Source: Burkholderiales bacterium 67-32 (GTDB lineage Bacteria; Pseudomonadota; Gammaproteobacteria; Burkholderiales; Burkholderiaceae_B). From it: a stretch of 64,000 nt of DNA. Within the stretch, counting starts at the first letter, position 1, and each line of letters starts with the position of its first letter. Below, piece after piece: positions 1 to 64,000 of this stretch. Made by a program: the position numbers and the translations under genes. Below the pieces are notes generated by a model. The model saw only the letters and a program-made list of their open reading frames with translations. It was not told the origin of the DNA and ran no database searches. The DNA is taken from contig MKUP01000026.1 in NCBI GenBank assembly GCA_001898625.1, forward strand, positions 62,001-126,000, read 5' to 3'.

Positions 1-875
1 AGCATGGGGATGCCCGCCGCGAGCAGCATCAGGCTGGCGAACAGCAGGTCCATGCAGCGCTTGATGCCTCGTGCGATGCCCAGGATCTGGGTGTCGTGCA
101 GGCGCAGCAGGGGCACGCCCGCCATGTTGCTGATGCTGACCTCGAAGTCCCCCAGCGCGGGTGATTCCGGGATCAGGTAGATGGCCGATGTCGAGTCGCC
201 CAACTGATTCATGATGGGTTGGGCATAGGGTGTCTTCATCAGCGTCATGCTGATGAAGGCGACGTTGGATTTCTGCTCTTTCAGGTGTTCGACGGCCTGG
301 GGCAGATCGCCCAGGTAGGGCAGGGAGTCCAGCGGTTCCTGCTGCGGGGTGTCGTCGAAGTAGCCGTCCACGAGGATGCCCATGGCCGGCGAGCGGCGCA
401 GCCGGATGGCCAGGGTCTGGGCCTGGAAGCCCGGCATGATGAAGATGGCGCGCCGGACGTACTGGCTGGCGCCGTACAGGTGCTGCGCGCTGAGCCGCAT
501 CAGCGCCAGGCCCGGCAGCAGCACCACGGGCGTCAGGAAGGCCCACGCCTGCAGGATTTCCCGGCCCAGGTTGCGGTGCTCGATGGGCAGCAGGATGAAG
601 GCGAGCAGCGTCACCATGACCACCTGCGACCAGGTCAGGATGGCGCGCCACAGCATGAAGGCCATGGTCCGCGTGCTCAGCAGTTGTTCGAAGCGGTAAT
701 AGGCGATGCCGGTGGCCAGCGCGATGACCAGCAGCAGGGCGCCGTCCTCGTTCGAGGGTTGGCGTCCGAAATAGACGCTGGTGGCGGCATGGCAGAGCAG
801 CGCGATCACGGCTGCTCCGACGGCGGCCATGCTGTAGAACATGCGCTGGTGGGAGGGGAGGCGGCTGGTGGCCAT
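1..875 (-). CDS. Undecaprenyl-phosphate sugar-1-phosphate transferase (WcaJ/GumD type), C-terminus cut by window edge
   Basis: This is the probable initiating enzyme of EPS assembly, which transfers a hexose-1-phosphate to undecaprenyl phosphate in the inner membrane. I translated it directly from the minus strand: ATG at 875, and the frame stays open to base 1 (about 291 residues). The N-terminal part has several hydrophobic helices and then a CoA-binding-like stretch of the WcaJ type. The last visible residues read ARGIKRCMDLLFASLMLL, the start of the bacterial sugar transferase domain (PF02397). The catalytic part therefore lies beyond the left edge. It lies 11 bp downstream of the WecG/TagA gene on the same strand. 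The sugar specificity cannot be told from what is visible. Confidence 0.85.
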   Translation of the reverse strand, partial: MATSRLPSHQRMFYSMAAVGAAVIALLCHAATSVYFGRQPSNEDGALLLVIALATGIAYYRFEQLLSTRTMAFMLWRAILTWSQVVMVTLLAFILLPIEHRNLGREILQAWAFLTPVVLLPGLALMRLSAQHLYGASQYVRRAIFIMPGFQAQTLAIRLRRSPAMGILVDGYFDDTPQQEPLDSLPYLGDLPQAVEHLKEQKSNVAFISMTLMKTPYAQPIMNQLGDSTSAIYLIPESPALGDFEVSISNMAGVPLLRLHDTQILGIARGIKRCMDLLFASLMLLAAGIPM

Positions 876-886
876 GAGGTTTCCTG

Positions 887-1675
887 TCAGCGTCCGCGAA
901 CGCCGGAGCGATATTCCCGCCAGCAGATGGCGAAGAACCGGGGGTCTTCCTTCAGATAGCGCCGCCACAGCCTGCCGGGATTGCTGAGCAGGCGCCAGAG
1001 CCATTCCATGCCCATCCGCTGGACCAGGCGCGGCGCGCGCCGTTGCAGGCCGATGGCGAATTCCATGGCCGCCCCCACGCACAGCACCAGCCCGTGGGGC
1101 AGCGTGGCGGCATAGCGGCCGGCCCAGGTCTCCTGCTTGGGCATGCCCAGGCAGACGAAGACGAGGTCGGGCGCCAGGGCACGGATGCGGTCGGCGGCTT
1201 CGCGCCCTTCGTCGCCGAGCGGGTCGAACCGCATCGACGGCGTCATCACGGTGACGTCGATGCCGGGATAGGTGGCGGCGAACCGGCTTTCCAGCATGGG
1301 GCCGTCGCCCGGCATGCCACCCAGGATGGCGATCTTCCAGCCATGCGCGACCGCCTGCCGGCAGAGCGCCACGAACAGGTCCGAGCCCGTCACGCGCTCG
1401 GGCAGCGGACGGCCCAGCAGGCGGCTGGCCCAGACGATGGGCATGCCGTCGGCGAACAGGTACTCGGCCTGGCGGTAGATGGGCTGGAGATCGGGCTGCT
1501 TGTCCAGGCGCACCACGTGGTCGACATTGGGGGTCGACACGATGCCCGCCGGTCCGCGCCGGCTGGCGACGGCGTCGGTCAGGATCGCGACGGCCTCGGA
1601 GAAGGTCGCCGCGATGATATCCAGGTCGAAAAGCCGCATCCGGACGATATCGGGCTGGGCAGGGTGTGTAGGCAT
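887..1675 (-). CDS. WecG/TagA/CpsF family glycosyltransferase (GT26)
   Basis: This 262-residue cytoplasmic or membrane-associated glycosyltransferase probably adds the second sugar to the undecaprenyl-linked primer. Family signatures are visible: STPNVDHV near residue 47 (the T-x-N-x-D type active-site motif), FADGMPIVWASRLLG, a GG-P loop near residue 120, CLGMPKQE near residue 175, and the C-terminal RMGMEWLWRLLSNPGRLWRRYL typical of TagA proteins. Length is normal for the family. The ATG at 1675 is used; an internal ATG at 1639 is possible. The gene is transcribed with the downstream sugar transferase and divergently from the export genes, so it shares the 1676-1890 promoter region with wza. 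Confidence 0.9.
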   Translation of the reverse strand: MPTHPAQPDIVRMRLFDLDIIAATFSEAVAILTDAVASRRGPAGIVSTPNVDHVVRLDKQPDLQPIYRQAEYLFADGMPIVWASRLLGRPLPERVTGSDLFVALCRQAVAHGWKIAILGGMPGDGPMLESRFAATYPGIDVTVMTPSMRFDPLGDEGREAADRIRALAPDLVFVCLGMPKQETWAGRYAATLPHGLVLCVGAAMEFAIGLQRRAPRLVQRMGMEWLWRLLSNPGRLWRRYLKEDPRFFAICWREYRSGVRGR

Positions 1676-1836
1676 GTCGAAATGGAGGACGGGCGTGGTG
1701 AGCGGGGCAGAAGGAATGCCGGCAGAATGCTACAAAAAATTGCGCCTGTTATTTCCCGGCTTGGAGTTGTTTGCTGTTCCTTTGCCACGCTGTTCTGCGA
1801 GAATGTCGCACCCGCGGTCCGTCCCTGATCCCCCTC

Positions 1837-1842
1837 TATAAT
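1837..1842 (+). promoter_or_regulatory. Perfect -10 hexamer (TATAAT) for the EPS export operon
   Basis: TATAAT lies 48 bp before the TTG start at 1891, in the divergent gap between the WecG/TagA gene and the export gene. I see no good TTGACA-like -35 at 16-18 bp spacing, so an activator may be needed. A transcript starting near 1849 would have a leader of about 40 nt. Confidence 0.45.
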
Positions 1843-1890
1843 CGGCGTGATGATTTTAGCGGGCGTTTCCGTGACTTCAATGGAGTGGTT

Positions 1891-2772
1891 TTGAGGCAAT
1901 TACGCATATGTCTGCCCAGGATGCTGGTGGCGCTGGTGGCGTGGCTGGCGCTTGGTGCCGCCTACGCCGCCGATGAGATGCCTCATCCCGGCCGTCTGGC
2001 GCCGGCAACCATCGTTCCCTCCGAAGTCGAGGGGGGCGCCGTCGCTACCGTGGGGCCGGGCGACACGCTGTACCTCACCGTCTATGGCCAGCCCGAACTG
2101 GCCGCCCAGGTCACCCTCGACGTCCGCGGACACATCGTGGTTCCCTTCCTGGGCGACATGGCCGTCGGGGGCGAGGCGCCCTCGGCCATCGCCAAGCGGA
2201 TCGCCGACGGACTGCGCCAGCGCGGATACCTGAACGATCCCCAAGTGGCGATCGAGGTGCTGCGGGTACGCAGCCGCATGGCGTCCATTCTCGGCAGCGT
2301 CGCCAAGCCTGGCCGTTATCCGATCGAGGGCAGCCTGACGCTGCTGGAGTTGCTGGCCCAGGCCGGCGGCCTGAAGGACAACGCCGACGACGTGGCCGTC
2401 GTCCTGCGCAAGGACGTCCAGGCTCAGGGCGGCCAGCGCCGCATGGAGTTGCTGATTGGCAACAAAAGCCTGCCCGAGCGTCCCGTCGAAGACCTGTCGT
2501 TGCAGGCTGGCGACGTCGTCTACGTGCCGCAGGCCAAGGTTTTCTACATCTACGGCGAAGTCACGCGGGGGGGCGCCTATCCCATGGAGCGGGGCCTGAA
2601 CGTGATGCGCGCGCTGTCGCTGGCCGGCGGGTTGACGCAGCGGGCTTCCGAGCGCCGCATCAGCATCAGCCGGCCGGATCCCGACACGGGCGAGCAACGC
2701 AAGCAGCGCGTCAACCTGGACGATCCGGTTGCCGCCGGCGACGTCATCTACGTCGACGAACGCTTCTTCTAG
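1891..2772 (+). CDS. Polysaccharide export protein, Wza/BexD-like (Poly_export + SLBB)
   Basis: This 293-residue periplasmic/outer-membrane export component of the EPS machine is encoded here. I chose the TTG start at 1891: GGAG lies 5 nt upstream, and it gives a clean signal peptide (RQLR n-region, MLVALVAWLALGAAYA, cleavage AYA|AD). The mature protein opens with the Poly_export domain (GPGDTLYLTVYGQPEL, about residues 50-130), followed by two SLBB-like soluble ligand-binding domains (about 140-180 and 225-275; GSVAKPGRYPIEGSLTLLEL and YGEVTRGGAYPM). E. coli Wza is a lipoprotein, but no lipobox cysteine is present here, so this one is predicted to be processed by signal peptidase I. It is the first gene of the plus-strand export/modification group. 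Confidence 0.88.
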   Translation: MRQLRICLPRMLVALVAWLALGAAYAADEMPHPGRLAPATIVPSEVEGGAVATVGPGDTLYLTVYGQPELAAQVTLDVRGHIVVPFLGDMAVGGEAPSAIAKRIADGLRQRGYLNDPQVAIEVLRVRSRMASILGSVAKPGRYPIEGSLTLLELLAQAGGLKDNADDVAVVLRKDVQAQGGQRRMELLIGNKSLPERPVEDLSLQAGDVVYVPQAKVFYIYGEVTRGGAYPMERGLNVMRALSLAGGLTQRASERRISISRPDPDTGEQRKQRVNLDDPVAAGDVIYVDERFF

Positions 2773-2783
2773 CCGGAGCGGGC

Positions 2784-4259
2784 GTGCGCGCGCACCAGCG
2801 TTCCTCTGTCTGGCAGCCGGCGATACCGCTGGCGGCAGTCGTGTTGATGTGTGCTGCCCGGCCCGCGGGTGCCGCGCAGCCCGGCGCCGATGCGATGATC
2901 GACGCGGTCATCGCCAGGACGGTGGGGGCCGTGGCGTCCAAACCCGCCGAGCCGCCCGCTCCTGCGGCGCCGGCGCTTTCCCAGGGCGCGCGCGCGGATG
3001 CCGGCCAAGGGCCTTTGACGCGGCGCGGCCTGGGCGCGGGGTCGCCGGTCTTTCCTGAAGGCATCGAATACTCGGTGCAGATCTCGCGCGTGATCCAGCA
3101 GGTCAGCAATCCCTATCGCCTGCCGGACACGGCGGGGGACCGGCGGCACAGTGATCTTGCGGTGGGCGACGAGGTGCGCGCGGCCGCCATCATTCCCCTG
3201 GCGTCCGAGCGTACGCGGCTCCTGGCCTCGGCGGCCTTCGGCAATGTCGACTACCGGGACCAGGGGCAGCTCGACCACCATCCCCACGCGCTCAAGACCA
3301 CCTTGCAGTGGCGCGCGGGGGACCTGCTGCAGGGCAGCGCCTCGGTTTCCGACCGGGTCCGGCTCAACCGCTACATGGCCAGCAGTTGGCCCGAGCGCGA
3401 CCTGCTCAAGCAGCGGGTGTACAACGCCGACGTCGGCCTGCGCGTGACCGAGTCGCTGACCCTGCCGATCCTGAGCGTGTCGCGCACGTCCTCGCGCAAC
3501 GAGTTCGCGCTGAACCAGCAGCTGTACAACAGGGACGACAGCCAGGTGCAGATCGCCGCGCGCCTGATGGGGCGGGACAATTCCTACGTGATGGCCGGCG
3601 TGTCGCGGGTACGCAGCAGCTATCCCGATCGCACGCCGCTGCAGATACAGCAGTTGGACCGGGCCTACACCGACACCGAATTCTTCCTGAACAGCATCTG
3701 GCACTACAGCGCCAGGACGGCCCTCGAGGGCTACGCGGGCTGGCGCCAGCGGCGGTACTCGACGCTGACCGACCGCAACGTGGATCTCGTTACCGCCGAG
3801 CTGCGCGGCTACTGGGACTACTCGGTGAAGACCGCTTTCCACGTCCACCTGTGGCACCGGCCGTTCGGCAACGAGGAAGATCCTTCCACCCTGTACTCCA
3901 CCTTGACCGGCGGCCGGGTGACCATGCGCTGGCAGGCGGGCGAGAAGACCTGGCTGTCGCTGAACGTCGTGCGCGAGCGGCAGAAGAACTATCGCATCGG
4001 TGCGGGCGGCACGTCCGAGACGATGAGCTGGCGCGTGGGGCCGCGCCTGGAGTGGCAGATGAACCCGCGTGTCCTGCTGACCCTGGACGGCTGGCGCGAG
4101 CGCGTCAGCGGGGCGGGGTATCCGGGCTACGGCGGCACGGTGGTCCGCGCCGGCGTGACCTTGATGTACGACAATGGCTCGCCGCGCCCGTCGCGCCTGT
4201 ACATGCGCGAGGAGTGCGACGCACCCCGCTACCTGGATACCCGGATGTGCGACCAATGA
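2784..4259 (+). CDS. EpsL-like outer-membrane beta-barrel protein of EPS locus
   Basis: This is a 491-residue predicted outer-membrane beta-barrel. A GTG start at 2784 has GGAG 5 nt upstream and lies 11 bp after the export gene. The signal peptide ends near AARPAGA|AQPG. A low-complexity Ala/Pro linker follows, then about 400 residues of alternating hydrophobic/aromatic strands with no long hydrophobic helix (for example YSVQISRVIQQVSNPYRLP, WRVGPRLEWQMNPRVLLTLDG). This matches the EpsL/PF10082 barrel proteins found in exosortase-B-type EPS clusters, where they are assumed to help polymer leave the cell. The C-terminus ends with two cysteines (EECDAP...DTRMCDQ) rather than the usual aromatic barrel signal, which is odd. 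The function is inferred from family and context. Confidence 0.78.
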   Translation: MRAHQRSSVWQPAIPLAAVVLMCAARPAGAAQPGADAMIDAVIARTVGAVASKPAEPPAPAAPALSQGARADAGQGPLTRRGLGAGSPVFPEGIEYSVQISRVIQQVSNPYRLPDTAGDRRHSDLAVGDEVRAAAIIPLASERTRLLASAAFGNVDYRDQGQLDHHPHALKTTLQWRAGDLLQGSASVSDRVRLNRYMASSWPERDLLKQRVYNADVGLRVTESLTLPILSVSRTSSRNEFALNQQLYNRDDSQVQIAARLMGRDNSYVMAGVSRVRSSYPDRTPLQIQQLDRAYTDTEFFLNSIWHYSARTALEGYAGWRQRRYSTLTDRNVDLVTAELRGYWDYSVKTAFHVHLWHRPFGNEEDPSTLYSTLTGGRVTMRWQAGEKTWLSLNVVRERQKNYRIGAGGTSETMSWRVGPRLEWQMNPRVLLTLDGWRERVSGAGYPGYGGTVVRAGVTLMYDNGSPRPSRLYMREECDAPRYLDTRMCDQ

Positions 4260-4284
4260 CGATTTCCTTCCCCTGAGGCCCACC

Positions 4285-5970
4285 ATGTTGCTCGACGCCA
4301 ATGCGCTGCCGCAGGATGCCCGGCTGCACGCGGACATCTGTATCGTGGGGGCCGGCGCGGCCGGCATCGCCATGGCGCTGTCGCTGGCCGATTCCGGCCT
4401 GGATGTGATCGTGCTGGAGGCGGGCGGCCAGGAGCCCGAGCCGCGCACGCAGGCCTTGTACGAGGGTACGGTCGAGGACGCCGCGCTGCACAGTCCGCTC
4501 GATCGCTACCGCCAGCGCGAACTGGGCGGCTCGACCACGATCTGGGGCGGGCGCTGCATGCCCCTGGATCCCATCGATTTCGAGGCCCGCCCGTACATCT
4601 CCGGCAGCGGCTGGCCCATCGGCGCCGAGGACCTGGCTCCCTATTATCCGGCGGCCAATGCCTGGTGCGAGGCCGGCGACTATGCCTACACGATAGCCGA
4701 AGCGTTCGCGGGGCCACGCCGGCCCATGCTGGACGGCTTCGACGAAAGCCATTTCTCCACCCATACGCTGGAGCGCTTCAGTTGTCCCACGAATTTCGGC
4801 GGACGCTACCTCCAGCGTTTGCGGGCGGCGCCGGACCTGCGCGTCGTCCTGCACGCGAACGTGACCCGGCTGGAGCTGGACGAGGCCGGCGAGGCGATCC
4901 GTCACGTGGAATTCAAGACACTGGACGGCAAGATCTTCGTCGTATCGGCGGACAGCGTGGTGCTGGCCGCGGGCGGCCTGGAGGTGGTCCGGCTGCTGCT
5001 GAACAGTCCCGGCCGCACGGGACGGGGCCTAGGCAACGCGCACGACGTCGTGGGCCGCTACTACATGTGTCACCTGGCAGGCACCATAGGGAACCTCGTG
5101 CTGGCGCCGCCCCATCGCGCCTGGCACGGCTACGACGTCGCCGACGACGGCACGTATTGCCGGCGGCGGCTGGCGCTGCGGCCCGGCGTCCAGCGCGAGC
5201 AGGGCATCGGCAATTTCGTCGCCCGGCTGCATCACCCCAGGATCACCGATCCTGCGCACGGAACCGCCATCCTGTCGCTGCTGTTCCTGGCCCGGGCTTT
5301 CGTGCCCTACGAGTACGCCAAGCGCCTGCACGGCGACGAGCGGGTCACCATGGGAGCCTGGCTGCGGCATGGCGTGAACGTGCTGCGGGGCGCGCCGTCG
5401 GTGGTGGGTTTCCTGTGGCACTGGCTGCGCGACAGGACCCTGGCCGCCCGCAAGTTTCCGTCCATCATCGTCTACCCCCGGACCGAGCGCTACAGCCTGG
5501 ATTTCCATGCCGAGCAGGAACCCAATCGGGACAGCCGGGTAAGCCTGGGAGCGTCCGTCGATGAACTGGGCATGCGGCGGCTGCACGTCGATTGGCACTA
5601 CACGCGCCAGGACGTGGCGACGGTGCAGAAGTCCCTGGCCTTGCTGGCGGCCGATGTCCGGGGTTCGGGCATAGGCGAATTCGATTACGATCCCGGCGAA
5701 GTCGAGCGGGAAATGACGCGCTACGGCGCCTACGGCGGCCACCACATCGGCACGGCGCGCATGGGCGACGATCCGCGCACCAGCGTGGTCGACAGGAACT
5801 GCCGCGTCCACGAGGTGCGGAACCTGTACGTGGCCGGGGCGGCGGTGTTCCCGACGTCCAGCCAGGCCAATCCCACCTTGACCCTCGTCGCGCTGGCGCT
5901 GCGCCTGGCGCGGCACCTGCAGGTCCGGCATGCCGGCGGCGAGCCGGCCGACCCTGGGAGTCCCGCATGA
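4285..5970 (+). CDS. GMC-family FAD-dependent oxidoreductase in EPS locus
   Basis: This 561-residue flavoenzyme belongs to the glucose-methanol-choline superfamily, which oxidises an alcohol or sugar hydroxyl. ATG at 4285 has GAGG 6 nt upstream; an in-frame extension upstream is non-family sequence. The N-terminal Rossmann FAD motif ICIVGAGAAGIAMALSLADSG is followed by the acidic strand end VIVLEAGG (residues about 14-50). ELGGSTTIWGGRCMPLDPIDF is the GMC signature around FAD. The C-terminal GGHHIGTARMGDDP supplies the conserved catalytic His region, followed by LYVAGAAVFPTSSQANPTLT. No signal peptide is present, so it should be cytoplasmic. It overlaps the downstream epimerase by 4 bp (ATGA). 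Oxidising a sugar precursor or modifying a lipid-linked sugar are both possible roles. Confidence 0.85.
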   Translation: MLLDANALPQDARLHADICIVGAGAAGIAMALSLADSGLDVIVLEAGGQEPEPRTQALYEGTVEDAALHSPLDRYRQRELGGSTTIWGGRCMPLDPIDFEARPYISGSGWPIGAEDLAPYYPAANAWCEAGDYAYTIAEAFAGPRRPMLDGFDESHFSTHTLERFSCPTNFGGRYLQRLRAAPDLRVVLHANVTRLELDEAGEAIRHVEFKTLDGKIFVVSADSVVLAAGGLEVVRLLLNSPGRTGRGLGNAHDVVGRYYMCHLAGTIGNLVLAPPHRAWHGYDVADDGTYCRRRLALRPGVQREQGIGNFVARLHHPRITDPAHGTAILSLLFLARAFVPYEYAKRLHGDERVTMGAWLRHGVNVLRGAPSVVGFLWHWLRDRTLAARKFPSIIVYPRTERYSLDFHAEQEPNRDSRVSLGASVDELGMRRLHVDWHYTRQDVATVQKSLALLAADVRGSGIGEFDYDPGEVEREMTRYGAYGGHHIGTARMGDDPRTSVVDRNCRVHEVRNLYVAGAAVFPTSSQANPTLTLVALALRLARHLQVRHAGGEPADPGSPA

Positions 5971-6938
5971 AGACCCGTGTCCTGATCCTGGGCGCCACCG
6001 GCTATGTCGGCCGGCGGCTTGCCGCCGCGCTGCATGCCTCCGATTGGGCCGAGCCCGTGGCCGCGACGCGCCGCAAACCGGTCGTCGGGGGAGATATCGA
6101 GACCGTCTTCTGCGAGGCCACGGATACTGTGTCCCTGACCCAGGCCGCGGCCGGCGTGGATGCCTTGGTCAATTGCGTGGCGGGCAGCGCCGACACGATG
6201 GTGGCCACCGCGCGCGCGATGGCCGAGGTCCAGGCCTCGCGCTCGCGGCCGCTGCGCATCGTGCACTTCAGTTCCATGGCGGTCTATGGCGACGCCGTCG
6301 GCAAGGTGGACGAGGATCACCCCTTCGCCAGCCTGCCGGCCCAGTCCTACGGCGGTGCCAAGATCCAGGCGGAGGCGCTGCTGGCGGATGTGCTCCAGGT
6401 CGGCATCCTGCGGCCCGGTTGCATCTACGGCGCGGGCAGTCCGCAATGGACCGAGCGCATCGTGCGCCTGCTGCGAGCCCGTCGCCTGGGCGACCTGGGG
6501 CCGGCCGGCGACGGATGTAGCAACCTCGTCCATGTCGACGACGTCGTGGCCGCGGCCACCGCGGTGCTGCAACGGGGCGCGGACGGCGCGTTCAACCTCG
6601 CGATGGCCGGCGCTCCCAGCTGGAACGTCTATTTCATGCGCCTGGCGCGCGCCATGGGCGCGGTGCCGGTGCGGCGCATGACCGCCCGGCGGCTCAAGCT
6701 GGAAGGCAAGGTGCTGGCGCCGCCCTTGAAAATTCTGGAGATCGCCGGCGGCAAGGCCGGCCTGCGCGGCCTGCCGCCCGTGATTTCGCCCGCGCTGCTG
6801 CGGCTATGGCAGCAGGACATCCGCCTGGACGTGCGGCGCGCGGAGCAGGTACTCGGCATGCAATGGACAACCCTCGAGGCCGGCCTGGCGGAATCCCTGG
6901 CGAGCCGGTCCGGGCAATCGGAAGAAGCGAGGAACTGA
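5967..6938 (+). CDS. NAD-dependent epimerase/dehydratase (extended SDR)
   Basis: This 323-residue extended short-chain dehydrogenase probably modifies a nucleotide sugar or the product of the preceding GMC enzyme. The start ATG at 5967 overlaps the upstream TGA. The NAD-binding motif ILGATGYVGRRLAAAL begins at residue 6. The catalytic triad fits the family: IVHFSSMAVYGD (Ser), then YGGAKIQAE (Tyr-x3-Lys). ILRPGCIYGAGSPQW is the substrate-side loop typical of sugar epimerases. The exact substrate cannot be assigned. Coupling to the GMC oxidoreductase suggests an oxidation-epimerisation pair. Confidence 0.85.
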   Translation: MKTRVLILGATGYVGRRLAAALHASDWAEPVAATRRKPVVGGDIETVFCEATDTVSLTQAAAGVDALVNCVAGSADTMVATARAMAEVQASRSRPLRIVHFSSMAVYGDAVGKVDEDHPFASLPAQSYGGAKIQAEALLADVLQVGILRPGCIYGAGSPQWTERIVRLLRARRLGDLGPAGDGCSNLVHVDDVVAAATAVLQRGADGAFNLAMAGAPSWNVYFMRLARAMGAVPVRRMTARRLKLEGKVLAPPLKILEIAGGKAGLRGLPPVISPALLRLWQQDIRLDVRRAEQVLGMQWTTLEAGLAESLASRSGQSEEARN

Positions 6939-6939
6939 C

Positions 6940-7953
6940 GTGGCCTATCCCTACCGCGTGGCGGTGCAGATCAGCATGTACCCGATGGACGTGCGCCACG
7001 CCCGGCACCTGCTGGCCCACCAATTGCGGGTGTGGGGGCCGATGGTCGACCGTTTCGTCGTCACCATCGACGTGCACCGCAGCCGCGCGGGACGGTATCG
7101 TGGCGCCGGCTTCGACGAGAACCTTGCGGCCCTGCGCGCCATCGTCGACGAACTGCGGACCCAGGATCCGCGGGTGTCCTGGCACGAGGTCGACTATCGC
7201 CCGGAAGCCCGCCGGGAAGTGGCCAACACCTATTTCGGCCGGGACGACATCCCGGTCAAGGCCTGGGACGGCGGACCGTTCTACGCTTATTTCCACGGCC
7301 TGCTGGAGGCGCGGGCGCGGTACGTGGTCCATTTCGACGGCGACATGCTGTTCGGTGGCGCGAGCCGGCAGTGGGTCGAGGAAGCGGTGCGCCTGCTCAA
7401 TGGCGATGCCGACGTGCTGCTCGCGAGTCCGCTGCCGGGGCCGCCCAGGGAGGATGGGCGGATCTTCGGCCACGGGGCCGGCGTCGAACGCCTGGACCGG
7501 CCGGAGCTGGGGCTCGCCTACCGGTTCCAGCACGCCAGCACTCGCGTGTTCGTGATCGACCAGCAGAAGCTGCGCGAGAAGGTCGGGGTCCTGCCGTTGA
7601 CGCCGCCGGTGCTGGCCAGCCGGATCAAGTCGCATCTGCTGGGCAACCCGCCCATCGCGCGCGAGGCCGAGGTCATCCTGGGCGAAGTGCTGCGCGAGCA
7701 CGGCCTGTACCGGGTGGATTTCCTGGGGACGGCGCCGGGCATGTGGTCGCTGCATCCTCCCTACCGCAGCGACGAGTTCTATCGGCGGTTGCCGGAACTG
7801 ATCGCCGCGGTGGAGTCGGGCGACGTGCCCGAGGCCCAGCGCGGCGACTACGACATGAACGACAGCATGATCGACTGGAGCGTGCAGCGCCAGGCCAACC
7901 GTCGTTCCCGCCGCCTGTGGCGGCTGCTGAAGGACCGCCTCAACCTGTCGTAG
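6940..7953 (+). CDS. Glycosyltransferase-like protein with DGDM motif
   Basis: This 337-residue cytoplasmic protein is last in the plus-strand EPS group. A GTG start at 6940 has GAGGA 7 nt upstream and follows the epimerase stop by 1 bp. VVHFDGDMLF near residue 130 has the shape of a DxD metal/nucleotide-sugar motif, and VAVQISMYPMDVRHARHLL with FVVTIDVHRSR gives a GT-A-like beginning. I do not recognise a specific GT family. The 3' end overlaps the convergent acyltransferase gene by 14 bp. It could act on the sugar handled by the two upstream enzymes. Confidence 0.7.
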   Translation: MAYPYRVAVQISMYPMDVRHARHLLAHQLRVWGPMVDRFVVTIDVHRSRAGRYRGAGFDENLAALRAIVDELRTQDPRVSWHEVDYRPEARREVANTYFGRDDIPVKAWDGGPFYAYFHGLLEARARYVVHFDGDMLFGGASRQWVEEAVRLLNGDADVLLASPLPGPPREDGRIFGHGAGVERLDRPELGLAYRFQHASTRVFVIDQQKLREKVGVLPLTPPVLASRIKSHLLGNPPIAREAEVILGEVLREHGLYRVDFLGTAPGMWSLHPPYRSDEFYRRLPELIAAVESGDVPEAQRGDYDMNDSMIDWSVQRQANRRSRRLWRLLKDRLNLS

Positions 7954-8980
7954 CGCGGGTGGCCGGCAGCCGCCGACGCGCGAACCGCTGCCCCAGCGGC
8001 CGTTCGACCAACTGGTGGCAGGCGAGCCCGGCCAGGGTGGAGACGGCGAGCGCGACCAGGCAGAAGGTGGCCATGCCCGCCGTCGTGCCGCCCAGGCCGG
8101 CCTTGCGCCAGGCCTGCGACAGGGCCGACAGCACCAGCGGGTGGATCAAGTACAGCGAATACGAGGCGTCGCCGATCCGATGCAGCAGCGGCCATGCCGG
8201 GGTGCGGCGCGCACGTTCGATCGCCAGGGCCCCGGCCACGATCAGGATCGAAGGCAGCCCCGCCTGCAACAGGCGCGACGTGCCGGCGGGCCAGGCGCCC
8301 GATCCGGCCAGCAGCGCGAGGCCGGCCAACACCAGCAGCCAACCCGCCGCGTTGTGTGACGGCCACCGGCCGCCGGCATAGACCCGGCCCAGCATCATGC
8401 CGGCCAGGAATTCCAGCATGATGTCCGACGTATAGAAGCCCGCCGCGGGCGAGGCCGGCCGCAGCCACCAGCCCACCGCCGCGAGCGCCGCCAGCACGAG
8501 GCCCGTGGCGGCCAGTCGGCGCCGTTCGGGCAGCAGCAGGGCGAGGCCGAACACGAGATAGAAGAACATCTCGTAGTTCAGCGTCCAACCCGGGACGAGC
8601 ACGGGCTCCACATGGCCCGCCGGCGATGGCCAGGCGATGAAGGCATACGAGGCCAGCACGTGTGGCAGGTCGAAGCGAGCGGACTGCAGCAGATGCGGCG
8701 CCGCCAGCATGATCGCTACGACGACGGAGGTGATCAGCCAGTACAGCGGCGCGATGCGGACGATGCGCCGGCGGTAGAAGTCCATGGGCGTGATCGGGCG
8801 GCCCGCGGTCGTGGTCCACATGATGAAGCCGCTGATCACGAAAAAGATGTCGACGCCGTTGGACAGCCAGTCGGGCCAGGCGCCCTCGTAGCCCATGCGG
8901 GCCAGCTGCGGATGCAGGTGGAAGACGACGACCATCAGCGCCGCGATCGCCCGCAAGTGCTGGATGGAGCGGATTTCCAT
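7940..8980 (-). CDS. Membrane O-acyltransferase (acyltransferase family 3)
   Basis: This 346-residue integral membrane acyltransferase (PF01757, OafA/ExoZ type) is expected to add acetyl or another acyl group to EPS sugars. The start is ATG 8980. It opens with IQHLRAIAALMVVVFHLHPQL, carrying the arginine and histidine typical of the family, and WLSNGVDIFFVISGFIM follows. Roughly ten hydrophobic helices follow, and the C-terminal helix pair carries DASYSLYLIHPLVL. The first ATG lies 2 bp past the stop of the upstream acyltransferase. It is the promoter-distal gene of the minus-strand EPS operon. Confidence 0.88.
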   Translation of the reverse strand: MEIRSIQHLRAIAALMVVVFHLHPQLARMGYEGAWPDWLSNGVDIFFVISGFIMWTTTAGRPITPMDFYRRRIVRIAPLYWLITSVVVAIMLAAPHLLQSARFDLPHVLASYAFIAWPSPAGHVEPVLVPGWTLNYEMFFYLVFGLALLLPERRRLAATGLVLAALAAVGWWLRPASPAAGFYTSDIMLEFLAGMMLGRVYAGGRWPSHNAAGWLLVLAGLALLAGSGAWPAGTSRLLQAGLPSILIVAGALAIERARRTPAWPLLHRIGDASYSLYLIHPLVLSALSQAWRKAGLGGTTAGMATFCLVALAVSTLAGLACHQLVERPLGQRFARRRLPATRATTG

Positions 8981-8982
8981 GT

Positions 8983-10056
8983 TCAGTTCCTTCTTGCGTC
9001 CGGTCCGGCGGCGCGCGGTGCGGGCAGCAGCAGGGCGCGCAGCGGCGCGACGCGGCCGGCCGCGGCGAAAAACAGGGTGGGTACCGCCAGTCCCGCCAGC
9101 CAGGCCAGCAGGGCCGCGCCGGCGGTGCCCAGAGCGGGATGAAGTGCCTGCCAGGCCGCGGTCTGTACGGGCTGGTGGAAGATCAGGATGAACAGCGAGG
9201 CCTTGCCCAGGTAGCCGAGCATCGGGCCCAGCCAGCGCGCCGGGGCCAGGGCGCGGGCCACGGCCAGTGCGCCGGCGATGCCGACCAGGGCCGCTACCGT
9301 GGACAGCAGCGGATCGTCGTAGCGCCGCAGGTTCAGGTCGAGCGAGGCGGGCACCAGGGTATGCCAGGCCAGGAACACGATGGGGGCTGTCCAGCACGCG
9401 ATGCGTACCGCCCGGCCGGTGTCGGCCAGCACGTGGCGGCGCAAGGCGTAGCCGAGCAGCATGAAGAAGCAGCCTATGGGCAGCAGGTCGACGCTGAAGG
9501 GTAGGCCGCGCACGACGATCTGCTGGCCGAACAACGATACGGGCAGGTCCCAGGCCTGCGGGACGGCCAGCGCGCCGCCCCAGGCCAGCGCCAGCAGCAG
9601 CGCCGTGCGCATCGCCGCGTGCTCGGCCACCGCGCGCCGCTGGATCAGCCAGTAGGTCGCCAGCATGACCAGCCACACATAGGGCAGGAACCACATCGGA
9701 ATCCAGGTCAGCGTCTCGCCGTTGCCGTACAGCATGGCGGCGGCACGGTCGATGAAGCGCTGGCCGCGCAGCGCCACCGCCGCCACGGCCAGCACCAGCA
9801 GCACCGTGAAATATGGCTTGAGCAGGGCCTGGGCCCGGCCCGCCGCGAACGCCGGCCACGCGCGTCCCGGACGCAGCAGGACGCCCGACAGGAACAGGAA
9901 GATGGGCAGGTGGAACGAGGTGATGATGTCGAGCAGCCGGGGGCGCGAGTCGAACAGCCACCAGCCGTGGCCCAGGACCACCAGCGCGATGCCTATCCCC
10001 TTGGCGACGTCGATGTGCGCGTGGCGCGGCGGCTGGGGCACGGTCGGGTCAGCCAT
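8983..10056 (-). CDS. Membrane acyltransferase (acyltransferase family 3, fucose acetylase-like)
   Basis: This 357-residue polytopic protein is the second acyltransferase of the operon. HAHIDVAKGIGIALVVLGHGWW near the N-terminus holds the family His/Asp pattern, and ITSFHLPIFLFLSGVLLRPGR follows. About ten hydrophobic segments run to LGKASLFILIFHQPVQ at the C-terminal end. It resembles the short acyltransferase-3 proteins (NodX/WcgM-like) that lack a periplasmic SGNH domain. The start ATG at 10056 overlaps the deacetylase stop by 8 bp. The substrate is not known; O-acetylation of EPS is the simplest reading. Confidence 0.86.
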   Translation of the reverse strand: MADPTVPQPPRHAHIDVAKGIGIALVVLGHGWWLFDSRPRLLDIITSFHLPIFLFLSGVLLRPGRAWPAFAAGRAQALLKPYFTVLLVLAVAAVALRGQRFIDRAAAMLYGNGETLTWIPMWFLPYVWLVMLATYWLIQRRAVAEHAAMRTALLLALAWGGALAVPQAWDLPVSLFGQQIVVRGLPFSVDLLPIGCFFMLLGYALRRHVLADTGRAVRIACWTAPIVFLAWHTLVPASLDLNLRRYDDPLLSTVAALVGIAGALAVARALAPARWLGPMLGYLGKASLFILIFHQPVQTAAWQALHPALGTAGAALLAWLAGLAVPTLFFAAAGRVAPLRALLLPAPRAAGPDARRN

Positions 10057-10816
10057 GCTGACGGGTCCTTGCCCGCTTGAACCGTTGCCAGCCCGCGCGC
10101 CAGTCTTCGTAGGGTGTCAGCAGTTGCGCCAGGAAGGCCGCCACTCCGGCCGTGCCGTCCACCGTGATCCGGGGCAACTGCCAAGCGTCGTCCCCCGGCC
10201 GCGCGCGCCCACGCTGGATGGTGGTCGCATTGCGATAGCCCGCCTCGCGCGCCAGCTCGACGTGGTGTTCGTCGTAGCGCCCATAGGGGAAGCAGAAGGC
10301 ATCCACGGGCTGGTCCGTCATGGCCTGCAGCAGTTGGCGTGACCAGGCGATCTGCGCTCGTGCCTGTTCCGGTTCCTGCCGGGTCAGATCCACGTGATCG
10401 GTCGTGTGCGAGCCGATCTCCTGGCCGGCCGCGGCCCATTGCCGCAGTTCGCCGGCCGACATCAGCGGCACCTGCCGGATGCCGTGCGCGGCGTCCCAGT
10501 CGTTCGTCCCACCCACGCGGTTGGCCACCACGTAGTTGGTCGCGCTGAACCCGACATCGCGCAGCACGGGCAGCGCGTGGCGCAGCACGTTCAGATAGCC
10601 GTCGTCGAAAGTGATCCCGAACACCCGGCCCCGCCGTTCGCCCGATAGGTAGGGTTGCAGGTCCCGCATCGACAGGCCGCGATAGCCCAGCCTGTGCATC
10701 CAGCGCATCTGCGCGGCGAACGCGGCCGGCGTGACCGTCAGATGCCGGAACGGCGTGCCCGCGGGCGGCATCGCGTCGATCTGGTGGTACATCAGGATGG
10801 GGATGGCCCGGGTCAC
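10049..10816 (-). CDS. Polysaccharide deacetylase (NodB homology, CE4)
   Basis: This 255-residue predicted CE4 enzyme removes N- or O-acetyl groups from polysaccharide. A GTG start at 10816 overlaps the flippase TGA (GTGA). The family order is clear: ILMYHQI at the N-terminus, ITFDDGY with D71 and D72 (catalytic base and metal ligand), EIGSHTTDHVDL with the metal-binding histidines, and AFCFPYGRYDEHH (motif 3). There is no signal peptide or membrane anchor, which is unusual for an enzyme acting on exported polymer. It may act on a lipid-linked intermediate at the inner leaflet, or its N-terminus may be mis-set. Together with three acyltransferases it suggests a finely tuned acylation pattern. 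Confidence 0.87.
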   Translation of the reverse strand: MTRAIPILMYHQIDAMPPAGTPFRHLTVTPAAFAAQMRWMHRLGYRGLSMRDLQPYLSGERRGRVFGITFDDGYLNVLRHALPVLRDVGFSATNYVVANRVGGTNDWDAAHGIRQVPLMSAGELRQWAAAGQEIGSHTTDHVDLTRQEPEQARAQIAWSRQLLQAMTDQPVDAFCFPYGRYDEHHVELAREAGYRNATTIQRGRARPGDDAWQLPRITVDGTAGVAAFLAQLLTPYEDWRAGWQRFKRARTRQHG

Positions 10817-12099
10817 GGCAAGGCCTCCCGCGTGCCGGCCGCCGTCTCGGCGCGGCGTATCTCGGCTCGCGTGCAGACCAGGACGGCGGTGATGTAGAAC
10901 AGTTCGCCGCACAGGACGCCGAACGGCGCGCCGGTCGCGCCCCAGCGCAGCATCGCCGCATGGCAGATGGCCAGCGACAGCAGCGCCGATCCCAGCGTGA
11001 TCGCGGTCAGCAGGCGCAGCCGTTGCCGCAGCAACAACAGGAGCATCAGCGGATCCCGCAGCGACATGACCAGGAACACGGCCGCCCATAGCTGGAACAG
11101 GACGTCGCGCTGCGCGAAATCCTTGCGCATCAGGTCGATGAAGATCCAGTCGCGCAGCAGCCAGGCCATGCCCAGGTAGACCAGCGTCATCGCCCCCAGG
11201 ATGGCGGAGAACAGCGCGAGGCGCCGGAAGGTCGCGCGCGGCCCGAGTTCGTGCAGCCAGCCCGAGGCGATGGGTGTCAATTGCCTCTGCACACCGGCCG
11301 TCACCAGGTTCACGGGCATCATGACGAGCCGGGACGCGGCCAGGGCGGCCACGGCCGTCAGGTCCAGCGTGGCCGCGGCCAGGAAGCTGTAGCCCTGGTT
11401 GAACAGCCAATAGATGACGCCGCCCGAGGCCGCCCAGAAGCCGACGTGGGCGATCTCGCGCATGCGGCCCGGCGGGGCGCCGGCATCCATGTCGTCGCGC
11501 AGTGCGCGGCGCAGCAGCCTGCCGCATGCCAGCGCGGACAGCGCGGCGCCGCCCAGCGCGATCGTGGCGGCGATGGGCTGGTGCATGGCCAGCAGGCCCC
11601 CGGCGATCAGGCCCGCCACGTAGACGGTGTCGGCGGCCAGGACCGCGTGCGGCCGTTGGTAGACGAGCAGGATGCCGCGGAAATATTCCCGATAGGTCGC
11701 GGCGGCCAGCAGGGCCACCGCCGCGATGCAGACGGGCAGGGCGTCGGGCTGCAGCGCGTCCATCGCCCAGGCCAGCCCGATGGCGGCCAGCGCCACGGCG
11801 CTGCCGGCCAGGGTCCAGCGCCGCTGGTCCCGCCACAGGCCGCCTATCCACGACCGGCGCGCGTCGGCGTCCAGGCCGGGCAGGCGTATCACCAGCGGCG
11901 TCGAGATGAAGGTGCCTTGCAGTGTGGTGGCGAGCATCATGCCGTTGAAGGCCAGCACGTAGTACCCGTATTGGGTCTCGCTGGCATAACGGATCAGGAT
12001 CAGGCCGACCAGGAAGTTGGCGCCGGACAGCAGCGCCTGGTCGACGATCGAGCTGCCGAACAGCCGTACCAGCCGGGAAGAGAACGGCGAGCCCGTCAT
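10813..12099 (-). CDS. Wzx-like lipid-linked oligosaccharide flippase
   Basis: This 428-residue polytopic protein of the polysaccharide-flippase (MOP) superfamily should move undecaprenyl-linked repeat units across the inner membrane. About 12 hydrophobic segments are visible, starting at SSIVDQALLSGANFLVGLILIRYASETQYGYYVLAF, a characteristic Wzx opening. The gene overlaps both neighbours by 4 bp (ATGA upstream, GTGA downstream). With the Wza-like protein, EpsF and the Wzy-like protein it completes a Wzx/Wzy-type pathway. Confidence 0.85.
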   Translation of the reverse strand: MTGSPFSSRLVRLFGSSIVDQALLSGANFLVGLILIRYASETQYGYYVLAFNGMMLATTLQGTFISTPLVIRLPGLDADARRSWIGGLWRDQRRWTLAGSAVALAAIGLAWAMDALQPDALPVCIAAVALLAAATYREYFRGILLVYQRPHAVLAADTVYVAGLIAGGLLAMHQPIAATIALGGAALSALACGRLLRRALRDDMDAGAPPGRMREIAHVGFWAASGGVIYWLFNQGYSFLAAATLDLTAVAALAASRLVMMPVNLVTAGVQRQLTPIASGWLHELGPRATFRRLALFSAILGAMTLVYLGMAWLLRDWIFIDLMRKDFAQRDVLFQLWAAVFLVMSLRDPLMLLLLLRQRLRLLTAITLGSALLSLAICHAAMLRWGATGAPFGVLCGELFYITAVLVCTRAEIRRAETAAGTREALP

Positions 12100-13295
12100 C
12101 GCCCGTCGCGCCGGGTCTTGACCCAGCCCTGTTCCCCGCGCCGCCGCAGCAGCGCATGGAGTTTCCACAGCACGAAGAACGGCGCGCGCGCCAGGTCGAG
12201 CAGCGCCCGCGGGCCCAGCGGTCCCAGTTGCCAGCCGCGCAGGATGTGCGCGCCCAGGATGATGCCCATCAGGACCGCCCAGCCCGCCCAGGCCCAGGCG
12301 GCGGGCGTGACCAGCGCGGCCAGCAGCGCGAGCACCAGCAGGGCGCCGATTTCCAGCGCGACGTAGCCGATGGGCAGGGTCAGCAGGTCCAGCGCGAGAT
12401 CCATGCAGATGCGGTCCGGCCGCGTCAGTCCGGCGCGCAGCAGCCTGCCGGTGTAGATCCGGATGACCGCGAAGCGGCCGCCTTCCCAGCGCTGGCGCTG
12501 CGAGACGGAGGCCGATCCCGAGGCCACCAGTTCGGCGTCGGCGTGGGCCTCGTCCACGTACCAGACGCGGATGCCTTCCAGGCCCAGGACGATTCCCTGT
12601 TCCAGGTCCTCGGTCAGCGAGACCGAGCGGAACGGGTGGTCGCGCAGCAGCGCATGGGTGAAGCCCATGCCATTGCCGCGCAGGCCGCAGGAGACGCGCA
12701 GCCGTTCCCGGGCGCGGCCGCGGACCGCGTGGAAGGCGCCGTAGGCGATGGTGATGATGCGCGTGCGCCAGGAGTCGTCGGGATTCAGCACGCCGTAGTT
12801 GGCTTGCAGGGCCTGTGCGCCTTGCTCGATGCGCGCGGCGAAGGCCGACAGGAAATTGGGCGAGACCACCGTGTCGGCATCGACCACGGCGATGGCGTCC
12901 GCCCATTGTCCGGCTGCGCTGTGGGCGATGCCATGGGCCAGCGCATAGCCCTTGCCGCGCAGCGTCTCGTCGCGGCGCTCGATGACCGTGGCGCCCGCGG
13001 CCGCGGCCAGTTGCGCGGTGTCGTCGGCGCAGTTGTCGGCGATCACGACGACGCGCATGCGGTCGGCGGGCCAGTCGATCTGCCGCAGGCTGGCGACCGT
13101 GCGCTCGATCACGGCGGCCTCGTTGTGGGCGGGGACCAGGATGTCGAAACGCAGCGAGCGCGATGCCGGCTGCGGCGTCGGCGCGCGCCACGACAACAGT
13201 GTCATCAGGCCCAGGTAGAGGCAGGAAATGGTGGCCGGAACGGCCGCCAGGCAAAGCAGGAAATAGATCAGTCCCACGGATGGATCCTCAGGCAT
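12096..13295 (-). CDS. Membrane GT2 glycosyltransferase with QxxRW motif
   Basis: This 399-residue inner-membrane family-2 glycosyltransferase has an N-terminal helix (LIYFLLCLAAVPATISCLYLGLMTLL), then a cytoplasmic GT-A domain with FDILVPAHNEAAVI, ADNCADDT, VVDADT (DxD), SLTEDLEQG (TED) and QRQRWEGG (Q-x-x-RW), and C-terminal helices around residues 290-350. The D, D, TED and QxxRW combination is the processive beta-glycosyltransferase pattern (cellulose or hyaluronan synthase-like), although smaller non-processive relatives also carry it. ATG 13295 overlaps the upstream gene by 8 bp and its stop overlaps the flippase start by 4 bp. Confidence 0.86.
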   Translation of the reverse strand: MPEDPSVGLIYFLLCLAAVPATISCLYLGLMTLLSWRAPTPQPASRSLRFDILVPAHNEAAVIERTVASLRQIDWPADRMRVVVIADNCADDTAQLAAAAGATVIERRDETLRGKGYALAHGIAHSAAGQWADAIAVVDADTVVSPNFLSAFAARIEQGAQALQANYGVLNPDDSWRTRIITIAYGAFHAVRGRARERLRVSCGLRGNGMGFTHALLRDHPFRSVSLTEDLEQGIVLGLEGIRVWYVDEAHADAELVASGSASVSQRQRWEGGRFAVIRIYTGRLLRAGLTRPDRICMDLALDLLTLPIGYVALEIGALLVLALLAALVTPAAWAWAGWAVLMGIILGAHILRGWQLGPLGPRALLDLARAPFFVLWKLHALLRRRGEQGWVKTRRDGR

Positions 13296-14211
13296 ATTCG
13301 CGATAATGCCAGCCCGCGAGCACGGACAGCTTGCCGGCATTCGCGCAGGCGCGCGCGAGCCAGTGCGCGCTGCGGTGCAGGCCGGTGGGCAGCGTGACCA
13401 GGGCAAGCAGCAGCGCGGCCAGCGCCTGCGCCAGCGCGCGGGCAAAGAACAGCAGCTTGTGCGCGAGTCCCGGGCCGCCGAGCTTGCCTTCCAGGAAGTG
13501 GCGGGCATAGTCCTGGCCCCCGCGCAAGGCGCGCGCCAGGATCCATTTCAGGCGCAGGCGGGACGGCACCACGTCCTCGGTGGCCACCGCCTCGTCGCTC
13601 CAGACGATCCGGGCGCCCTGGCCGACCAGCCGCATCAGCAGGTCGCCGTCCTCGCCGCCGGTCAGCCCGAACGAGGGATCGAACGGCCCCGCCGCCTCCT
13701 GGCCGGCCAGCCACCGCGCCGCGATCAGGGCGTTGCCGATGCGCATGACGTTCAGCGGCACGACCGAGCCCGTCGCCATCCGGGGGCCGTCGTAGAACCC
13801 GCCACGCCGGATCCAGGCCGGTGCGTCCGTGGGCACGATCGGCACCACGGGGGCCAGCACGCCATCGGCGGCATGGTCCAGCGCGGCGGCGTACAGCGCC
13901 TGCAGCCACGTCGCGCCCACGCGCTCGTCGTCGTCGACGAAGGCCAGCCAGTCCGCGCGCGCCTGGGCCACGCAGCGGTTGCGGGTCAGCGAGATGTTCT
14001 TTTCCGGCTGGATGTCGTAGATCAGGGGCGCCGGAAACGTCGCCCGGCGAGCCTCGACCACGGCGCGCGCGCTGCCGGCCGGATCGTTGTCCACCACGAC
14101 CACCTGGCCCGGCCCGAGCGTCTGCCCGGCAAGGTCGCCCAGCAACGCGTCCAGGCGCTCGGCGCGCCGATAGGTGGCGATGCAGACCGCGATGCGGGGC
14201 GGCTCATTCAT
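13288..14211 (-). CDS. GT2 family glycosyltransferase
   Basis: This 307-residue GT2 enzyme is predicted to extend the EPS repeat unit. ATG at 14211 (reading MNEPPRIAVCIATYRR) overlaps the acyltransferase stop by 8 bp; a longer start at 14250 would overlap more. VVVDNDPAG, NISLTRNRCVAQARADWLAFVDDDE (DxD near residue 98) and GGEDGDLLMRL are the canonical GT-A elements. A hydrophobic segment near residues 255-275 (ALAQALAALLLALVTLP) suggests membrane association. Confidence 0.86.
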   Translation of the reverse strand: MNEPPRIAVCIATYRRAERLDALLGDLAGQTLGPGQVVVVDNDPAGSARAVVEARRATFPAPLIYDIQPEKNISLTRNRCVAQARADWLAFVDDDERVGATWLQALYAAALDHAADGVLAPVVPIVPTDAPAWIRRGGFYDGPRMATGSVVPLNVMRIGNALIAARWLAGQEAAGPFDPSFGLTGGEDGDLLMRLVGQGARIVWSDEAVATEDVVPSRLRLKWILARALRGGQDYARHFLEGKLGGPGLAHKLLFFARALAQALAALLLALVTLPTGLHRSAHWLARACANAGKLSVLAGWHYREYA

Positions 14212-15247
14212 GCTGGACTCCGGTGCGGCGGGCCGAGCCGCCGCGGACATAGGCCTTGCCCAGGAACAGCAGCCGCGTGATGCCCCAGCGGTCGAGCACG
14301 ATCTCCAGCAGGATGGGCAGCAGGATGCCGGAGGCCAGGCCGCAGGCGAACAGCACCACTGGTTCGTGCACGTTCAGGTGAGTGAGCAGGATGCGGCAGC
14401 CGGCGGTGCCGAACACATGGAACAGGTAGATGGAATAGGAGTAGCCGCCTATGCGCACCAGCGGCTTCCATTGCCAGGCGATCGAATACAGGAAGGCGAT
14501 GCTGACGGCCGAGTACAACTGCCCCGACAGGGCGTCGGCTGACAGGTGCGGGACGTTCCAGCCGGCCAGGCTGGCCTGGTGCCAGACGAGGCAGGCGAGC
14601 AGGGCGGCGGCCGCGCAGGGCAGCCAGTAGCGCGGCAGCGAGGCGGGCGCGTCCAGGCCCGGCGTGCGGCGCAGCGCGACGCCCAGCAGGAAGTAGGGCA
14701 GCAGGTAGAACGCGCCGTTGATCGAGAACGGATCGGTGGCGAACCGGATGTGCGGCAGGATCAGGAAGGCCAGCAGCGTGGCCGTCCAGAGCCAGCGGCG
14801 ATTGCGGCCGGCCCCGGAGACGTCCAGGGCGTAGATGATGATGAAGATCAGGAACAGGGCCTGCAGGAACCAGAAGTGGTCGTAGGCGTAGAACATGAAC
14901 CGGAACCACGAGCCGCCGTGTTCGACGTTGACCTCGCCGACATGGCGCTGCACGTACTGGTAGACCTGTCCCACCATCAGCAGCGGCAGCAGCAGCCGCC
15001 GCACCTTGCCGCGGAAGAAGGGCACGAAATCGCCGGCCTGGGCGGGCCGGCGCATGGCATAGACGTAGCCGGACAGGAAGGTGAACAGCGGCATGCGCAG
15101 GTACACCAGGCTGTCGGAGAACCACCGCAGCCACGCGTCATCCGGCAGGCGCAGGCCGCGTACGTCGTCGCCGATCACGTGGTAGGCGACCAGCAGGATG
15201 CAGGCCAGGCCACGCAGGGTCTCGATGCGCAGGTCGCGTGAATTCAT
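14204..15247 (-). CDS. Membrane acyltransferase (acyltransferase family 3)
   Basis: This 347-residue integral membrane protein is the third acyltransferase of the operon. LRIETLRGLACILLVAYHVIG carries the family Arg and His; LVYLRMPLFTFLSGYVYAMRRP follows. About ten hydrophobic helices and the C-terminal YSYSIYLFHVFG are typical. ATG 15247 overlaps the hydrolase stop by 4 bp. It differs clearly from the other two acyltransferases, so this is not a recent tandem duplication. It could act on a different position or sugar. Confidence 0.87.
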   Translation of the reverse strand: MNSRDLRIETLRGLACILLVAYHVIGDDVRGLRLPDDAWLRWFSDSLVYLRMPLFTFLSGYVYAMRRPAQAGDFVPFFRGKVRRLLLPLLMVGQVYQYVQRHVGEVNVEHGGSWFRFMFYAYDHFWFLQALFLIFIIIYALDVSGAGRNRRWLWTATLLAFLILPHIRFATDPFSINGAFYLLPYFLLGVALRRTPGLDAPASLPRYWLPCAAAALLACLVWHQASLAGWNVPHLSADALSGQLYSAVSIAFLYSIAWQWKPLVRIGGYSYSIYLFHVFGTAGCRILLTHLNVHEPVVLFACGLASGILLPILLEIVLDRWGITRLLFLGKAYVRGGSARRTGVQHE

Positions 15248-17586
15248 GGACGGGTCTCCTGTCCGGCGGTGCCACGGACGATCTCGAACCACGGGCTGGA
15301 TTGTTCGGGCGCGGCGTACAGGTTCACGCGCACGGTCTGGTTTCCGGAAGCCTCCGTGGGCAGGGGCGCCATGCGTTGCCCCGCGCCATCCAGCGGGTGG
15401 ACGGCGACCGGACGGCCCAGCGTGGCGATCTCGAGTTCCAGGGGATGGCGGGCAAGCCAGGTGGGGCCGGGAGTGGCGCGGGGCGCCGACGGGCCCGCCG
15501 CGCCCGCATCGGGTTCGAGCGTGATCCACCCCGGCTTGCCCGGGTAAGGGATCACGCGCTTGGGACGCGCAGGCTGGGAGCCCGGCTGTCTGCCGGCGGT
15601 GGCGCTGCCCACGGTCAGCAGCATGTGGCCGGACTCGGCCAGGGCGTGTCCATCCAGGGGCGTCAGCAGCAGCGACAGCGGGGCCGTGGGACCGGTAGGC
15701 CGAACCGAATTGCCCGCGGCGGACAGGCGGCCGGCCAGCGGGCCGAACACGCCCCAGGCCTGGGGCGTATCGACGATGACGAGTCCTTGCGCCGGATCGT
15801 GGCGCACCTGTCCATCGGGCGTGGCCTGCTCCGGGGGCGGAGGGGGCGTCCAGGACGCATCGTCGGCGCCCGGCGCCTGGGCCAGCCGGAACGACCACGC
15901 ATGCGCGGGAACGACGGACAGCCGGCGCTCGACGCTGCGTTCGAGCGCGTCGGCCGAGGCCGACTGCGCGATGTCCAGCGCGGCGGATTCGGGCAGTGGA
16001 AGGTCGAGGTTGCGCGCCAGGGGACGGACGTATGCCGAGCGGAACAACTGCGCGCTTTGTCCGGCCAGGGCCAGCTTGCCCCAGTCTCCCGCCAGCGAGA
16101 AACGTGTCGGCCCCTCCGGCGGCGGCCATTGGTCCGCGTAGTCGAAGAAGAACAGCCCGTCCCAGTCCTGCAGCGAAGCGAGGGTCGCCATGATGGGGAG
16201 TATCGCGGAGCCGCCGGGGTTGGGATAGGGCTGATTGTATTCGCTGACGACGAAGGGTTTGTGGGCGTCGCGCCGCAGCGACAGGGCCAGCAGGCGGGAC
16301 AGTTCGGACGAGCCCGACGCGCTCGCGGCCGTCATGCGCCAGTCGTCCGCCCGGTCTTGCGCGCCGCCGGCGATGGGATGGGCGACGTACACGTGCTCAT
16401 CCACGTAGTCCATGTCCCGCTGCGAGAAGAGATTCATGATGCCGCCGAACGCTATCTGCGTGCCGGTGACGGGCACGCGCGGGTCGGTTTCCTCGTGCAC
16501 CACCCGACGCAGCCTGACGAAATAGGCGGCGTCGGTGTCGGCCAGGAATTGGACGAAATCGCGCTTTTTGCGGGGAGCCTCGACGCGCCCCTGTGCGCGG
16601 TCGACGCCCAGCCGCCGCAGCATCCGGTCCATGCGCTGGGCAGCGAGGTCCAACGGTCCGTCCGGGCCGTCCTCGTCCTCCGGCGCCGGCAGGGCGCCGG
16701 CCCAGGCGGTGCCCGGGCAATGGATCCAGGCGCGGCAAGCGGCCTCGACCGACCCGTGGCGTTCCACCAGCCATGCCTGCCAGCGGCGCTCCAGCTCGGG
16801 AGCATAGTGGCGCTGCCTCGCCTCGGCCCAGGCGCCGCGCCGGGTCCACGACCACAGCAGCGAAGCCTCGTTGTTGATCTCCACCATGGCCAGGCCGGGA
16901 TGGTTTTTCAGGCCCAGGCGCCGGATCAATTGGCGCGCATAGGCCTCCTGGCGGTCGACCAGGGCGGAGGTGTACACGTGCAGCGGCGAGGCGATCGAGG
17001 TCGAGTCCCGGCCGGCGTCCAGGCGCGGCAGGCCGTCCACCGCGGGCCGGAACCGGTAGCCCACGTGCAGGTTCAGGTTCACGTACAGCCCTTCGCGCGT
17101 CAGGGCCTCGATCAAGGCCCGCAGCCGTGCCACCGCCTCGGTGTGGAAGCTCGGGTGGGGGCCGGCGGTCAGGATGCCGATGGGCGCGCCGTCGGGGCCG
17201 GACGGCAGCGAGTCCAGGTGGTGCAGGCGGACCGCGTTGAATCCCAGCTTGCGCAGCCGCCGCGCCAGCGCGGGGGCCTGGTCGGCGGGCGGAAAGTTGG
17301 CGCCGAAGCTCAGGTTGATGCCGAACAGGCGGACCCGGCGGTCGTCCCCCGTGTCCGGGATGCCGTCGGCGCCGACGGCATAGAAATGGCCCTGCCGGGC
17401 GACGATGCGGTCGGCGCCGGACAGCGGTCGGTCGAGGGCGGATTGGTCGGGCGCGCCGCCCAGGCGATCCTCGTCGATCGTGTAGGGATAGGGTGCCGAG
17501 GCTGCCACCCGGGCGGCGGTGGGCGCCGGCGCGAAGGCGCACAGGCCGGCTGCCACCAGCCAGGCCCCCAGGCGCGGCGCCGTCAT
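15244..17586 (-). CDS. Secreted glycoside hydrolase, clan GH-A (cellulase/mannanase-like)
   Basis: This 780-residue exported hydrolase probably trims, edits or releases the EPS. ATG 17586 gives a signal peptide (APRLGAWLVAAGLCAFAPAPTAA). The catalytic barrel covers about residues 30-500: LFGINLSFGANFPP, GFNAVRLHHLD, GLYVNLNLHVGYRF, then AMVEINNEAS with the predicted acid/base E240, DYVDEHVYV, and FVVSEYNQPYPNPG with the predicted nucleophile E449. After FFFDYADQW a beta-rich C-terminal region of about 250 residues looks like an accessory domain. Clan GH-A placement is from the N-E and S-E motifs; the exact GH family is open. It overlaps both neighbours by 4 bp. Hydrolases inside EPS operons (PslG, AlgL) often act in the periplasm. 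Confidence 0.82.
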   Translation of the reverse strand: MTAPRLGAWLVAAGLCAFAPAPTAARVAASAPYPYTIDEDRLGGAPDQSALDRPLSGADRIVARQGHFYAVGADGIPDTGDDRRVRLFGINLSFGANFPPADQAPALARRLRKLGFNAVRLHHLDSLPSGPDGAPIGILTAGPHPSFHTEAVARLRALIEALTREGLYVNLNLHVGYRFRPAVDGLPRLDAGRDSTSIASPLHVYTSALVDRQEAYARQLIRRLGLKNHPGLAMVEINNEASLLWSWTRRGAWAEARQRHYAPELERRWQAWLVERHGSVEAACRAWIHCPGTAWAGALPAPEDEDGPDGPLDLAAQRMDRMLRRLGVDRAQGRVEAPRKKRDFVQFLADTDAAYFVRLRRVVHEETDPRVPVTGTQIAFGGIMNLFSQRDMDYVDEHVYVAHPIAGGAQDRADDWRMTAASASGSSELSRLLALSLRRDAHKPFVVSEYNQPYPNPGGSAILPIMATLASLQDWDGLFFFDYADQWPPPEGPTRFSLAGDWGKLALAGQSAQLFRSAYVRPLARNLDLPLPESAALDIAQSASADALERSVERRLSVVPAHAWSFRLAQAPGADDASWTPPPPPEQATPDGQVRHDPAQGLVIVDTPQAWGVFGPLAGRLSAAGNSVRPTGPTAPLSLLLTPLDGHALAESGHMLLTVGSATAGRQPGSQPARPKRVIPYPGKPGWITLEPDAGAAGPSAPRATPGPTWLARHPLELEIATLGRPVAVHPLDGAGQRMAPLPTEASGNQTVRVNLYAAPEQSSPWFEIVRGTAGQETRP

Positions 17587-18887
17587 GGCGTGTCCCGGCG
17601 GGCAAGCTGGAGCCGCGCCGACACGGTGACGGACGAGAAGATCAGCACCATGTTCTGGAGCGAGACGTCCCGCAGGAACTGGCTTTCCGAGAAATTGCTG
17701 ATGACCATCAGCACCAGGATGGAAAGATGCAGGGCCGCTTCGTCGCGATCGACCCGCATCAGCAGGAACAGCGACACCAGGTGCCACAGCAGCAGCCCGA
17801 TGAAAAGCACGAGGCCGACGATGCCGATCTCGTTCAACAGGTCGATGTAGCCGTTGTGCCCGTGGGAGGGCATCCAGCCGAACTCGTCGGCGATGAACTG
17901 GGCCGGCCCGCCTTCCCCGATCCAGAAGGCGCCGTAGCCGATGCCGAAGGTCAGGTGCTGCCGGGCTGCGACCAGCACCAGCCGCCAGATCTCGGTGCGG
18001 CCGGTCAGGTCGGGGCTCTTGTTGAGCAGCGTGGCGATCGGCGAGATCACGTCCTGCCACGTGGGCAGGCGCCCGGTCGCGATGTAGAAGACGTAGGTCA
18101 GCGCCACCAGCAGCGACAGCCCCACCAGCGAGGCGATCAGGCCGGCATGGCTGTCCCGCACCCAACGCTGGCGCAGCGCGAGATAGATGGCGATGCCGAC
18201 CACCGTCACCACCATGGACGTCGTGCTCTTGGACATGAACAGCACGAAGAGGCTGAACAGCGTGGCCGCCACCGTGCGGCCCAGGGGCAGGCGCCGTTCC
18301 ATGCATTCGCGCAGCCACAGCATCACGCACAGCCCGGCCACCGCGCCCAGCAGATTCTTCTGCCACATGATGCCGCGCCAGGCGCCGTCCAGGAACAGGT
18401 CGACGCCGATATGGGGCAGCGCCACCGCGACGAAGGCGGACACCAGGACCAGCGCCGACAGCGTGCCCAGCAGGGCGTGGGAGAACTGGCGCGGCCTCGC
18501 GATCGGGGGCGAGATGACGATGCCCGTCAGCAGCAGCCCGCCCAGCAGGATGACCCGTTTGACCGTGACGTTGGGGGCCGGCGACCACGCGATCGAGGCC
18601 GCGCAGTAGATCAGCAGCAGGATCAGGAACGGATTCATGCGCCGGAAGATGCCCAGCGCCTCGGCGGGATGCCGGTAGGCCAGCCAGCCGGCGGTCAGGA
18701 AGATGGTGCCGAACTGGATCTGCCGCAGCAGCGAGCCTTCCGCGATCTGGTGCCCCGCCTCGGGGCCGAGTTCGCCCATCTGGAAGGTCGTCGGCACCAG
18801 CGAGCAGATGAAGCAGAGCGCGACCAGCGCGCCGATCAGGAAGTGATCGAGGCGCCGCGCCGAGGCCGGGCCGTCCAACTCATGCAC
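17583..18887 (-). CDS. O-antigen ligase/polymerase family protein (Wzy-like)
   Basis: This roughly 434-residue polytopic inner-membrane protein has about 11 hydrophobic segments and a large periplasmic loop (about residues 280-360) containing LTGRTEIWRLVLVAARQH and SHGHNGYIDLLNEIGIVG, the Wzy_C/WaaL signature (RxxxW and HxxxxxxxxE-G). It should polymerise repeat units during Wzx/Wzy export. I prefer the GTG at 18887, which gives the 8-bp overlap seen at other junctions. A GTG at 18932 would add 15 residues and overlap epsG by 53 bp. Neither has a convincing ribosome-binding site, so translation probably depends on coupling to epsG. Confidence 0.85.
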   Translation of the reverse strand: MHELDGPASARRLDHFLIGALVALCFICSLVPTTFQMGELGPEAGHQIAEGSLLRQIQFGTIFLTAGWLAYRHPAEALGIFRRMNPFLILLLIYCAASIAWSPAPNVTVKRVILLGGLLLTGIVISPPIARPRQFSHALLGTLSALVLVSAFVAVALPHIGVDLFLDGAWRGIMWQKNLLGAVAGLCVMLWLRECMERRLPLGRTVAATLFSLFVLFMSKSTTSMVVTVVGIAIYLALRQRWVRDSHAGLIASLVGLSLLVALTYVFYIATGRLPTWQDVISPIATLLNKSPDLTGRTEIWRLVLVAARQHLTFGIGYGAFWIGEGGPAQFIADEFGWMPSHGHNGYIDLLNEIGIVGLVLFIGLLLWHLVSLFLLMRVDRDEAALHLSILVLMVISNFSESQFLRDVSLQNMVLIFSSVTVSARLQLARRDTP

Positions 18888-19782
18888 TCCGCGAACGAAG
18901 TCCCGGTTTTCGTCCCGAAGCCCCCCGGGCACCCGCGAATTCGTTGTAGACCGCGCCCAGGATCTCGACGCCGGCGCTGCGCAACTGGTCCGTGGCTGCG
19001 CGCATGGCCTTGAGCGAGCTGCGGTGCTGGCGTGCCAGGAGTACGCACGCGCCCACCTGACCGGCGATGATCTGCGCGTCGGCGGACAGCGTCGCCGACG
19101 GCGTGTCGACGACGAAGGCGTCGATGCGCTGGTCGAGTTCGTGCATCAGTTGCCGCAGGGCCGACGTGCCCAGGATCTCGGTCGGATTGGGCGGACGCGG
19201 TCCGCGATCGATGACCTGCAGGAACGGGAAGTCGGGCAGCGGCGGGCTGGCCTCGACCACAGAACGGCCAGCCAGCATGGTGGACAGTCCCGCCGCCTGC
19301 TGTACGCCCAGCAGGCTGGGGCGGTCCGGGCCCCGCATGTCGGCGTCGATGTAGAGCGTGCGCAGGCCGGCCTGGGAAAAGGCGATGGCCAGGCTGGCGG
19401 CCAGGTAGCTCTTGCCTTCGCCGTCATCCGGGCTGACCACGGCGAAGGCGATCCGGCGTTGGTCGCCGAAATGCAGCGACAACTGGGTGCGGATCCGCCG
19501 GATGGCCTCGGCCTCCGGGCCGAAGGGCGCGTGGGCGATGGACAGCATCGGCGAGACGCCGGACTGCGGCGAAGCCGAGATCGCGTAGCGGAATTGCTGG
19601 GCCAGTACGGTCCGTATCTGTTCCTCGGTCAGCAGGCCGAGCCGGATCGCGGCTTCGCCGAAGCGCAGCCCCTGTTCGGCCTGGACCGCGGCGATGCGCG
19701 TCGCCTGTTCCGGGGTCAGCAGGCCGGCCTGCTGGAGCAGCTCTCCCAGGCGGCCGTAGTCGTTGGAAATGGGAGGCGTCAT
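18880..19782 (-). CDS. epsG: EpsG-type chain-length kinase with N-terminal MshEN-like repeats
   Basis: This 300-residue cytoplasmic partner of EpsF is ParA/BY-kinase-like. Residues 11-34 and 40-63 are two tandem 24-residue repeats separated by exactly five residues; both fit R-[LF]-G...G-L-L...Q, the pattern of the MshEN (GspE N-terminal) cyclic-di-GMP-binding domain. The kinase domain follows: Walker A SPDDGEGKSYLA, Walker A' LRTLYIDADMRGPDRPSLLG, and AFVVDTPSATLSADA (Walker B). A C-terminal tyrosine cluster, usual in Wzc/CapB autokinases, is missing: the tail GASGRKPGLRSRSA has no Tyr and the nearest is in GAVYNEFAG. ATG 19782 overlaps the epsF stop by 4 bp. It resembles the EpsG proteins of exosortase-B-linked EPS loci. 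Confidence 0.86.
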   Translation of the reverse strand: MTPPISNDYGRLGELLQQAGLLTPEQATRIAAVQAEQGLRFGEAAIRLGLLTEEQIRTVLAQQFRYAISASPQSGVSPMLSIAHAPFGPEAEAIRRIRTQLSLHFGDQRRIAFAVVSPDDGEGKSYLAASLAIAFSQAGLRTLYIDADMRGPDRPSLLGVQQAAGLSTMLAGRSVVEASPPLPDFPFLQVIDRGPRPPNPTEILGTSALRQLMHELDQRIDAFVVDTPSATLSADAQIIAGQVGACVLLARQHRSSLKAMRAATDQLRSAGVEILGAVYNEFAGARGASGRKPGLRSRSA

Positions 19783-21167
19783 GCTTGGGCTCCGATGGTG
19801 CCGAGCACGGGCAGCCCGAGATCGTGAGTGAGGTCGTCCTCGCAGCGGACGCGGCGCAGCGCCAGTTCCAGCGCCAGCGCCAGCATCAGTCCCAGGACCA
19901 GGCCGACCGGCACGCCCAGGGCCATGGACCGCAGCAGGCCGGGGTTGGACGGAGCGCTGGGCGCTTCGGCCTGGCGCAACACGGTCGCGCCGGGCAGGGT
20001 GATGCTGCTGGCCATCAGCAGCGAGTCGTACTTCTGCACGGCGGCGTTGTAGACCTGCTGGGCGCCCGCCAACTGCTGGCGGTACGACGCCATCCGGTCG
20101 CGGTATTGCATCAGGTCGAAGACTTTCTTGCGCTGTTCCTCGATGGCGCCTTGCAGCGAGGTTTCCTGCAGGGCCACCCGGGACGAATCGCTGGCCTGGC
20201 GGTCCACCGCCGCGCGCGATTCGCGGGCCAGTTGGCCGCTCAGGTTCTGCTGCTCCTGGTGCAGGCTCTTGACCGTCGGATGGTTGACGCCCAGGGTGGC
20301 CTGCACTTCCAGCAGCCGCTGGTTGACGGCGTTCAGGCGGTCCTTCAGGGCGTTGATGACCGGCAGGCTGCCGATCTCGGGGATCTCGTCGGGACGCATG
20401 CCGTTCCTGATCATGGCCTGCGTGGTCTGGCGCTGCGCCGCGGCCTGCTGGCGCTGGGCCTGGTATTCGGCCAGTTCGCCCAGCATCTGCCGCAGCCGCT
20501 GTTCCTCCAGGCTTTCCGAGTTGGGCAGGTCGATGACGCCGGTCTCGCGCTGGTAGGCGCTGAGTTTTTCCTGGATCGCGTCCACTTGTCCGCGCAACTG
20601 CTCCAGTTGCGCGGTGTATTGCTCGGTGCGCGAACGGGCGGCCTGGTTGGCGATTCCCTGGCTCAGGGCGATATAGGCGTCGACCACCGCCTGGGCGTGG
20701 ATGCGGGCCGATTCCGCGTTCCGGTCGGTGTACGAAATTTCCAGCACCCGGCTGCCGCGCTTGTTGGCAACCTCGGTATTCTTGATGATCCGGGTGATCA
20801 GGCCGTCGCGCGCCCTGGCCTCGCCCACCTTGCCCGCCGCTTCGCGGAAATCGGCGCTCTCGTCCAGGTGCAGCTGGTCCACCACCTTCTCGGCGATGGC
20901 CCGGCTCTTGAGCATGTCGATCTGGGTCTGGAGATAGCTGTCGTCGAGCAGCGCGGAGAAGTTGCGGCCGGCGATGGGGTCGTTCTCGCGGTAGTCGACG
21001 TAGATGCTGGCCGTGGCCGACCACTTGGAGGCTTGCAGCAGCGAGATCGCCGCCGTCGCCACCAGGCAGGCGGCGGTGACGGCCGCGACCAGGGGCGCGC
21101 GGGCCCGCAGCATCGCGGCGATCTGCCGGACGGACAGGAGAGGAGAGGGGGCGGATGGCGAGATCAA
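19779..21167 (-). CDS. epsF: EpsF-like polysaccharide chain-length determinant (Wzz)
   Basis: This 462-residue inner-membrane co-polymerase is the first gene of the long minus-strand EPS operon. I prefer the TTG at 21167, which has AGGGA 5 nt upstream and puts the Wzz domain at the N-terminus (SVRQIAAMLRARAPLVAAVTAACLVATAAISLL). The ATG at 21242 would add 25 atypical residues with no clear ribosome site. The Wzz domain spans about residues 10-110 (WSATASIYVDYRENDPIAG, LDDSYLQTQIDMLKSRAIAEKVVDQL). Long periplasmic coiled-coil regions at about 170-370 carry LEQLRGQVDAIQEKLSAYQRETGVIDLPNSESL. The second transmembrane segment is GLLRSMALGVPVGLVLGLMLALALELALRR. The kinase is a separate downstream gene, as in EpsF/EpsG pairs. 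Confidence 0.87.
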   Translation of the reverse strand: MISPSAPSPLLSVRQIAAMLRARAPLVAAVTAACLVATAAISLLQASKWSATASIYVDYRENDPIAGRNFSALLDDSYLQTQIDMLKSRAIAEKVVDQLHLDESADFREAAGKVGEARARDGLITRIIKNTEVANKRGSRVLEISYTDRNAESARIHAQAVVDAYIALSQGIANQAARSRTEQYTAQLEQLRGQVDAIQEKLSAYQRETGVIDLPNSESLEEQRLRQMLGELAEYQAQRQQAAAQRQTTQAMIRNGMRPDEIPEIGSLPVINALKDRLNAVNQRLLEVQATLGVNHPTVKSLHQEQQNLSGQLARESRAAVDRQASDSSRVALQETSLQGAIEEQRKKVFDLMQYRDRMASYRQQLAGAQQVYNAAVQKYDSLLMASSITLPGATVLRQAEAPSAPSNPGLLRSMALGVPVGLVLGLMLALALELALRRVRCEDDLTHDLGLPVLGTIGAQA

Positions 21168-21297
21168 GTGTTTCCCTGGATAGCTGGCGGCCGGGGTGCC
21201 TGGCTGGCGCCGGCAAGACGGCTGGCCGCCGAATTGTGCCATCGAAGTCCGGTAGGCGGCATCCGGCGTTTATCCTTGTTTGACGGCATGCGCCGGC

Positions 21298-22242
21298 TCA
21301 GGCCGCTTCCAGCAGCCCGTCCAGCTTGCGCGCATCGGCCACGAACGCCCGTATACCCTCGGCCAGCTTGTCCGTGGCCATCGCGTTCTCGTTCAGCGCG
21401 AAGCGGAAATCGGCCTCGCCCAGCGGCACACCGGGCGGCACGGTGCTGCCCGGTGGCGTCAATTGCCGGGGCACTCCGCCCTCGGCCGCCTGCAACTGGC
21501 CCAGCAGTTCGGGGCTGATGGTCAGCAGGTCGCAGCCGGCCAGTGCCAGGATCTGCCCGACGTTGCGGAAGCTGGCGCCCATGATCTCGGTCGGGACGCC
21601 GGCGCGCTTGTAGTGCTCGTAGATGTGCCGGACCGACTGCACGCCGGGATCGGCGCTGCCGGCATTGGCCGCCTCGTCCCAGGCCGCGCCCTGGTTTTTC
21701 TTGTACCAGTCGTAGATGCGGCCGACGAAGGGCGAGATCAGCTGTACGTGCGCCTCGGCGCAGGCGATGGCTTGCTCCAGCGAGAACAGCAGGGTCATGT
21801 TGCAGCGCACACCCTCGCTTTGCAGCACGCGCGCGGCCTGGATGCCTTCCCAGGTCGAAGCGATCTTGATCAGTACCCGTTCACGGGGGATGCCGGCGGC
21901 GGCGTACAGCGCCATGATGGCGCGGGCGCGCTCGACCGTGGCGCGGGTGTCGAAGGACAGGCGGGCATCGACTTCGGTGGAGACCCGGCCCGGCACGATG
22001 TCCAGGATGGCCTGGCCGAAGGCCACCAGCAGGCGGTCCATCCGCTCGGCCGTGGAAGCGCCCGCATGGTCCCGCACCACCCGGTCCAGCAGGGGCCGGT
22101 ATTCGCTCTTCTGCACCGCCTTCAGGATCAGGGACGGGTTGGTCGTGGCGTCGGTGGGACGGAACGCCCGCATGGCTTCGAAGTCGCCCGTGTCGGCGAC
22201 GACGGCGGAATGCTGGCGCAGGGCTTCGAGCTGATTGGACAC
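21298..22242 (-). CDS. tal: Transaldolase
   Basis: This 314-residue enzyme of the non-oxidative pentose phosphate pathway moves a dihydroxyacetone unit from sedoheptulose-7-phosphate to glyceraldehyde-3-phosphate. [12 protein letters not shown] lies near residue 31, [19 protein letters not shown] near 81, and [14 protein letters not shown] holds the Schiff-base lysine K126; [12 protein letters not shown] and [14 protein letters not shown] follow. Length and motifs fit the TalB type. The gene lies 55 bp or more upstream of epsF on the same strand, with no obvious terminator between, so read-through into the EPS operon is possible. Confidence 0.95.
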
Positions 22243-22259
22243 GGTTCCTCCGTATAACA

Positions 22260-22300
22260 GGTTCTATAAGCTATAATTGTAAGGTTTGACGTTCAAATTT
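22260..22300. promoter_or_regulatory. AT-rich divergent promoter region between tal and carA
   Basis: This is the only AT-rich patch of the 347-bp tal-carA gap. On the plus strand it contains a perfect TATAAT at 22272-22277, but no convincing -35 at 16-18 bp. On the minus strand TTGAAC (22296-22291) could be a -35 for tal, with only poor -10 matches. It is proposed as the shared promoter zone, with carA transcription starting about 300 nt before its start codon. Confidence 0.35.
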
Positions 22301-22392
22301 CACGTCCTCCCCTTAGCGCGTACCCCGATCCCCGCTGCTGATTCGTACAACCGCGTGCTGCAAAGTCATCTGTTGCAGCCGTAGCCGTCGAA

Positions 22393-22542
22393 GGCCTGGT
22401 GCCGCCACACGATTCGCCGTCCCGTGCCCGTTTTCGGGGCCCGCAGGGCGGCGGCGAGTGGCGGGTTGGCACCGCGCCAGGCCCGCGCAGGAAGCTGCGC
22501 AAGAATGGCTGACCGGGTTGTGCCGCCCGACACCTTGCGGCG
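22393..22542 (+). other. Highly structured leader of carA (candidate attenuator or RNA element)
   Basis: Three consecutive hairpins fill the second half of the carA leader. The first is a 91-nt extended hairpin: GGCCTGG (22393-22399) pairs CCAGGCC (22477-22483), CGCCAC (22403-22408) pairs GTGGCG (22458-22463), CGCCG (22415-22419) pairs CGGCG (22449-22453), and the tip is CCCG-TTTT-CGGG (22427-22438). The second is GCGCAG-GAAG-CTGCGC (22485-22500). The third pairs GCCGC (22522-22526) with GCGGC (22537-22541). It ends 48 nt before the carA start. I do not recognise an Rfam family; GC-rich DNA makes some pairing by chance, but nested collinear stems on this scale are less expected. Confidence 0.4.
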
Positions 22543-22589
22543 CCTGTTGGCGTACCCTCGGGAGGAGGACTCCATTCGGAGATTCTCTC

Positions 22590-23741
22590 TTGTTGCCGTC
22601 TCTCTTTCCCGAGACTACCCCCGCAATACTGGCGCTTGCCGACGGCACGATCTTTCGTGGCACGTCCATCGGGGCGCCTGGCCATGCAGTGGGCGAGGTC
22701 GTGTTCAATACCGCCATCACAGGGTACCAGGAGATCGTTACCGATCCCAGCTACAGCCGCCAGATCGTAACGCTCACCTATCCCCACATCGGCAATACCG
22801 GCATCAACGACGAGGACCGCGAGGCCGCCAAGGTCCACGTGGCGGGCCTGGTCGTGCGCGACTATTCGCTGGTCGTGTCGAACTTCCGCTCGCAGCGCTC
22901 GCTGTCCGACTACCTCGTCCAGCAGAACGTCGTGGGCATCGCCGGCATCGACACCCGCAAGCTTACCCGGATCCTGCGCGACAAGGGCGCCCAGAACGGC
23001 TGCGTGTACGCCGGCAGCGACGAACAGGAAGCCCTGCGCCTGGCGCGCGAGTTCCCGGGCATGTCGGGCCTGGACCTGGCCAAGGTCGTGTCGGTGGACA
23101 AGGCCGCCGAGTGGACCGAAGGCATCTGGCGCCTGGGCGACGGCCACGCGCCGAAGGGCGATGGCCGCTTCCATGTCGTCGCCTATGACTTCGGCGTGAA
23201 GTGGAACATCCTGCGCCTGCTGGTGGACCGGGGCTGCCGCGTCACCCTCGTGCCGGCGCAGACCACGGCGGCCGAGGTGCTGGCCCTGAATCCCGACGGC
23301 GTGTTCCTGTCCAACGGCCCGGGCGATCCCGAGCCCTGCGATTACGCCATCGAGGCCACCCGCGTCTTCTTCGAGCGCCGGATCCCGGTGTTCGGCATCT
23401 GCCTGGGGCACCAGCTCATGGGCCTGGCGCTGAACGCCAAGACGCTGAAGATGAAGCTGGGCCACCACGGCGCCAACCATCCGGTCAAGGACGTCGCCAC
23501 CGGCCGGGTCTTCATCACCAGCCAGAACCACGGTTTCGCCGTCGATCCCGAGACCCTGCCTGCCAATACGCGCGTCACGCACGTGTCGCTGTTCGACGGC
23601 TCGCTGCAGGGCTTCGAGTTGACCGACCGGCCGGCGTTCTGCTTCCAGGGCCACCCCGAGGCCAGCCCGGGACCCCACGATATCGTTGTGCTGTTCGATC
23701 GGTTCGTGCAGCTGATGCAAAACAGCAAGCAACAAGGTTAA
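22590..23741 (+). CDS. carA: Carbamoyl-phosphate synthase small (glutaminase) subunit
   Basis: This 383-residue subunit hydrolyses glutamine and passes ammonia to CarB for arginine and pyrimidine synthesis. I chose the TTG at 22590 (then [19 protein letters not shown]), with GGAG 8 nt upstream; there is no ATG in a family-consistent place. The small-chain domain covers about residues 5-140 ([20 protein letters not shown]). The class I glutamine amidotransferase domain follows, with [14 protein letters not shown] (nucleophile C271) and [11 protein letters not shown] (catalytic His/Glu). carB starts 8 bp after its stop, so the two are co-transcribed. Confidence 0.96.
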
Positions 23742-23749
23742 GCCGCGCC

Positions 23750-26986
<3,237 letters not shown>

Positions 26987-27013
26987 CCGCCCACCGGCGG
27001 CGCCTGCCCCGGA

Positions 27014-28267
27014 TCAGAGCCTGGTCTCGGGCGGGCGGGGCTGCTCATCCCCATCCTCGGGGGTGAGCGGCCGGTTCCCCGACGTCCATTTCTGCAGTAG
27101 CTGATGGGCGGTCTGGCGGCCTCCCAGCCCGAACGCCAGGGCGCACGCCACCGCCGCGGCGCCCAGGATCAGCCCGAAAGCCAGGTTCACGATTTCATTG
27201 GCCAGCCCCATGAAGCGCAGGCCTATGGCCACGGCCAGCGCGATGACGGCGTACTTCAGGATGGAGGGCAGGCCGCTCTCGCCAACGGAGTCGCCCACGA
27301 TGCGCGCGACGATGCGCCCCATGATGACGCCCACCAGGATGATGACGCTGCCGAAGACGACCTGGCCGCCCAGTTCGGTGACCTGCGTCAGCATCACCGC
27401 CACGGCGTCGAAGGCCAGCAGGCTGGCCGCCTCGACTGCCGCGAACAGCATGATGGCCACCAGGGCGATCAGGGCCGCGACCGAGGACGGCCGGGTCGTC
27501 GGGCTGAAGGCGCCAAGGCTGCCCAGGGCCCGGTCGAAGCCCAGCGAAGCCAGGGTGCTGGCCACCAGCTGGCGCACCCACTGGGCGATGACGAAGGCAA
27601 TGGCCAGGAGCAGCGCGGCGGCCACCACGCGCGGAATCGCCGCCAGCACGGTCTGGAGCACCGCGACGGCGGGATCGGCGATCGAGGAAATGCCCAGGGT
27701 CTGCAAGGCCGCGATCGACACGGGAATGATGATCAGCGTGAAGACGACGGCGCCGCACACGCGTACCAGCGAATCCGCGCACTGGCCGTCGCCGGCCGGC
27801 TTGTCGGCCGACTGGCACAGGCCCAGCCGGGATCCGATGCGTTCGAAGTTGATCGCCCCCAGCGCCGCCTCGACGATGTTGCGGACGATCTTGGCGAAGA
27901 TCAGCCCGACGCAGAAGATCAGCGCCGCACCCACGAGTTGAGGCGCGTAGGCGAAGACCTGATTGGTCAGCACATGGATGGGGGACATCGCCTGATCGAG
28001 TCCCAGCGGCTGCATGGCGACGATCAGTCCCACCAGCCAGACGATCCAGTAGGCCAGCGTGCCCAGGGAGGTGGCCAGGGTCTCTCCTGAGCGGTTGGTC
28101 GAACGGGTGAGGACGGGCAGGGCGCCGACGCCCCGTACGACGGCCCATTTCACGCCGCGTGCGATGAAGTGGGTAGCGATCAGGATGACGATGGCGATCA
28201 GGATGCGCAGCCCCCAGACCGTGACTTGATCGCTCACATAGCTCATGCGTGGTGCGTTCTCGAACAT
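27014..28267 (-). CDS. MscS-related multi-helix membrane protein (conserved TM-helix repeat family)
   Basis: This 417-residue inner-membrane protein has about 10 hydrophobic segments and is annotated in related genomes as a mechanosensitive ion channel. Repeated glycine/alanine-rich helices of the PF05552 type are visible (LVGAALIFCVGLIFAKIVRNIVEAALGAINFERIG; AIPRVVAAALLLAIAFVIAQWVRQLVASTLASLGFDRAL), each followed by an amphipathic segment ending in F-[ED]-R. The classic MscS pore/beta domain is not obvious, so channel activity is an inference. ATG 28267 has a GGGGGAT ribosome site. The C-terminal tail is hydrophilic and acidic/proline-rich (PLTPEDGDEQPRPPE). It is divergent from greA. Confidence 0.75.
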   Translation of the reverse strand: MFENAPRMSYVSDQVTVWGLRILIAIVILIATHFIARGVKWAVVRGVGALPVLTRSTNRSGETLATSLGTLAYWIVWLVGLIVAMQPLGLDQAMSPIHVLTNQVFAYAPQLVGAALIFCVGLIFAKIVRNIVEAALGAINFERIGSRLGLCQSADKPAGDGQCADSLVRVCGAVVFTLIIIPVSIAALQTLGISSIADPAVAVLQTVLAAIPRVVAAALLLAIAFVIAQWVRQLVASTLASLGFDRALGSLGAFSPTTRPSSVAALIALVAIMLFAAVEAASLLAFDAVAVMLTQVTELGGQVVFGSVIILVGVIMGRIVARIVGDSVGESGLPSILKYAVIALAVAIGLRFMGLANEIVNLAFGLILGAAAVACALAFGLGGRQTAHQLLQKWTSGNRPLTPEDGDEQPRPPETRL

Positions 28268-28392
28268 GGCAATCCCCCGAATTGGATGTGACGTGTAGGC
28301 AGAAACCGCGACTCAGGATAGAGCAGGAGGGGCAAGAATGCTTGTGTCGGAGCGTGACAAGCAGGCGAAAGCCCGGTCATGTTTTCTTTTTG

Positions 28393-28408
28393 CAAGGGTT
28401 AACCCTTG
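28393..28408. repeat. Perfect 16-bp palindrome upstream of greA (possible operator)
   Basis: CAAGGGTTAACCCTTG is a perfect inverted repeat in the 343-bp gap between the MscS-like gene and greA. A second, weaker symmetric element, CAAAC-ggtaaa-GTTTG (28414-28429), follows 5 bp later. The rest of 28268-28480 holds no gene that I can see. The position, before the greA leader terminator, suits a protein-binding site controlling greA, but no regulator is identifiable. Confidence 0.4.
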
Positions 28409-28481
28409 GTTTTCAAACGGTAAAGTTTGCCCGACGGCGCTTGCTTGTTCTCGTAAGTTTTTAGACAATCACCATTGATCA

Positions 28482-28515
28482 CCCCGGTTCCTGATCGAGC
28501 CGGGGTTTTATTTTT
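28482..28515 (+). terminator. Rho-independent terminator/attenuator in the greA leader
   Basis: A 9-bp stem (CCCCGGTTC, 28482-28490, with GAGCCGGGG, 28497-28505, one G-T pair) and 6-nt loop are followed by TTTTATTTTT. It ends 95 bp before the greA ATG and points toward greA. No plus-strand gene lies immediately upstream, so it most likely ends a greA leader transcript. This resembles the E. coli arrangement in which the greA leader yields a short RNA (GraL). Confidence 0.75.
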
Positions 28516-28610
28516 CACTTTCACCATTCCTGGCCGCGCTCACGGCGCGGCGGGCGCCAGCTTGCGCTTTCGCGGGGATGGGAAATCCAACAGACGTAAA
28601 GGAAGTACAC

Positions 28611-29087
28611 ATGGCTGCCATTCCGCTGACCTTGCGCGGGGCCGAGCGCCTGAAGCAGGAGCTGCATCGACTGAAGACGGTGGAGCGCCCCGCCGTGATC
28701 ACCGCGATTTCCGATGCCCGTGCCCAGGGAGACCTGTCCGAGAACGCCGAATATGATGCCGCCAAGGAAAAGCAGGGCTTCATCGAAGGGCGTATCCAGG
28801 AGCTCGAGGCCAAACTGTCGAATGCGCAGATCATCGACCCGGTCGAGCTCAACGCGGACGGCCGTATCGTATTCGGCGCGACGGTCGACCTCGAGGACCT
28901 GGAATCCAGCGAGCGCGTCACCTACCAGGTGGTGGGCGACGACGAGGCCGACATCCGGTCCAACCTGATCTCGGTATCCAGCCCCATCGCCCGGGCGCTG
29001 ATCGGCAAGTCGGCCGGCGACGTGGCCGAGGTGCAGGCGCCGTCAGGCATCCGGGAGTATGAGGTTTTGGACGTCCGGTATATATAG
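28611..29087 (+). CDS. greA: Transcription elongation factor GreA
   Basis: This 158-residue factor rescues backtracked RNA polymerase by stimulating transcript cleavage. ATG 28611 has AAGGAAG 5 nt upstream; an earlier in-frame ATG at 28578 lacks family sequence. The N-terminal coiled coil carries the tip acidic residues in [27 protein letters not shown] (about residues 35-60). The C-terminal domain begins near residue 80 ([31 protein letters not shown]) and ends [14 protein letters not shown]. It is preceded by a leader terminator, and an intergenic repeat copy begins at the base after its stop. Confidence 0.96.
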
Positions 29088-29170
29088 TCTCCCCCCCCTA
29101 CGCGCTGACGCGCGCCCCCCCAGGGGGGCGATGCGGGTGGACCGGCAAAGCCGGATCCACCGCATCCTGG
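29088..29170 (+). repeat. Three-hairpin intergenic repeat, copy A (after greA)
   Basis: The element starts directly after the greA stop codon. It contains a C-tract plus TACGCG, hairpin 1 (CGCG-ctga-CGCG), hairpin 2 (CCCCCC/GGGGGG with an A at the tip) and hairpin 3 (ATGCG...CGCAT outer arm, GTGG/CCAC, CCGGC-AAA-GCCGG tip), and ends with CCTGG. The same layout recurs at 33086, 36037 and, inverted, 36209. Hairpin 3 is 35 nt long. There is no U-tract, so intrinsic termination is not expected. Confidence 0.85.
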
Positions 29171-29226
29171 ATCGGACAGGGCGACGGGTCCTGGTTGAAT
29201 GTGATTTCTGCCCTGGAGGCTGATTG

Positions 29227-29652
29227 ATGGCTACGGTGGTGCGGCTGTTGGCGGCGCTGTGGTGTGGGGCGCTTTGGACGATCGGGCTGCTGGTGGTGCC
29301 GCTGTTGTTTTCGCAGCTCGAACCCATGCGCGCGGCGGCGACGGCGGGGTCGTTGTTCCGCTTGCTGGCCTATGGCGGACTGGTGGTGGCGCTGTTGGTG
29401 CTGCTGCTGGACCGGCTGGGGCGTGGGTTGCCGCTGGGAGCGGCTGGGCGCCGCACCGTGCTGGTCATGGCCGTGGGAGTGGGGTTGGGGTATTTCGGCA
29501 CCCGGCCCGTGATGGACTACGGGCGGGCCTTGATCGCCGCCGGCCAGGCCGTACCCGCCTGGGCGGATTTCGGGACCTGGCACGGGGTGTCGAGCGTGCT
29601 TTACTTCTTGGTGGCGGTCCTGGGCTTGCGGCTGGTGGTGGTCGTGCGTTGA
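29227..29652 (+). CDS. DUF4149 domain membrane protein
   Basis: This 141-residue protein has four predicted membrane helices: residues about 5-25 (VVRLLAALWCGALWTIGLLVVPLLF), 42-62, 75-95 and 120-140 (VLYFLVAVLGLRLVVVV). It fits the DUF4149/TMEM205-like family, whose members sit next to yhbY or greA in betaproteobacteria; no biochemical function is known. ATG 29227 has GGAGG 7 nt upstream; the TTG just before it is disfavoured. The last 52 bp overlap the 3' end of the convergent yhbY gene. Confidence 0.8.
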   Translation: MATVVRLLAALWCGALWTIGLLVVPLLFSQLEPMRAAATAGSLFRLLAYGGLVVALLVLLLDRLGRGLPLGAAGRRTVLVMAVGVGLGYFGTRPVMDYGRALIAAGQAVPAWADFGTWHGVSSVLYFLVAVLGLRLVVVVR

Positions 29653-30350
29653 CCGCCTTCGGCCGGCCGGCTACGGGCGCCGGCGCGCAGCGACAGTGCG
29701 CTGCCCGCCCGCTTGGCCGCCGGCTTGCCGGCGGCGGTCTTGCGGGCCGCGCCGAGCGTGGAGCTCAGGCCCGAAGGCCGGCGGGCCGGCGTGGTGCGCG
29801 CGGCGCCCCGGCGCGAACCGGTTTCCTCGTGGGTGGAAGGCCGCTGGCGCTTGTCCGTGCCCAGGTAGCGTTCCCGGGCGGTCATGGCGCTGTCGTCGCG
29901 TTCCGCGCGTTCCTGGCGTTCCGCCCGGGTACGGGCAGGTGCCGCGGGCTTGCCGGCCACCGCCAGCTTCTTGGGCAGGTGGGCTTCGTTGGCCTTGCGC
30001 GCGCCGGTACCCAGCGTGGATACGTCCGACTTGGACTTGCGGGCGCCCAGCAGGTCGGCCGCGTCGGGATCGCGCTCGGTCGGGCGGTACAGGATGAAGA
30101 CCTTGCCCAGGTGATGGACAGGCGCGCAGGAAAGCTCGCCGCAGATCTGGTAGAGCAGTTCGTCTCGCGTGGCGCGGTCTTCGCCGCCGGCGCGGACCTT
30201 GATCAGGCCGTGCGCCGAGAGGTTGCGGTCGATTTCCTGCAGGACGGCTTCGCTCAGGCCCTTGTCGCCGATGAGGACGACCGGTTTGAGCGGGTGGGCA
30301 GCGGCCCGGAGGGCGCTGCGCATTGTCGAATTGATGTCTAGGACTGGCAT
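29601..30350 (-). CDS. YhbY-type CRM-domain RNA-binding protein with long basic tail
   Basis: This 249-residue protein has residues 1-95 as a CRS1/YhbY (CRM) domain: LRAAAHPLKPVVLIGDKGLSEAVLQEIDRNL, LIKVRAGG in the conserved loop, and LGKVFILYRP at the end. YhbY associates with pre-50S ribosomal subunits in E. coli, where it is about 97 residues. Here a further 155 residues rich in Arg, Lys, Ala, Pro and Thr follow and look disordered and nucleic-acid binding. ATG 30350 starts MPVLDINSTMRSALRA. It is divergent from rlmE with 117 bp between starts. Confidence 0.83.
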   Translation of the reverse strand: MPVLDINSTMRSALRAAAHPLKPVVLIGDKGLSEAVLQEIDRNLSAHGLIKVRAGGEDRATRDELLYQICGELSCAPVHHLGKVFILYRPTERDPDAADLLGARKSKSDVSTLGTGARKANEAHLPKKLAVAGKPAAPARTRAERQERAERDDSAMTARERYLGTDKRQRPSTHEETGSRRGAARTTPARRPSGLSSTLGAARKTAAGKPAAKRAGSALSLRAGARSRPAEGGQRTTTTSRKPRTATKK

Positions 30351-30467
30351 GACGAGATTGTACGGGAGCCGGGCCAACGGCGCGATGGCCAGTCCGCAGT
30401 ATGCTCCGGATAGCGCGGCGATGCCGCATTGATTTGAATCGATACCGACCCGGATGACCGGGCAGAT

Positions 30468-31118
30468 ATGGCCAAGAACAAGTTTTCGAAGAACTGGTTG
30501 CACCAGCACATCAACGATCCCTACGTGAAGCTCGCGCAGCAGAAGGGATACCGTGCCCGGGCCGCCTTCAAGCTGACCGAGATCCTGGACACCGAGAAGC
30601 TCATGCGGCCGGGCGACGTGGTCATCGACCTCGGCTCGGCGCCCGGCAGCTGGTCCCAGGTCGCCCGCGAGCGCCTGGCCGGCCCGCAGGGTACGATACG
30701 GGGACGGATCATTGCGCTGGACCTGCTTCCCATGGAGCCCGTGGCCGGGGTGGAGTTCATCCAGGGCGACTTCCGCGAGGAAGAGGTGCTGCGCCAGCTC
30801 GAGGCCCTGCTGGGCAGTCAGCCGGTGGACCTTGTAATTTCCGACATGGCCCCCAATCTATCGGGGGTCGGTGCGGCGGACTCGGCGCGTATCCAGCATG
30901 TGTGCGATCTGGCACGGGAATTCTCGCAAGAGCACCTCAAGCCCGACGGGGCGCTGATCGTGAAGGCTTTTCACGGCAGCGGCTTTTCCCAGATCGTGCA
31001 GAGTTTCAAGCAGACTTTCCGCAGGGTGGTGGAACGCAAGCCCAAGGCGTCGCGGGACAAATCCTCCGAGACCTTTCTCGTGGGGGTAGGGCTGAAGAAT
31101 CCCGGCGGCCGACAATAG
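30468..31118 (+). CDS. rlmE: 23S rRNA (uridine-2'-O-)-methyltransferase RlmE (FtsJ/RrmJ)
   Basis: This 216-residue SAM-dependent enzyme methylates the 2'-O of U2552 (E. coli numbering) in 23S rRNA. The K-D-K-E tetrad context is visible: [11 protein letters not shown] (first Lys), [13 protein letters not shown] (SAM motif I), [13 protein letters not shown] (Asp), [12 protein letters not shown] (Lys), and [14 protein letters not shown] (Glu). Length matches the family. It lies 79 bp upstream of ftsH, the conserved rlmE-ftsH pair known in proteobacteria. Confidence 0.96.
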
Positions 31119-31123
31119 TAGAA

Positions 31124-31161
31124 TCGGACTTAGTGTCCGATCGGGCCGGGCATTTCCCGGC
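31124..31161 (+). other. Two back-to-back hairpins between rlmE and ftsH
   Basis: TCGGAC-ttagt-GTCCGA (31124-31140) is followed after 4 bp by GCCGGG-catt​t-CCCGGC (31145-31161). Neither has a T-tract, so they are more likely an mRNA processing or stability element, or part of the ftsH leader, than a terminator. The octamer CCGATCGG occurs on both sides of the second hairpin. Confidence 0.5.
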
Positions 31162-31197
31162 AGGTCGACCGATCGGCAATCAAGTAGGAGATCGACC

Positions 31198-33084
31198 TTG
31201 AACAATATGTTCTCCAAAGTCGCGGTCTGGATGGTGATCGCATTCGTCCTGTTTACGGTCTTCAAGCAGTTCGAGGGCCGTACCCGTCCGCAGGACACCG
31301 TGTCCTACTCCCAGTTCATGGAGGAGGCCAAGGCCGGGCGCATTCAGAAAGTCGACATCCAGGGCGACGTGCTGGGCGTCACGCCTACCGACGGCCGTCC
31401 CTACAGCATCACGTCCCCCGGCGATCTCTGGCTGGTCAGCGACCTGATGAAGTACGGCGTCCAGGTATCGGGCAAGGCCAAGGAAGAGCCCTCGCTCTTC
31501 ATGAGCATCTTCGTCTCGTGGTTCCCGATGCTGCTGCTGATCGGCGTCTGGATATTCTTCATGCGCCAGATGCAGGGCGGCGGGCGCGGCGGCGCGTTCA
31601 ACTTCGGCAAGTCGCGCGCGCGCATGCTGGACGAGAACTCCAACACGGTCACCTTCGCCGACGTCGCGGGCTGCGACGAGGCCAAGGAAGACGTCCAGGA
31701 ACTGGTCGATTTCCTGCGCGACCCCTCGAAATTCCAGAAGCTGGGCGGCCGCATTCCGCGCGGCGTGCTGATGGTGGGTTCGCCCGGTACCGGCAAGACG
31801 CTGCTGGCGCGCGCCATCGCTGGCGAGGCCAAGGTGCCTTTCTTCAGCATCTCGGGTTCGGATTTCGTCGAAATGTTCGTCGGCGTGGGTGCGGCCCGCG
31901 TGCGCGACATGTTCGAGAACGCCAAGAAACATGCCCCCTGCATCATCTTCATCGATGAAATCGACGCGGTCGGCCGCCAGCGCGGCGCCGGCCTGGGCGG
32001 CGGCAACGACGAGCGCGAGCAGACCCTGAACCAGATGCTGGTGGAAATGGACGGCTTCGAGACCGGCCAGGGCATCATCGTGATCGCCGCCACCAACCGG
32101 CCCGACGTGCTCGACCCCGCGCTGCTGCGCCCGGGCCGCTTCGACCGCCAGGTCGTGGTGCCGCTGCCCGACATCCGCGGCCGCGAGCAGATCCTGAAGG
32201 TCCACATGCGCAAGGTGCCGGTGTCGTCCGACGTCGACGCGACCATCCTGGCCCGCGGCACGCCCGGTTTCTCGGGCGCCGACCTGGCCAACCTCGTGAA
32301 CGAGGCCGCGCTGTTCGCCGCCCGTCGCAGCGGCCGCACGGTGGACATGCTGGACTTCGAGAAGGCCAAGGACAAGATCATCATGGGCGCCGAGCGCCGC
32401 TCCATCGTCATGCCCGAGGAAGAGCGCCGCAACACCGCCTATCACGAGTCCGGCCACGCCATCGTCGCCAAGATGCTGCCCAAGACCGACCCGGTGCACA
32501 AGGTCACGATCATCCCGCGCGGCCGTGCGCTGGGCGTGACCATGCAGTTGCCCGAGGGCGATCGCTACAGCATGGACAAGGACCGCATGTTGAACACCAT
32601 CGCGGTGCTGTTCGGCGGCCGCATCGCCGAAGAAGTGTTCATGAACCAGATGACCACCGGCGCCTCGAACGACTTCGAACGGGCGACCCAGATCGCGCGT
32701 GACATGGTCACCCGCTACGGCATGACCGACTCGCTGGGCCCCATGGTTTATGCCGAGAACGAAGGCGAGGTGTTCCTGGGCCGCAGCATCACCAAGACGA
32801 CCCAGGTGTCCGAGGCGACCATGCAGAAGGTCGACGGCGAGATCCGCCGCATCATCGACGAGCAGTACACGGTGGCTCGCAAGATCCTGGAGGACAACCG
32901 CGACAAGGTCGAGGTCATGACCCGCGCGCTGCTCGAATGGGAAACCATCGACGCCGACCAGATCAACGACATCGTCGACGGACGCCCGCCGCGGCCGCCC
33001 AAGGCCTCGGATTCGGCCGGCGCACCGCCCAACACGCCGCCCAGCACCGGCGGTGTCGCGCAGAACGCGACGGCGCCGGCGTAG
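31198..33084 (+). CDS. ftsH: ATP-dependent zinc metalloprotease FtsH
   Basis: This 628-residue hexameric membrane protease degrades misfolded membrane and selected regulatory proteins. The TTG start at 31198 has AGGAG 7 nt upstream; the ATG at 31207 would be too far from it. Helix 1 is about residues 8-22, the periplasmic domain runs to about 100, and helix 2 ([23 protein letters not shown]) follows. The AAA domain has Walker A GSPGTGKT (194-201), Walker B IIFIDEID and the second region of homology [21 protein letters not shown]. The zinc site HESGH spans 416-420. The Pro/Ala-rich tail is short. A terminator lies about 100 bp downstream. Confidence 0.97.
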
Positions 33085-33085
33085 A

Positions 33086-33165
33086 GGTCCCCCCCTACGC
33101 GCTTCGCGCGCCCCCCAGGGGGCGGCACTGGCGGACCGGCGGAGCCGGATCCGCTGTGCCCTGGG
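33086..33165 (+). repeat. Three-hairpin intergenic repeat, copy B (after ftsH)
   Basis: It begins 2 bp after the ftsH stop. Hairpin 1 is GCGC-tt-CGCGC-like, hairpin 2 is CCCCC-a-GGGGG. In hairpin 3 the outer arm is GGCAC/GTGCC and the middle arm GCGGA/TCCGC, where copy A has ATGCG/CGCAT and GTGG/CCAC; the tip is CCGGC-gga-GCCGG. Both sides of the stem changed together, which is the compensatory pattern expected of a selected structure. Confidence 0.85.
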
Positions 33166-33182
33166 GGCAATTGGTTGGTGGA

Positions 33183-33213
33183 GGGCGGCGTTTTTGCCGC
33201 CCTTTGTTGTTTT
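33183..33213 (+). terminator. Rho-independent terminator after ftsH
   Basis: GGGCGGC (33183-33189) pairs perfectly with GCCGCCC (33196-33202) around a GTTTTT loop and is followed by TTTGTTGTTTT. It lies 18 bp after repeat copy B and 16 bp before folP, so it should end or reduce ftsH transcription before folP. Confidence 0.8.
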
Positions 33214-33228
33214 ATGGCGTAAGCATGC

Positions 33229-34095
33229 ATGCAGGATTCCGTGCCAATTCATTCTGATACGCCGCCTCGGCTTCAGTGCGGTCGTTTTTCTCTTGAATTT
33301 TCCCGGCCGTTGGTCATGGGGATCATCAACGTCACGCCGGATTCGTTTTCCGATGGGGGGAAGGCTCTGGCGTTGGACGCGGGGATCGCGCATGCGCGGC
33401 AGTTGGTCGCGGAAGGGGCCGACATGCTGGATATCGGGGGCGAGTCGACGCGGCCGGGGGCGGCGCCGGTGGCGTTGGAGGACGAGCTGGCTCGGTTGTT
33501 GCCGTTGATCGAGGCGCTGCGGGAATGCGGGGTGCCGTTGTCGGTGGATACCTTCAAGCCGGCGGTGATGCGGGCGGTGCTGGATGCGGGCGCCGACATG
33601 ATCAACGACATCTACGGTTTTCGGCAGCCGGGCGCCATCGAGGCGGTGGCGCGGGGCGCGAGCGGTTTGTGCCTGATGCACATGCAGGGCGAGCCGCGCA
33701 CCATGCAGCAGGCGCCGTCCTATCACGACGTGGTCGGCGACGTGGCCGCTTTCCTGCGCGAGCACGCGGAGCGCCTGGTGGCGGCGGGCGTGGCCCGCGA
33801 GCGGATTTGTCTGGACCCGGGGTTCGGCTTTGGCAAGACCACCGCCCACAACTACCAGCTCATGCGTAGTTTGCCCACTATCGGGGCGCTGGGATATCCG
33901 CTACTAATCGGAGTGTCCCGCAAGACCATGATTGGGGCGGTGACCGGCAGGCCCGTGGGGGAACGGGTGGCCGGCAGTGTCGCGGCGGCGCTGGCCGCGG
34001 TGGAGCGCGGGGCGGCCATCGTCCGTGTCCACGACGTCGCGGCCACGGTGGACGCCCTGAAGGTCTGGCAAGCGGTGCGGGCCTGGAACGAATGA
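33229..34095 (+). CDS. folP: Dihydropteroate synthase
   Basis: This 288-residue folate enzyme joins p-aminobenzoate to hydroxymethyl-dihydropterin diphosphate and is the target of sulfonamides. It has [16 protein letters not shown] (about residues 29-44, Mg and diphosphate site), [59 protein letters not shown] and [12 protein letters not shown]: all expected TIM-barrel strands in order. ATG 33229 is used; an overlapping ATG lies 4 bp earlier in another frame. glmM follows after 52 bp, the conserved folP-glmM arrangement. Confidence 0.96.
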
Positions 34096-34098
34096 TGG

Positions 34099-34117
34099 CC
34101 GCGCGCTTCTCGCGCGG
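34099..34117 (+). other. Perfect 7-bp hairpin between folP and glmM
   Basis: CCGCGCG-cttct-CGCGCGG lies 3 bp after the folP stop, without a T-tract. It may adjust mRNA stability or read-through in the folP-glmM transcript. The gap to glmM is only 52 bp. Confidence 0.5.
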
Positions 34118-34147
34118 ACAAGAACAACAAGCAGGGGGCCATCCAAG

Positions 34148-35488
34148 ATGGTGGGACGACGCAAATATTTCGGTACCGACGGCATTCGAGGCAAGGTCGG
34201 ATCAAAGGTCATCAACGCGGAGTTCGCACTGCGCCTTGGCTACGCAGCAGGGCGCGTGCTGACGGCGGAGCATCGCGAGGGCGGGCGGCCGGTCGTTTTG
34301 ATCGGGAAGGACACGCGCATCTCCGGCTATATGCTGGAATCAGCGCTCGAGGCGGGGCTGTCCGCGGCGGGCATCGACGTCCTCCTGGCCGGGCCCATGC
34401 CCACGCCGGCCATCGCCTACTTGACGCGGGCGCTGCGCCTGTCGGCCGGCATCGTGATCAGCGCCTCGCACAATCCTTATTTCGACAACGGCATCAAGTT
34501 CTTCTCGGCCACCGGCATGAAGCTGGCCGACGAGGTCGAGCTGCGCATCGAGGCCGAGCTGGGCGAACCGGTCGGCTGCGTGTCGTCCGGCAAGCTGGGC
34601 CGCGCCAAGCGCCTGACGGATGCCGCGGGCCGCTACATCGAGTTCTGCAAGAGCGGTTTTCCCAACGATCTCGACCTGACGGACATGCGGCTGGTGATCG
34701 ACGCCGCCCATGGCGCCGCCTACCACGTGGCGCCCGCCGTGTTCGAGGAACTGGGCGCCACCGTGACCTGCATAGGCTGTGCGCCCAACGGGATGAACAT
34801 CAACGACGGCGTCGGCGCCACGCACCTGGATGCGCTGGCCGAGGCGGTGCAGGCGCAGAAGGCCGAGCTGGGCATCGCGCTGGACGGCGATGCCGATCGC
34901 GTGCTGATGGTCGATGGCGACGGCAGGCGCTACAACGGCGACGAGCTGCTGTATGCCATCGTGGCGGATCGCCTGCTGGCCGGGCCGGTGGCGGGCGTGG
35001 TCGGCACGCAGATGACCAATCTTGCCTTCGAACACCGGATGCGCGACCTGGGCGTGCCCTTTGCGCGGGCCGCCGTGGGCGACCGCTACGTGCTGGCGAT
35101 GCTGCGCAAGAAGGGCTGGCTGTATGGCGGCGAAAGCTCCGGCCATGTGCTGTGCCTGGATCGCCATACGACGGGGGACGGCACCATGGCCGCGCTCCAG
35201 GTGCTGGCGGCGATGCGCCGCCAGGGCAAGTCGCTGGCTCAGTTGCTGGAACCGCTGCGGCTGTATCCTCAGAAACTGGTCAACGTACCGCTCGCGCCAG
35301 GCGTGGATTGGCACGAGCATGCCGGCCTGGCCCAGGCCAGGGAAGAGGTTGAACGGCGGCTGGATGGGCAGGGGCGGGTACTGATCCGTGCCTCGGGCAC
35401 CGAGCCCAAGCTGCGCCTGATGGTCGAGGCGGCCGACGAGGCGCTGGTCGACGACTGCCTGGCCCTCCTGTCCGCCAGTCTCGCCTAG
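34148..35488 (+). CDS. glmM: Phosphoglucosamine mutase
   Basis: This 446-residue enzyme converts glucosamine-6-phosphate to glucosamine-1-phosphate for UDP-GlcNAc, and so feeds peptidoglycan, LPS and possibly the EPS encoded here. [14 protein letters not shown] opens the protein. The phosphoserine loop [17 protein letters not shown] lies near residue 100, the metal loop [16 protein letters not shown] near 250, the sugar-binding loop GGESSGHVL near 330, and the phosphate-binding loop [15 protein letters not shown] near 415. Length is normal. Confidence 0.96.
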
Positions 35489-35507
35489 CTTGGGCGGCGG
35501 GGCGCCC

Positions 35508-35525
35508 CTGTCAAGCCTCAGTCAT
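35508..35525 (+). promoter_or_regulatory. Weak Pho-box-like site upstream of sixA
   Basis: CTGTCAAGCCTCAGTCAT has the 7+4+7 layout of a PhoB site (consensus CTGTCATAAATCTGTCAY) with good half-sites but a GC-rich spacer. A -10-like CACAAT (35536-35541) lies 10 bp after it, the spacing expected when a Pho box replaces the -35. It is weaker than the sites at 36359, 38926 and 47636. Confidence 0.35.
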
Positions 35526-35555
35526 GCCCCGCGGGCACAATCGGGAACTTCGATT

Positions 35556-36029
35556 ATGACCATGCAAGCATCGTCCATGAACCTGATTCTCTGGCGCCAC
35601 GCCGAGGCCGAAGACGGCCCGAACGACCTGCAGCGCGCCTTGACGCGGCGCGGGCACAAGCAGGCCGAGGCCGTCGCGGCGTGGCTTCGGGCCCATGCCC
35701 CTGCCGATCTGATGGTCATGGCCAGCCCCGCGGTACGCACACGCCAGACCGCCGATGTCCTGGGCTGCGACTACACCGTCGTGCCGGACCTGGCGCCCGA
35801 GGCCTCGCCGGCCCACGTCCTGGCCGCCACAGGCTGGCCCCTGTCGCCGCGGTCGGTCCTGGTCGTAGGCCACCAGCCGACGCTGGGCCGCGTGGCCAGC
35901 ACCCTGCTGGCCGGCGAAGACCTGCCTTGGAGCCTGAAGAAGGGCGGCCTCTGGTGGCTGGCACGCCGCCAGCGGGACGAGGACTTCCAGGTCGTCATCC
36001 GCGCCGTCATCAATCCCGAATTCGTCTGA
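35556..36029 (+). CDS. sixA: SixA-like phosphohistidine phosphatase (histidine phosphatase family)
   Basis: This roughly 157-residue cytoplasmic phosphatase has LILWRHAEAEDGPND near the N-terminus, with the catalytic RHA motif. MASPAVRTRQTADVL and VLVVGHQPTLGRVASTLL (second catalytic His) complete the SixA fold. SixA in E. coli dephosphorylates phosphohistidine in a phosphotransferase protein; the target here is not known. I use ATG 35556 (GGGAA 8 nt upstream). The ATG at 35577 (MNLILWRH) matches the usual family start and would fit the Pho-like promoter better. Repeat copy C starts 8 bp after the stop. Confidence 0.88.
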   Translation: MTMQASSMNLILWRHAEAEDGPNDLQRALTRRGHKQAEAVAAWLRAHAPADLMVMASPAVRTRQTADVLGCDYTVVPDLAPEASPAHVLAATGWPLSPRSVLVVGHQPTLGRVASTLLAGEDLPWSLKKGGLWWLARRQRDEDFQVVIRAVINPEFV

Positions 36030-36036
36030 CGGAAAG

Positions 36037-36120
36037 CCCACCCCCTACCCGCTTCCGCGGGCCCCCTCAAGGGGGCGATGCGGGTGGACCGGCGGAGCCG
36101 GATCCACCGCATCCTGGGTC
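36037..36120 (+). repeat. Three-hairpin intergenic repeat, copy C (after sixA)
   Basis: In hairpin 1 the stem is CCCGC/GCGGG where copies B and D have CGCGC-type arms, again a paired change. Hairpin 2 is CCCCCT-ca-AGGGGG. Hairpin 3 has ATGCG/CGCAT, GTGG/CCAC and a CCGGC-gga-GCCGG tip. It forms the left arm of the palindrome at 36037-36290. Confidence 0.85.
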
Positions 36121-36143
36121 TAGTGGGACCTTCTTGGGTCGTG

Positions 36144-36184
36144 GCACGGTTGCTATCGCTGGCAGCCAGCGGTAGCAACCGTGC
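36144..36184. repeat. Central 19-bp-stem hairpin of the composite palindrome
   Basis: GCACGGTTGCTA (36144-36155) pairs perfectly with TAGCAACCGTGC (36173-36184); after one T-G position CGCTGG pairs CCAGCG around a CAG loop. It is long enough to form a cruciform or a very stable RNA hairpin, and it has no T-tract in either direction. Confidence 0.85.
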
Positions 36185-36208
36185 TTCAGTCCAAGATGGT
36201 TTCCCTAG

Positions 36209-36290
36209 ACCCAGGAAACCGCGGATCTGGCTTTGCCAGTCCGCCGGTTTCGCCCCCTGGGGGGCGCGCGAAGCGCGTAGGGGGGGACTC
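36209..36290 (-). repeat. Three-hairpin intergenic repeat, copy D (inverted)
   Basis: Read on the minus strand it has the C-tract, TACGCGC hairpin 1 and CCCCCC-a-GGGGG hairpin 2. Hairpin 3 has outer arm GAAACC/GGTTTC, middle arm GCGGA/TCCGC and tip CTGGC-aaa-GCCAG. Tip and outer arm both differ from the other copies on both sides of the stem. Confidence 0.85.
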
Positions 36291-36358
36291 CATTCGTAAG
36301 CAGGCGTTTCCGGCGGGACACGGGTATTCGGGTCACGGGTATCGTTTGATTCATGGTA

Positions 36359-36376
36359 CCGTCATTATTCTGTCAA
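36359..36376 (+). promoter_or_regulatory. Pho box upstream of the olsB-like gene
   Basis: CCGTCATTATTCTGTCAA keeps the 7+4+7 direct-repeat form of a PhoB site (consensus CTGTCATAAATCTGTCAY), differing mainly at position 2, in the spacer and at the last base. It ends 53 bp before the ATG at 36430. A PhoB-driven start would suit phosphate-starvation induction of ornithine-lipid synthesis. No strong -10 is visible 10 bp downstream. Confidence 0.55.
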
Positions 36377-36429
36377 TGACGTGAAACGCTAAGCACCGAC
36401 ACTCGACTTACCTGTCAAGGAGTGTGCAT

Positions 36430-37233
36430 ATGCTCGAATTCACCCGCATCGAAGCGCGTCGCGGCCTGGCCGACGAACTTCATGGCGGTGTCCAGACCCC
36501 CGGCCTGGCAGTGGGGTTGGCGCGTTCCTGGGAAGAGGTCAGGCAAGCCCAGCGCCTGCGCTACGAGGTGTTCACCGAAGACATGGGGGCCGTGTTCCCG
36601 ACCGCCATGGACGGCATCGACGAGGACCAGTTCGATGCCTGGTGCGAACACCTCATCGTGCGCGAACTGGATACCGACCGGGTCGTGGGAACCTACCGCA
36701 TCCTGGGGCCCGATCAGGCCCGCCACGCCGGCGGCTATTACTCCGAATCCGAGTTCGACCTGTCCGGCCTGGGAGCCATCCGCAGCGAGCTGGTCGAATT
36801 CGGACGCTCCTGCACCCACCGCGACTACCGCAGCGGAGCCGTGATCATGCTGCTGTGGTCGGGGCTGGCGGAGTTCCTGCGCCGCACCGGCAAACGCTAT
36901 GTGTTCGGCTGCGCCAGTGTCAGCCTGCGCGACGACGGCGCGACCGCCGCGGGGGTGTACCGCTCGGTGGCGGCCGACATCGAACAGGCCCGCGATCTGC
37001 GCGTGCAGCCGCTGCACCGGCTGCCCGTCGAGCGCCTGGACTGCAATCTGCCGACCCGCGTACCGCCGCTGATCAAGGGCTACCTGAAAGTGGGCGCCCG
37101 CGTGTGCGGCGAGCCTGCCTGGGATGCCGATTTCAACACGGCCGATTTCCCCATGCTGCTATCCATCGACGCGCTGGACGACCGCTACCGCCGGCACTTC
37201 GGGCTGGAATCCCAGGTCTCGAGGCGCTCGTGA
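36430..37233 (+). CDS. olsB: OlsB-like N-acyltransferase (GNAT/hemolysin-type acyl-ACP acyltransferase)
   Basis: This 267-residue cytoplasmic enzyme of the OlsB family transfers a 3-hydroxyacyl group from acyl-ACP to ornithine to make lyso-ornithine lipid. Family features include ARSWEEVRQAQRLRYEVFTEDMGA near residue 30, DEDQFDAWCEHLIVRE, VVGTYRIL, the ELVEFGRSCTHRDYRSGAVIMLLWSGLAEF core, FGCASVSL, and LPTRVPPLIKGYLKVGARVCGEPAWDADFNTADFPMLL near the C-terminus. ATG 36430 has AAGGAG 7 nt upstream; the GTG at 36424 is too close to it. A Pho-box-like site precedes it. The second enzyme, OlsA, is not intact here, only a short basic reading frame follows. Confidence 0.8.
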   Translation: MLEFTRIEARRGLADELHGGVQTPGLAVGLARSWEEVRQAQRLRYEVFTEDMGAVFPTAMDGIDEDQFDAWCEHLIVRELDTDRVVGTYRILGPDQARHAGGYYSESEFDLSGLGAIRSELVEFGRSCTHRDYRSGAVIMLLWSGLAEFLRRTGKRYVFGCASVSLRDDGATAAGVYRSVAADIEQARDLRVQPLHRLPVERLDCNLPTRVPPLIKGYLKVGARVCGEPAWDADFNTADFPMLLSIDALDDRYRRHFGLESQVSRRS

Positions 37234-37421
37234 GGTCCGCGGCGTCGCCTGGCCGCCGCCTGGCGGCCGCGTTCCCGCGCCCGTCGGGAACGCGGCGCAG
37301 GCGCCTGCGGTTGACGCGGCGGCTGCGCCGCACCGGGGTGAAGGTATTGCGCCGGCTGACCCGGCGCCTGCGTTCAGAGCTCAAGCAGCTCGAACGTGAA
37401 TCCCACCTTGCGCCATTCTGA
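37230..37421 (+). CDS. Small Arg-rich reading frame coupled to olsB (possible olsA remnant)
   Basis: This is a 63-residue frame starting GTG at 37230 in a GTGA overlap with the olsB stop and ending at 37421, inside the convergent ppx gene. It is very basic (SGTRRRRLRLTRRLRRTGVKV, then LRRLTRRLRSELKQLERESH). I do not recognise it. The arginine-rich amphipathic stretch loosely resembles the beginning of PlsC/OlsA-type acyltransferases, which commonly follow olsB, so it could be a decayed olsA start. It could also be a non-coding artefact of GC-rich DNA. Confidence 0.3.
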   Translation: MRSAASPGRRLAAAFPRPSGTRRRRLRLTRRLRRTGVKVLRRLTRRLRSELKQLERESHLAPF

Positions 37422-38864
37422 TTCCTCGGCGCGCAACGTGAAGTCGGTCAACGGGTGGGCACTCATCCAGGCCGCGTCGGTTTTGACGATGATGGACGAT
37501 CCCTTGACCGATACCTTGACGGGCGGCGCGGTGATGTCCTCGCGCCGCCGGTAGAGGATGGCCGCCAGGCGCAGGCACAGGATGGCGATCCACTGCTCGT
37601 GGTGGTTGACCAGATGCTGGAGCTTGGCCAGTTTGCCCTGGTGGCCCAGCGCCAGGAGCGCGAGCAGCGTCTGGTCCTGGCGCGAGAAGCCCGGCATGTC
37701 GGCGTGCTCCAGGATGTAGGCCGAGTGCCGGTGATAGGTGTTGTGGGCGATGGACAGGCCGATCTCGTGCAGCTCGGCGGCCCAGCCCAGCACCCGGGTC
37801 AATTCCTGGTGTTCGTCGGCGGGCATGGGCACCAGTTGCTTGAACAGTTCCAGCGCTGTCTGCCGCACGCGAGCGGCCTGGGCGCGGTCCACCTTGTAGC
37901 GGCTCATGAACTGGCGCACCGTGTCGTCGCGCTTGTCCAGCGAGGCGTCGCGGCCGGCCAGGTCGTACAGCACGCCCACGCGCAGCGCGCCGTCGGCCGT
38001 GCGCATCACGTCCAGGCCCAGTTCGTCGAAGATCGCGCTCATGATGGCCAGGCCGCCCGGCAGCACCGAGATGCGGTCCGGCTTGATGCCCGCCAACTGT
38101 GCGCGTTCGACCGTGCCCGCCTTGATCAGCTTGTCCTTGAGCTTGTCCATGCCGCGCCGGGTGATGCCCGATTCCGAAAAGCCGGATTCGGTCAGGATCG
38201 CGCCCAGCGCCTTGCTGGTGCCCGACGAGCCGTAGGCTTCCTGCCATCCGGCCTTGCGATACTGTTTGGCGATGACCTCGATCTCGCGGCGGGCGGCCAT
38301 TTCGGCCTGCTTCATGGCGTGGGCGTCGATGATGCCGTCGGGAAAGTAGGCGCGGCTGAAGCTTACGCATCCCATGTACAGCGATTCCATCAGCTCGGGC
38401 TCGAAGCGCCGGCCGACGATGAACTCGGTCGAGCCGCCGCCGATGTCGACCACCAGCCGCTTGGCCGGCGAGGGCGGCAGCGAGTGCGAGACGCCGGAGA
38501 AGATCAGGCGCGCTTCCTCGCGGCCGGCGATGACCTCGATGGGAAAGCCCAGGGCTTCTTCCGCCTGGGGCAGGAATTCGGTGACGTTGCGCGCCACGCG
38601 GAACGTGTTGGTGGCCACCGCCCGCACGCGTTCCGGATGGAAGCTGCGCAGGCGTTCGCCAAAGCGGCTCAGTACCTGCAGGGCGAAGTCGGTGGTCGAA
38701 CTGTCCAGCGTCTTGTCGGCTTGCAGGCCGGCGGCCAGCCGCACGGTTTCCTTGAGCCGGTCGACCGGGTAGATCTGGATGGTTCCGCCTTCGTCGACCA
38801 CGCGGCCGATGACCAGACGGAAACTGTTGGAGCCAAGATCGACGGCGGCGAGCAATTGATTCAT
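37374..38864 (-). CDS. ppx: Exopolyphosphatase (Ppx/GppA family)
   Basis: This 496-residue enzyme removes terminal phosphates from polyphosphate or hydrolyses pppGpp. ATG 38864 gives MNQLLAAVDLGSNSFRLVIGRV, the usual family start with the phosphate-1 motif. VRAVATNTFRVARN, EVIAGREEARLIFSGV and LVVDIGGGSTEFIVG (phosphate-2) complete the actin-like ATPase fold. The C-terminal HD-like domain carries ELHEIGLSIAHNTYHRHSAYIL. Length is close to E. coli Ppx (513). It is divergent from ppk across a 135-bp region with a Pho box. The last 48 bp overlap the small basic reading frame. Confidence 0.94.
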   Translation of the reverse strand: MNQLLAAVDLGSNSFRLVIGRVVDEGGTIQIYPVDRLKETVRLAAGLQADKTLDSSTTDFALQVLSRFGERLRSFHPERVRAVATNTFRVARNVTEFLPQAEEALGFPIEVIAGREEARLIFSGVSHSLPPSPAKRLVVDIGGGSTEFIVGRRFEPELMESLYMGCVSFSRAYFPDGIIDAHAMKQAEMAARREIEVIAKQYRKAGWQEAYGSSGTSKALGAILTESGFSESGITRRGMDKLKDKLIKAGTVERAQLAGIKPDRISVLPGGLAIMSAIFDELGLDVMRTADGALRVGVLYDLAGRDASLDKRDDTVRQFMSRYKVDRAQAARVRQTALELFKQLVPMPADEHQELTRVLGWAAELHEIGLSIAHNTYHRHSAYILEHADMPGFSRQDQTLLALLALGHQGKLAKLQHLVNHHEQWIAILCLRLAAILYRRREDITAPPVKVSVKGSSIIVKTDAAWMSAHPLTDFTLRAEESEWRKVGFTFELLEL

Positions 38865-38925
38865 GGAATGGAAAGTTGGGATACGAACTGCAAGAATAAG
38901 GCGCTTCAATGACAGAATGGTTGCA

Positions 38926-38943
38926 CTGTCATAAGGTAGTCAT
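38926..38943 (+). promoter_or_regulatory. Pho box in the ppx-ppk divergent promoter region
   Basis: CTGTCATAAGGTAGTCAT matches the PhoB consensus closely (first half perfect, second half TAGTCAT). An AAAAAT at 38955-38960 could be the -10 for ppk. A half-site in the opposite direction (ATGACAG at 38909-38915) could serve ppx. Together this supports PhoB control of polyphosphate metabolism here. Confidence 0.7.
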
Positions 38944-38999
38944 CATTTTGACGCAAAAATAACCCTCCCTGCTTAGTCCCCCATTTTTGCGGATATCCC

Positions 39000-41093
39000 A
39001 TGGTTGCCAGATTGCCTGCCAAAGACCTGTTCCTGAATCGCGAGCTGGCCTTGCTCAAGTTCAACGAACGGGTGCTGGCCCTGGCCGAGGACGACCGGGC
39101 GCCCCTGCTCGAACGGTTGCGCTTCCTGTGCATCGTGGCGTCGAACCTGGACGAATTCTTCGAGATCCGCGTGGCCAGCCTGCACGAGCAGGTGCGGCAG
39201 AACCCCGGCGCGCGCGGGCTGGACGGCCGGACCCCGGCCGAGGTCGTGCAGCGCGTGTCCGAGGCCGCGCATGCGCTGGTCGAACGCCAATACGCCCTGC
39301 TCAATCGCGAGGTGCTGCCGCGCCTGCAGGCCGAGGGCATCGTGCTGCACATGGCGCAGAGCTGGACCCCGGCGCAGCGGGCGTGGGCCCACGAGGTTTT
39401 CCGGCTGGACGTCATGCCGCTCCTGACGCCCATCGGGCTCGATCCGGCGCATCCGTTCCCGCGCGTGTTCAACAAGAGCCTGAACTTCGCCGTCCAGCTG
39501 TCGGGCCGCGATGCCTTCGGCCGCAATGCCGCCATTGCCATCGTGCAGGCGCCGCGCGCGCTGCCGCGCCTGACCCAGATGCCGCCCGAGCTGTCCGGCC
39601 ACCCGCACGGCTACGTCATGCTGACTTCGTTCATGCAAGCCTTCGTGGGCGACCTGTTCCCCGGCATGACGGTGGACGGCTGCTATCAGTGGCGCCTGAC
39701 GCGCAACAGCGACCTGTTCGTCGACGACGAGGAAATCACCAATCTGCGCCAGGCCCTGCAAGGGGAGCTGACCCAGCGGCACTTCGGCGACGGCGTCCGG
39801 CTGGAGCTGGCCGACTCCAGCCCGCCGGAACTCGAGAGCTTCCTGCTCAAGGAGTTCTCGCTCACGCCGGCCGACGCCTACCGGGTGGATGGCCCGGTCA
39901 ACCTGGCGCGGCTGATGCAACTGGTGAATGGCATCAACCGTCCGGAACTGAAGTTCCCGCCGTTCCGCGCGGCCCTGCCGGCGCCGTTCGACCGCAGCAA
40001 CCTGACGCCCGACGAACTCTTCAAGGCCATCTCCGCGCAGGACCAACTGCTGCACCATCCCTACCAGTCGTTCCAGCCCGTCATCGATTTCCTGACCGCG
40101 GCGGCGGCCGATCCCAGCGTGGTCGCCATCAAGCAGACCATCTACCGCACCGGCGAGGACTCCGAGCTGATGCGTCTCCTGCTGGCGGCCGCGCGTTCGG
40201 GCAAGGAAGTGACGGTGGTGGTGGAACTGATGGCCCGCTTCGACGAGCAGACCAACATCAACTGGGCCGCGCGCCTGGAAGAGGTGGGGGCGCACGTGGT
40301 CTACGGCGTGGTGGGCCACAAGACCCACGCCAAGATGGCCCTGGTGCTGCGCCACGAACGCGGCCGCATCCGTCGCTATGGACACCTGGGCACCGGCAAC
40401 TACCATCCCAGCACGGCGCGCCTGTACACCGATTTCGGCCTGTTCACCGCCGACCCGCGCATGTGCGAGGACATGGAGCAGATCTTCTCGCAACTGACCG
40501 GACTGGGCGCGCGCCGCCACCTGAAGTGCCTGCTGCAGGCGCCGTTCTCGCTGCACGAGACCATGGTGGCGCTGGTCCGCCGCGAGGCGCGCCACGCGCG
40601 CGCGGGCAAGCCGGCGCGGATCATGGCCAAGATGAACTCGCTGCTCGAGCCCTCGGTGATCGAGGAGCTGTACAAGGCCAGCCGCGCGGGCGTGCGCATC
40701 GACCTGGTGGTGCGGGGCGTGTGCACCTTGCGCGCCGGGGTCCCGGGGCTGTCGGACAACATCACCGTGCGCTCCATCGTCGGCCGCTTCCTCGAACACT
40801 CGCGGGTGTTCTATTTCCTGAACGGCGGCCAGGAGATGGTCTACCTGGCCTCGGCCGACTGGATGGACCGGAATTTCTTCCGCCGCGTCGAAGTCGCCTT
40901 CCCCGTCTTCGATCCGGCCTTAAAGAAGCGGGTGATCGACGAATCCTTCACCTTCGCGCTGCGCGACAACCAACTGGCCTGGCAGCAGCAGCCTTCTGGG
41001 GACTACGTCCGGGTGAAGTCGCGCCGCCGGCCGTTCAACCTCCATGCGCATCTGATGAAGGCGCTGGGCGGTTTCGACGAAACCGCCGATTAG
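39000..41093 (+). CDS. ppk: Polyphosphate kinase 1
   Basis: This 697-residue enzyme reversibly polymerises the gamma-phosphate of ATP into polyphosphate. FLNRELALLKFNERVLALAED opens the N domain and FLCIVASNLDEFFEIRVA follows. The phospholipase-D-like catalytic domains contain VAIKQTIYRTGEDSELMRLL, the autophosphorylated histidine H443 in GHKTHAKMALV, YGHLGTGNYHPSTARLYTDFGLFT, and VRGVCTLRAGVPGLSDNITVRSIVGRFLEHSR with YLASADWMDRN. The length is typical. Its stop overlaps the convergent MFS gene by 4 bp. Confidence 0.96.
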   Translation: MVARLPAKDLFLNRELALLKFNERVLALAEDDRAPLLERLRFLCIVASNLDEFFEIRVASLHEQVRQNPGARGLDGRTPAEVVQRVSEAAHALVERQYALLNREVLPRLQAEGIVLHMAQSWTPAQRAWAHEVFRLDVMPLLTPIGLDPAHPFPRVFNKSLNFAVQLSGRDAFGRNAAIAIVQAPRALPRLTQMPPELSGHPHGYVMLTSFMQAFVGDLFPGMTVDGCYQWRLTRNSDLFVDDEEITNLRQALQGELTQRHFGDGVRLELADSSPPELESFLLKEFSLTPADAYRVDGPVNLARLMQLVNGINRPELKFPPFRAALPAPFDRSNLTPDELFKAISAQDQLLHHPYQSFQPVIDFLTAAAADPSVVAIKQTIYRTGEDSELMRLLLAAARSGKEVTVVVELMARFDEQTNINWAARLEEVGAHVVYGVVGHKTHAKMALVLRHERGRIRRYGHLGTGNYHPSTARLYTDFGLFTADPRMCEDMEQIFSQLTGLGARRHLKCLLQAPFSLHETMVALVRREARHARAGKPARIMAKMNSLLEPSVIEELYKASRAGVRIDLVVRGVCTLRAGVPGLSDNITVRSIVGRFLEHSRVFYFLNGGQEMVYLASADWMDRNFFRRVEVAFPVFDPALKKRVIDESFTFALRDNQLAWQQQPSGDYVRVKSRRRPFNLHAHLMKALGGFDETAD

Positions 41094-42331
41094 GTCCGGC
41101 GCGACCGCAGCAGCGCGGGGGTGAGCACCAGCGTGGCCAGCGCCAGCCCGACGCCCACCATGAAGCTGCCACTGTAGCCCGCCAGCGCGGCCAGGGCCAT
41201 CAGCGACGAGGACGCGACCATCTCGCCCAGGTCGCGCATGCTCTGCACGGCTGTCATGTCGGTGCCGGCCTGGTCGCGAGCATGGGCGAAGCGCATGGCG
41301 GCGGTCATCATCGCGACGGAGGCGCTGCCGGCGCCGAAGCTGGTCAACAGCGTCGCCAGCCAGACCGCCTGGGCGGGCAGCGCGGGCGAGGTCCATGCCA
41401 GCACGGTCCAGACGGCTGCCGCCACACCCGCCGAGGCGATGCCGGCGAAGAACACCGGCCAGGTACCCAGCCGCGAGACCAGCCAGGCCCCGCCGCCGCA
41501 TCCAAGAACGATGGTGACGGCGCCGCCGACCATGCCCACCTGGCCGATCTTCTCGAGCGCCCAGCCCGCATCGACCAGCAGCAGTTTGGACAGTCCGTGG
41601 CAGGCCACCACCGTCACGGCGGACAGGAAGGCCGCGGCGACCAGCGCCCAGGCGTGCCGGCCCGAACGCAGGAAGCGCCACAGGCTGGCCTGCTGCGGGC
41701 GCAGCCATCGATCGGCCGGCGGCGAGGGTTCGCGCCAGGCCGCGACCAACGCCAGGCTGAGCGCGATGGGCAGGGCCAGGAGCAGCAGCGCGCCGGTCAG
41801 GCCGACGCGTGCATAGGCCATCAGGAACACCGGGCCGCCGTAGAAGAAGCCGATCATGGTGCCGGCGACCTGGACCGCGTTGGCGGTGCCCAGGGCGCGG
41901 GCCTCGAACCGTTCGGCGACCAGGCCGTCGGTGGCGATGTCCTGCGTGGCGCTGGCCAGCGACGCGGCCACCGAGAGCGCCAGCAGATAGGGCAGGGTGG
42001 CCTGCGTGACGCCGATCGCCATGACGCCCAGCAGCAGGATCAGGACCAGCGTCTGCATGGGCAGGATCCAGCTGCGCCGGCGCCCCAGGCGCGGCGACCA
42101 ATGATTGTCCACGACCGGGGCCCAGCCGCATTTGAGCACCCAGGGCAGGCTCACCAGGGGAAGATAGGCCAGGGCGCCGAGGCTGGCGCCCTGGCCGCGC
42201 AGGATGGCCGGCAGCGCTTCCATCGCGAGCCCGAAGGGGATGCCCTGGGAAGCGTACAGGCAGGCGATCATGGGCCATTGCAGCAGCGTGGCGCCGCGCC
42301 GTGCCGTCGAGGCGGGGGAAAGGGTGTGCAT
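41090..42331 (-). CDS. MFS permease of siderophore-uptake type (RhtX/FptX/AmpG-like)
   Basis: This 413-residue inner-membrane transporter has about 12 predicted helices. It opens with MIACLYASQGIPFGLAMEALPAILRGQGASLGALAYL, and has a loop WAPVVDNHWSPRLGRRRSWILPMQ and ASATQDIATDGLVAERFEARALGTANAVQ, features shared by AmpG and the RhtX/FptX siderophore permeases. Next to a TonB-dependent receptor, uptake of an intact ferric siderophore across the inner membrane is likely, replacing an ABC importer. It is the last gene of the minus-strand iron operon, 1 bp after the cupin gene. Confidence 0.82.
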   Translation of the reverse strand: MHTLSPASTARRGATLLQWPMIACLYASQGIPFGLAMEALPAILRGQGASLGALAYLPLVSLPWVLKCGWAPVVDNHWSPRLGRRRSWILPMQTLVLILLLGVMAIGVTQATLPYLLALSVAASLASATQDIATDGLVAERFEARALGTANAVQVAGTMIGFFYGGPVFLMAYARVGLTGALLLLALPIALSLALVAAWREPSPPADRWLRPQQASLWRFLRSGRHAWALVAAAFLSAVTVVACHGLSKLLLVDAGWALEKIGQVGMVGGAVTIVLGCGGGAWLVSRLGTWPVFFAGIASAGVAAAVWTVLAWTSPALPAQAVWLATLLTSFGAGSASVAMMTAAMRFAHARDQAGTDMTAVQSMRDLGEMVASSSLMALAALAGYSGSFMVGVGLALATLVLTPALLRSRRT

Positions 42332-42332
42332 G

Positions 42333-42773
42333 TCAGTCTTCCTGGTCGTGGGGGCGGTGCAGGCGGTGTTCGCTGTCGGTGGCGGGGGTGACGAACATCA
42401 GGCGGCCCGGCTGGTGTACCTCCAGCCGGTGCCACCATCCTTGGGGAACGACGAGCGATTCCCCGGCGGCGACTTTCAGTTCGCGTTCGTCGCCCGCGTC
42501 CGCGGCCAGCACGACACGCAGCGATCCTTCCAGCAGCGTCAGGATCTCGTCGCCGCGCGGATGCCGTTCCCAGTGATTACCGTGGACCGAGGCGGTGTCG
42601 GAGATGGGCTTGATGCCCATGATCCAGCCGGCCCGCGGCAGGCCGTCCCGCTGGAACGGCATCAGGCGGACGGTGGCGTTGGCCTGGAGGACGGCCAGCG
42701 AGGAGGACAGCGCGAAGAGCCGGGGCAGGCGCGAGGCGTCGCCGGCGGGGGCGGGTAATTTGTGTCGGGTCAT
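42333..42773 (-). CDS. Small cupin-domain protein
   Basis: This 146-residue cytoplasmic single-cupin protein has ATG 42773, overlapping the PepSY stop by 4 bp. The cupin barrel is visible: SVHGNHWERHPRGDEILTLLEGSLRVVL (motif 1, G-x5-H-x-H-like with E), then GESLVVPQGWWHRLEVHQPGRLMFVTP (motif 2, P-x-G-x2-H). Metal ligands would be the two N-terminal His, the Glu and the C-terminal His. The reaction is unknown. Position between the PepSY protein and the permease suggests a role in handling the imported siderophore or its iron. Confidence 0.78.
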   Translation of the reverse strand: MTRHKLPAPAGDASRLPRLFALSSSLAVLQANATVRLMPFQRDGLPRAGWIMGIKPISDTASVHGNHWERHPRGDEILTLLEGSLRVVLAADAGDERELKVAAGESLVVPQGWWHRLEVHQPGRLMFVTPATDSEHRLHRPHDQED

Positions 42774-44449
42774 GATGGATGACGAAAGGAAAAACGGGCG
42801 AGCCGCCACGACAGGGCGCCCGCCAGGATCAGCAGGAGGTCGAAGGCCAGCGCCGGCAGTTCGCCGGCCAGCGGGCGGCCGAACTGCCGCGCCAGGCTGG
42901 CGAGGGCCGCCAGCCAGAGCAGCAGGCCTGCAAGCCGCAGCGCGGCCGTGGCGCGCCGGCTGCCGTGTCCCGGCCAGGCGAAGCCGGCGGCGGCCGCCAG
43001 CCAGGAGCCCCAGAAGGCCCACGCTTGCAGCGTCGGCCGAGCCGGCAGGGTGTCCGGCGTCAGGCTGGTGACCGCCAGGAGGACGCAGCTTGAAAGCGTC
43101 AGCCCCAGGCAGACGCCTTGTGTCGCCCGCCGCGGCCAGGCCAGCGGACGCTCCGGCGTTGCCCGTCGCCGCAGCCAGAGCCAGGTGCCGGAGGCGGCCA
43201 GCAGCGCGGCGGCCAGGCCGCCGGCCGCGTGCAGCCAGCGGCTGGCCGAGCCGCCGTATTGCGCGAAGTGCAGGGGCTGGATGGCGATGAACGCCTGGGT
43301 CCAGGGGCCGCGCTGCGCCGCGCTGTCGTGGCGCAGCAGCGCGCTGTCGCGCAGGCGGTAGTGGAAGCGCTCGAACACGCCGGTGCTCAACTGGCCGGCG
43401 CCATGGCCGCGCAGGGTGGCGTAGGCCTGCGCATCGCCCCAATGCCGGATGGCGACGCTCTCCACCCGGAACCCGGGATGGGCCTGCCGGTGGCGGTCGA
43501 CCAGGGCGTTCAGGCCGGGCATGGCGGCGGGTTGCCCCAGGGCCGGGAAGGACGTGTCGTCCATCAGCGCCCGCATGACCCGGCGAGGGTCGTCGGGAAA
43601 AGCGTGCGGCGCCAGGTTGACGGTCGCCAGCGCCCCCAGGCCCGAGAAGATGCCCGTCACCGCGATCAGCAGCAGGAGCGGCGAGAGCCAGAGCCCCAGC
43701 AGTTTGTGGACGTCGAGCGCCAGCGTCCGCGCGTCCGTGCCGATGCGCAGGCGCAGCAGTCCGGAGGCCCGGCGGGGGTGGTTGGCCACGCCGCCCACGA
43801 TCAGGAAGGCCAGCGCGAAGCCGAACAGGCTCACGATCACCCGCCCCGGAAAGCCCGCGTGCAAGGTGTTGTGCAGCGTGACCAGCAGGTCTGTCGCGCC
43901 GCCGTAGGGGGCGGGCATGGGGCTGGCGTCGTCGGCGCGCAGGCGCAGCGGGGATTGGCCGGCGGCCGGCCTGCCGCCGGCGGGGGCCACGATGGCATGG
44001 CGCCGCAGGCCGTCCGGCAACTGGATCGTCAAGGAAGCCGTATCGCCGAATCGTGCCTGGCCCGCATGTAGCAGGGCGTCCAGGTCGGGGCGCGGGGTGG
44101 GAGCCAGCCGCTCGGATGGCATTTCCCAGTAGCGGACTTCCTGCTTGAGTACGGCGAATACGCCGGTCAGGCAGACCACGAACAGCACCAGGCCCACGAC
44201 CATGCCGGCCCAGGCGTGGGTGATGGCCACGGCGCGGCGCATGGGCACGGCCGCGCGCATGCCCGAAAACACGCTGCCGCCCAGCAGCAGCAACTGCGCC
44301 AGCACGCCGATGAACAGGCCGGCATACAGCCGGTCCAGCGCGTCGTCCAGCGGCGCCCAGCGGGCGATGGCGATCGCCAGTCCGATGGCGGCCGCGGGCG
44401 CGGCCAGGACGGCCAGACCCGCGCGCAGGGGCCAGCGCGGAGCCGGCAT
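42770..44449 (-). CDS. PepSY-associated TM-helix protein of siderophore locus
   Basis: This 559-residue inner-membrane protein has about nine predicted helices and two periplasmic PepSY-like regions. HAWAGMVVGLVLFVVCLTGVFAVLKQEVRYWE is the typical first helix, LVTLHNTLHAGFPGRVIVSLFGFAL and ALDVHKLLGLWLSPLLLLIAVTGIFSGL carry paired histidines suited to haem or metal coordination, and LHFAQYGGSASRWLHAAGGL follows. Related PepSY_TM proteins (FpvG, FoxB) help reduce or release iron from siderophores; that role here is inferred. It lies 1 bp after the receptor stop. Confidence 0.82.
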   Translation of the reverse strand: MPAPRWPLRAGLAVLAAPAAAIGLAIAIARWAPLDDALDRLYAGLFIGVLAQLLLLGGSVFSGMRAAVPMRRAVAITHAWAGMVVGLVLFVVCLTGVFAVLKQEVRYWEMPSERLAPTPRPDLDALLHAGQARFGDTASLTIQLPDGLRRHAIVAPAGGRPAAGQSPLRLRADDASPMPAPYGGATDLLVTLHNTLHAGFPGRVIVSLFGFALAFLIVGGVANHPRRASGLLRLRIGTDARTLALDVHKLLGLWLSPLLLLIAVTGIFSGLGALATVNLAPHAFPDDPRRVMRALMDDTSFPALGQPAAMPGLNALVDRHRQAHPGFRVESVAIRHWGDAQAYATLRGHGAGQLSTGVFERFHYRLRDSALLRHDSAAQRGPWTQAFIAIQPLHFAQYGGSASRWLHAAGGLAAALLAASGTWLWLRRRATPERPLAWPRRATQGVCLGLTLSSCVLLAVTSLTPDTLPARPTLQAWAFWGSWLAAAAGFAWPGHGSRRATAALRLAGLLLWLAALASLARQFGRPLAGELPALAFDLLLILAGALSWRLARFSFRHPS

Positions 44450-44450
44450 C

Positions 44451-46586
44451 CTAGTACTCCATGCGCAGCGTCAGCGCCACGCTGCGGGGCTCGCCGTAGC
44501 GGTTGTTCCAACTGGTGCCGGACAGGCTCTGGTAGTAGCGCCTATCGAACAGGTTGTTGACGTGCAGCGCCGCGCTCAGGTGCTTGTTGATGCGATAGCC
44601 GATCCGCAGGCTGGCCAGGGCATAGCCGCCCTGGCGCAGGGTCACGCCGCCGGACTGCACGGTGTAGGCGCTTTGCGCCTGGAGGCCCACGCCTGCGCTG
44701 AGCCGGCCGTCGTTTCCGGGCAGGACGGTGTTCGCCCAGAGCCTGAAGATGTGCTTGGGCGTGAAGCGGGCGAAGGGCTGTCCCTGCGACTGGGCATCCT
44801 TCAGGTACTCCGTGGCGTTGTAGGTATAGCCCAGCGACAGGTCCAGCCCCGGCATGATCCGGCCGTTCACTTCCGCCTCGATCCCGCGGCTCTCGACCTC
44901 GCCGCCGGCGATGTAGTAGCAGACCGCGCCCGCGCAAGGATGCGCGGGGTCCGACTGCGCGCGGTTGCGCTGCCGAATGTTGAAGAGGGCCAGGCTGGCA
45001 TCCAGCCGCCCGTCCAGCAGGCCGCCCTTGATGCCGACCTCCCGGTTGCTGCCCTGGACCGGGTCGAGTATGCCGCCTTCCCAGGTGGTCTGCGTCTGGG
45101 GCTGGAAGACCTGCGCGTAGCTGGCGTAGAGCGCCCACTGCGGCGAGATGTCCAGCACCAGGCCGCCATAGGGCGTGAACTCGCTGCTGAGCCGGGAGCT
45201 GGCGGAAGAGGTGTTCTGCTTCCAGCGGCTCACCCGCCCTCCCAGGACGAGTTTCAGGGGATCGGCCAGCGAGAACCGGCCCATCGCATAGATGCCCGAC
45301 TGGACCATGCGCGTCGGTCCGCGCGACGCGTAGGGGCCGACCGCGGGTTCGGGCACGCTGTGCGGATCCCATTTCCAGACGTCCACCGGCACGCCGACCG
45401 GCGTCAGGAAGTTGGCGGAGAACTGCTCGGTGCTGGTGCGCAGGTGGTTGACGCCGATCAGCGCTTCGTGCCTGCGGCCGAACAGCGTGAACGGGCCATT
45501 CAGATAGCCGTCGGCGCTGGTCTGGCGGTTCTCGAATTCATAGGCGCCACCCATCAGGCGTGGACCGGTGCCCGTCGCGGGGTCGACCGCGCCATTGGCG
45601 CCGGCATATTTCAGGTCGGCGTCGCCGCTCAGGTGGTTGACGTTGAGCTTGGCCGTCCAGCCGTTGTCGAACGCATGCTCCAGGCCGGCGAACAGCCGCG
45701 TGTTGTCCCAGTTGAAGCGGTCCCAGGCGACATCCAGGTAGGTCGAGCGCGGCAGGCCGATGTCGCGGCCGTCGCGGTAGAAGGGCACCCCGGCCATGTT
45801 GGTGATGGAGCGGATGCGCTGGTGATGGACGCCCACGGAAAGCACGGTGTCGGGGCCGAGGTCGAGTTCGGCCGTGCCGTACAGGTTGGTGGATGTCTGG
45901 CCGGCCACGTCGTAGAAGAAATCGCGGTCCTCGTGGCTGGCCACCATCCTCGCGCGCAGGCTGCCGCTTTCGTTCACCGGGCCGCCCACGTCCGCCTCGG
46001 CGCGGTAGCGGTTCCAACTGCCGGCGGTCAGCCCGCCGCGCGCGCCGAACTGCCGCGGCGCCCGCTTGGGAACGAGGTTGACGGTGGCGGCCGGGTTGCC
46101 CGTGCCCTGGAGCAGGCCGTTGGCGCCGCGCAGGATCTCGACCCGTTCGTACATGCCCATGTCCTCCGGCGCGCCGGCCGTCTGGCCCATGAGCACGGGC
46201 ACGCCGTCCTGCTGGAAGGAGTCGATCTTGAAGCCCCGGGCGTAGTAGCCCGTGGTGAGCTGCTGATAGGGCTGGACGGTGATCCCGGGCGCCTGCTGCA
46301 GCACTTCTTCCAGCGTCTGCAGGTTCTGCTGCTGCATGCGCTCGCGGTCGATGACCGTGACCGACTGCGGCGTTTCCTTGGCGGACTGCGACGTCTTGAG
46401 CAGCGACGACGGCGTGTCCGCGCTGCCCGTGACGGTGACCGCGGGCAGCGTGCTGGCCGGCGGCTCGGGGGCGGCCTGGGCATGGACACCCGCGCCCGGC
46501 AGCATGATGGCCGAGGCGAGGGCGGTGCGGGCCAGGCCGGGGCGGAAGGCGCCCGGCCGGGAATGAAATGGCTTGCGGGTATCCAC
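44451..46586 (-). CDS. TonB-dependent siderophore receptor
   Basis: This 711-residue outer-membrane receptor has a signal peptide ending ASAIMLPGAGVHAQA, then LPAVTVTG as a likely TonB box. The plug domain (about residues 60-190) has KETPQSVTVIDRERMQQQNLQTLEEVLQQAPGI and MGMYERVEILRGANGLLQGTGNPAATVNL. The 22-strand barrel runs to the terminal VALTLRMEY (aromatic end). It lacks the N-terminal signalling domain of FpvA-type receptors, so regulation probably runs through the AraC protein and Fur. One loop contains a close cysteine pair (PCAGAVCYY). The ligand cannot be told; no siderophore biosynthesis gene is nearby, so uptake of a foreign siderophore is likely. Confidence 0.92.
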   Translation of the reverse strand: MDTRKPFHSRPGAFRPGLARTALASAIMLPGAGVHAQAAPEPPASTLPAVTVTGSADTPSSLLKTSQSAKETPQSVTVIDRERMQQQNLQTLEEVLQQAPGITVQPYQQLTTGYYARGFKIDSFQQDGVPVLMGQTAGAPEDMGMYERVEILRGANGLLQGTGNPAATVNLVPKRAPRQFGARGGLTAGSWNRYRAEADVGGPVNESGSLRARMVASHEDRDFFYDVAGQTSTNLYGTAELDLGPDTVLSVGVHHQRIRSITNMAGVPFYRDGRDIGLPRSTYLDVAWDRFNWDNTRLFAGLEHAFDNGWTAKLNVNHLSGDADLKYAGANGAVDPATGTGPRLMGGAYEFENRQTSADGYLNGPFTLFGRRHEALIGVNHLRTSTEQFSANFLTPVGVPVDVWKWDPHSVPEPAVGPYASRGPTRMVQSGIYAMGRFSLADPLKLVLGGRVSRWKQNTSSASSRLSSEFTPYGGLVLDISPQWALYASYAQVFQPQTQTTWEGGILDPVQGSNREVGIKGGLLDGRLDASLALFNIRQRNRAQSDPAHPCAGAVCYYIAGGEVESRGIEAEVNGRIMPGLDLSLGYTYNATEYLKDAQSQGQPFARFTPKHIFRLWANTVLPGNDGRLSAGVGLQAQSAYTVQSGGVTLRQGGYALASLRIGYRINKHLSAALHVNNLFDRRYYQSLSGTSWNNRYGEPRSVALTLRMEY

Positions 46587-46606
46587 GAAGACCCTCTCCC
46601 TTTTTT

Positions 46607-46632
46607 GAATTGAGAATCAATCTCATCAATTC
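46607..46632 (-). promoter_or_regulatory. Fur-box-like site upstream of the TonB receptor
   Basis: The region has perfect outer arms GAATTGA (46607-46613) and TCAATTC (46626-46632) around an A/T-rich GAGAATCAATCTC core, close to the Fur pattern built from GATAAT hexamers. It is 21 bp upstream of the receptor start codon, placing it over the expected promoter. Confidence 0.65.
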
Positions 46633-46701
46633 TAGGAAGGGAGCCGGGTGCGAATTGGCGATTGCCGGTATCAATCTGGCGGTCGGGCGTATCCGGCGGG
46701 G

Positions 46702-47577
46702 CTAGCGACGCAGTCCACGCGGCGCGATGCCGAAGCGTTTCTGGAAAGCCTTGGAGAAGTGCGAGTCGCTGTAGCCGGCGGCGAACGCGGCCTGGGCCAC
46801 GGTGCACCGGCCGGCGGCCAGCATGCGATAGGCGAGTTCGAGGCGCTGGTCGCGCACGAACTGATAGACGGTGCAGCCGAACACGGTCCGGAACCCTCGC
46901 GTGAGCGTCGTGACGTTCAGGCCGACCTGGCGCCCCAGGGCCGCCAGGCCAGGCGGCTCGGAAAGCTGTTCGAGCAATCGCGCGCGGGCCTCGTGCAGTG
47001 CGTCGAGCTGGCGCGGCGACAGCTTGAGCGCATCGGCCTGGGACGGTTCGGCGGCGGGTGCGAGTTCCAGGCCGGCCAGCACGGTGGCGGTCAATTCCAG
47101 GGCCTTGCCGGCCAGGTAGAGGTCGCGCAGGTTCCCGCGCAGGGGGCAGGCCAGCAACTGCCGGCCCAGGGCCTGCAGGATCCGGTTGGCCTGCCGGTCG
47201 AGGAAGAACGGGGCATCGGCGCCGTTGCGCTGGCGGGCATGCCGGCCGATGTCGAGGTCCAGGCTTCCCTGCAGCGCTTCCTCGGGCATGCGCACGGCCA
47301 CGTAGCGCAGCGGCGAGGCGGCATGGAAGGCATGGCTGACGGTGAACGGGCTGCGGCTCAGGCTGAGGTGGACCGCGGGTCCCTTCAAGCCCACCTGCCG
47401 GTGTTTTTGCATCGAGTAACGCAGTTCCCCGCCCAGCAGCAGGACCAGCTTCAACCCGGCTTCATTCTGCTCGGTAATGGCCTGGTCGTGATCCGCGCGC
47501 AATATACCGCCGCTGATGGACAGCGAGGCGGTCATCGCGGGGACATGCCATTGTTCGGGCATCGGAGCGGATATCAT
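46702..47577 (-). CDS. AraC-family regulator (PchR/AlcR-like)
   Basis: This 291-residue regulator probably activates the downstream receptor operon when the siderophore is present. The C-terminal 100 residues form two helix-turn-helix motifs: LSEPPGLAALGRQVGLNVTTLTRGFRTVFGCTVYQFVRDQRLELAYRML, then TVAQAAFAAGYSDSHFSKAFQKRFGIAPRGLRR. The N-terminal sensor domain resembles PchR and AlcR. The listed ATG at 47577 has no ribosome site, and the Fur-like site starts 7 bp upstream of it. The internal ATG at 47562 is possible. It is separated from the receptor by 115 bp and transcribed on the same strand. Confidence 0.88.
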   Translation of the reverse strand: MISAPMPEQWHVPAMTASLSISGGILRADHDQAITEQNEAGLKLVLLLGGELRYSMQKHRQVGLKGPAVHLSLSRSPFTVSHAFHAASPLRYVAVRMPEEALQGSLDLDIGRHARQRNGADAPFFLDRQANRILQALGRQLLACPLRGNLRDLYLAGKALELTATVLAGLELAPAAEPSQADALKLSPRQLDALHEARARLLEQLSEPPGLAALGRQVGLNVTTLTRGFRTVFGCTVYQFVRDQRLELAYRMLAAGRCTVAQAAFAAGYSDSHFSKAFQKRFGIAPRGLRR

Positions 47578-47583
47578 GATTTT

Positions 47584-47605
47584 GAATGAGAATCGTTCTT
47601 GATTC
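47584..47605 (-). promoter_or_regulatory. Fur-box-like site upstream of the AraC regulator
   Basis: GAATGAGAATCGTTCTTGAT (47584-47603) is an imperfect palindrome centred on AGAA-tcg-TTCT, of the kind bound by Fur. It lies directly before the regulator start codon, so Fur would block the regulator when iron is sufficient. Confidence 0.6.
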
Positions 47606-47623
47606 TACATGCCCGCTCCATGA

Positions 47624-47653
47624 CCGTCATGTGTTCTGTCATGGTCATGTCAT
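47624..47653 (+). promoter_or_regulatory. Pho box upstream of pstS, with a third half-site
   Basis: CTGTCATGGTCATGTCAT (47636-47653) is a full PhoB-type site. An extra half-site CCGTCAT (47624-47630) precedes it at near helical-turn spacing, so PhoB could bind in tandem. A -10-like TAATCT (47664-47669) follows 10 bp after the site. The pstS ATG is 62 bp downstream. Confidence 0.75.
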
Positions 47654-47715
47654 ATTTGCTACGTAATCTGACGCCGTCGTGAGCTTTACCTCCCACAAAA
47701 GCAGAGGACCTGCAA

Positions 47716-48756
47716 ATGTTCAAACTCGTATTCAAGCAAGTTTCGGTGGGCGTCGTGCTGGGCGTTGCCGCGTTGTCCGCGCAAGCCGCCGATATCACCG
47801 GTGCCGGCGCGTCGTTCCCTTACCCCATCTACGCCAAGTGGGCCTCGGACTACAAGGCCGCCACGGGCAACACCGTGAACTACCAGTCCATCGGTTCGGG
47901 CGGCGGCCAGAAGCAGATCATCGCCAAGACCGTGGATTTCGGCGCCTCGGATGATCCGATGAGCGGCGACGACCTGGCCAAGAACGGCCTGGTCCAGTTC
48001 CCGGCCGTGATCGGCGGCATCGTTCCCGTCGTCAACCTGCAAGGCATCCAGCCCGGCCAACTGAAGTTCACCGGTGCGCTGCTGGCCGACATCTACCTGG
48101 GCAAGGTCAAGAAGTGGAACGACGAGGCCATCGCCAAGCTGAACCCCGGCGTGAACCTGCCTGCCGCCGACATCATCGTCGTCCACCGTTCGGACGGCTC
48201 GGGCACGACCTTCGGCTGGACCAACTACCTGTCCAAGGTTTCCGCCGACTGGAAGTCGTCCGTGGGTGAGGGCAAGGCCGTCAAGTGGCCCGCCGGCCAG
48301 GGTGGCAAGGGCAACGAAGGCGTCGCCAACTACGTCAAGCAGTTCGCCGGCGCCATCGGCTACGTCGAATACGCCTACGCCAAGCAGAACAAGCTGTCGC
48401 ACGGCCAGGTCCAGAACAAGGACGGCAAGTTCGTCCAGCCGGAAGAGGCCGCCTTCGCCGCCGCCGCCGCGAACGCCGACTGGAAGAGCGCGCCGGGCAT
48501 GGGCGTGATCCTGAACAACGAGCCGGGCGACAAGAGCTGGCCCATCACCAGCGCCACCTTCATCCTGATGCACAAGGCTCAGGACAAGCCGACGCAAGGT
48601 GCCGAAGTCCTGAAGTTCTTCGACTGGGCCTTCAAGAACGGCAAGAAGTCGGCTTCCGAGCTGGACTACGTGGCGCTGCCCGACGCGGTGACGACGCAGA
48701 TCCGCACGCTGTGGAAGTCCGACATCAAGGACACCAGCGGCAAGTCGCTGTACTGA
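47716..48756 (+). CDS. pstS: Phosphate ABC transporter, periplasmic binding protein PstS
   Basis: This 346-residue high-affinity phosphate-binding protein has ATG 47716 preceded by AGAGGA. The signal peptide ends ALSAQA|ADITGAGASFPYPIYAKWA, the usual PstS start with the phosphate-binding T-G-A-G-A-S-F loop. YQSIGSGGGQKQI, VDFGASDDPMSGDDL and VVHRSDGSGTTFGWTNYLSKV supply further phosphate ligands. It is controlled by the Pho-box-like site upstream. A strong stem-loop follows it, which would keep PstS above the membrane components. Confidence 0.97.
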   Translation: MFKLVFKQVSVGVVLGVAALSAQAADITGAGASFPYPIYAKWASDYKAATGNTVNYQSIGSGGGQKQIIAKTVDFGASDDPMSGDDLAKNGLVQFPAVIGGIVPVVNLQGIQPGQLKFTGALLADIYLGKVKKWNDEAIAKLNPGVNLPAADIIVVHRSDGSGTTFGWTNYLSKVSADWKSSVGEGKAVKWPAGQGGKGNEGVANYVKQFAGAIGYVEYAYAKQNKLSHGQVQNKDGKFVQPEEAAFAAAAANADWKSAPGMGVILNNEPGDKSWPITSATFILMHKAQDKPTQGAEVLKFFDWAFKNGKKSASELDYVALPDAVTTQIRTLWKSDIKDTSGKSLY

Positions 48757-48781
48757 TCTGCCGAGGTGCCATAGTGGCGTG

Positions 48782-48816
48782 AAACGGGGCCGGGCGGAGT
48801 CGTCCGCCCCGTTTTT
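48782..48816 (+). terminator. Stem-loop with T-tract between pstS and pstC (partial terminator)
   Basis: AAACGGGGC (48782-48790) pairs with GCCCCGTTT (48806-48814), with alternative inner pairing GGGCGGA/TCCGCCC, followed by TT. It sits between pstS and pstC with the operon continuing, so incomplete termination is expected, as known for other binding-protein genes. Confidence 0.7.
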
Positions 48817-48866
48817 CGCGTCTTCAGGCCCCCTGGTTCGACCTGTCTCCCTTTCCGGAAACTCCC

Positions 48867-49892
48867 ATGAGCGCGGTCCTTGATAACATTTCGGGCGAGA
48901 TTCGAGGAAATTCTTCCTCCGAGCCGACTACTACCGGGAATACGCCCCCGATGAAGAAAAACCGTAACGCGGCCATGGACGCGTTGTTCAAGAACCTGAC
49001 CCGGTTCTTCGCCTTTGCCGTGCTGAGCCTGCTGGCTGCCATCCTGGTGTCGCTGGTCGTGGGCAGCCAGATCACGCTCGAGAAATACGGCATTTCGTTC
49101 CTGTGGTCCTCCGAATGGGACCCGGTCAACAATGAATACGGCGCGCTGGTGCCCATCGTCGGCACGCTCGTCACCTCGGCCATCGCGCTCTTGATCGCGG
49201 TGCCGGTATCGTTCGGCATCGCGCTGTTCCTGACCGAGCTGTCGCCCACCTGGCTGCGCCGGCCGCTGGGCACCGCGGTCGAAATGCTGGCGGCGATCCC
49301 CTCCATCATCTACGGCATGTGGGGTTTGTTCGTCTTCGCCCCGCTGTTCAAGGAATACGTGCAGCCCTTCCTGATCGCCACGCTGGGCAACATCCCGGGC
49401 GCGGGCATCCTGTTCCAGGGCCCGGCCTTCGGCATAGGCGTGTTCACCGCCGGCATCATCCTGGCGGTGATGATCATTCCCTTCATCACCGCCGTGATGC
49501 GCGATGTGTTCGAACTCGTTCCGGCCATGCTGAAGGAATCGGCCTACGGGCTGGGCGCGACCACCTGGGAGGTCGTCTCCCGCGTGGTGCTGCCGTTCAC
49601 CAAGGTCGGCGCGGTCGGCGGCATCATGCTGGGACTGGGGCGGGCGCTGGGCGAGACCATGGCCGTGACCTTCGTCATCGGCAACGCCTACCGGCTGTCC
49701 GGTTCGCTGTTCGCGCCGGGTAACTCGATCGCTTCGTCGCTGGCCAACGAATTCGCCGAGGCCTCGGACGACGTGCACCTGTCGGCGCTGATCGAGCTGG
49801 GCCTGATCCTTTTCCTCATCACCACCATCGTGCTCGCCTGCTCGAAGCTGTTGCTGCTGCGTCTGGCGAAGAGCGAAGGCGCCCGGTCCTAA
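48867..49892 (+). CDS. pstC: Phosphate ABC transporter permease PstC
   Basis: This 341-residue inner-membrane permease has six predicted helices; the first is [25 protein letters not shown] near residue 50. The binding-protein-dependent transport signature is visible in [52 protein letters not shown], the EAA loop that contacts PstB. The N-terminal 35 residues are hydrophilic and Ser/Thr-rich; an internal ATG at 48951 ([10 protein letters not shown]) is an alternative start. Confidence 0.95.
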
Positions 49893-49901
49893 GGAGCCGC
49901 G

Positions 49902-50759
49902 ATGTCCGTCATCACCATGCAGAACACCGTCTACCGCCGCCGCCGGCTGACCAACAAGGTCATGCTGACCCTGTCGGCGGTCGCCCTGGTGTTCGGCCTC
50001 TTCTGGCTGTTCTGGATCATCCTGACCCTGCTGTCCAAGGGCGCCGCGGCGATCTCGCCCGCGTTGTTCACCGAGATCACGCCGCCCCCCGGCCAGAGCG
50101 GGGGCCTGCTCAACGCGCTGCTGGGCAGCATCATGATGGCCGGCATGGGCACGCTGATCGGCACGCCCATCGGCATCCTGGCCGGCACCTACCTGGCCGA
50201 GTACGGCCAGCGAGGCTGGCTGGCCCCGGCCACGCGCTTCATCAACGACGTGCTGCTGTCGGCGCCGTCGATCGTGATCGGCCTGTTCATCTACACCGTG
50301 TTCGTCGCGCGCATCCAGCATTTCTCGGGCTGGGCGGGCACGCTGGCCCTGGCCGTGATCGTGATCCCGGTCGTGGTCCGCACCACCGACGACATGCTCA
50401 AGCTGGTGCCCAACAGCCTGCGCGAGGCTTGCATCGCGCTGGGCTGCCCGCACTGGAAGATGATCACCATGGTGTGCTATCGCGCCGCGCGCTCGGGCAT
50501 CGTCACCGGCATCCTGCTGGCCGTGGCCCGCATCGCCGGCGAGACCGCGCCGCTGCTGTTCACCGCGCTGAACAACCAGTTCCTGTCGTTCAACATGAAC
50601 GCCCCCATGGCCAACCTGCCCGTCACCATCTTCCAGTTCGCGATGAGCCCCTTCGCCGACTGGCAGCGCCTGGCCTGGGCCGGCGCGACGCTGATCACGC
50701 TGCTGGTCCTGGCCATCAACATCATTGCTCGCATCATGTTCCGCAAACAGGCCGCCTGA
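49902..50759 (+). CDS. pstA: Phosphate ABC transporter permease PstA
   Basis: This 285-residue permease partner of PstC has ATG 49902 with AAGGAG upstream, 9 bp after pstC. Six helices are visible from [25 protein letters not shown]. The EAA loop is [50 protein letters not shown]. The opening [11 protein letters not shown] is basic and cytoplasmic. Length is normal. Confidence 0.96.
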
Positions 50760-50783
50760 CGCCCGCGACAAATCGGACACGCC

Positions 50784-51560
<777 letters not shown>

Positions 51561-51572
51561 GCCTTCCCGCGT

Positions 51573-51606
51573 GCGCGCCGGCATCCGGTTACGGTGCCGG
51601 TCGCGC
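51573..51606 (+). other. GC-rich hairpin after pstB
   Basis: GCGCG+CCGGCATC (51573-51585) pairs with GGTGCCGG+(T)CGCGC (51593-51606): a 13-bp stem with one bulge and a 7-nt loop. It has no T-tract, so it is more likely a 3'-end stabiliser or Rho-linked structure marking the end of the pst operon. Confidence 0.45.
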
Positions 51607-51640
51607 CCGGCGGGCCGATGGGGTACATTCGGGAACGAGA

Positions 51641-53134
51641 ATGTACAAGAAACTCATCGTCCTCGTTGCCGCCCTGGCCGGCCTCCTTGGCGTCCTGAAC
51701 GCCTCCGCGCAATATTCCGTCCAGGCCGTCCCCAACCCGAAGAGTCAGGGCAGCGACCACTACGTCAGCGACCCGGACGGCAGGCTGAGCGGCGATGCCG
51801 TCGCGAAACTGGACGCGATCAGCGCCGGCATCGAACGGAACAACGGCAGCGAGTTCGCCATCGTGGTCGTGGGCGACTACCAGGGGGCCAGCGATTTCAG
51901 CTTCGCGCTGGATCTGTTTAACCACTGGGGCATCGGCAAGCAGGGCAGCGACAACGGCCTGCTGCTGTTCCTGGGCATGGACCGGCGGGAGTATCGCTTT
52001 ATCACCGGTTATGGGCTGGAGGGCATTTTTCCCGATGCCTTGCTCAAGCAGATCGGCGAAACCTACCTGGTTCCCTATCTGAAGGCCGGCAATACCGACA
52101 TGGCCGTGCTGGCCACTGCGAAGGCGATCGAAAGCGTATTCCTGTCGCCCAGCCATGTCCTGGAACTGACGAACCTCAAGGCGTATCAGCCCACCTTCTG
52201 GAACCGCCACGCCGTGGCGCTGGAACGGGCGGTCTGGGTGCTGGCGATATTCGCCGCCGGGTTCGGCTGGATCAGCCTGGCGCGCAGGCGCGTCCTGAAG
52301 AAATTCGGCATCAAGCGCACGCGCTACCGTGGCCATGCTTTCTGGTTCGCCCTGTTCTTCTTCCTGCTGCTCCTGTTCCTGAGCCTGTTCGTATTCGTGA
52401 TCCTGGAGATCGTGGAGCGCGTGTACCGGGTCGACAACCTGCCGTACTTTCTGGCCGTGTTCGGGACCTTCGTGCTCCTGTTCCATTACTCCGGATCGGT
52501 GCAGTTCCTCAAGAAAAGCACCAAGGATCCGAAAACCGGCCTGGACATGGGCGTCGCGTTCACGCGCCTGGCCCTGGTGCCGCTACTGCTGTCGCCGCTG
52601 TCCTACAAGGCCTACTACGATCTTGGGAGAAACAGCAAGCGTGCCCGCCTGCGGGATACCCCGCCGGCCGGCACGGGGAAATGGTCCCGCTTGAATCGCG
52701 ATGCGCTCAAGCCCGCGAAACTCAATGCGTATCTGAGCCGGCAGCAACTGGCGGAAGAAAAGCTGGGCGCCAAGTCCTACGAGATCTGGCTGAACGAGGA
52801 AACCGGCCGGACGCACATCGCCGCTTTCGACGGCGAGAAGATCTCGAAATACGAGGTTTGCCCGAAATGCCATGGACAGACCCTGGCGCCTCCCGCCATC
52901 AAGGTTCGCCAGCGGGCGACCCGGACCTCGACCGGGGTGGGAGAGCGCATGCGGACGTGCGCCTTCTGCAATCACGCCGTATCTCTGGGCATGGTGACGC
53001 TGGCCGCACTGGCCAGCCGCAGCAGCTCCGGTTCCGGTTCGGGAGGCGGGGGCGGCAGTTCCGGGGGCGGTAGTTCGGGAAGCAGTTTCGGGGGCGGGTC
53101 CAGCGGAGGGGGCGGCGCGGGCGGCCGGTGGTAG
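51641..53134 (+). CDS. TPM-domain (YgcG-like) membrane protein with zinc-ribbon-like cysteines and Gly/Ser tail
   Basis: This 497-residue exported membrane protein begins with a signal peptide (LIVLVAALAGLLGVLNASA). The TPM domain follows at about residues 35-165: DHYVSDPDGRLSGDAVAKLDAISAGIERNNGSEFAIVVVGDY, FALDLFNHWGIGKQGSDNGLLLFLGMDRREYRFITGYGLEGIFPD. Membrane segments occur at about 195-215, 232-260 and 270-290. A cytoplasmic region carries CPKCHGQ and CAFCNHA, a likely zinc ribbon (about residues 408-450). The C-terminal 40 residues are almost pure Gly/Ser and end GGAGGRW, as in YgcG proteins. Its function is unknown. It is not obviously part of the pst operon. Confidence 0.8.
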   Translation: MYKKLIVLVAALAGLLGVLNASAQYSVQAVPNPKSQGSDHYVSDPDGRLSGDAVAKLDAISAGIERNNGSEFAIVVVGDYQGASDFSFALDLFNHWGIGKQGSDNGLLLFLGMDRREYRFITGYGLEGIFPDALLKQIGETYLVPYLKAGNTDMAVLATAKAIESVFLSPSHVLELTNLKAYQPTFWNRHAVALERAVWVLAIFAAGFGWISLARRRVLKKFGIKRTRYRGHAFWFALFFFLLLLFLSLFVFVILEIVERVYRVDNLPYFLAVFGTFVLLFHYSGSVQFLKKSTKDPKTGLDMGVAFTRLALVPLLLSPLSYKAYYDLGRNSKRARLRDTPPAGTGKWSRLNRDALKPAKLNAYLSRQQLAEEKLGAKSYEIWLNEETGRTHIAAFDGEKISKYEVCPKCHGQTLAPPAIKVRQRATRTSTGVGERMRTCAFCNHAVSLGMVTLAALASRSSSGSGSGGGGGSSGGGSSGSSFGGGSSGGGGAGGRW

Positions 53135-53151
53135 CCGCCCTTGCGCACCTG

Positions 53152-55095
53152 CTAGTACGACAGCGTATCCAGGCTGATCCAGCCCCGGACGTCGACGATA
53201 CCCACGCGGGCGTGGGCGCCCGAGGGCAATGAGTCGCGCGTGCCACGGGAGATCCGCTGCTTGTCGGTGACCGGTACGAAAGGCACCGCCGCACTGGCTA
53301 GCGGCGCGATCCAGTGGCCCAGATCGTTCTCGTCCTGGACCAACCAGAGCGGCTGTACCGAGGCCTGCTCGGGCACGCCCTGCGGGCGCGCTACGCCTGC
53401 GGAGTCGTTGTTGCCCAGGGCATTCAGGAACCCGGTGATGCGCAGCACGCCGGATTCCGCGGCATCCGACACGATCAGCAGGCCCCGCTGCAGGCGGCGT
53501 TCGTCGTCGGCGGGGAGGTCGTCGTCGGGGGCGTCGTTGCGCAGGGTGACAGGGATCAGGAAGTTCTCGGGGGAGTCGATCGCGAAGCGTATGCCGTCCG
53601 GCAGCGCGGAGAAGTAGACGGGCGTGCCGGCGTCGTCCAGGTGGAACCAGCCTTGCATGAAGGACGTATCGACAAGATGGTCGACGGTGCTGTCCGTCAG
53701 CGGCTTGATGGCGGTGATCCAGCCGGCGGCGTTCTGGACCGCGGCGAAGTCCTGGGCCACGAGCGCGCGGTCCACGGCGTTCAACGGTGCCTGGACCGAG
53801 GTCGGCGCCTGCGGGGTGCCGTCGTGCCAGTCGATGACGCCTATGGTGGGCAGGGGCAGCCGGGTGTTGTCGGTGCCGATGTCGGAGTGTTGCCGGATGA
53901 AGCCGCGCTGGGTCTCGGAGACGAAGGACAGCGAAGTGTAGGTCTTCGTGTCGGTCGAGGTCTCGGCCACGCGCTGCGGCAGGTAGAAGGTCAGGCCCGA
54001 GAGGTTGGAGAAGGCTTCCGTGTGTTTCTGATGGACCACCGCCTGTTCCAGGGCCTGCGTCAGCCGTTCCCGCTGTCCGTCGGCCAGCCTGAGGCTGCCC
54101 CAGTCGAACATGCGCAGGTCGACCAGCTCCGTCGGCCCGGGGGACAAGAGGACGGAGCCGAAGATGAAGGCCTTGGCGCGCGCTTCGGCGATGTCGATCC
54201 AGGTCTGCACCGGATCGGCGGCCAGTTGCCCGTTCAGCGTGGCGGCAATGTCGGCCAGCGCCGCGCCCACGCCGTCTATCCGGCCGAGGTCGATCAGCGA
54301 CAGCGTGGCCTCGGCGTTGGGGTCGTCCTTCAACTGCTTGGCGATGAAGGCGTCGACGATGGTGCGGCCGAAGGCCGCGGTGCTGTCGGTGGGGGAGCGG
54401 GTCAGGTGCGACAGCAGCGCGGCCCAGTCCTGGCCGGCGCCGGGTTCGAGTTCCTGCGACCCGATCATGTAGTTAGCGTAGGGAGCGAGGGCCTGGGCGA
54501 CTTCGACCGAGCCCATCAGGCAGGCGTCGAAGCCGACCAGCGCGAGCTTGCGCCCGGCGGCCTGCGTGGCGGGGGCGATGGCGCTGCGTATGTCGTCCAG
54601 CGACAGGGAATGGTGGGTGAACGGATCGGACCCTATGCCGCGGTTGGGGCCGCCGCCGTGGTCCCACAGGACCAGCATGGTCCGCTCGGCCGGGTAGGTC
54701 TTCATGCCCCAGGACACGAAGTCCTGCAAGGTCTGGGCGCGGCCCATGTCCACTTCGCCCAGGTCGTCCAGCACGTCGACCTGCTGGCCGCGCACGCGCT
54801 TGCGCTGGACGGTGCGCCAGCCATCCTTGTCGGCGGCGCCGGTGGTCAGCACGACGTTCACCCGGTCGCTGGGCGCGATGCTCCGCATTTCGTCGATGTT
54901 GCCCGTGGCCGAGCCGTCGTCGCTTTCGAGATTGGTGCCCATCATGTAGACGAGCAGGGTGACGTCGGCCTTGGCGGCAGGCTGGCTGCCGGACCCGCCG
55001 CAACTGACGACGAGCAAGGCCAGCGCGGCAACGGCGAAGACTGATCGCAGGCGGGCCGCGAAGATGCGGAAGGCCGGGAAATCAGGGGCGGACAT
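53152..55095 (-). CDS. Clostripain-family (C11) cysteine peptidase lipoprotein
   Basis: This 647-residue predicted outer- or inner-membrane lipoprotein has lipobox LVVSC with Cys32 after a hydrophobic leader. The C11 peptidase domain starts at about residue 43: DVTLLVYMMGTNLESDDG, then TMLVLWDHGGGPNRGIG with the catalytic His, and LALVGFDACLMGSVEVAQAL with the catalytic Cys, in the order expected for clostripain (PF03415). A large C-terminal region (residues about 390-647) looks beta-rich. It converges on the TPM gene, with 17 bp between stops. The substrate is unknown; such enzymes cleave after Arg or Lys and often need self-processing. Confidence 0.82.
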   Translation of the reverse strand: MSAPDFPAFRIFAARLRSVFAVAALALLVVSCGGSGSQPAAKADVTLLVYMMGTNLESDDGSATGNIDEMRSIAPSDRVNVVLTTGAADKDGWRTVQRKRVRGQQVDVLDDLGEVDMGRAQTLQDFVSWGMKTYPAERTMLVLWDHGGGPNRGIGSDPFTHHSLSLDDIRSAIAPATQAAGRKLALVGFDACLMGSVEVAQALAPYANYMIGSQELEPGAGQDWAALLSHLTRSPTDSTAAFGRTIVDAFIAKQLKDDPNAEATLSLIDLGRIDGVGAALADIAATLNGQLAADPVQTWIDIAEARAKAFIFGSVLLSPGPTELVDLRMFDWGSLRLADGQRERLTQALEQAVVHQKHTEAFSNLSGLTFYLPQRVAETSTDTKTYTSLSFVSETQRGFIRQHSDIGTDNTRLPLPTIGVIDWHDGTPQAPTSVQAPLNAVDRALVAQDFAAVQNAAGWITAIKPLTDSTVDHLVDTSFMQGWFHLDDAGTPVYFSALPDGIRFAIDSPENFLIPVTLRNDAPDDDLPADDERRLQRGLLIVSDAAESGVLRITGFLNALGNNDSAGVARPQGVPEQASVQPLWLVQDENDLGHWIAPLASAAVPFVPVTDKQRISRGTRDSLPSGAHARVGIVDVRGWISLDTLSY

Positions 55096-55162
55096 GCGAC
55101 TATCCTCTTATTGATTGTTTTGGAAGCATCTTGTAACACTATCCGAAGCAATCAGCGAGGCC

Positions 55163-56071
55163 TCAGCGCCTCGGGCGCGGCGCCTGCGCCATCGATTCCC
55201 GCGCGTAGGCCACGAACGAGGCCAGGTAGTCGATCGAGGCATCGGCCTCGCGGGTGCCCAGGAAGATCTGCTTGGCGATACCGTCCCTGCCCAGCTTCAC
55301 GCTGGCCACGGGCATGCGGTCGGCGTATTCTTCGGCCAGCCAGCGCGGCAAGGCCGCTACGCCGCGGTTGCTGGCGACCATCTGCAACATGATGTCCGTC
55401 GTCTCGATGGTCTTGTGGCGGCGCGGCGCGACGCCGGCGGGGCGCAGGAACTGGTTGTAGATGTCCAGGCGATCGGTCTCGACCGGATAGGTGATCAGGG
55501 TCTCGTCCACCAGTTGCTCGGGCTTGACGTAGCGCTGCGCGGCGAAGGGATGGGCGTCCGCCACGACCAGCACCTGCTCGTAGTCGAACACCGGATCGAA
55601 CCGCAGGCCGGGCCGCTTCAGCGGGTCGGGCGTGACGAGGATGTCGATGTCGTAGCCGAACAGGGCGCCTATGCCGCCGAACTGGAAGCGCTGCTTGACG
55701 TCCACGTCCACGTCGGGCCAGCGCGCCAGGTAGGGCGAGACCACCTTGAGCAGCCACTGGTAGCACGGATGGCATTCCATGCCGATGCGCAGGGTGCCAC
55801 GTTCGCCTGCCGCGTACTGCTTCATGCGCGACTCGGCGTGCTCGAACTGTGGCAGCAGTCGCTCGGCCAGCGAGAGCAGGTACTGGCCGGCCTGGGTCAG
55901 CCGCAGGCTGCGGCCTTCGCGGTCCCAGATGGGTGTGCCGAGCTGCTGTTCGATCTTCTTGACGGTATGGCTGAGCGCGGACTGCGTCAGATGCAGGGTG
56001 CCCGCGGCGGCGGTCAGCGATCCCTGGCGGTCGACTTCCCGGATGATGACGAGGTGGATGCGGTCGAGCAT
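55163..56071 (-). CDS. metR: LysR-type regulator MetR
   Basis: This 302-residue regulator is divergent from metE. The N-terminal helix-turn-helix is typical: HLVIIREVDRQGSLTAAAGTLHLTQSALSHTVKKIEQQLG, then REGRSLRLTQAGQYLLSLAERLLPQ. The co-inducer domain (about residues 90-290) contains GTLRIGMECHPCYQWLLKVVSPYLARWPDVDVDV, close to MetR, which senses homocysteine. The divergent arrangement with metE and the inverted repeat between the two genes support MetR identity. Confidence 0.92.
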   Translation of the reverse strand: MLDRIHLVIIREVDRQGSLTAAAGTLHLTQSALSHTVKKIEQQLGTPIWDREGRSLRLTQAGQYLLSLAERLLPQFEHAESRMKQYAAGERGTLRIGMECHPCYQWLLKVVSPYLARWPDVDVDVKQRFQFGGIGALFGYDIDILVTPDPLKRPGLRFDPVFDYEQVLVVADAHPFAAQRYVKPEQLVDETLITYPVETDRLDIYNQFLRPAGVAPRRHKTIETTDIMLQMVASNRGVAALPRWLAEEYADRMPVASVKLGRDGIAKQIFLGTREADASIDYLASFVAYARESMAQAPRPRR

Positions 56072-56111
56072 GGGGCGGTATCCGGCAGTTAATGAATAAA
56101 TATAATGGGTA

Positions 56112-56138
56112 AATGAAATAATGCCATTTTATTTCATT
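56112..56138. promoter_or_regulatory. Inverted repeat between metR and metE (probable MetR operator)
   Basis: AATGAAATAA (56112-56121) and TTATTTCATT (56129-56138) are perfect 10-bp arms around a 7-bp spacer. The arms contain TGAA...TTCA, the core of MetR sites (consensus TGAANNNNNTTCA). The region is strongly AT-rich against the GC-rich background and lies 41 bp from metR and 70 bp from metE. Confidence 0.7.
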
Positions 56139-56207
56139 GATCGATGTCCCTATCATGACTGCCTCCCCGCGTTGTTTCGCGTACTCATTCATCGGATGGC
56201 AGGTCAC

Positions 56208-58502
56208 ATGGTCACCACTCACAATCTCGGTTTTCCGCGCATAGGCGCCAAGCGCGAGCTCAAATTCGGGCTCGAGCGCTACTGGAAGGGCGAATCCTCG
56301 CGCGACGAGCTGAAGGCGCTCGGCGCCCAGTTGCGCGAGTTGAACTGGGCCAGCCAGAAGAACCTGGACCTGGCGCCGGTGGGCGATTTCGCGTTCTACG
56401 ACCAGGTGCTCGACATGAGCTTCACGCTGGGCAACCTGCCCGCGCGCGTGGAAGGTTTCCATGGCGATGCGCTGGACAATTACTTCCGCGTGGCGCGCGG
56501 CCGCTCGGCCGAATCCGCGGACGCGCACGCCGCCTGCTGCGGCGGGGTGGCCGCCGGCGAAATGACGAAGTGGTTCGACACGAATTACCACTACATCGTC
56601 CCCGAATTCACGGCCGACACGACGTTCACGCTGGATGCCTCGCGCTACATCGAACAACTGGCCGAGGCCCGCGCGCAGGGCGTGAAGGCCAAGCCGGTCG
56701 TCATCGGCCCCGTCACCTACCTGTGGCTGGGCAAGGCCAAGGACGACTCCGACAAGCTTGCGCTGCTGCCGCGCCTCTTGCCGGCCTACGTCGAGCTGCT
56801 GGCCACGCTGGCCGCCCAGGGGGCCGAATGGGTGCAGATCGACGAGCCGGTACTGGTCACCGAACTGGCCCCGGCCTGGCGCGAGGCCTTCCGCACCGCC
56901 TACGCCGCGTTCGCGGGCGGCCCGGCGAAGCTGTTGCTGGCCACGTACTTCGGCCAGCTCCAGGAGAACCTGCCGCTGGTGTGCGAGCTGCCCGTGCAGG
57001 GCGTGCACCTGGACGCGGTCAACGCGCGAGGGGAAGTCGAGCCGCTGATCGCCGGCCTGCCGGCCGATCGCGTGGTGTCGCTGGGCGTGATCAATGGCCG
57101 CAACATCTGGAAGACCGACCTGAACGGCGTGCTGGACTGGCTGGTGCCGGTGGCCGCGCAACTGGGCGAGCGCCTGTGGATCGCGCCGTCGTGCTCGCTG
57201 CTGCACGTGCCGGTGGACCTGGACAGCGAACAGAAACTGGATCCCGAGGTCAAGCCGTGGCTGGCCTTCGCGTTGCAGAAGCTGGACGAATTGAAGGTGT
57301 TGGCCGTCGCGTTGCGCGAGGGGCGCATCGCCGCGCAGGAGGAGTTGTTCGCCAATCGCGCCGCGATCGAGGCACGGCGCGCGTCGCCGCGCGTGAACAA
57401 CCCGGCCGTCAAGGAGGCCGTCGCGCGCCTGACCGCGGAAATGGGCCGTCGCCAGCATGCCTATGCCGAGCGGGCCGCGAAGCAGGCCGCGCTGTTGAAG
57501 CTGCCGGCCTTCCCGACCACCACGATCGGTTCGTTCCCGCAGACCGCCGAGATCCGCCATGCGCGCAGCCAGTACAAGGCCGGCGCGCTGGACGAGGCCG
57601 GCTACCTGGCCGCCATGCGGGCCGAGATCGGCCGCAGCGTGCGCGAACAGGAAGCCCTGGGACTGGACGTGCTGGTGCACGGCGAAGCCGAGCGCAACGA
57701 CATGGTCGAGTACTTCGGCGAACAGCTCGAAGGCTATGTGTTCAGCCAGTTCGGCTGGGTCCAGTCGTACGGATCCCGCTGCGTGAAGCCGCCTATCCTG
57801 TTCGGCGACATCAGCCGCCCGGACCCGATGACCGTCGCCTGGATCAAGTACGCGCAGTCGCTGACCGACAAGCCGATGAAGGGCATGGTGACCGGACCGG
57901 TCACCATCCTGAACTGGTCCTTCGTGCGCGACGACCAGCCGCGCTCGGTCTCGTGCCACCAGCTCGCGCTGGCCATCCGCGCCGAGGTCCTGGACCTGGA
58001 GCGCGCGGGTATCAGCGTGATCCAGATCGACGAGGCCGCGCTGCGCGAAGGCTTGCCGCTGCGCCGCGCGCAATGGCAGGAATACCTGGACTGGGCCGTG
58101 GAGTCGTTCCGCATTACCGCCAACGGCGTGCGCGACGAAACCCAGATCCACACGCACATGTGCTATTCGGAGTTCAACGACATCATCCAGGCCATCGCCG
58201 ACATGGATGCGGACGTGATCACCATCGAGACCTCGCGGTCGGATATGGAACTGCTGGATGCGTTCGACGACTTCAAGTACCCGAACGAGATCGGGCCGGG
58301 GGTCTACGACATCCACTCGCCCAACATCCCGACCGAGTCGCACATCGTGCAACTGATGCGCAAGGCGGCCGAGCGCGTGCCGGCCGAGCGCCTGTGGGTC
58401 AATCCGGACTGCGGCCTGAAGACGCGCCAGTGGGCCGAGGTCATCCCGGCGCTGACCAACATGGTGGCCGCGGCCCGCACGCTGCGTAGCCAAGCGAGGT
58501 AA
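56208..58502 (+). CDS. metE: Cobalamin-independent methionine synthase
   Basis: This 764-residue enzyme transfers methyl from 5-methyl-tetrahydropteroyl-triglutamate to homocysteine. The start ATG 56208 ([28 protein letters not shown]) is chosen because the family begins there; AGG is 4 nt upstream, and an ATG at 56196 would add four residues. The N-terminal barrel covers about residues 1-400. The C-terminal catalytic barrel has [35 protein letters not shown], and the zinc ligands in [11 protein letters not shown] (His, Cys), the Glu of TIETSRS and the Cys of NPDCGLKTR. MetR control is likely. The next gene follows after 4 bp. Confidence 0.96.
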
Positions 58503-58506
58503 GCAC

Positions 58507-59628
58507 ATGAGCCTGCCCTTGAACCCTCCGTTCCGCGCCGATCACGTCGGCAGCTTCCTGCGTCCGGCCTACCTGATCGAGGCGCGCGACCGCCATGCCA
58601 AAGGCGAGATCACGGCCGAGGAACTTCGGCGCGTCGAAGACCGCGCCATCGCCGAGATCGTCAAGTTCCAGGAAGACGTCGGCTTGAAGAGCATCACCGA
58701 CGGCGAGTTCCGCCGGACCTATTTCCACGTCGATTTCCTGCGCCGGCTGGGCGGCGTGTCCAGCGGCGAGCCGGTCGCGGTGCAGCGGCCCGACGGCAAG
58801 ACCGAACTCGCGCCGCCCGTCATTACGGTGGTCGACAAGGTGCGCCACGTGGCCGACATCCAGCGCGCCGACTTCGAATACCTGCAAAGCCAGTTGGCGC
58901 CCGGCAGCGTCGGCAAGGTGGCGATCCCGTCGCCGACCATGCTGCACTTTCGCGGCGGCCGCGCTGGCATCAGCGCCCGGCACTATCCCGAACTCGACCC
59001 CGATTTCTACGACGACGTCGCGCGCGCCTACGGCGACGAACTGAAGTCGCTGGCGGCGGCCGGCTGCCGCTACGTGCAGCTCGACGACACCAACCTGGCC
59101 TACCTGTGCGACGCCCGCATGCGCGCCGCAGCCTCCGGCCGGGGCGACGATCCCGACGAGCTGCCGCACCGCTACGCCCGGTTCATCAACAAGGTGGCGG
59201 CGCACAAGCCCGAAGGCATGGTCCTGGCCATCCACCTGTGCCGGGGCAACTTCAAGAGCACCTTCGCCGCCAGCGGCGGCTACGAACCGGTGGCCGAGGC
59301 CCTGCTGGCCGAGATGAACGTCGACGCCTACTTCCTGGAATACGACGACGACCGCAGCGGCGACTTCCGCCCCCTGCGTTTCCTGCCCAAAGGCAAGATC
59401 GCCGTGCTTGGCCTGGTCAGCACCAAGTTCGGCGAACTGGAGTCCAAGGACGACCTGAAACGCCGCATCGACGAAGCCGCGCGCCATGCCCCGCTGGAGC
59501 AGCTCGCGTTGTCGCCGCAGTGCGGTTTCGCCAGCACCGTGCACGGCAACGACATCGCCGTGGCGGCCCAGCGCGACAAGCTCAGGCTGGTGCTGGATAC
59601 GGCGCGCGACGTGTGGGGCGACCACTGA
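58507..59628 (+). CDS. MetE C-terminal-like methyltransferase (cobalamin-independent methionine synthase family, YxjG/YxjH type)
   Basis: This 373-residue single-barrel relative of the MetE catalytic half has [48 protein letters not shown], and zinc ligands recognisable in [11 protein letters not shown] (His, Cys), [14 protein letters not shown] (Glu) and [12 protein letters not shown] (Cys). It starts 4 bp after metE. Because it lacks the N-terminal folate-binding half, it may use another methyl donor or partner protein. It is close to Bacillus YxjG/YxjH, whose donor is not settled. Confidence 0.88.
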
Positions 59629-59654
59629 CGGCCAGGGCCGGACCGGGGCATTCC

Positions 59655-60335
59655 ATGACGACTTCGCCACCGCGGCAAACGCTGCCCCTGCCTGGCGGCC
59701 ACGACAAGGTCCTGCTGCATTCCTGCTGCGCCCCGTGTTCGGGCGAAGTCATGGAGGCCATGCTTGCGTCGGGCATCGCCTACACCATCTTCTTCTACAA
59801 CCCGAACATCCATCCGCGCAAGGAATACGACCTGCGCAAGGACGAGAACATCCGCTTCGCGGAGAAGTTCGGCGTGCCTTTCATCGATGCCGACTACGAC
59901 CGCGACGACTGGTTCGCGCGGGCGCGCGGCATGGAGCACGAGCCGGAGCGCGGCATACGCTGCACCATGTGTTTCGACATGCGTTTCGAGCGGACGGCGC
60001 TGTACGCGCATGAGCACGGCTTTCCGGTGATGACCAGTTCCCTGGGCATCTCGCGCTGGAAGAACATGCAGCAGATCAATGACTGCGGGCATCGCGCGGC
60101 TGCGCGCTATCCCGGCCTGGCGTACTGGGACTACAACTGGCGCAAGGCAGGCGGGTCGGCGCGGATGATCGAGATCAGCAAGCGGGAGGCGTTCTACCAG
60201 CAGGAGTATTGCGGATGCGTCTATTCCCTGCGGGATACGAATCTGCACAGGAAGGCGAATCAGCGGGCGCCGATACGGATCGGGGTCTTGTATTACGGGC
60301 GGCCCGATCCCGACGGGGAGGCCCAGGACGGCTGA
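59655..60335 (+). CDS. queH: Epoxyqueuosine reductase QueH
   Basis: This 226-residue iron-sulfur enzyme performs the last step of queuosine synthesis in tRNA. ATG 59655 begins [26 protein letters not shown] (C24, C25, C28), [57 protein letters not shown] and [12 protein letters not shown] carry the conserved cysteines and Arg/Asn of QueH (DUF208). It lies 26 bp after the MetE-like gene on the same strand and may be co-transcribed. The paralogous cobalamin enzyme QueG is not in the window. Confidence 0.92.
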
Positions 60336-60463
60336 GACAGCGGCCCCGGGCCGCCGCGACCATCGCCCCGGCGCGAATCGGCCGGCAATACATGTTCGAT
60401 TCAGGCCAACGTAAGGATATGAGTCCGAGAATGGACTCCATAAGTTCAAAAGGAGACATCATC

Positions 60464-61672
60464 ATGTCTCGATATCTACTGCGGGCCTTACCCGCTTTGG
60501 CGTTTGTCCTGTGCTCCGGCGCGTCGGCCGCCACCCCGGCTCCGACCATCGTCCTGGGGGCCTCCATCCAGCTCACCGGCCCCGTCGCCAACACCGGACG
60601 CTACTACCGCGATGCCTACCAGATCGCGGTCGATCAGATCAACGCCGCCGGCGGCGTGAAGATCGGCGGTGTGCCCCACAAGCTGGCGCTCAAGATCTAT
60701 GACAACCAGTCCGACGTGAACCTGAGCGTGCGCCAATATACGCAGCTCGTCACCCAAGACAAGGTCAACCTGCTGCTGGGCCCCTTCGCCAGCAACTTCG
60801 CACTGGCCGACTCCGCCGTCGCGGAAAAATACAAGGTACCCATGGTGCAGGGCGGCGGCGCGTCGGACCAGATTTTCTCGCGCAAATTCAAATACATATT
60901 CGGCACCTTGGCGCCCGCCAGCAATTACTTCGGCAGCACGGTCGACATGCTCAAGGCGCTCAAGCCGGTGCCGGCCAGCGTGGCGCTGCTGTATGCGGAC
61001 GACGCGTTCGATGTCTCGGTCGCCCAGGGCACGCGTCCGCTGCTGAAATCCGCGGGGCTGCAGGTGGCGATGGACGAGCGCTACAGCACCAACGCTACGG
61101 ACTTCGCCTCGCTCCTGTCGCAGATCAAGAGCAAGAAGGTGGACGCGGTCCTGGTGGCCGGGCACGAGACGGAGATCCTGAATTTCGTGCGGCAGGCCAA
61201 GAGCCTCGCCGTCGCGCCCAAGTTGTACTCGTTCACGGTCGGCGTTCCGTCGGAGGACTTCCGCAAGGCGCTTGGGGCCGATGCGGACTACGCCTTCGGC
61301 ATGACGGCGTGGCTCCCGTCCGCGGCACTGAAGGACCGCTGGTTCGGCGATGCCGAGCAGTTCGCCCAGGCCTACAAGACGAAGTATGGCTATGACCCGG
61401 ACTACCACGCGGCCTCGGGCGTGGCCGACGTCCAGGCCCTGGTCCAGGCCATGGAAAGCGCCGGCAGCCTGAATCCGCAGAAAGTGCGCGACGCCCTGGC
61501 CAAGACCCGCTTCGACAGCCTGTATGGTCCCATCGCCTTCAACGCCCAGGGGCAGATCGATTTGCCGCAGGTGGTGATCCAGGTCCAGGGCGACAAGCTG
61601 GCCGAGGTCTATGGCGCCAAGGGTTTCATCACGCAGCCCAAGTATCCGATGCCGGCCTGGGACGAGCGCTAA
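60464..61672 (+). CDS. Branched-chain amino acid/amide-type ABC transporter substrate-binding protein
   Basis: This 402-residue periplasmic binding protein (Peripla_BP_6, LivJ-like) has ATG 60464 with AGGAG 8 nt upstream. The signal peptide is [24 protein letters not shown]. It has [73 protein letters not shown] and [18 protein letters not shown], the common two-lobe pattern. The substrate may be an amino acid, amide or aromatic acid. It heads a transporter operon; the 128 bp before it holds no gene I can see. Confidence 0.88.
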
Positions 61673-61699
61673 GGGGTTCGGGCGTCTAGGGGACACGCG

Positions 61700-62563
61700 A
61701 TGGACCTGCTTGCGCAAATCCTGGTCAACGGCCTCCTGCTCGGGGGGCTGTATGCGGTGATGGCGCAGGGGCTGGCGCTGGTGTGGGGCGTGCTGAACAT
61801 CGTCAACCTTGCGCATGGCGCGTTCATCATGCTGGGCGCCTACACGTCCTGGTATCTGTACACGGACCTTGGCGTGGATCCGTTCCTGGGGTTGCCGATC
61901 ACGGCCGCGGCCATGTTCGTACTCGGCTACGCCTTGCAGCGCGGGCTGTTGAACCTGGTGGTGCGGGCGCCCATGTTCAATACGCTGCTCATCACCTTCG
62001 GCCTGGAGGTCGTGCTGACCTACCTGGCGCAACTGGCCTTCTCGGCGGACTTCCGCACGATCAATCCTCCGTATGCGGGCAACAGCTACGCGCTCGGTCC
62101 CGTGACCCTGCCCATGGCGCGGCTGGCCGCCTTCGGCGTGGCGGTGGCGCTGACACTGGGCATGTGGCTGTTCCTGCTGCACAGCCGGCTGGGCCGCGCC
62201 ATCCGCGCCACCGCGCAGAACCTGGTGGCGGCGCGACTCTATGGCGTGGAGCCGCGTCATCTCTATGCCGTCACGTTCGGACTGGGCCTCGCGCTGGCCG
62301 GCGCGGCCGGCGGCCTGTACGGAACGGTCTCGCAGATCAATCCCTACATCGGGGCCACGCTGACCGCGAAGTGCTTCGCCATTTCCATCATCGGCGGATT
62401 GGACAATCCGCTGGGGGTCCTGGTCGGCGGGTTGTTCCTGGGCATCATCGAATCGCTCACCACGCTGTACGTGGGGCCGACGTTCGCCGACGTCGCCAGC
62501 TTCGGCATCCTGGTGCTGGTGCTGTTCCTGCGGCCCAGCGGCCTCCTTGGCAGAGCGGCATGA
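61700..62563 (+). CDS. LivH-like ABC permease
   Basis: This 287-residue permease has about eight predicted helices, beginning LLAQILVNGLLLGGLYAVMAQGLALVWGVLNIVNLAHGAFIMLGAY, the LivH hallmark. The EAA-type loop and GKCFAISIIGGLDNPLGVLVGGLFLGIIESL-like sequence (here TAKCFAISIIGG) lie near the C-terminus. ATG 61700 follows the binding protein by 27 bp, and its stop overlaps the next start by 4 bp. Confidence 0.93.
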   Translation: MDLLAQILVNGLLLGGLYAVMAQGLALVWGVLNIVNLAHGAFIMLGAYTSWYLYTDLGVDPFLGLPITAAAMFVLGYALQRGLLNLVVRAPMFNTLLITFGLEVVLTYLAQLAFSADFRTINPPYAGNSYALGPVTLPMARLAAFGVAVALTLGMWLFLLHSRLGRAIRATAQNLVAARLYGVEPRHLYAVTFGLGLALAGAAGGLYGTVSQINPYIGATLTAKCFAISIIGGLDNPLGVLVGGLFLGIIESLTTLYVGPTFADVASFGILVLVLFLRPSGLLGRAA

Positions 62564-63507
62564 ACACCCGGCGCGCGATCCTGGCACTGGTCGCGCTGGT
62601 GGCGTTGGCCGGCGTGCCCTGGTACGGCTCGGACGTACTGGTGCAGTTCGGCATCAACACGCTGTTGCTGGCCGTGTTGGCCCAGGGCTGGAACATCATC
62701 GGCGGGTATGCCGGCTATGCGTCCTTCGGCAATTCGGTGTTCTATGGCCTGGGTAGCTATGGCGTAGCCATCGCCATGGTGCAGTGGGAATTGCCCTTCG
62801 CGGCAGGACTGGCGCTGGGCGTGGTGTTCGCGGTGGCCTTCGCGCTGCTGCTGGGCATGCCGGTGCTGCGCCTGCGCGGCCACTACTTTGCCATCGCCAC
62901 GCTCGCACTGGCGCAAGTTATGACGGCCATCGTTTCCAACATCGAACTGGCCGGCCAGAACATCGGGCTGGTCCTGCCGCCGCTGAACAACGACCCGCTG
63001 TTCTACGAATTGTCGCTGGGGCTGCTGGCGCTGGCCACGCTGACCGTCGCGTGGCTGACGCGCAGCAAATTCGGTTTCGGCCTGATCGCGATCCGGGAGA
63101 ACGAAGAGGGCGCGGCCGTCATGGGCGTGAACACCACCCTCTACAAAGTGGCGGCGTTCGCGCTGTCGGGCGTGTTCAGCGCGCTGGCCGGCGGTATCCA
63201 TGCCTACTGGATCACGTTCCTGGATCCGGAAAGCGCTTTCGACATCAGCCTGAACGTCAAGATGATCATCATGGCCGTGTTCGGCGGTGCGGGCACGGTG
63301 CTCGGTCCCGTCGTCGGCGCCTTTTCCCTGTCGGCCATATCCGAGTTGCTGTCCAGCGAAATCACCAGCGTCGCGGGCCTGTTTTTCGGCATGGTCATCG
63401 TCGCGGCGGTGGTGCTGATGCCTCGCGGGTTGGCCGATGTGCTGCGCCGCTACCGTAAATCGGGATGGCGCTACTTCATCGAAAACATCCGGATGCACAG
63501 GCTATGA
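62560..63507 (+). CDS. LivM-like ABC permease
   Basis: This 315-residue permease has about nine predicted helices. [33 protein letters not shown] and [19 protein letters not shown] are typical LivM stretches, and [39 protein letters not shown] is the ATPase-contact region. ATG 62560 overlaps the livH-like stop, and its own stop overlaps the ATPase start (ATGA at 63504). Confidence 0.93.
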
Positions 63508-64000
63508 CCGCCATCCTGGAAATCCGCAACGTCACGCGGCGCTTCGCCGGACTGGTGGCCGTGAACCAGGTCAGCTTCACGCTGGGCGAAGGAGAGATCC
63601 TTGGCTTGATAGGACCGAATGGCGCCGGCAAGACCACCTTGGTCAGCCTGATCAGCGGTACGCTCGCCCCCACGACGGGCGACATCCTGTACCAGGGCAA
63701 GCCGATCGGCCATCTGCCTGCCTACCGCCGGGCTCGCCAGGGCATCGGCCGGACGTTCCAGATCATGCGTCCCTTCCCGGGATTGTCCGTGCTGGACAAC
63801 GTCGCGGTGGGAGCGTTGTTCGGTCGCGATGGCGGCCAGCCCGACCTGGCCAAGGCCCGCGAGCAGGCCCGCGCCTGCCTGGATTTCGTCGGCCTGGGCC
63901 GTGCGGCGGGCCAGCGGGCCGACGAACTGGGCGGCCCTGGCCGCAAGCGGCTCGAACTGGCGAAGGCCCTGGCCATGCAGCCCCGGGTCTTGCTTTGCGA
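63504..64000 (+). CDS. LivG-like ABC transporter ATP-binding protein, 3' end cut by window edge
   Basis: I translated this directly from the plus strand: ATG 63504 gives [21 protein letters not shown], and the frame is open to base 64000 (165 residues). Walker A is [17 protein letters not shown]. The Q-loop region is [21 protein letters not shown]. The signature segment reads [16 protein letters not shown], a LivG-type variant of the usual LSGGQ. The Walker B begins at the very edge (RVLLCD). A LivF partner is expected beyond the window. Confidence 0.92.

Follow-up and report, generated by a model that had tools for sequence, protein, structure and literature searches.

The EpsG protein encoded in a 64,000-nucleotide window of DNA from Burkholderiales bacterium 67-32 (contig MKUP01000026.1; "the window" denotes this whole stretch) combines an amino-terminal module homologous to the c-di-GMP-binding part of MshE with a P-loop domain of the BY-kinase type that retains a ring-assembly motif and has no carboxyl-terminal tyrosine cluster. 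We give about even odds (0.5) to the reading that c-di-GMP binding, not tyrosine autophosphorylation, controls the assembly of EpsG rings on the membrane co-polymerase EpsF. The MshEN_N domain and the kinase fold are both already known; MshEN_N together with a tyrosine-less BY-kinase-like protein is a new combination. Within the co-polymerase partner that serves a Wzy-type system, a c-di-GMP module would link the second messenger directly to polymer length. Moreover, a c-di-GMP switch would explain how a co-polymerase can work without the tyrosine cluster thought to drive others.

The stop codon of epsF and the start codon of epsG overlap as ATGA, so the epsG start codon is well placed. The product aligns with 270 of the 274 positions of the TIGR03029 EpsG model at 254.4 bits, below the curated equivalog cut-off of 313.8 bits, and falls within the EpsG branch of the tree described below; it is a member of the EpsG family without equivalog status. 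It is 95% identical to the EpsG of P. kullae and 91% to that of another Pigmentiphaga (Alcaligenaceae, Burkholderiales), which places the source genome in or close to that genus. The features of epsG, and its presumed partner gene, are these:

18883..19782, minus strand: EpsG, 300 residues, MshEN_N domain plus BY-kinase-type P-loop domain (TIGR03029 E 1e-75 at 254 bits, short of the 313.8-bit equivalog cut-off; TIGR01007 over its cut-off at 129.6 bits)
18880-18882, minus strand: epsG stop codon
19594..19752, minus strand: MshEN_N domain, residues 11-63 (53 residues), matching NF053729 positions 1-53 of 53 over cut-off and in register with MshE (5HTL)
19681..19752, minus strand: c-di-GMP motif I, residues 11-34, with Arg11, Gly13 and Gln34 kept and the Leu25/Leu29 equivalents being Ala27/Ala31
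19594..19665, minus strand: c-di-GMP motif II, residues 40-63, with Arg40, Gly42, Leu60 and Gln63 kept and the Leu39 equivalent being Phe41
19489..19509, minus strand: EX2RX2R ring-assembly motif, E92-R95-R98 (E/R/R in 102/105 EpsGs; role from PMC3795738)
19408..19434, minus strand: Walker A, residues 117-125, SPDDGEGKS, with Lys124 intact (Lys in only 18/105 EpsGs)
18883..18936, minus strand: carboxyl-terminal tail, residues 283-300, no tyrosine in the translation
19779..21242, minus strand: EpsF-like Wzz-type membrane co-polymerase, the presumed EpsG partner (TIGR03017 E 4.7e-78, below cut-off; PF02706 over cut-off; ATGA overlap with epsG)

An earlier note, made from the DNA letters and their open reading frames, had described two 24-residue repeats at residues 11-34 and 40-63 with a five-residue spacer. 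The translation bears this out: motif I reads RLGELLQQAGLLTPEQATRIAAVQ, motif II reads RFGEAAIRLGLLTEEQIRTVLAQQ, and exactly 5 residues separate them. The span that the note had assigned, 19590-19782, covers the start codon and the codons up to about residue 64; the domain itself occupies the smaller interval listed above.

Three kinds of comparison place these repeats in the MshEN_N family. First, NF053729, the NCBIfam 53-position model of the MshE-related c-di-GMP-binding motif (cut-off 38 bits), aligns over its whole length, with 42.4 bits for the complete protein and 46.1 bits for residues 1-75, the segment that the earlier note had proposed for a profile search. EpsG is the only place in its own genome over that cut-off, and the model matches 54/105 EpsGs at E<=1e-9. 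Second, phmmer with residues 1-75 aligned Vibrio cholerae MshE (5HTL) in register at E 1.2e-5; the best E-value, 1.3e-6, belonged to the three-domain PilF and was summed over several weak stretches. A profile built from the 105 EpsGs reached 5HTL with its amino terminus (E 7e-11) and CapAB/Wzc with its carboxyl terminus. Third, hhalign of the EpsG N-domain against 19 MshEN domains plus MshE gave 99.1% probability (E 9.9e-19, 40% identity), whereas 20 column-shuffled controls gave at most 1.64%. The reference rows came from 30 loci, of which 21 had motif matches and 2 of these were dropped as out of frame, leaving 19; with the 2 out-of-frame rows still in, the probability was 98.3%. Agreement among NF053729, 5HTL and hhalign establishes, at the level of sequence, that residues 11-63 are homologous to the c-di-GMP-binding MshEN_N module. 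From this we infer a four-helix-bundle fold.

The module is a family trait. For counts of conservation, 125 distinct sequences (the window protein included) were taken from whole-genome searches and cut at 85% identity, leaving 105 with the window protein among them. These were not chosen by a motif pattern; the queries were full-length EpsG models or the window protein, so that the set leans towards proteins bearing the N-domain. Another 80 named loci were left out of the counts because their search patterns themselves contained RFGEAA and a Walker-A stretch. Among 235 sequences with a profile match, 213 have the N-domain, and the other 22, all Wzc-type, served as controls; they are the best-scoring Wzc-type loci, not a random draw. 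A second control comprised XrtA kinases from 30 of 48 places. Motifs I and II together span exactly 53 residues in 104/105 non-redundant EpsGs.

An order-wide search (E<=1e-50, 399 genomes) returned 106 places in 98 genomes. The match starts no later than model position 21 at 103 of the 106, and the remaining three fall in Wzc-like frames of 721-844 residues. The query contains the N-domain, and matches without it could appear, but did so only in those Wzc-like frames. The N-domain is supported as a regular part of EpsG. In a fasttree phylogeny, EpsG, Wzc and XrtA proteins form three separate branches (support 96 for EpsG), with the window protein inside the EpsG branch. As all EpsGs sit on one branch, MshEN may have been gained only once and the tyrosine tail lost only once, in which case the two changes coincide in a single observation.

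Does the module bind its ligand? In MshE, as described in PMC5013675, each guanine is held by the backbone of Gly11 or Gly40 and by stacking on Arg9 or Arg38; Gln32 and Gln61 contact ribose and phosphate; and two hydrophobic clusters are formed, one by Leu25/Leu29/Leu39 and one by Leu10/Leu54/Leu58. The window EpsG keeps both arginines (Arg11, Arg40), both glutamines (Gln34, Gln63), both key glycines (Gly13, Gly42) and the second hydrophobic cluster (Leu12, Ile56, Leu60). The first cluster, the platform for Gua1, is changed to Ala27, Ala31 and Phe41.

The earlier note had called the arrangement the published MshEN layout. Layout and homology hold; the strict 2016 consensus of PMC5013675, which describes good binders and is not a curated family definition, is missed at six positions: 7 (Gln17), 17 (Ala27) and 21 (Ala31) of motif I, and 2 (Phe41), 6 (Ala45) and 17 (Ile56) of motif II. 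With the looser motif that Wang et al. 2016 used for searching, motif II passes and motif I fails at position 7 (Gln17) only. Ala27 looks recent, since the relatives with 95% and 91% identity carry Val27, and Phe41 may fill space, since its neighbours at positions 27 and 31 are smaller. PMC5013675 reports that changing any one conserved hydrophobic residue of MshE costs more than tenfold in affinity, and that ligand still stabilises the L25A protein. The changed Gua1 platform weakens the case for binding.

Mutagenesis papers were used in this analysis to draw up a minimal binding set. The PilF work reports that Lys or Leu in place of the first Arg still gives high affinity; that the position-3 Gly is needed for high affinity; that the non-binder GSPII-A regained binding only when both Gln and Arg for Ser were introduced; and that an engineered PilF domain lost binding when motif II began with Ser. 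The minimal set is complete in 27/105 EpsGs, one of which is the window protein. Among the 78 EpsGs that lack the complete set, 43 depart from it solely at position 1 of motif I. With Arg as the first residue of each motif and Leu at motif I position 11 (residue 21), the window EpsG is a better candidate for c-di-GMP binding than most EpsGs. We judge it likely, from these residues, that the window protein binds c-di-GMP.

For the family, the counts are uneven between the two half-sites, and they bear on a different view of the domain: that it is an MshEN-derived four-helix bundle whose c-di-GMP binding has been lost or become too weak, and which serves contact with EpsF or another Eps protein, as PilF GSPII-A or the N-domain of XpsE (GspE) would. 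A non-binding bundle could explain why motif I position 1 ranks among the most variable columns (46 of 53), with Arg in 20/105 EpsGs and Ser in 36/105, as well as the variability of platform positions 17 and 21 of motif I (mostly Ala, Val or Ile at residue 27; mostly Leu, Val, Ile, Ala or Met at residue 31). It fits less well with a second half-site that is strongly kept, with Arg40 in 94/105, Phe41 in 104/105, Leu60 in 96/105 and Gln63 in 104/105, or with the retention of Gln34 in 91/105 and of the two glycines that make backbone contacts, Gly13 and Gly42, in all 105. By these counts the first half-site is partly eroded. In the comparison proposed in the earlier note, both glutamines and Arg40 are well conserved and Arg11 is not.

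The known non-binders sharpen the question. Motif I position 11, where the MshE consensus is hydrophobic, is Lys or Arg in 79/105 EpsGs, and XpsE carries I19R there; the changes in XpsE, however, also include G11V, R38G, G40L and Q61V (PMC5013675). PilF GSPII-A is similar in sequence and is reported not to bind, whereas the window EpsG has the complete minimal set plus Leu at position 11. We rate loss of binding as doubtful.

The P-loop domain points to what a bound ligand could control. The window EpsG has the P-loop fold with Walker A (Lys124), A' (Asp146/Asp148) and B (Asp226), and TIGR01007 matches over its cut-off. Tail, Walker-A and ring-motif residues were counted in one joint alignment of EpsG, Wzc-type and XrtA proteins. 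No EpsG (0/105) has even two tyrosines in the tail. At least three are present in 20/22 Wzc-type proteins, the other 2 having one only, and in 30/30 XrtA kinases, as against 0/105 EpsGs. The Walker-A lysine, present in 22/22 Wzc-type and 30/30 XrtA proteins, is found in only 18/105 EpsGs; in the other 87 it is replaced, mostly by Arg, also by Ala, Val, Thr, Cys or Ser. The EX2RX2R motif, which forms half of the octamer interface according to PMC3795738, reads E/R/R in 102/105 EpsGs and 22/22 Wzc-type proteins, and its last place is Lys in 30/30 XrtA kinases. Of the marks of a BY-kinase, the window EpsG has the P-loop fold and the ring motif and lacks the carboxyl-terminal tyrosine cluster.

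These counts make control of a tyrosine autokinase unlikely as the output, given the absence of the cluster in all 105 EpsGs and the survival of the Walker-A lysine in 18. The label "kinase" for EpsG is doubtful, and the earlier note's "chain-length kinase" finds no support in that wording; the database name "tyrosine kinase EpsG", these results suggest, misleads for most sampled members. The minimal binding motif co-occurs with the Walker lysine (Fisher p 6e-5, 105 EpsGs). On the tree, however, the two changed independently too few times to decide, and those cases show no trend, so the co-variation was dropped as an argument.

The window protein itself may still be an active ATPase or kinase, because its Walker A is intact. 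This leads to a second alternative, in which EpsG binds c-di-GMP and the ligand controls, in place of ring assembly, a still active ATPase or kinase whose targets are other proteins such as sugar-nucleotide enzymes. Lys124, Walker A' and Walker B are all in place, and CapB2 lacking its tyrosine cluster is still able to phosphorylate CapO (PMC3795738). Across the family, however, the ring motif is nearly universal and the Walker lysine mostly gone, so catalysis is unlikely as a conserved function of EpsG, and we hold this alternative to be improbable.

In our preferred reading, c-di-GMP would control ring assembly, as follows. EpsG is a two-domain protein without a Wzz membrane part, in which MshEN_N (residues 11-63) is joined by a short linker to a P-loop domain of the BY-kinase type that has lost the tyrosine tail. 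With the membrane co-polymerase EpsF it presumably constitutes a split PCP-2-type system. According to PMC12220298, the octameric kinase ring of PCP-2 systems is believed to open when the tyrosine cluster is phosphorylated and to close when the phosphates are removed, with cycling tied to chain length. In EpsG, the MshEN_N module lies about 28 residues before the EX2RX2R motif. Bound between the two repeats, c-di-GMP may set the position of the nearby EX2RX2R helix, which would favour or block ring assembly on EpsF; ring assembly, in turn, would govern the length of the polymer chains or their export.

Most simply, c-di-GMP would have taken over the switch, since EpsG has the ring motif and a second-messenger module, and no tyrosine cluster. 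Taken as a single step, control of EpsG ring assembly by c-di-GMP is offered tentatively. Extended to Eps/methanolan-type systems of the Burkholderiales and some other proteobacteria, the proposal would be that a c-di-GMP-gated pseudo-BY-kinase has replaced the tyrosine phosphorylation cycle of PCP-2 systems, with EpsG rings assembling or opening on EpsF according to c-di-GMP at MshEN_N; in that general form it is doubtful. If true, the co-polymerase of a Wzx/Wzy-type pathway would be the point at which c-di-GMP acts on chain length or export, instead of a PilZ synthase, transcription or a glycosyltransferase. Direct c-di-GMP control of exopolysaccharides is best known in synthase-type systems: PilZ in cellulose synthase (PMC12220298) and NfrB (PMC8669469).

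Comparison with known systems shows what EpsG shares with each. V. cholerae MshE MshEN_N (5HTL, PMC5013675) shares with EpsG the arrangement of two motifs within 53 residues, at 40% identity across 53 columns, and EpsG keeps both Arg, both Gln and the equivalents of Gly 11, 18, 40 and 47. EpsG differs in having Ala/Ala/Phe for Leu25/29/39, in showing no match to Pfam MshEN (the second subdomain), and in carrying its module on a BY-kinase fold and not on a secretion ATPase. The GSPII domains A, B and C of Thermus PilF belong to the same family as the EpsG N-domain, with Lys or Leu for Arg reported as tolerated substitutions; unlike EpsG, PilF is a secretion ATPase with three tandem copies.

Escherichia coli NfrB, an exopolysaccharide glycosyltransferase, likewise has MshEN in a polysaccharide context. 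The NfrB model NF008411 matches EpsG weakly at residues 11-67 (E 0.071; E 0.0055 for the N-domain alone). NfrB MshEN binds c-di-GMP, and substitutions in it reduce a phage phenotype ascribed to NfrB-made exopolysaccharide (PMC8669469). There the domain is proposed to activate the glycosyltransferase domain, whereas EpsG sits in a Wzy-type cluster with a co-polymerase. The same paper notes that MshEN in general seems involved in protein phosphorylation and polysaccharide secretion.

The BY-kinases Wzc (PCP-2a) and CapAB (PCP-2b) share with EpsG the P-loop domain and EX2RX2R, and CapA/CapB, like EpsF/EpsG, have the co-polymerase encoded next door. Unlike them, EpsG has no tyrosine cluster, has mostly lost the Walker lysine in the family sample, and has the extra MshEN_N. 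The TIGR03029 EpsG family, which we take to belong to methanolan-type eps clusters, agrees with the window protein in domain order and in cluster type (relatives of EpsA, E, F, G, L and U). The window EpsG is closer to the canonical form, at motif I position 1 and in Walker A, than most of the family members sampled.

Pfam requires separate comment. It gave no MshEN match in the window at E<=1, and MshEN is absent from the families matched by the 105 EpsGs at E<=0.01. In three MshEN ATPases used as controls, however, the match to PF05157, "MshEN", begins at construct residue 62-63, after the c-di-GMP motif, and at residue 120 in that one of the three that has two tandem motifs. The Pfam model thus cannot see the motif, and its null result, rejected as evidence against MshEN_N in EpsG, counts for nothing here. 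EpsG has the binding half, MshEN_N, and no recognisable second MshEN half; Pfam-based surveys may miss such stand-alone domains, given that PF05157 misses the ligand-binding half in the three controls. The idea that the repeats are a chance resemblance in an ordinary helical amino terminus could draw on that null, and with NCBIfam, PDB-sequence and profile-profile matches in agreement it is refuted at the level of homology and deserves hardly any credence.

The open literature, among the matches listed, yielded no c-di-GMP test on EpsG or on any other BY-kinase; the supplementary tables of MshEN fusions in Wang et al. 2016 may include an EpsG. Joint matches that mention c-di-GMP were incidental, arising from reference lists (PMC9601211, PMC6325625) or from PilZ synthases (PMC12220298). 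In Herbaspirillum seropedicae, epsG::lacZ expression is reported to be about threefold higher in attached cells than in planktonic ones (PMC4195743); epsG is there called a glucosyltransferase gene and is perhaps not the gene for the EpsG kinase-type protein.

The host should be able to make c-di-GMP, as its genome has 20 GGDEF matches. The only one on the epsG contig is about 61 kb away. A strict GGDEF pattern, untried on controls, found no gene near EpsG in 60 loci and none in 20 Wzc loci; a bare pattern gave neighbours at 4/80 EpsG loci and 1/20 Wzc loci. By neither pattern was a dedicated diguanylate cyclase seen close to EpsG. An LMW-PTP gene was found near EpsG at 0/60 loci (of 80, 20 being too short on a side) versus 16/20 Wzc loci. 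It was equally missing near tyrosine-tailed XrtA kinases (0/20 loci, one of them incomplete), and its absence was dropped as an argument for a replaced switch. A crude pattern for PHP-type phosphatases, untried on controls, found none in EpsG or Wzc loci. Elsewhere in the genome of the window, a second locus (contig C23, 135500-151500) encodes a Wzc-type protein with a tyrosine-rich tail and, nearby, an LMW phosphatase.

The genes around epsG form an exopolysaccharide cluster: they encode relatives of EpsA, EpsE, EpsF, EpsL, EpsU and EpsD, together with a polymerase of the Wzy type and a deacetylase-like protein. Besides epsF and epsG, its features are:

17583..18932, minus strand: Wzy/O-antigen-ligase-type polymerase, encoded immediately downstream of epsG (PF04932 E 2.4e-18, over cut-off)
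12096..13508, minus strand: EpsU-like glycosyltransferase, start codon putative (NF041865 E 9.4e-128, below cut-off)
887..1675, minus strand: EpsA-like WecB/TagA/CpsF glycosyltransferase (NF041872 E 1.1e-52, below cut-off; TIGR00696 over cut-off)
1771..2772, plus strand: EpsE-like outer-membrane polysaccharide export protein (TIGR03028 E 1.1e-59, below cut-off)
2784..4259, plus strand: EpsL-like outer-membrane protein (TIGR03014 E 1.1e-31, below cut-off)

All Eps-named models, EpsG included, score below their curated cut-offs in the window, so the cluster is a divergent member of the Eps type.

Two further observations concern this cluster. At 1771-4259 on the plus strand, the gene for the EpsE-like OPX protein is followed at once by that for the EpsL-like outer-membrane protein; the pair is perhaps a composite OPX/beta-barrel translocon of the kind named in the title of PMC9601211. 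In addition, a long frame at 15244-18588 on the minus strand shows weak similarity to glycoside hydrolase family 5 (cellulase), with E 3.7e-4 and a score short of the cut-off, and perhaps encodes a hydrolase that cuts the exopolysaccharide.
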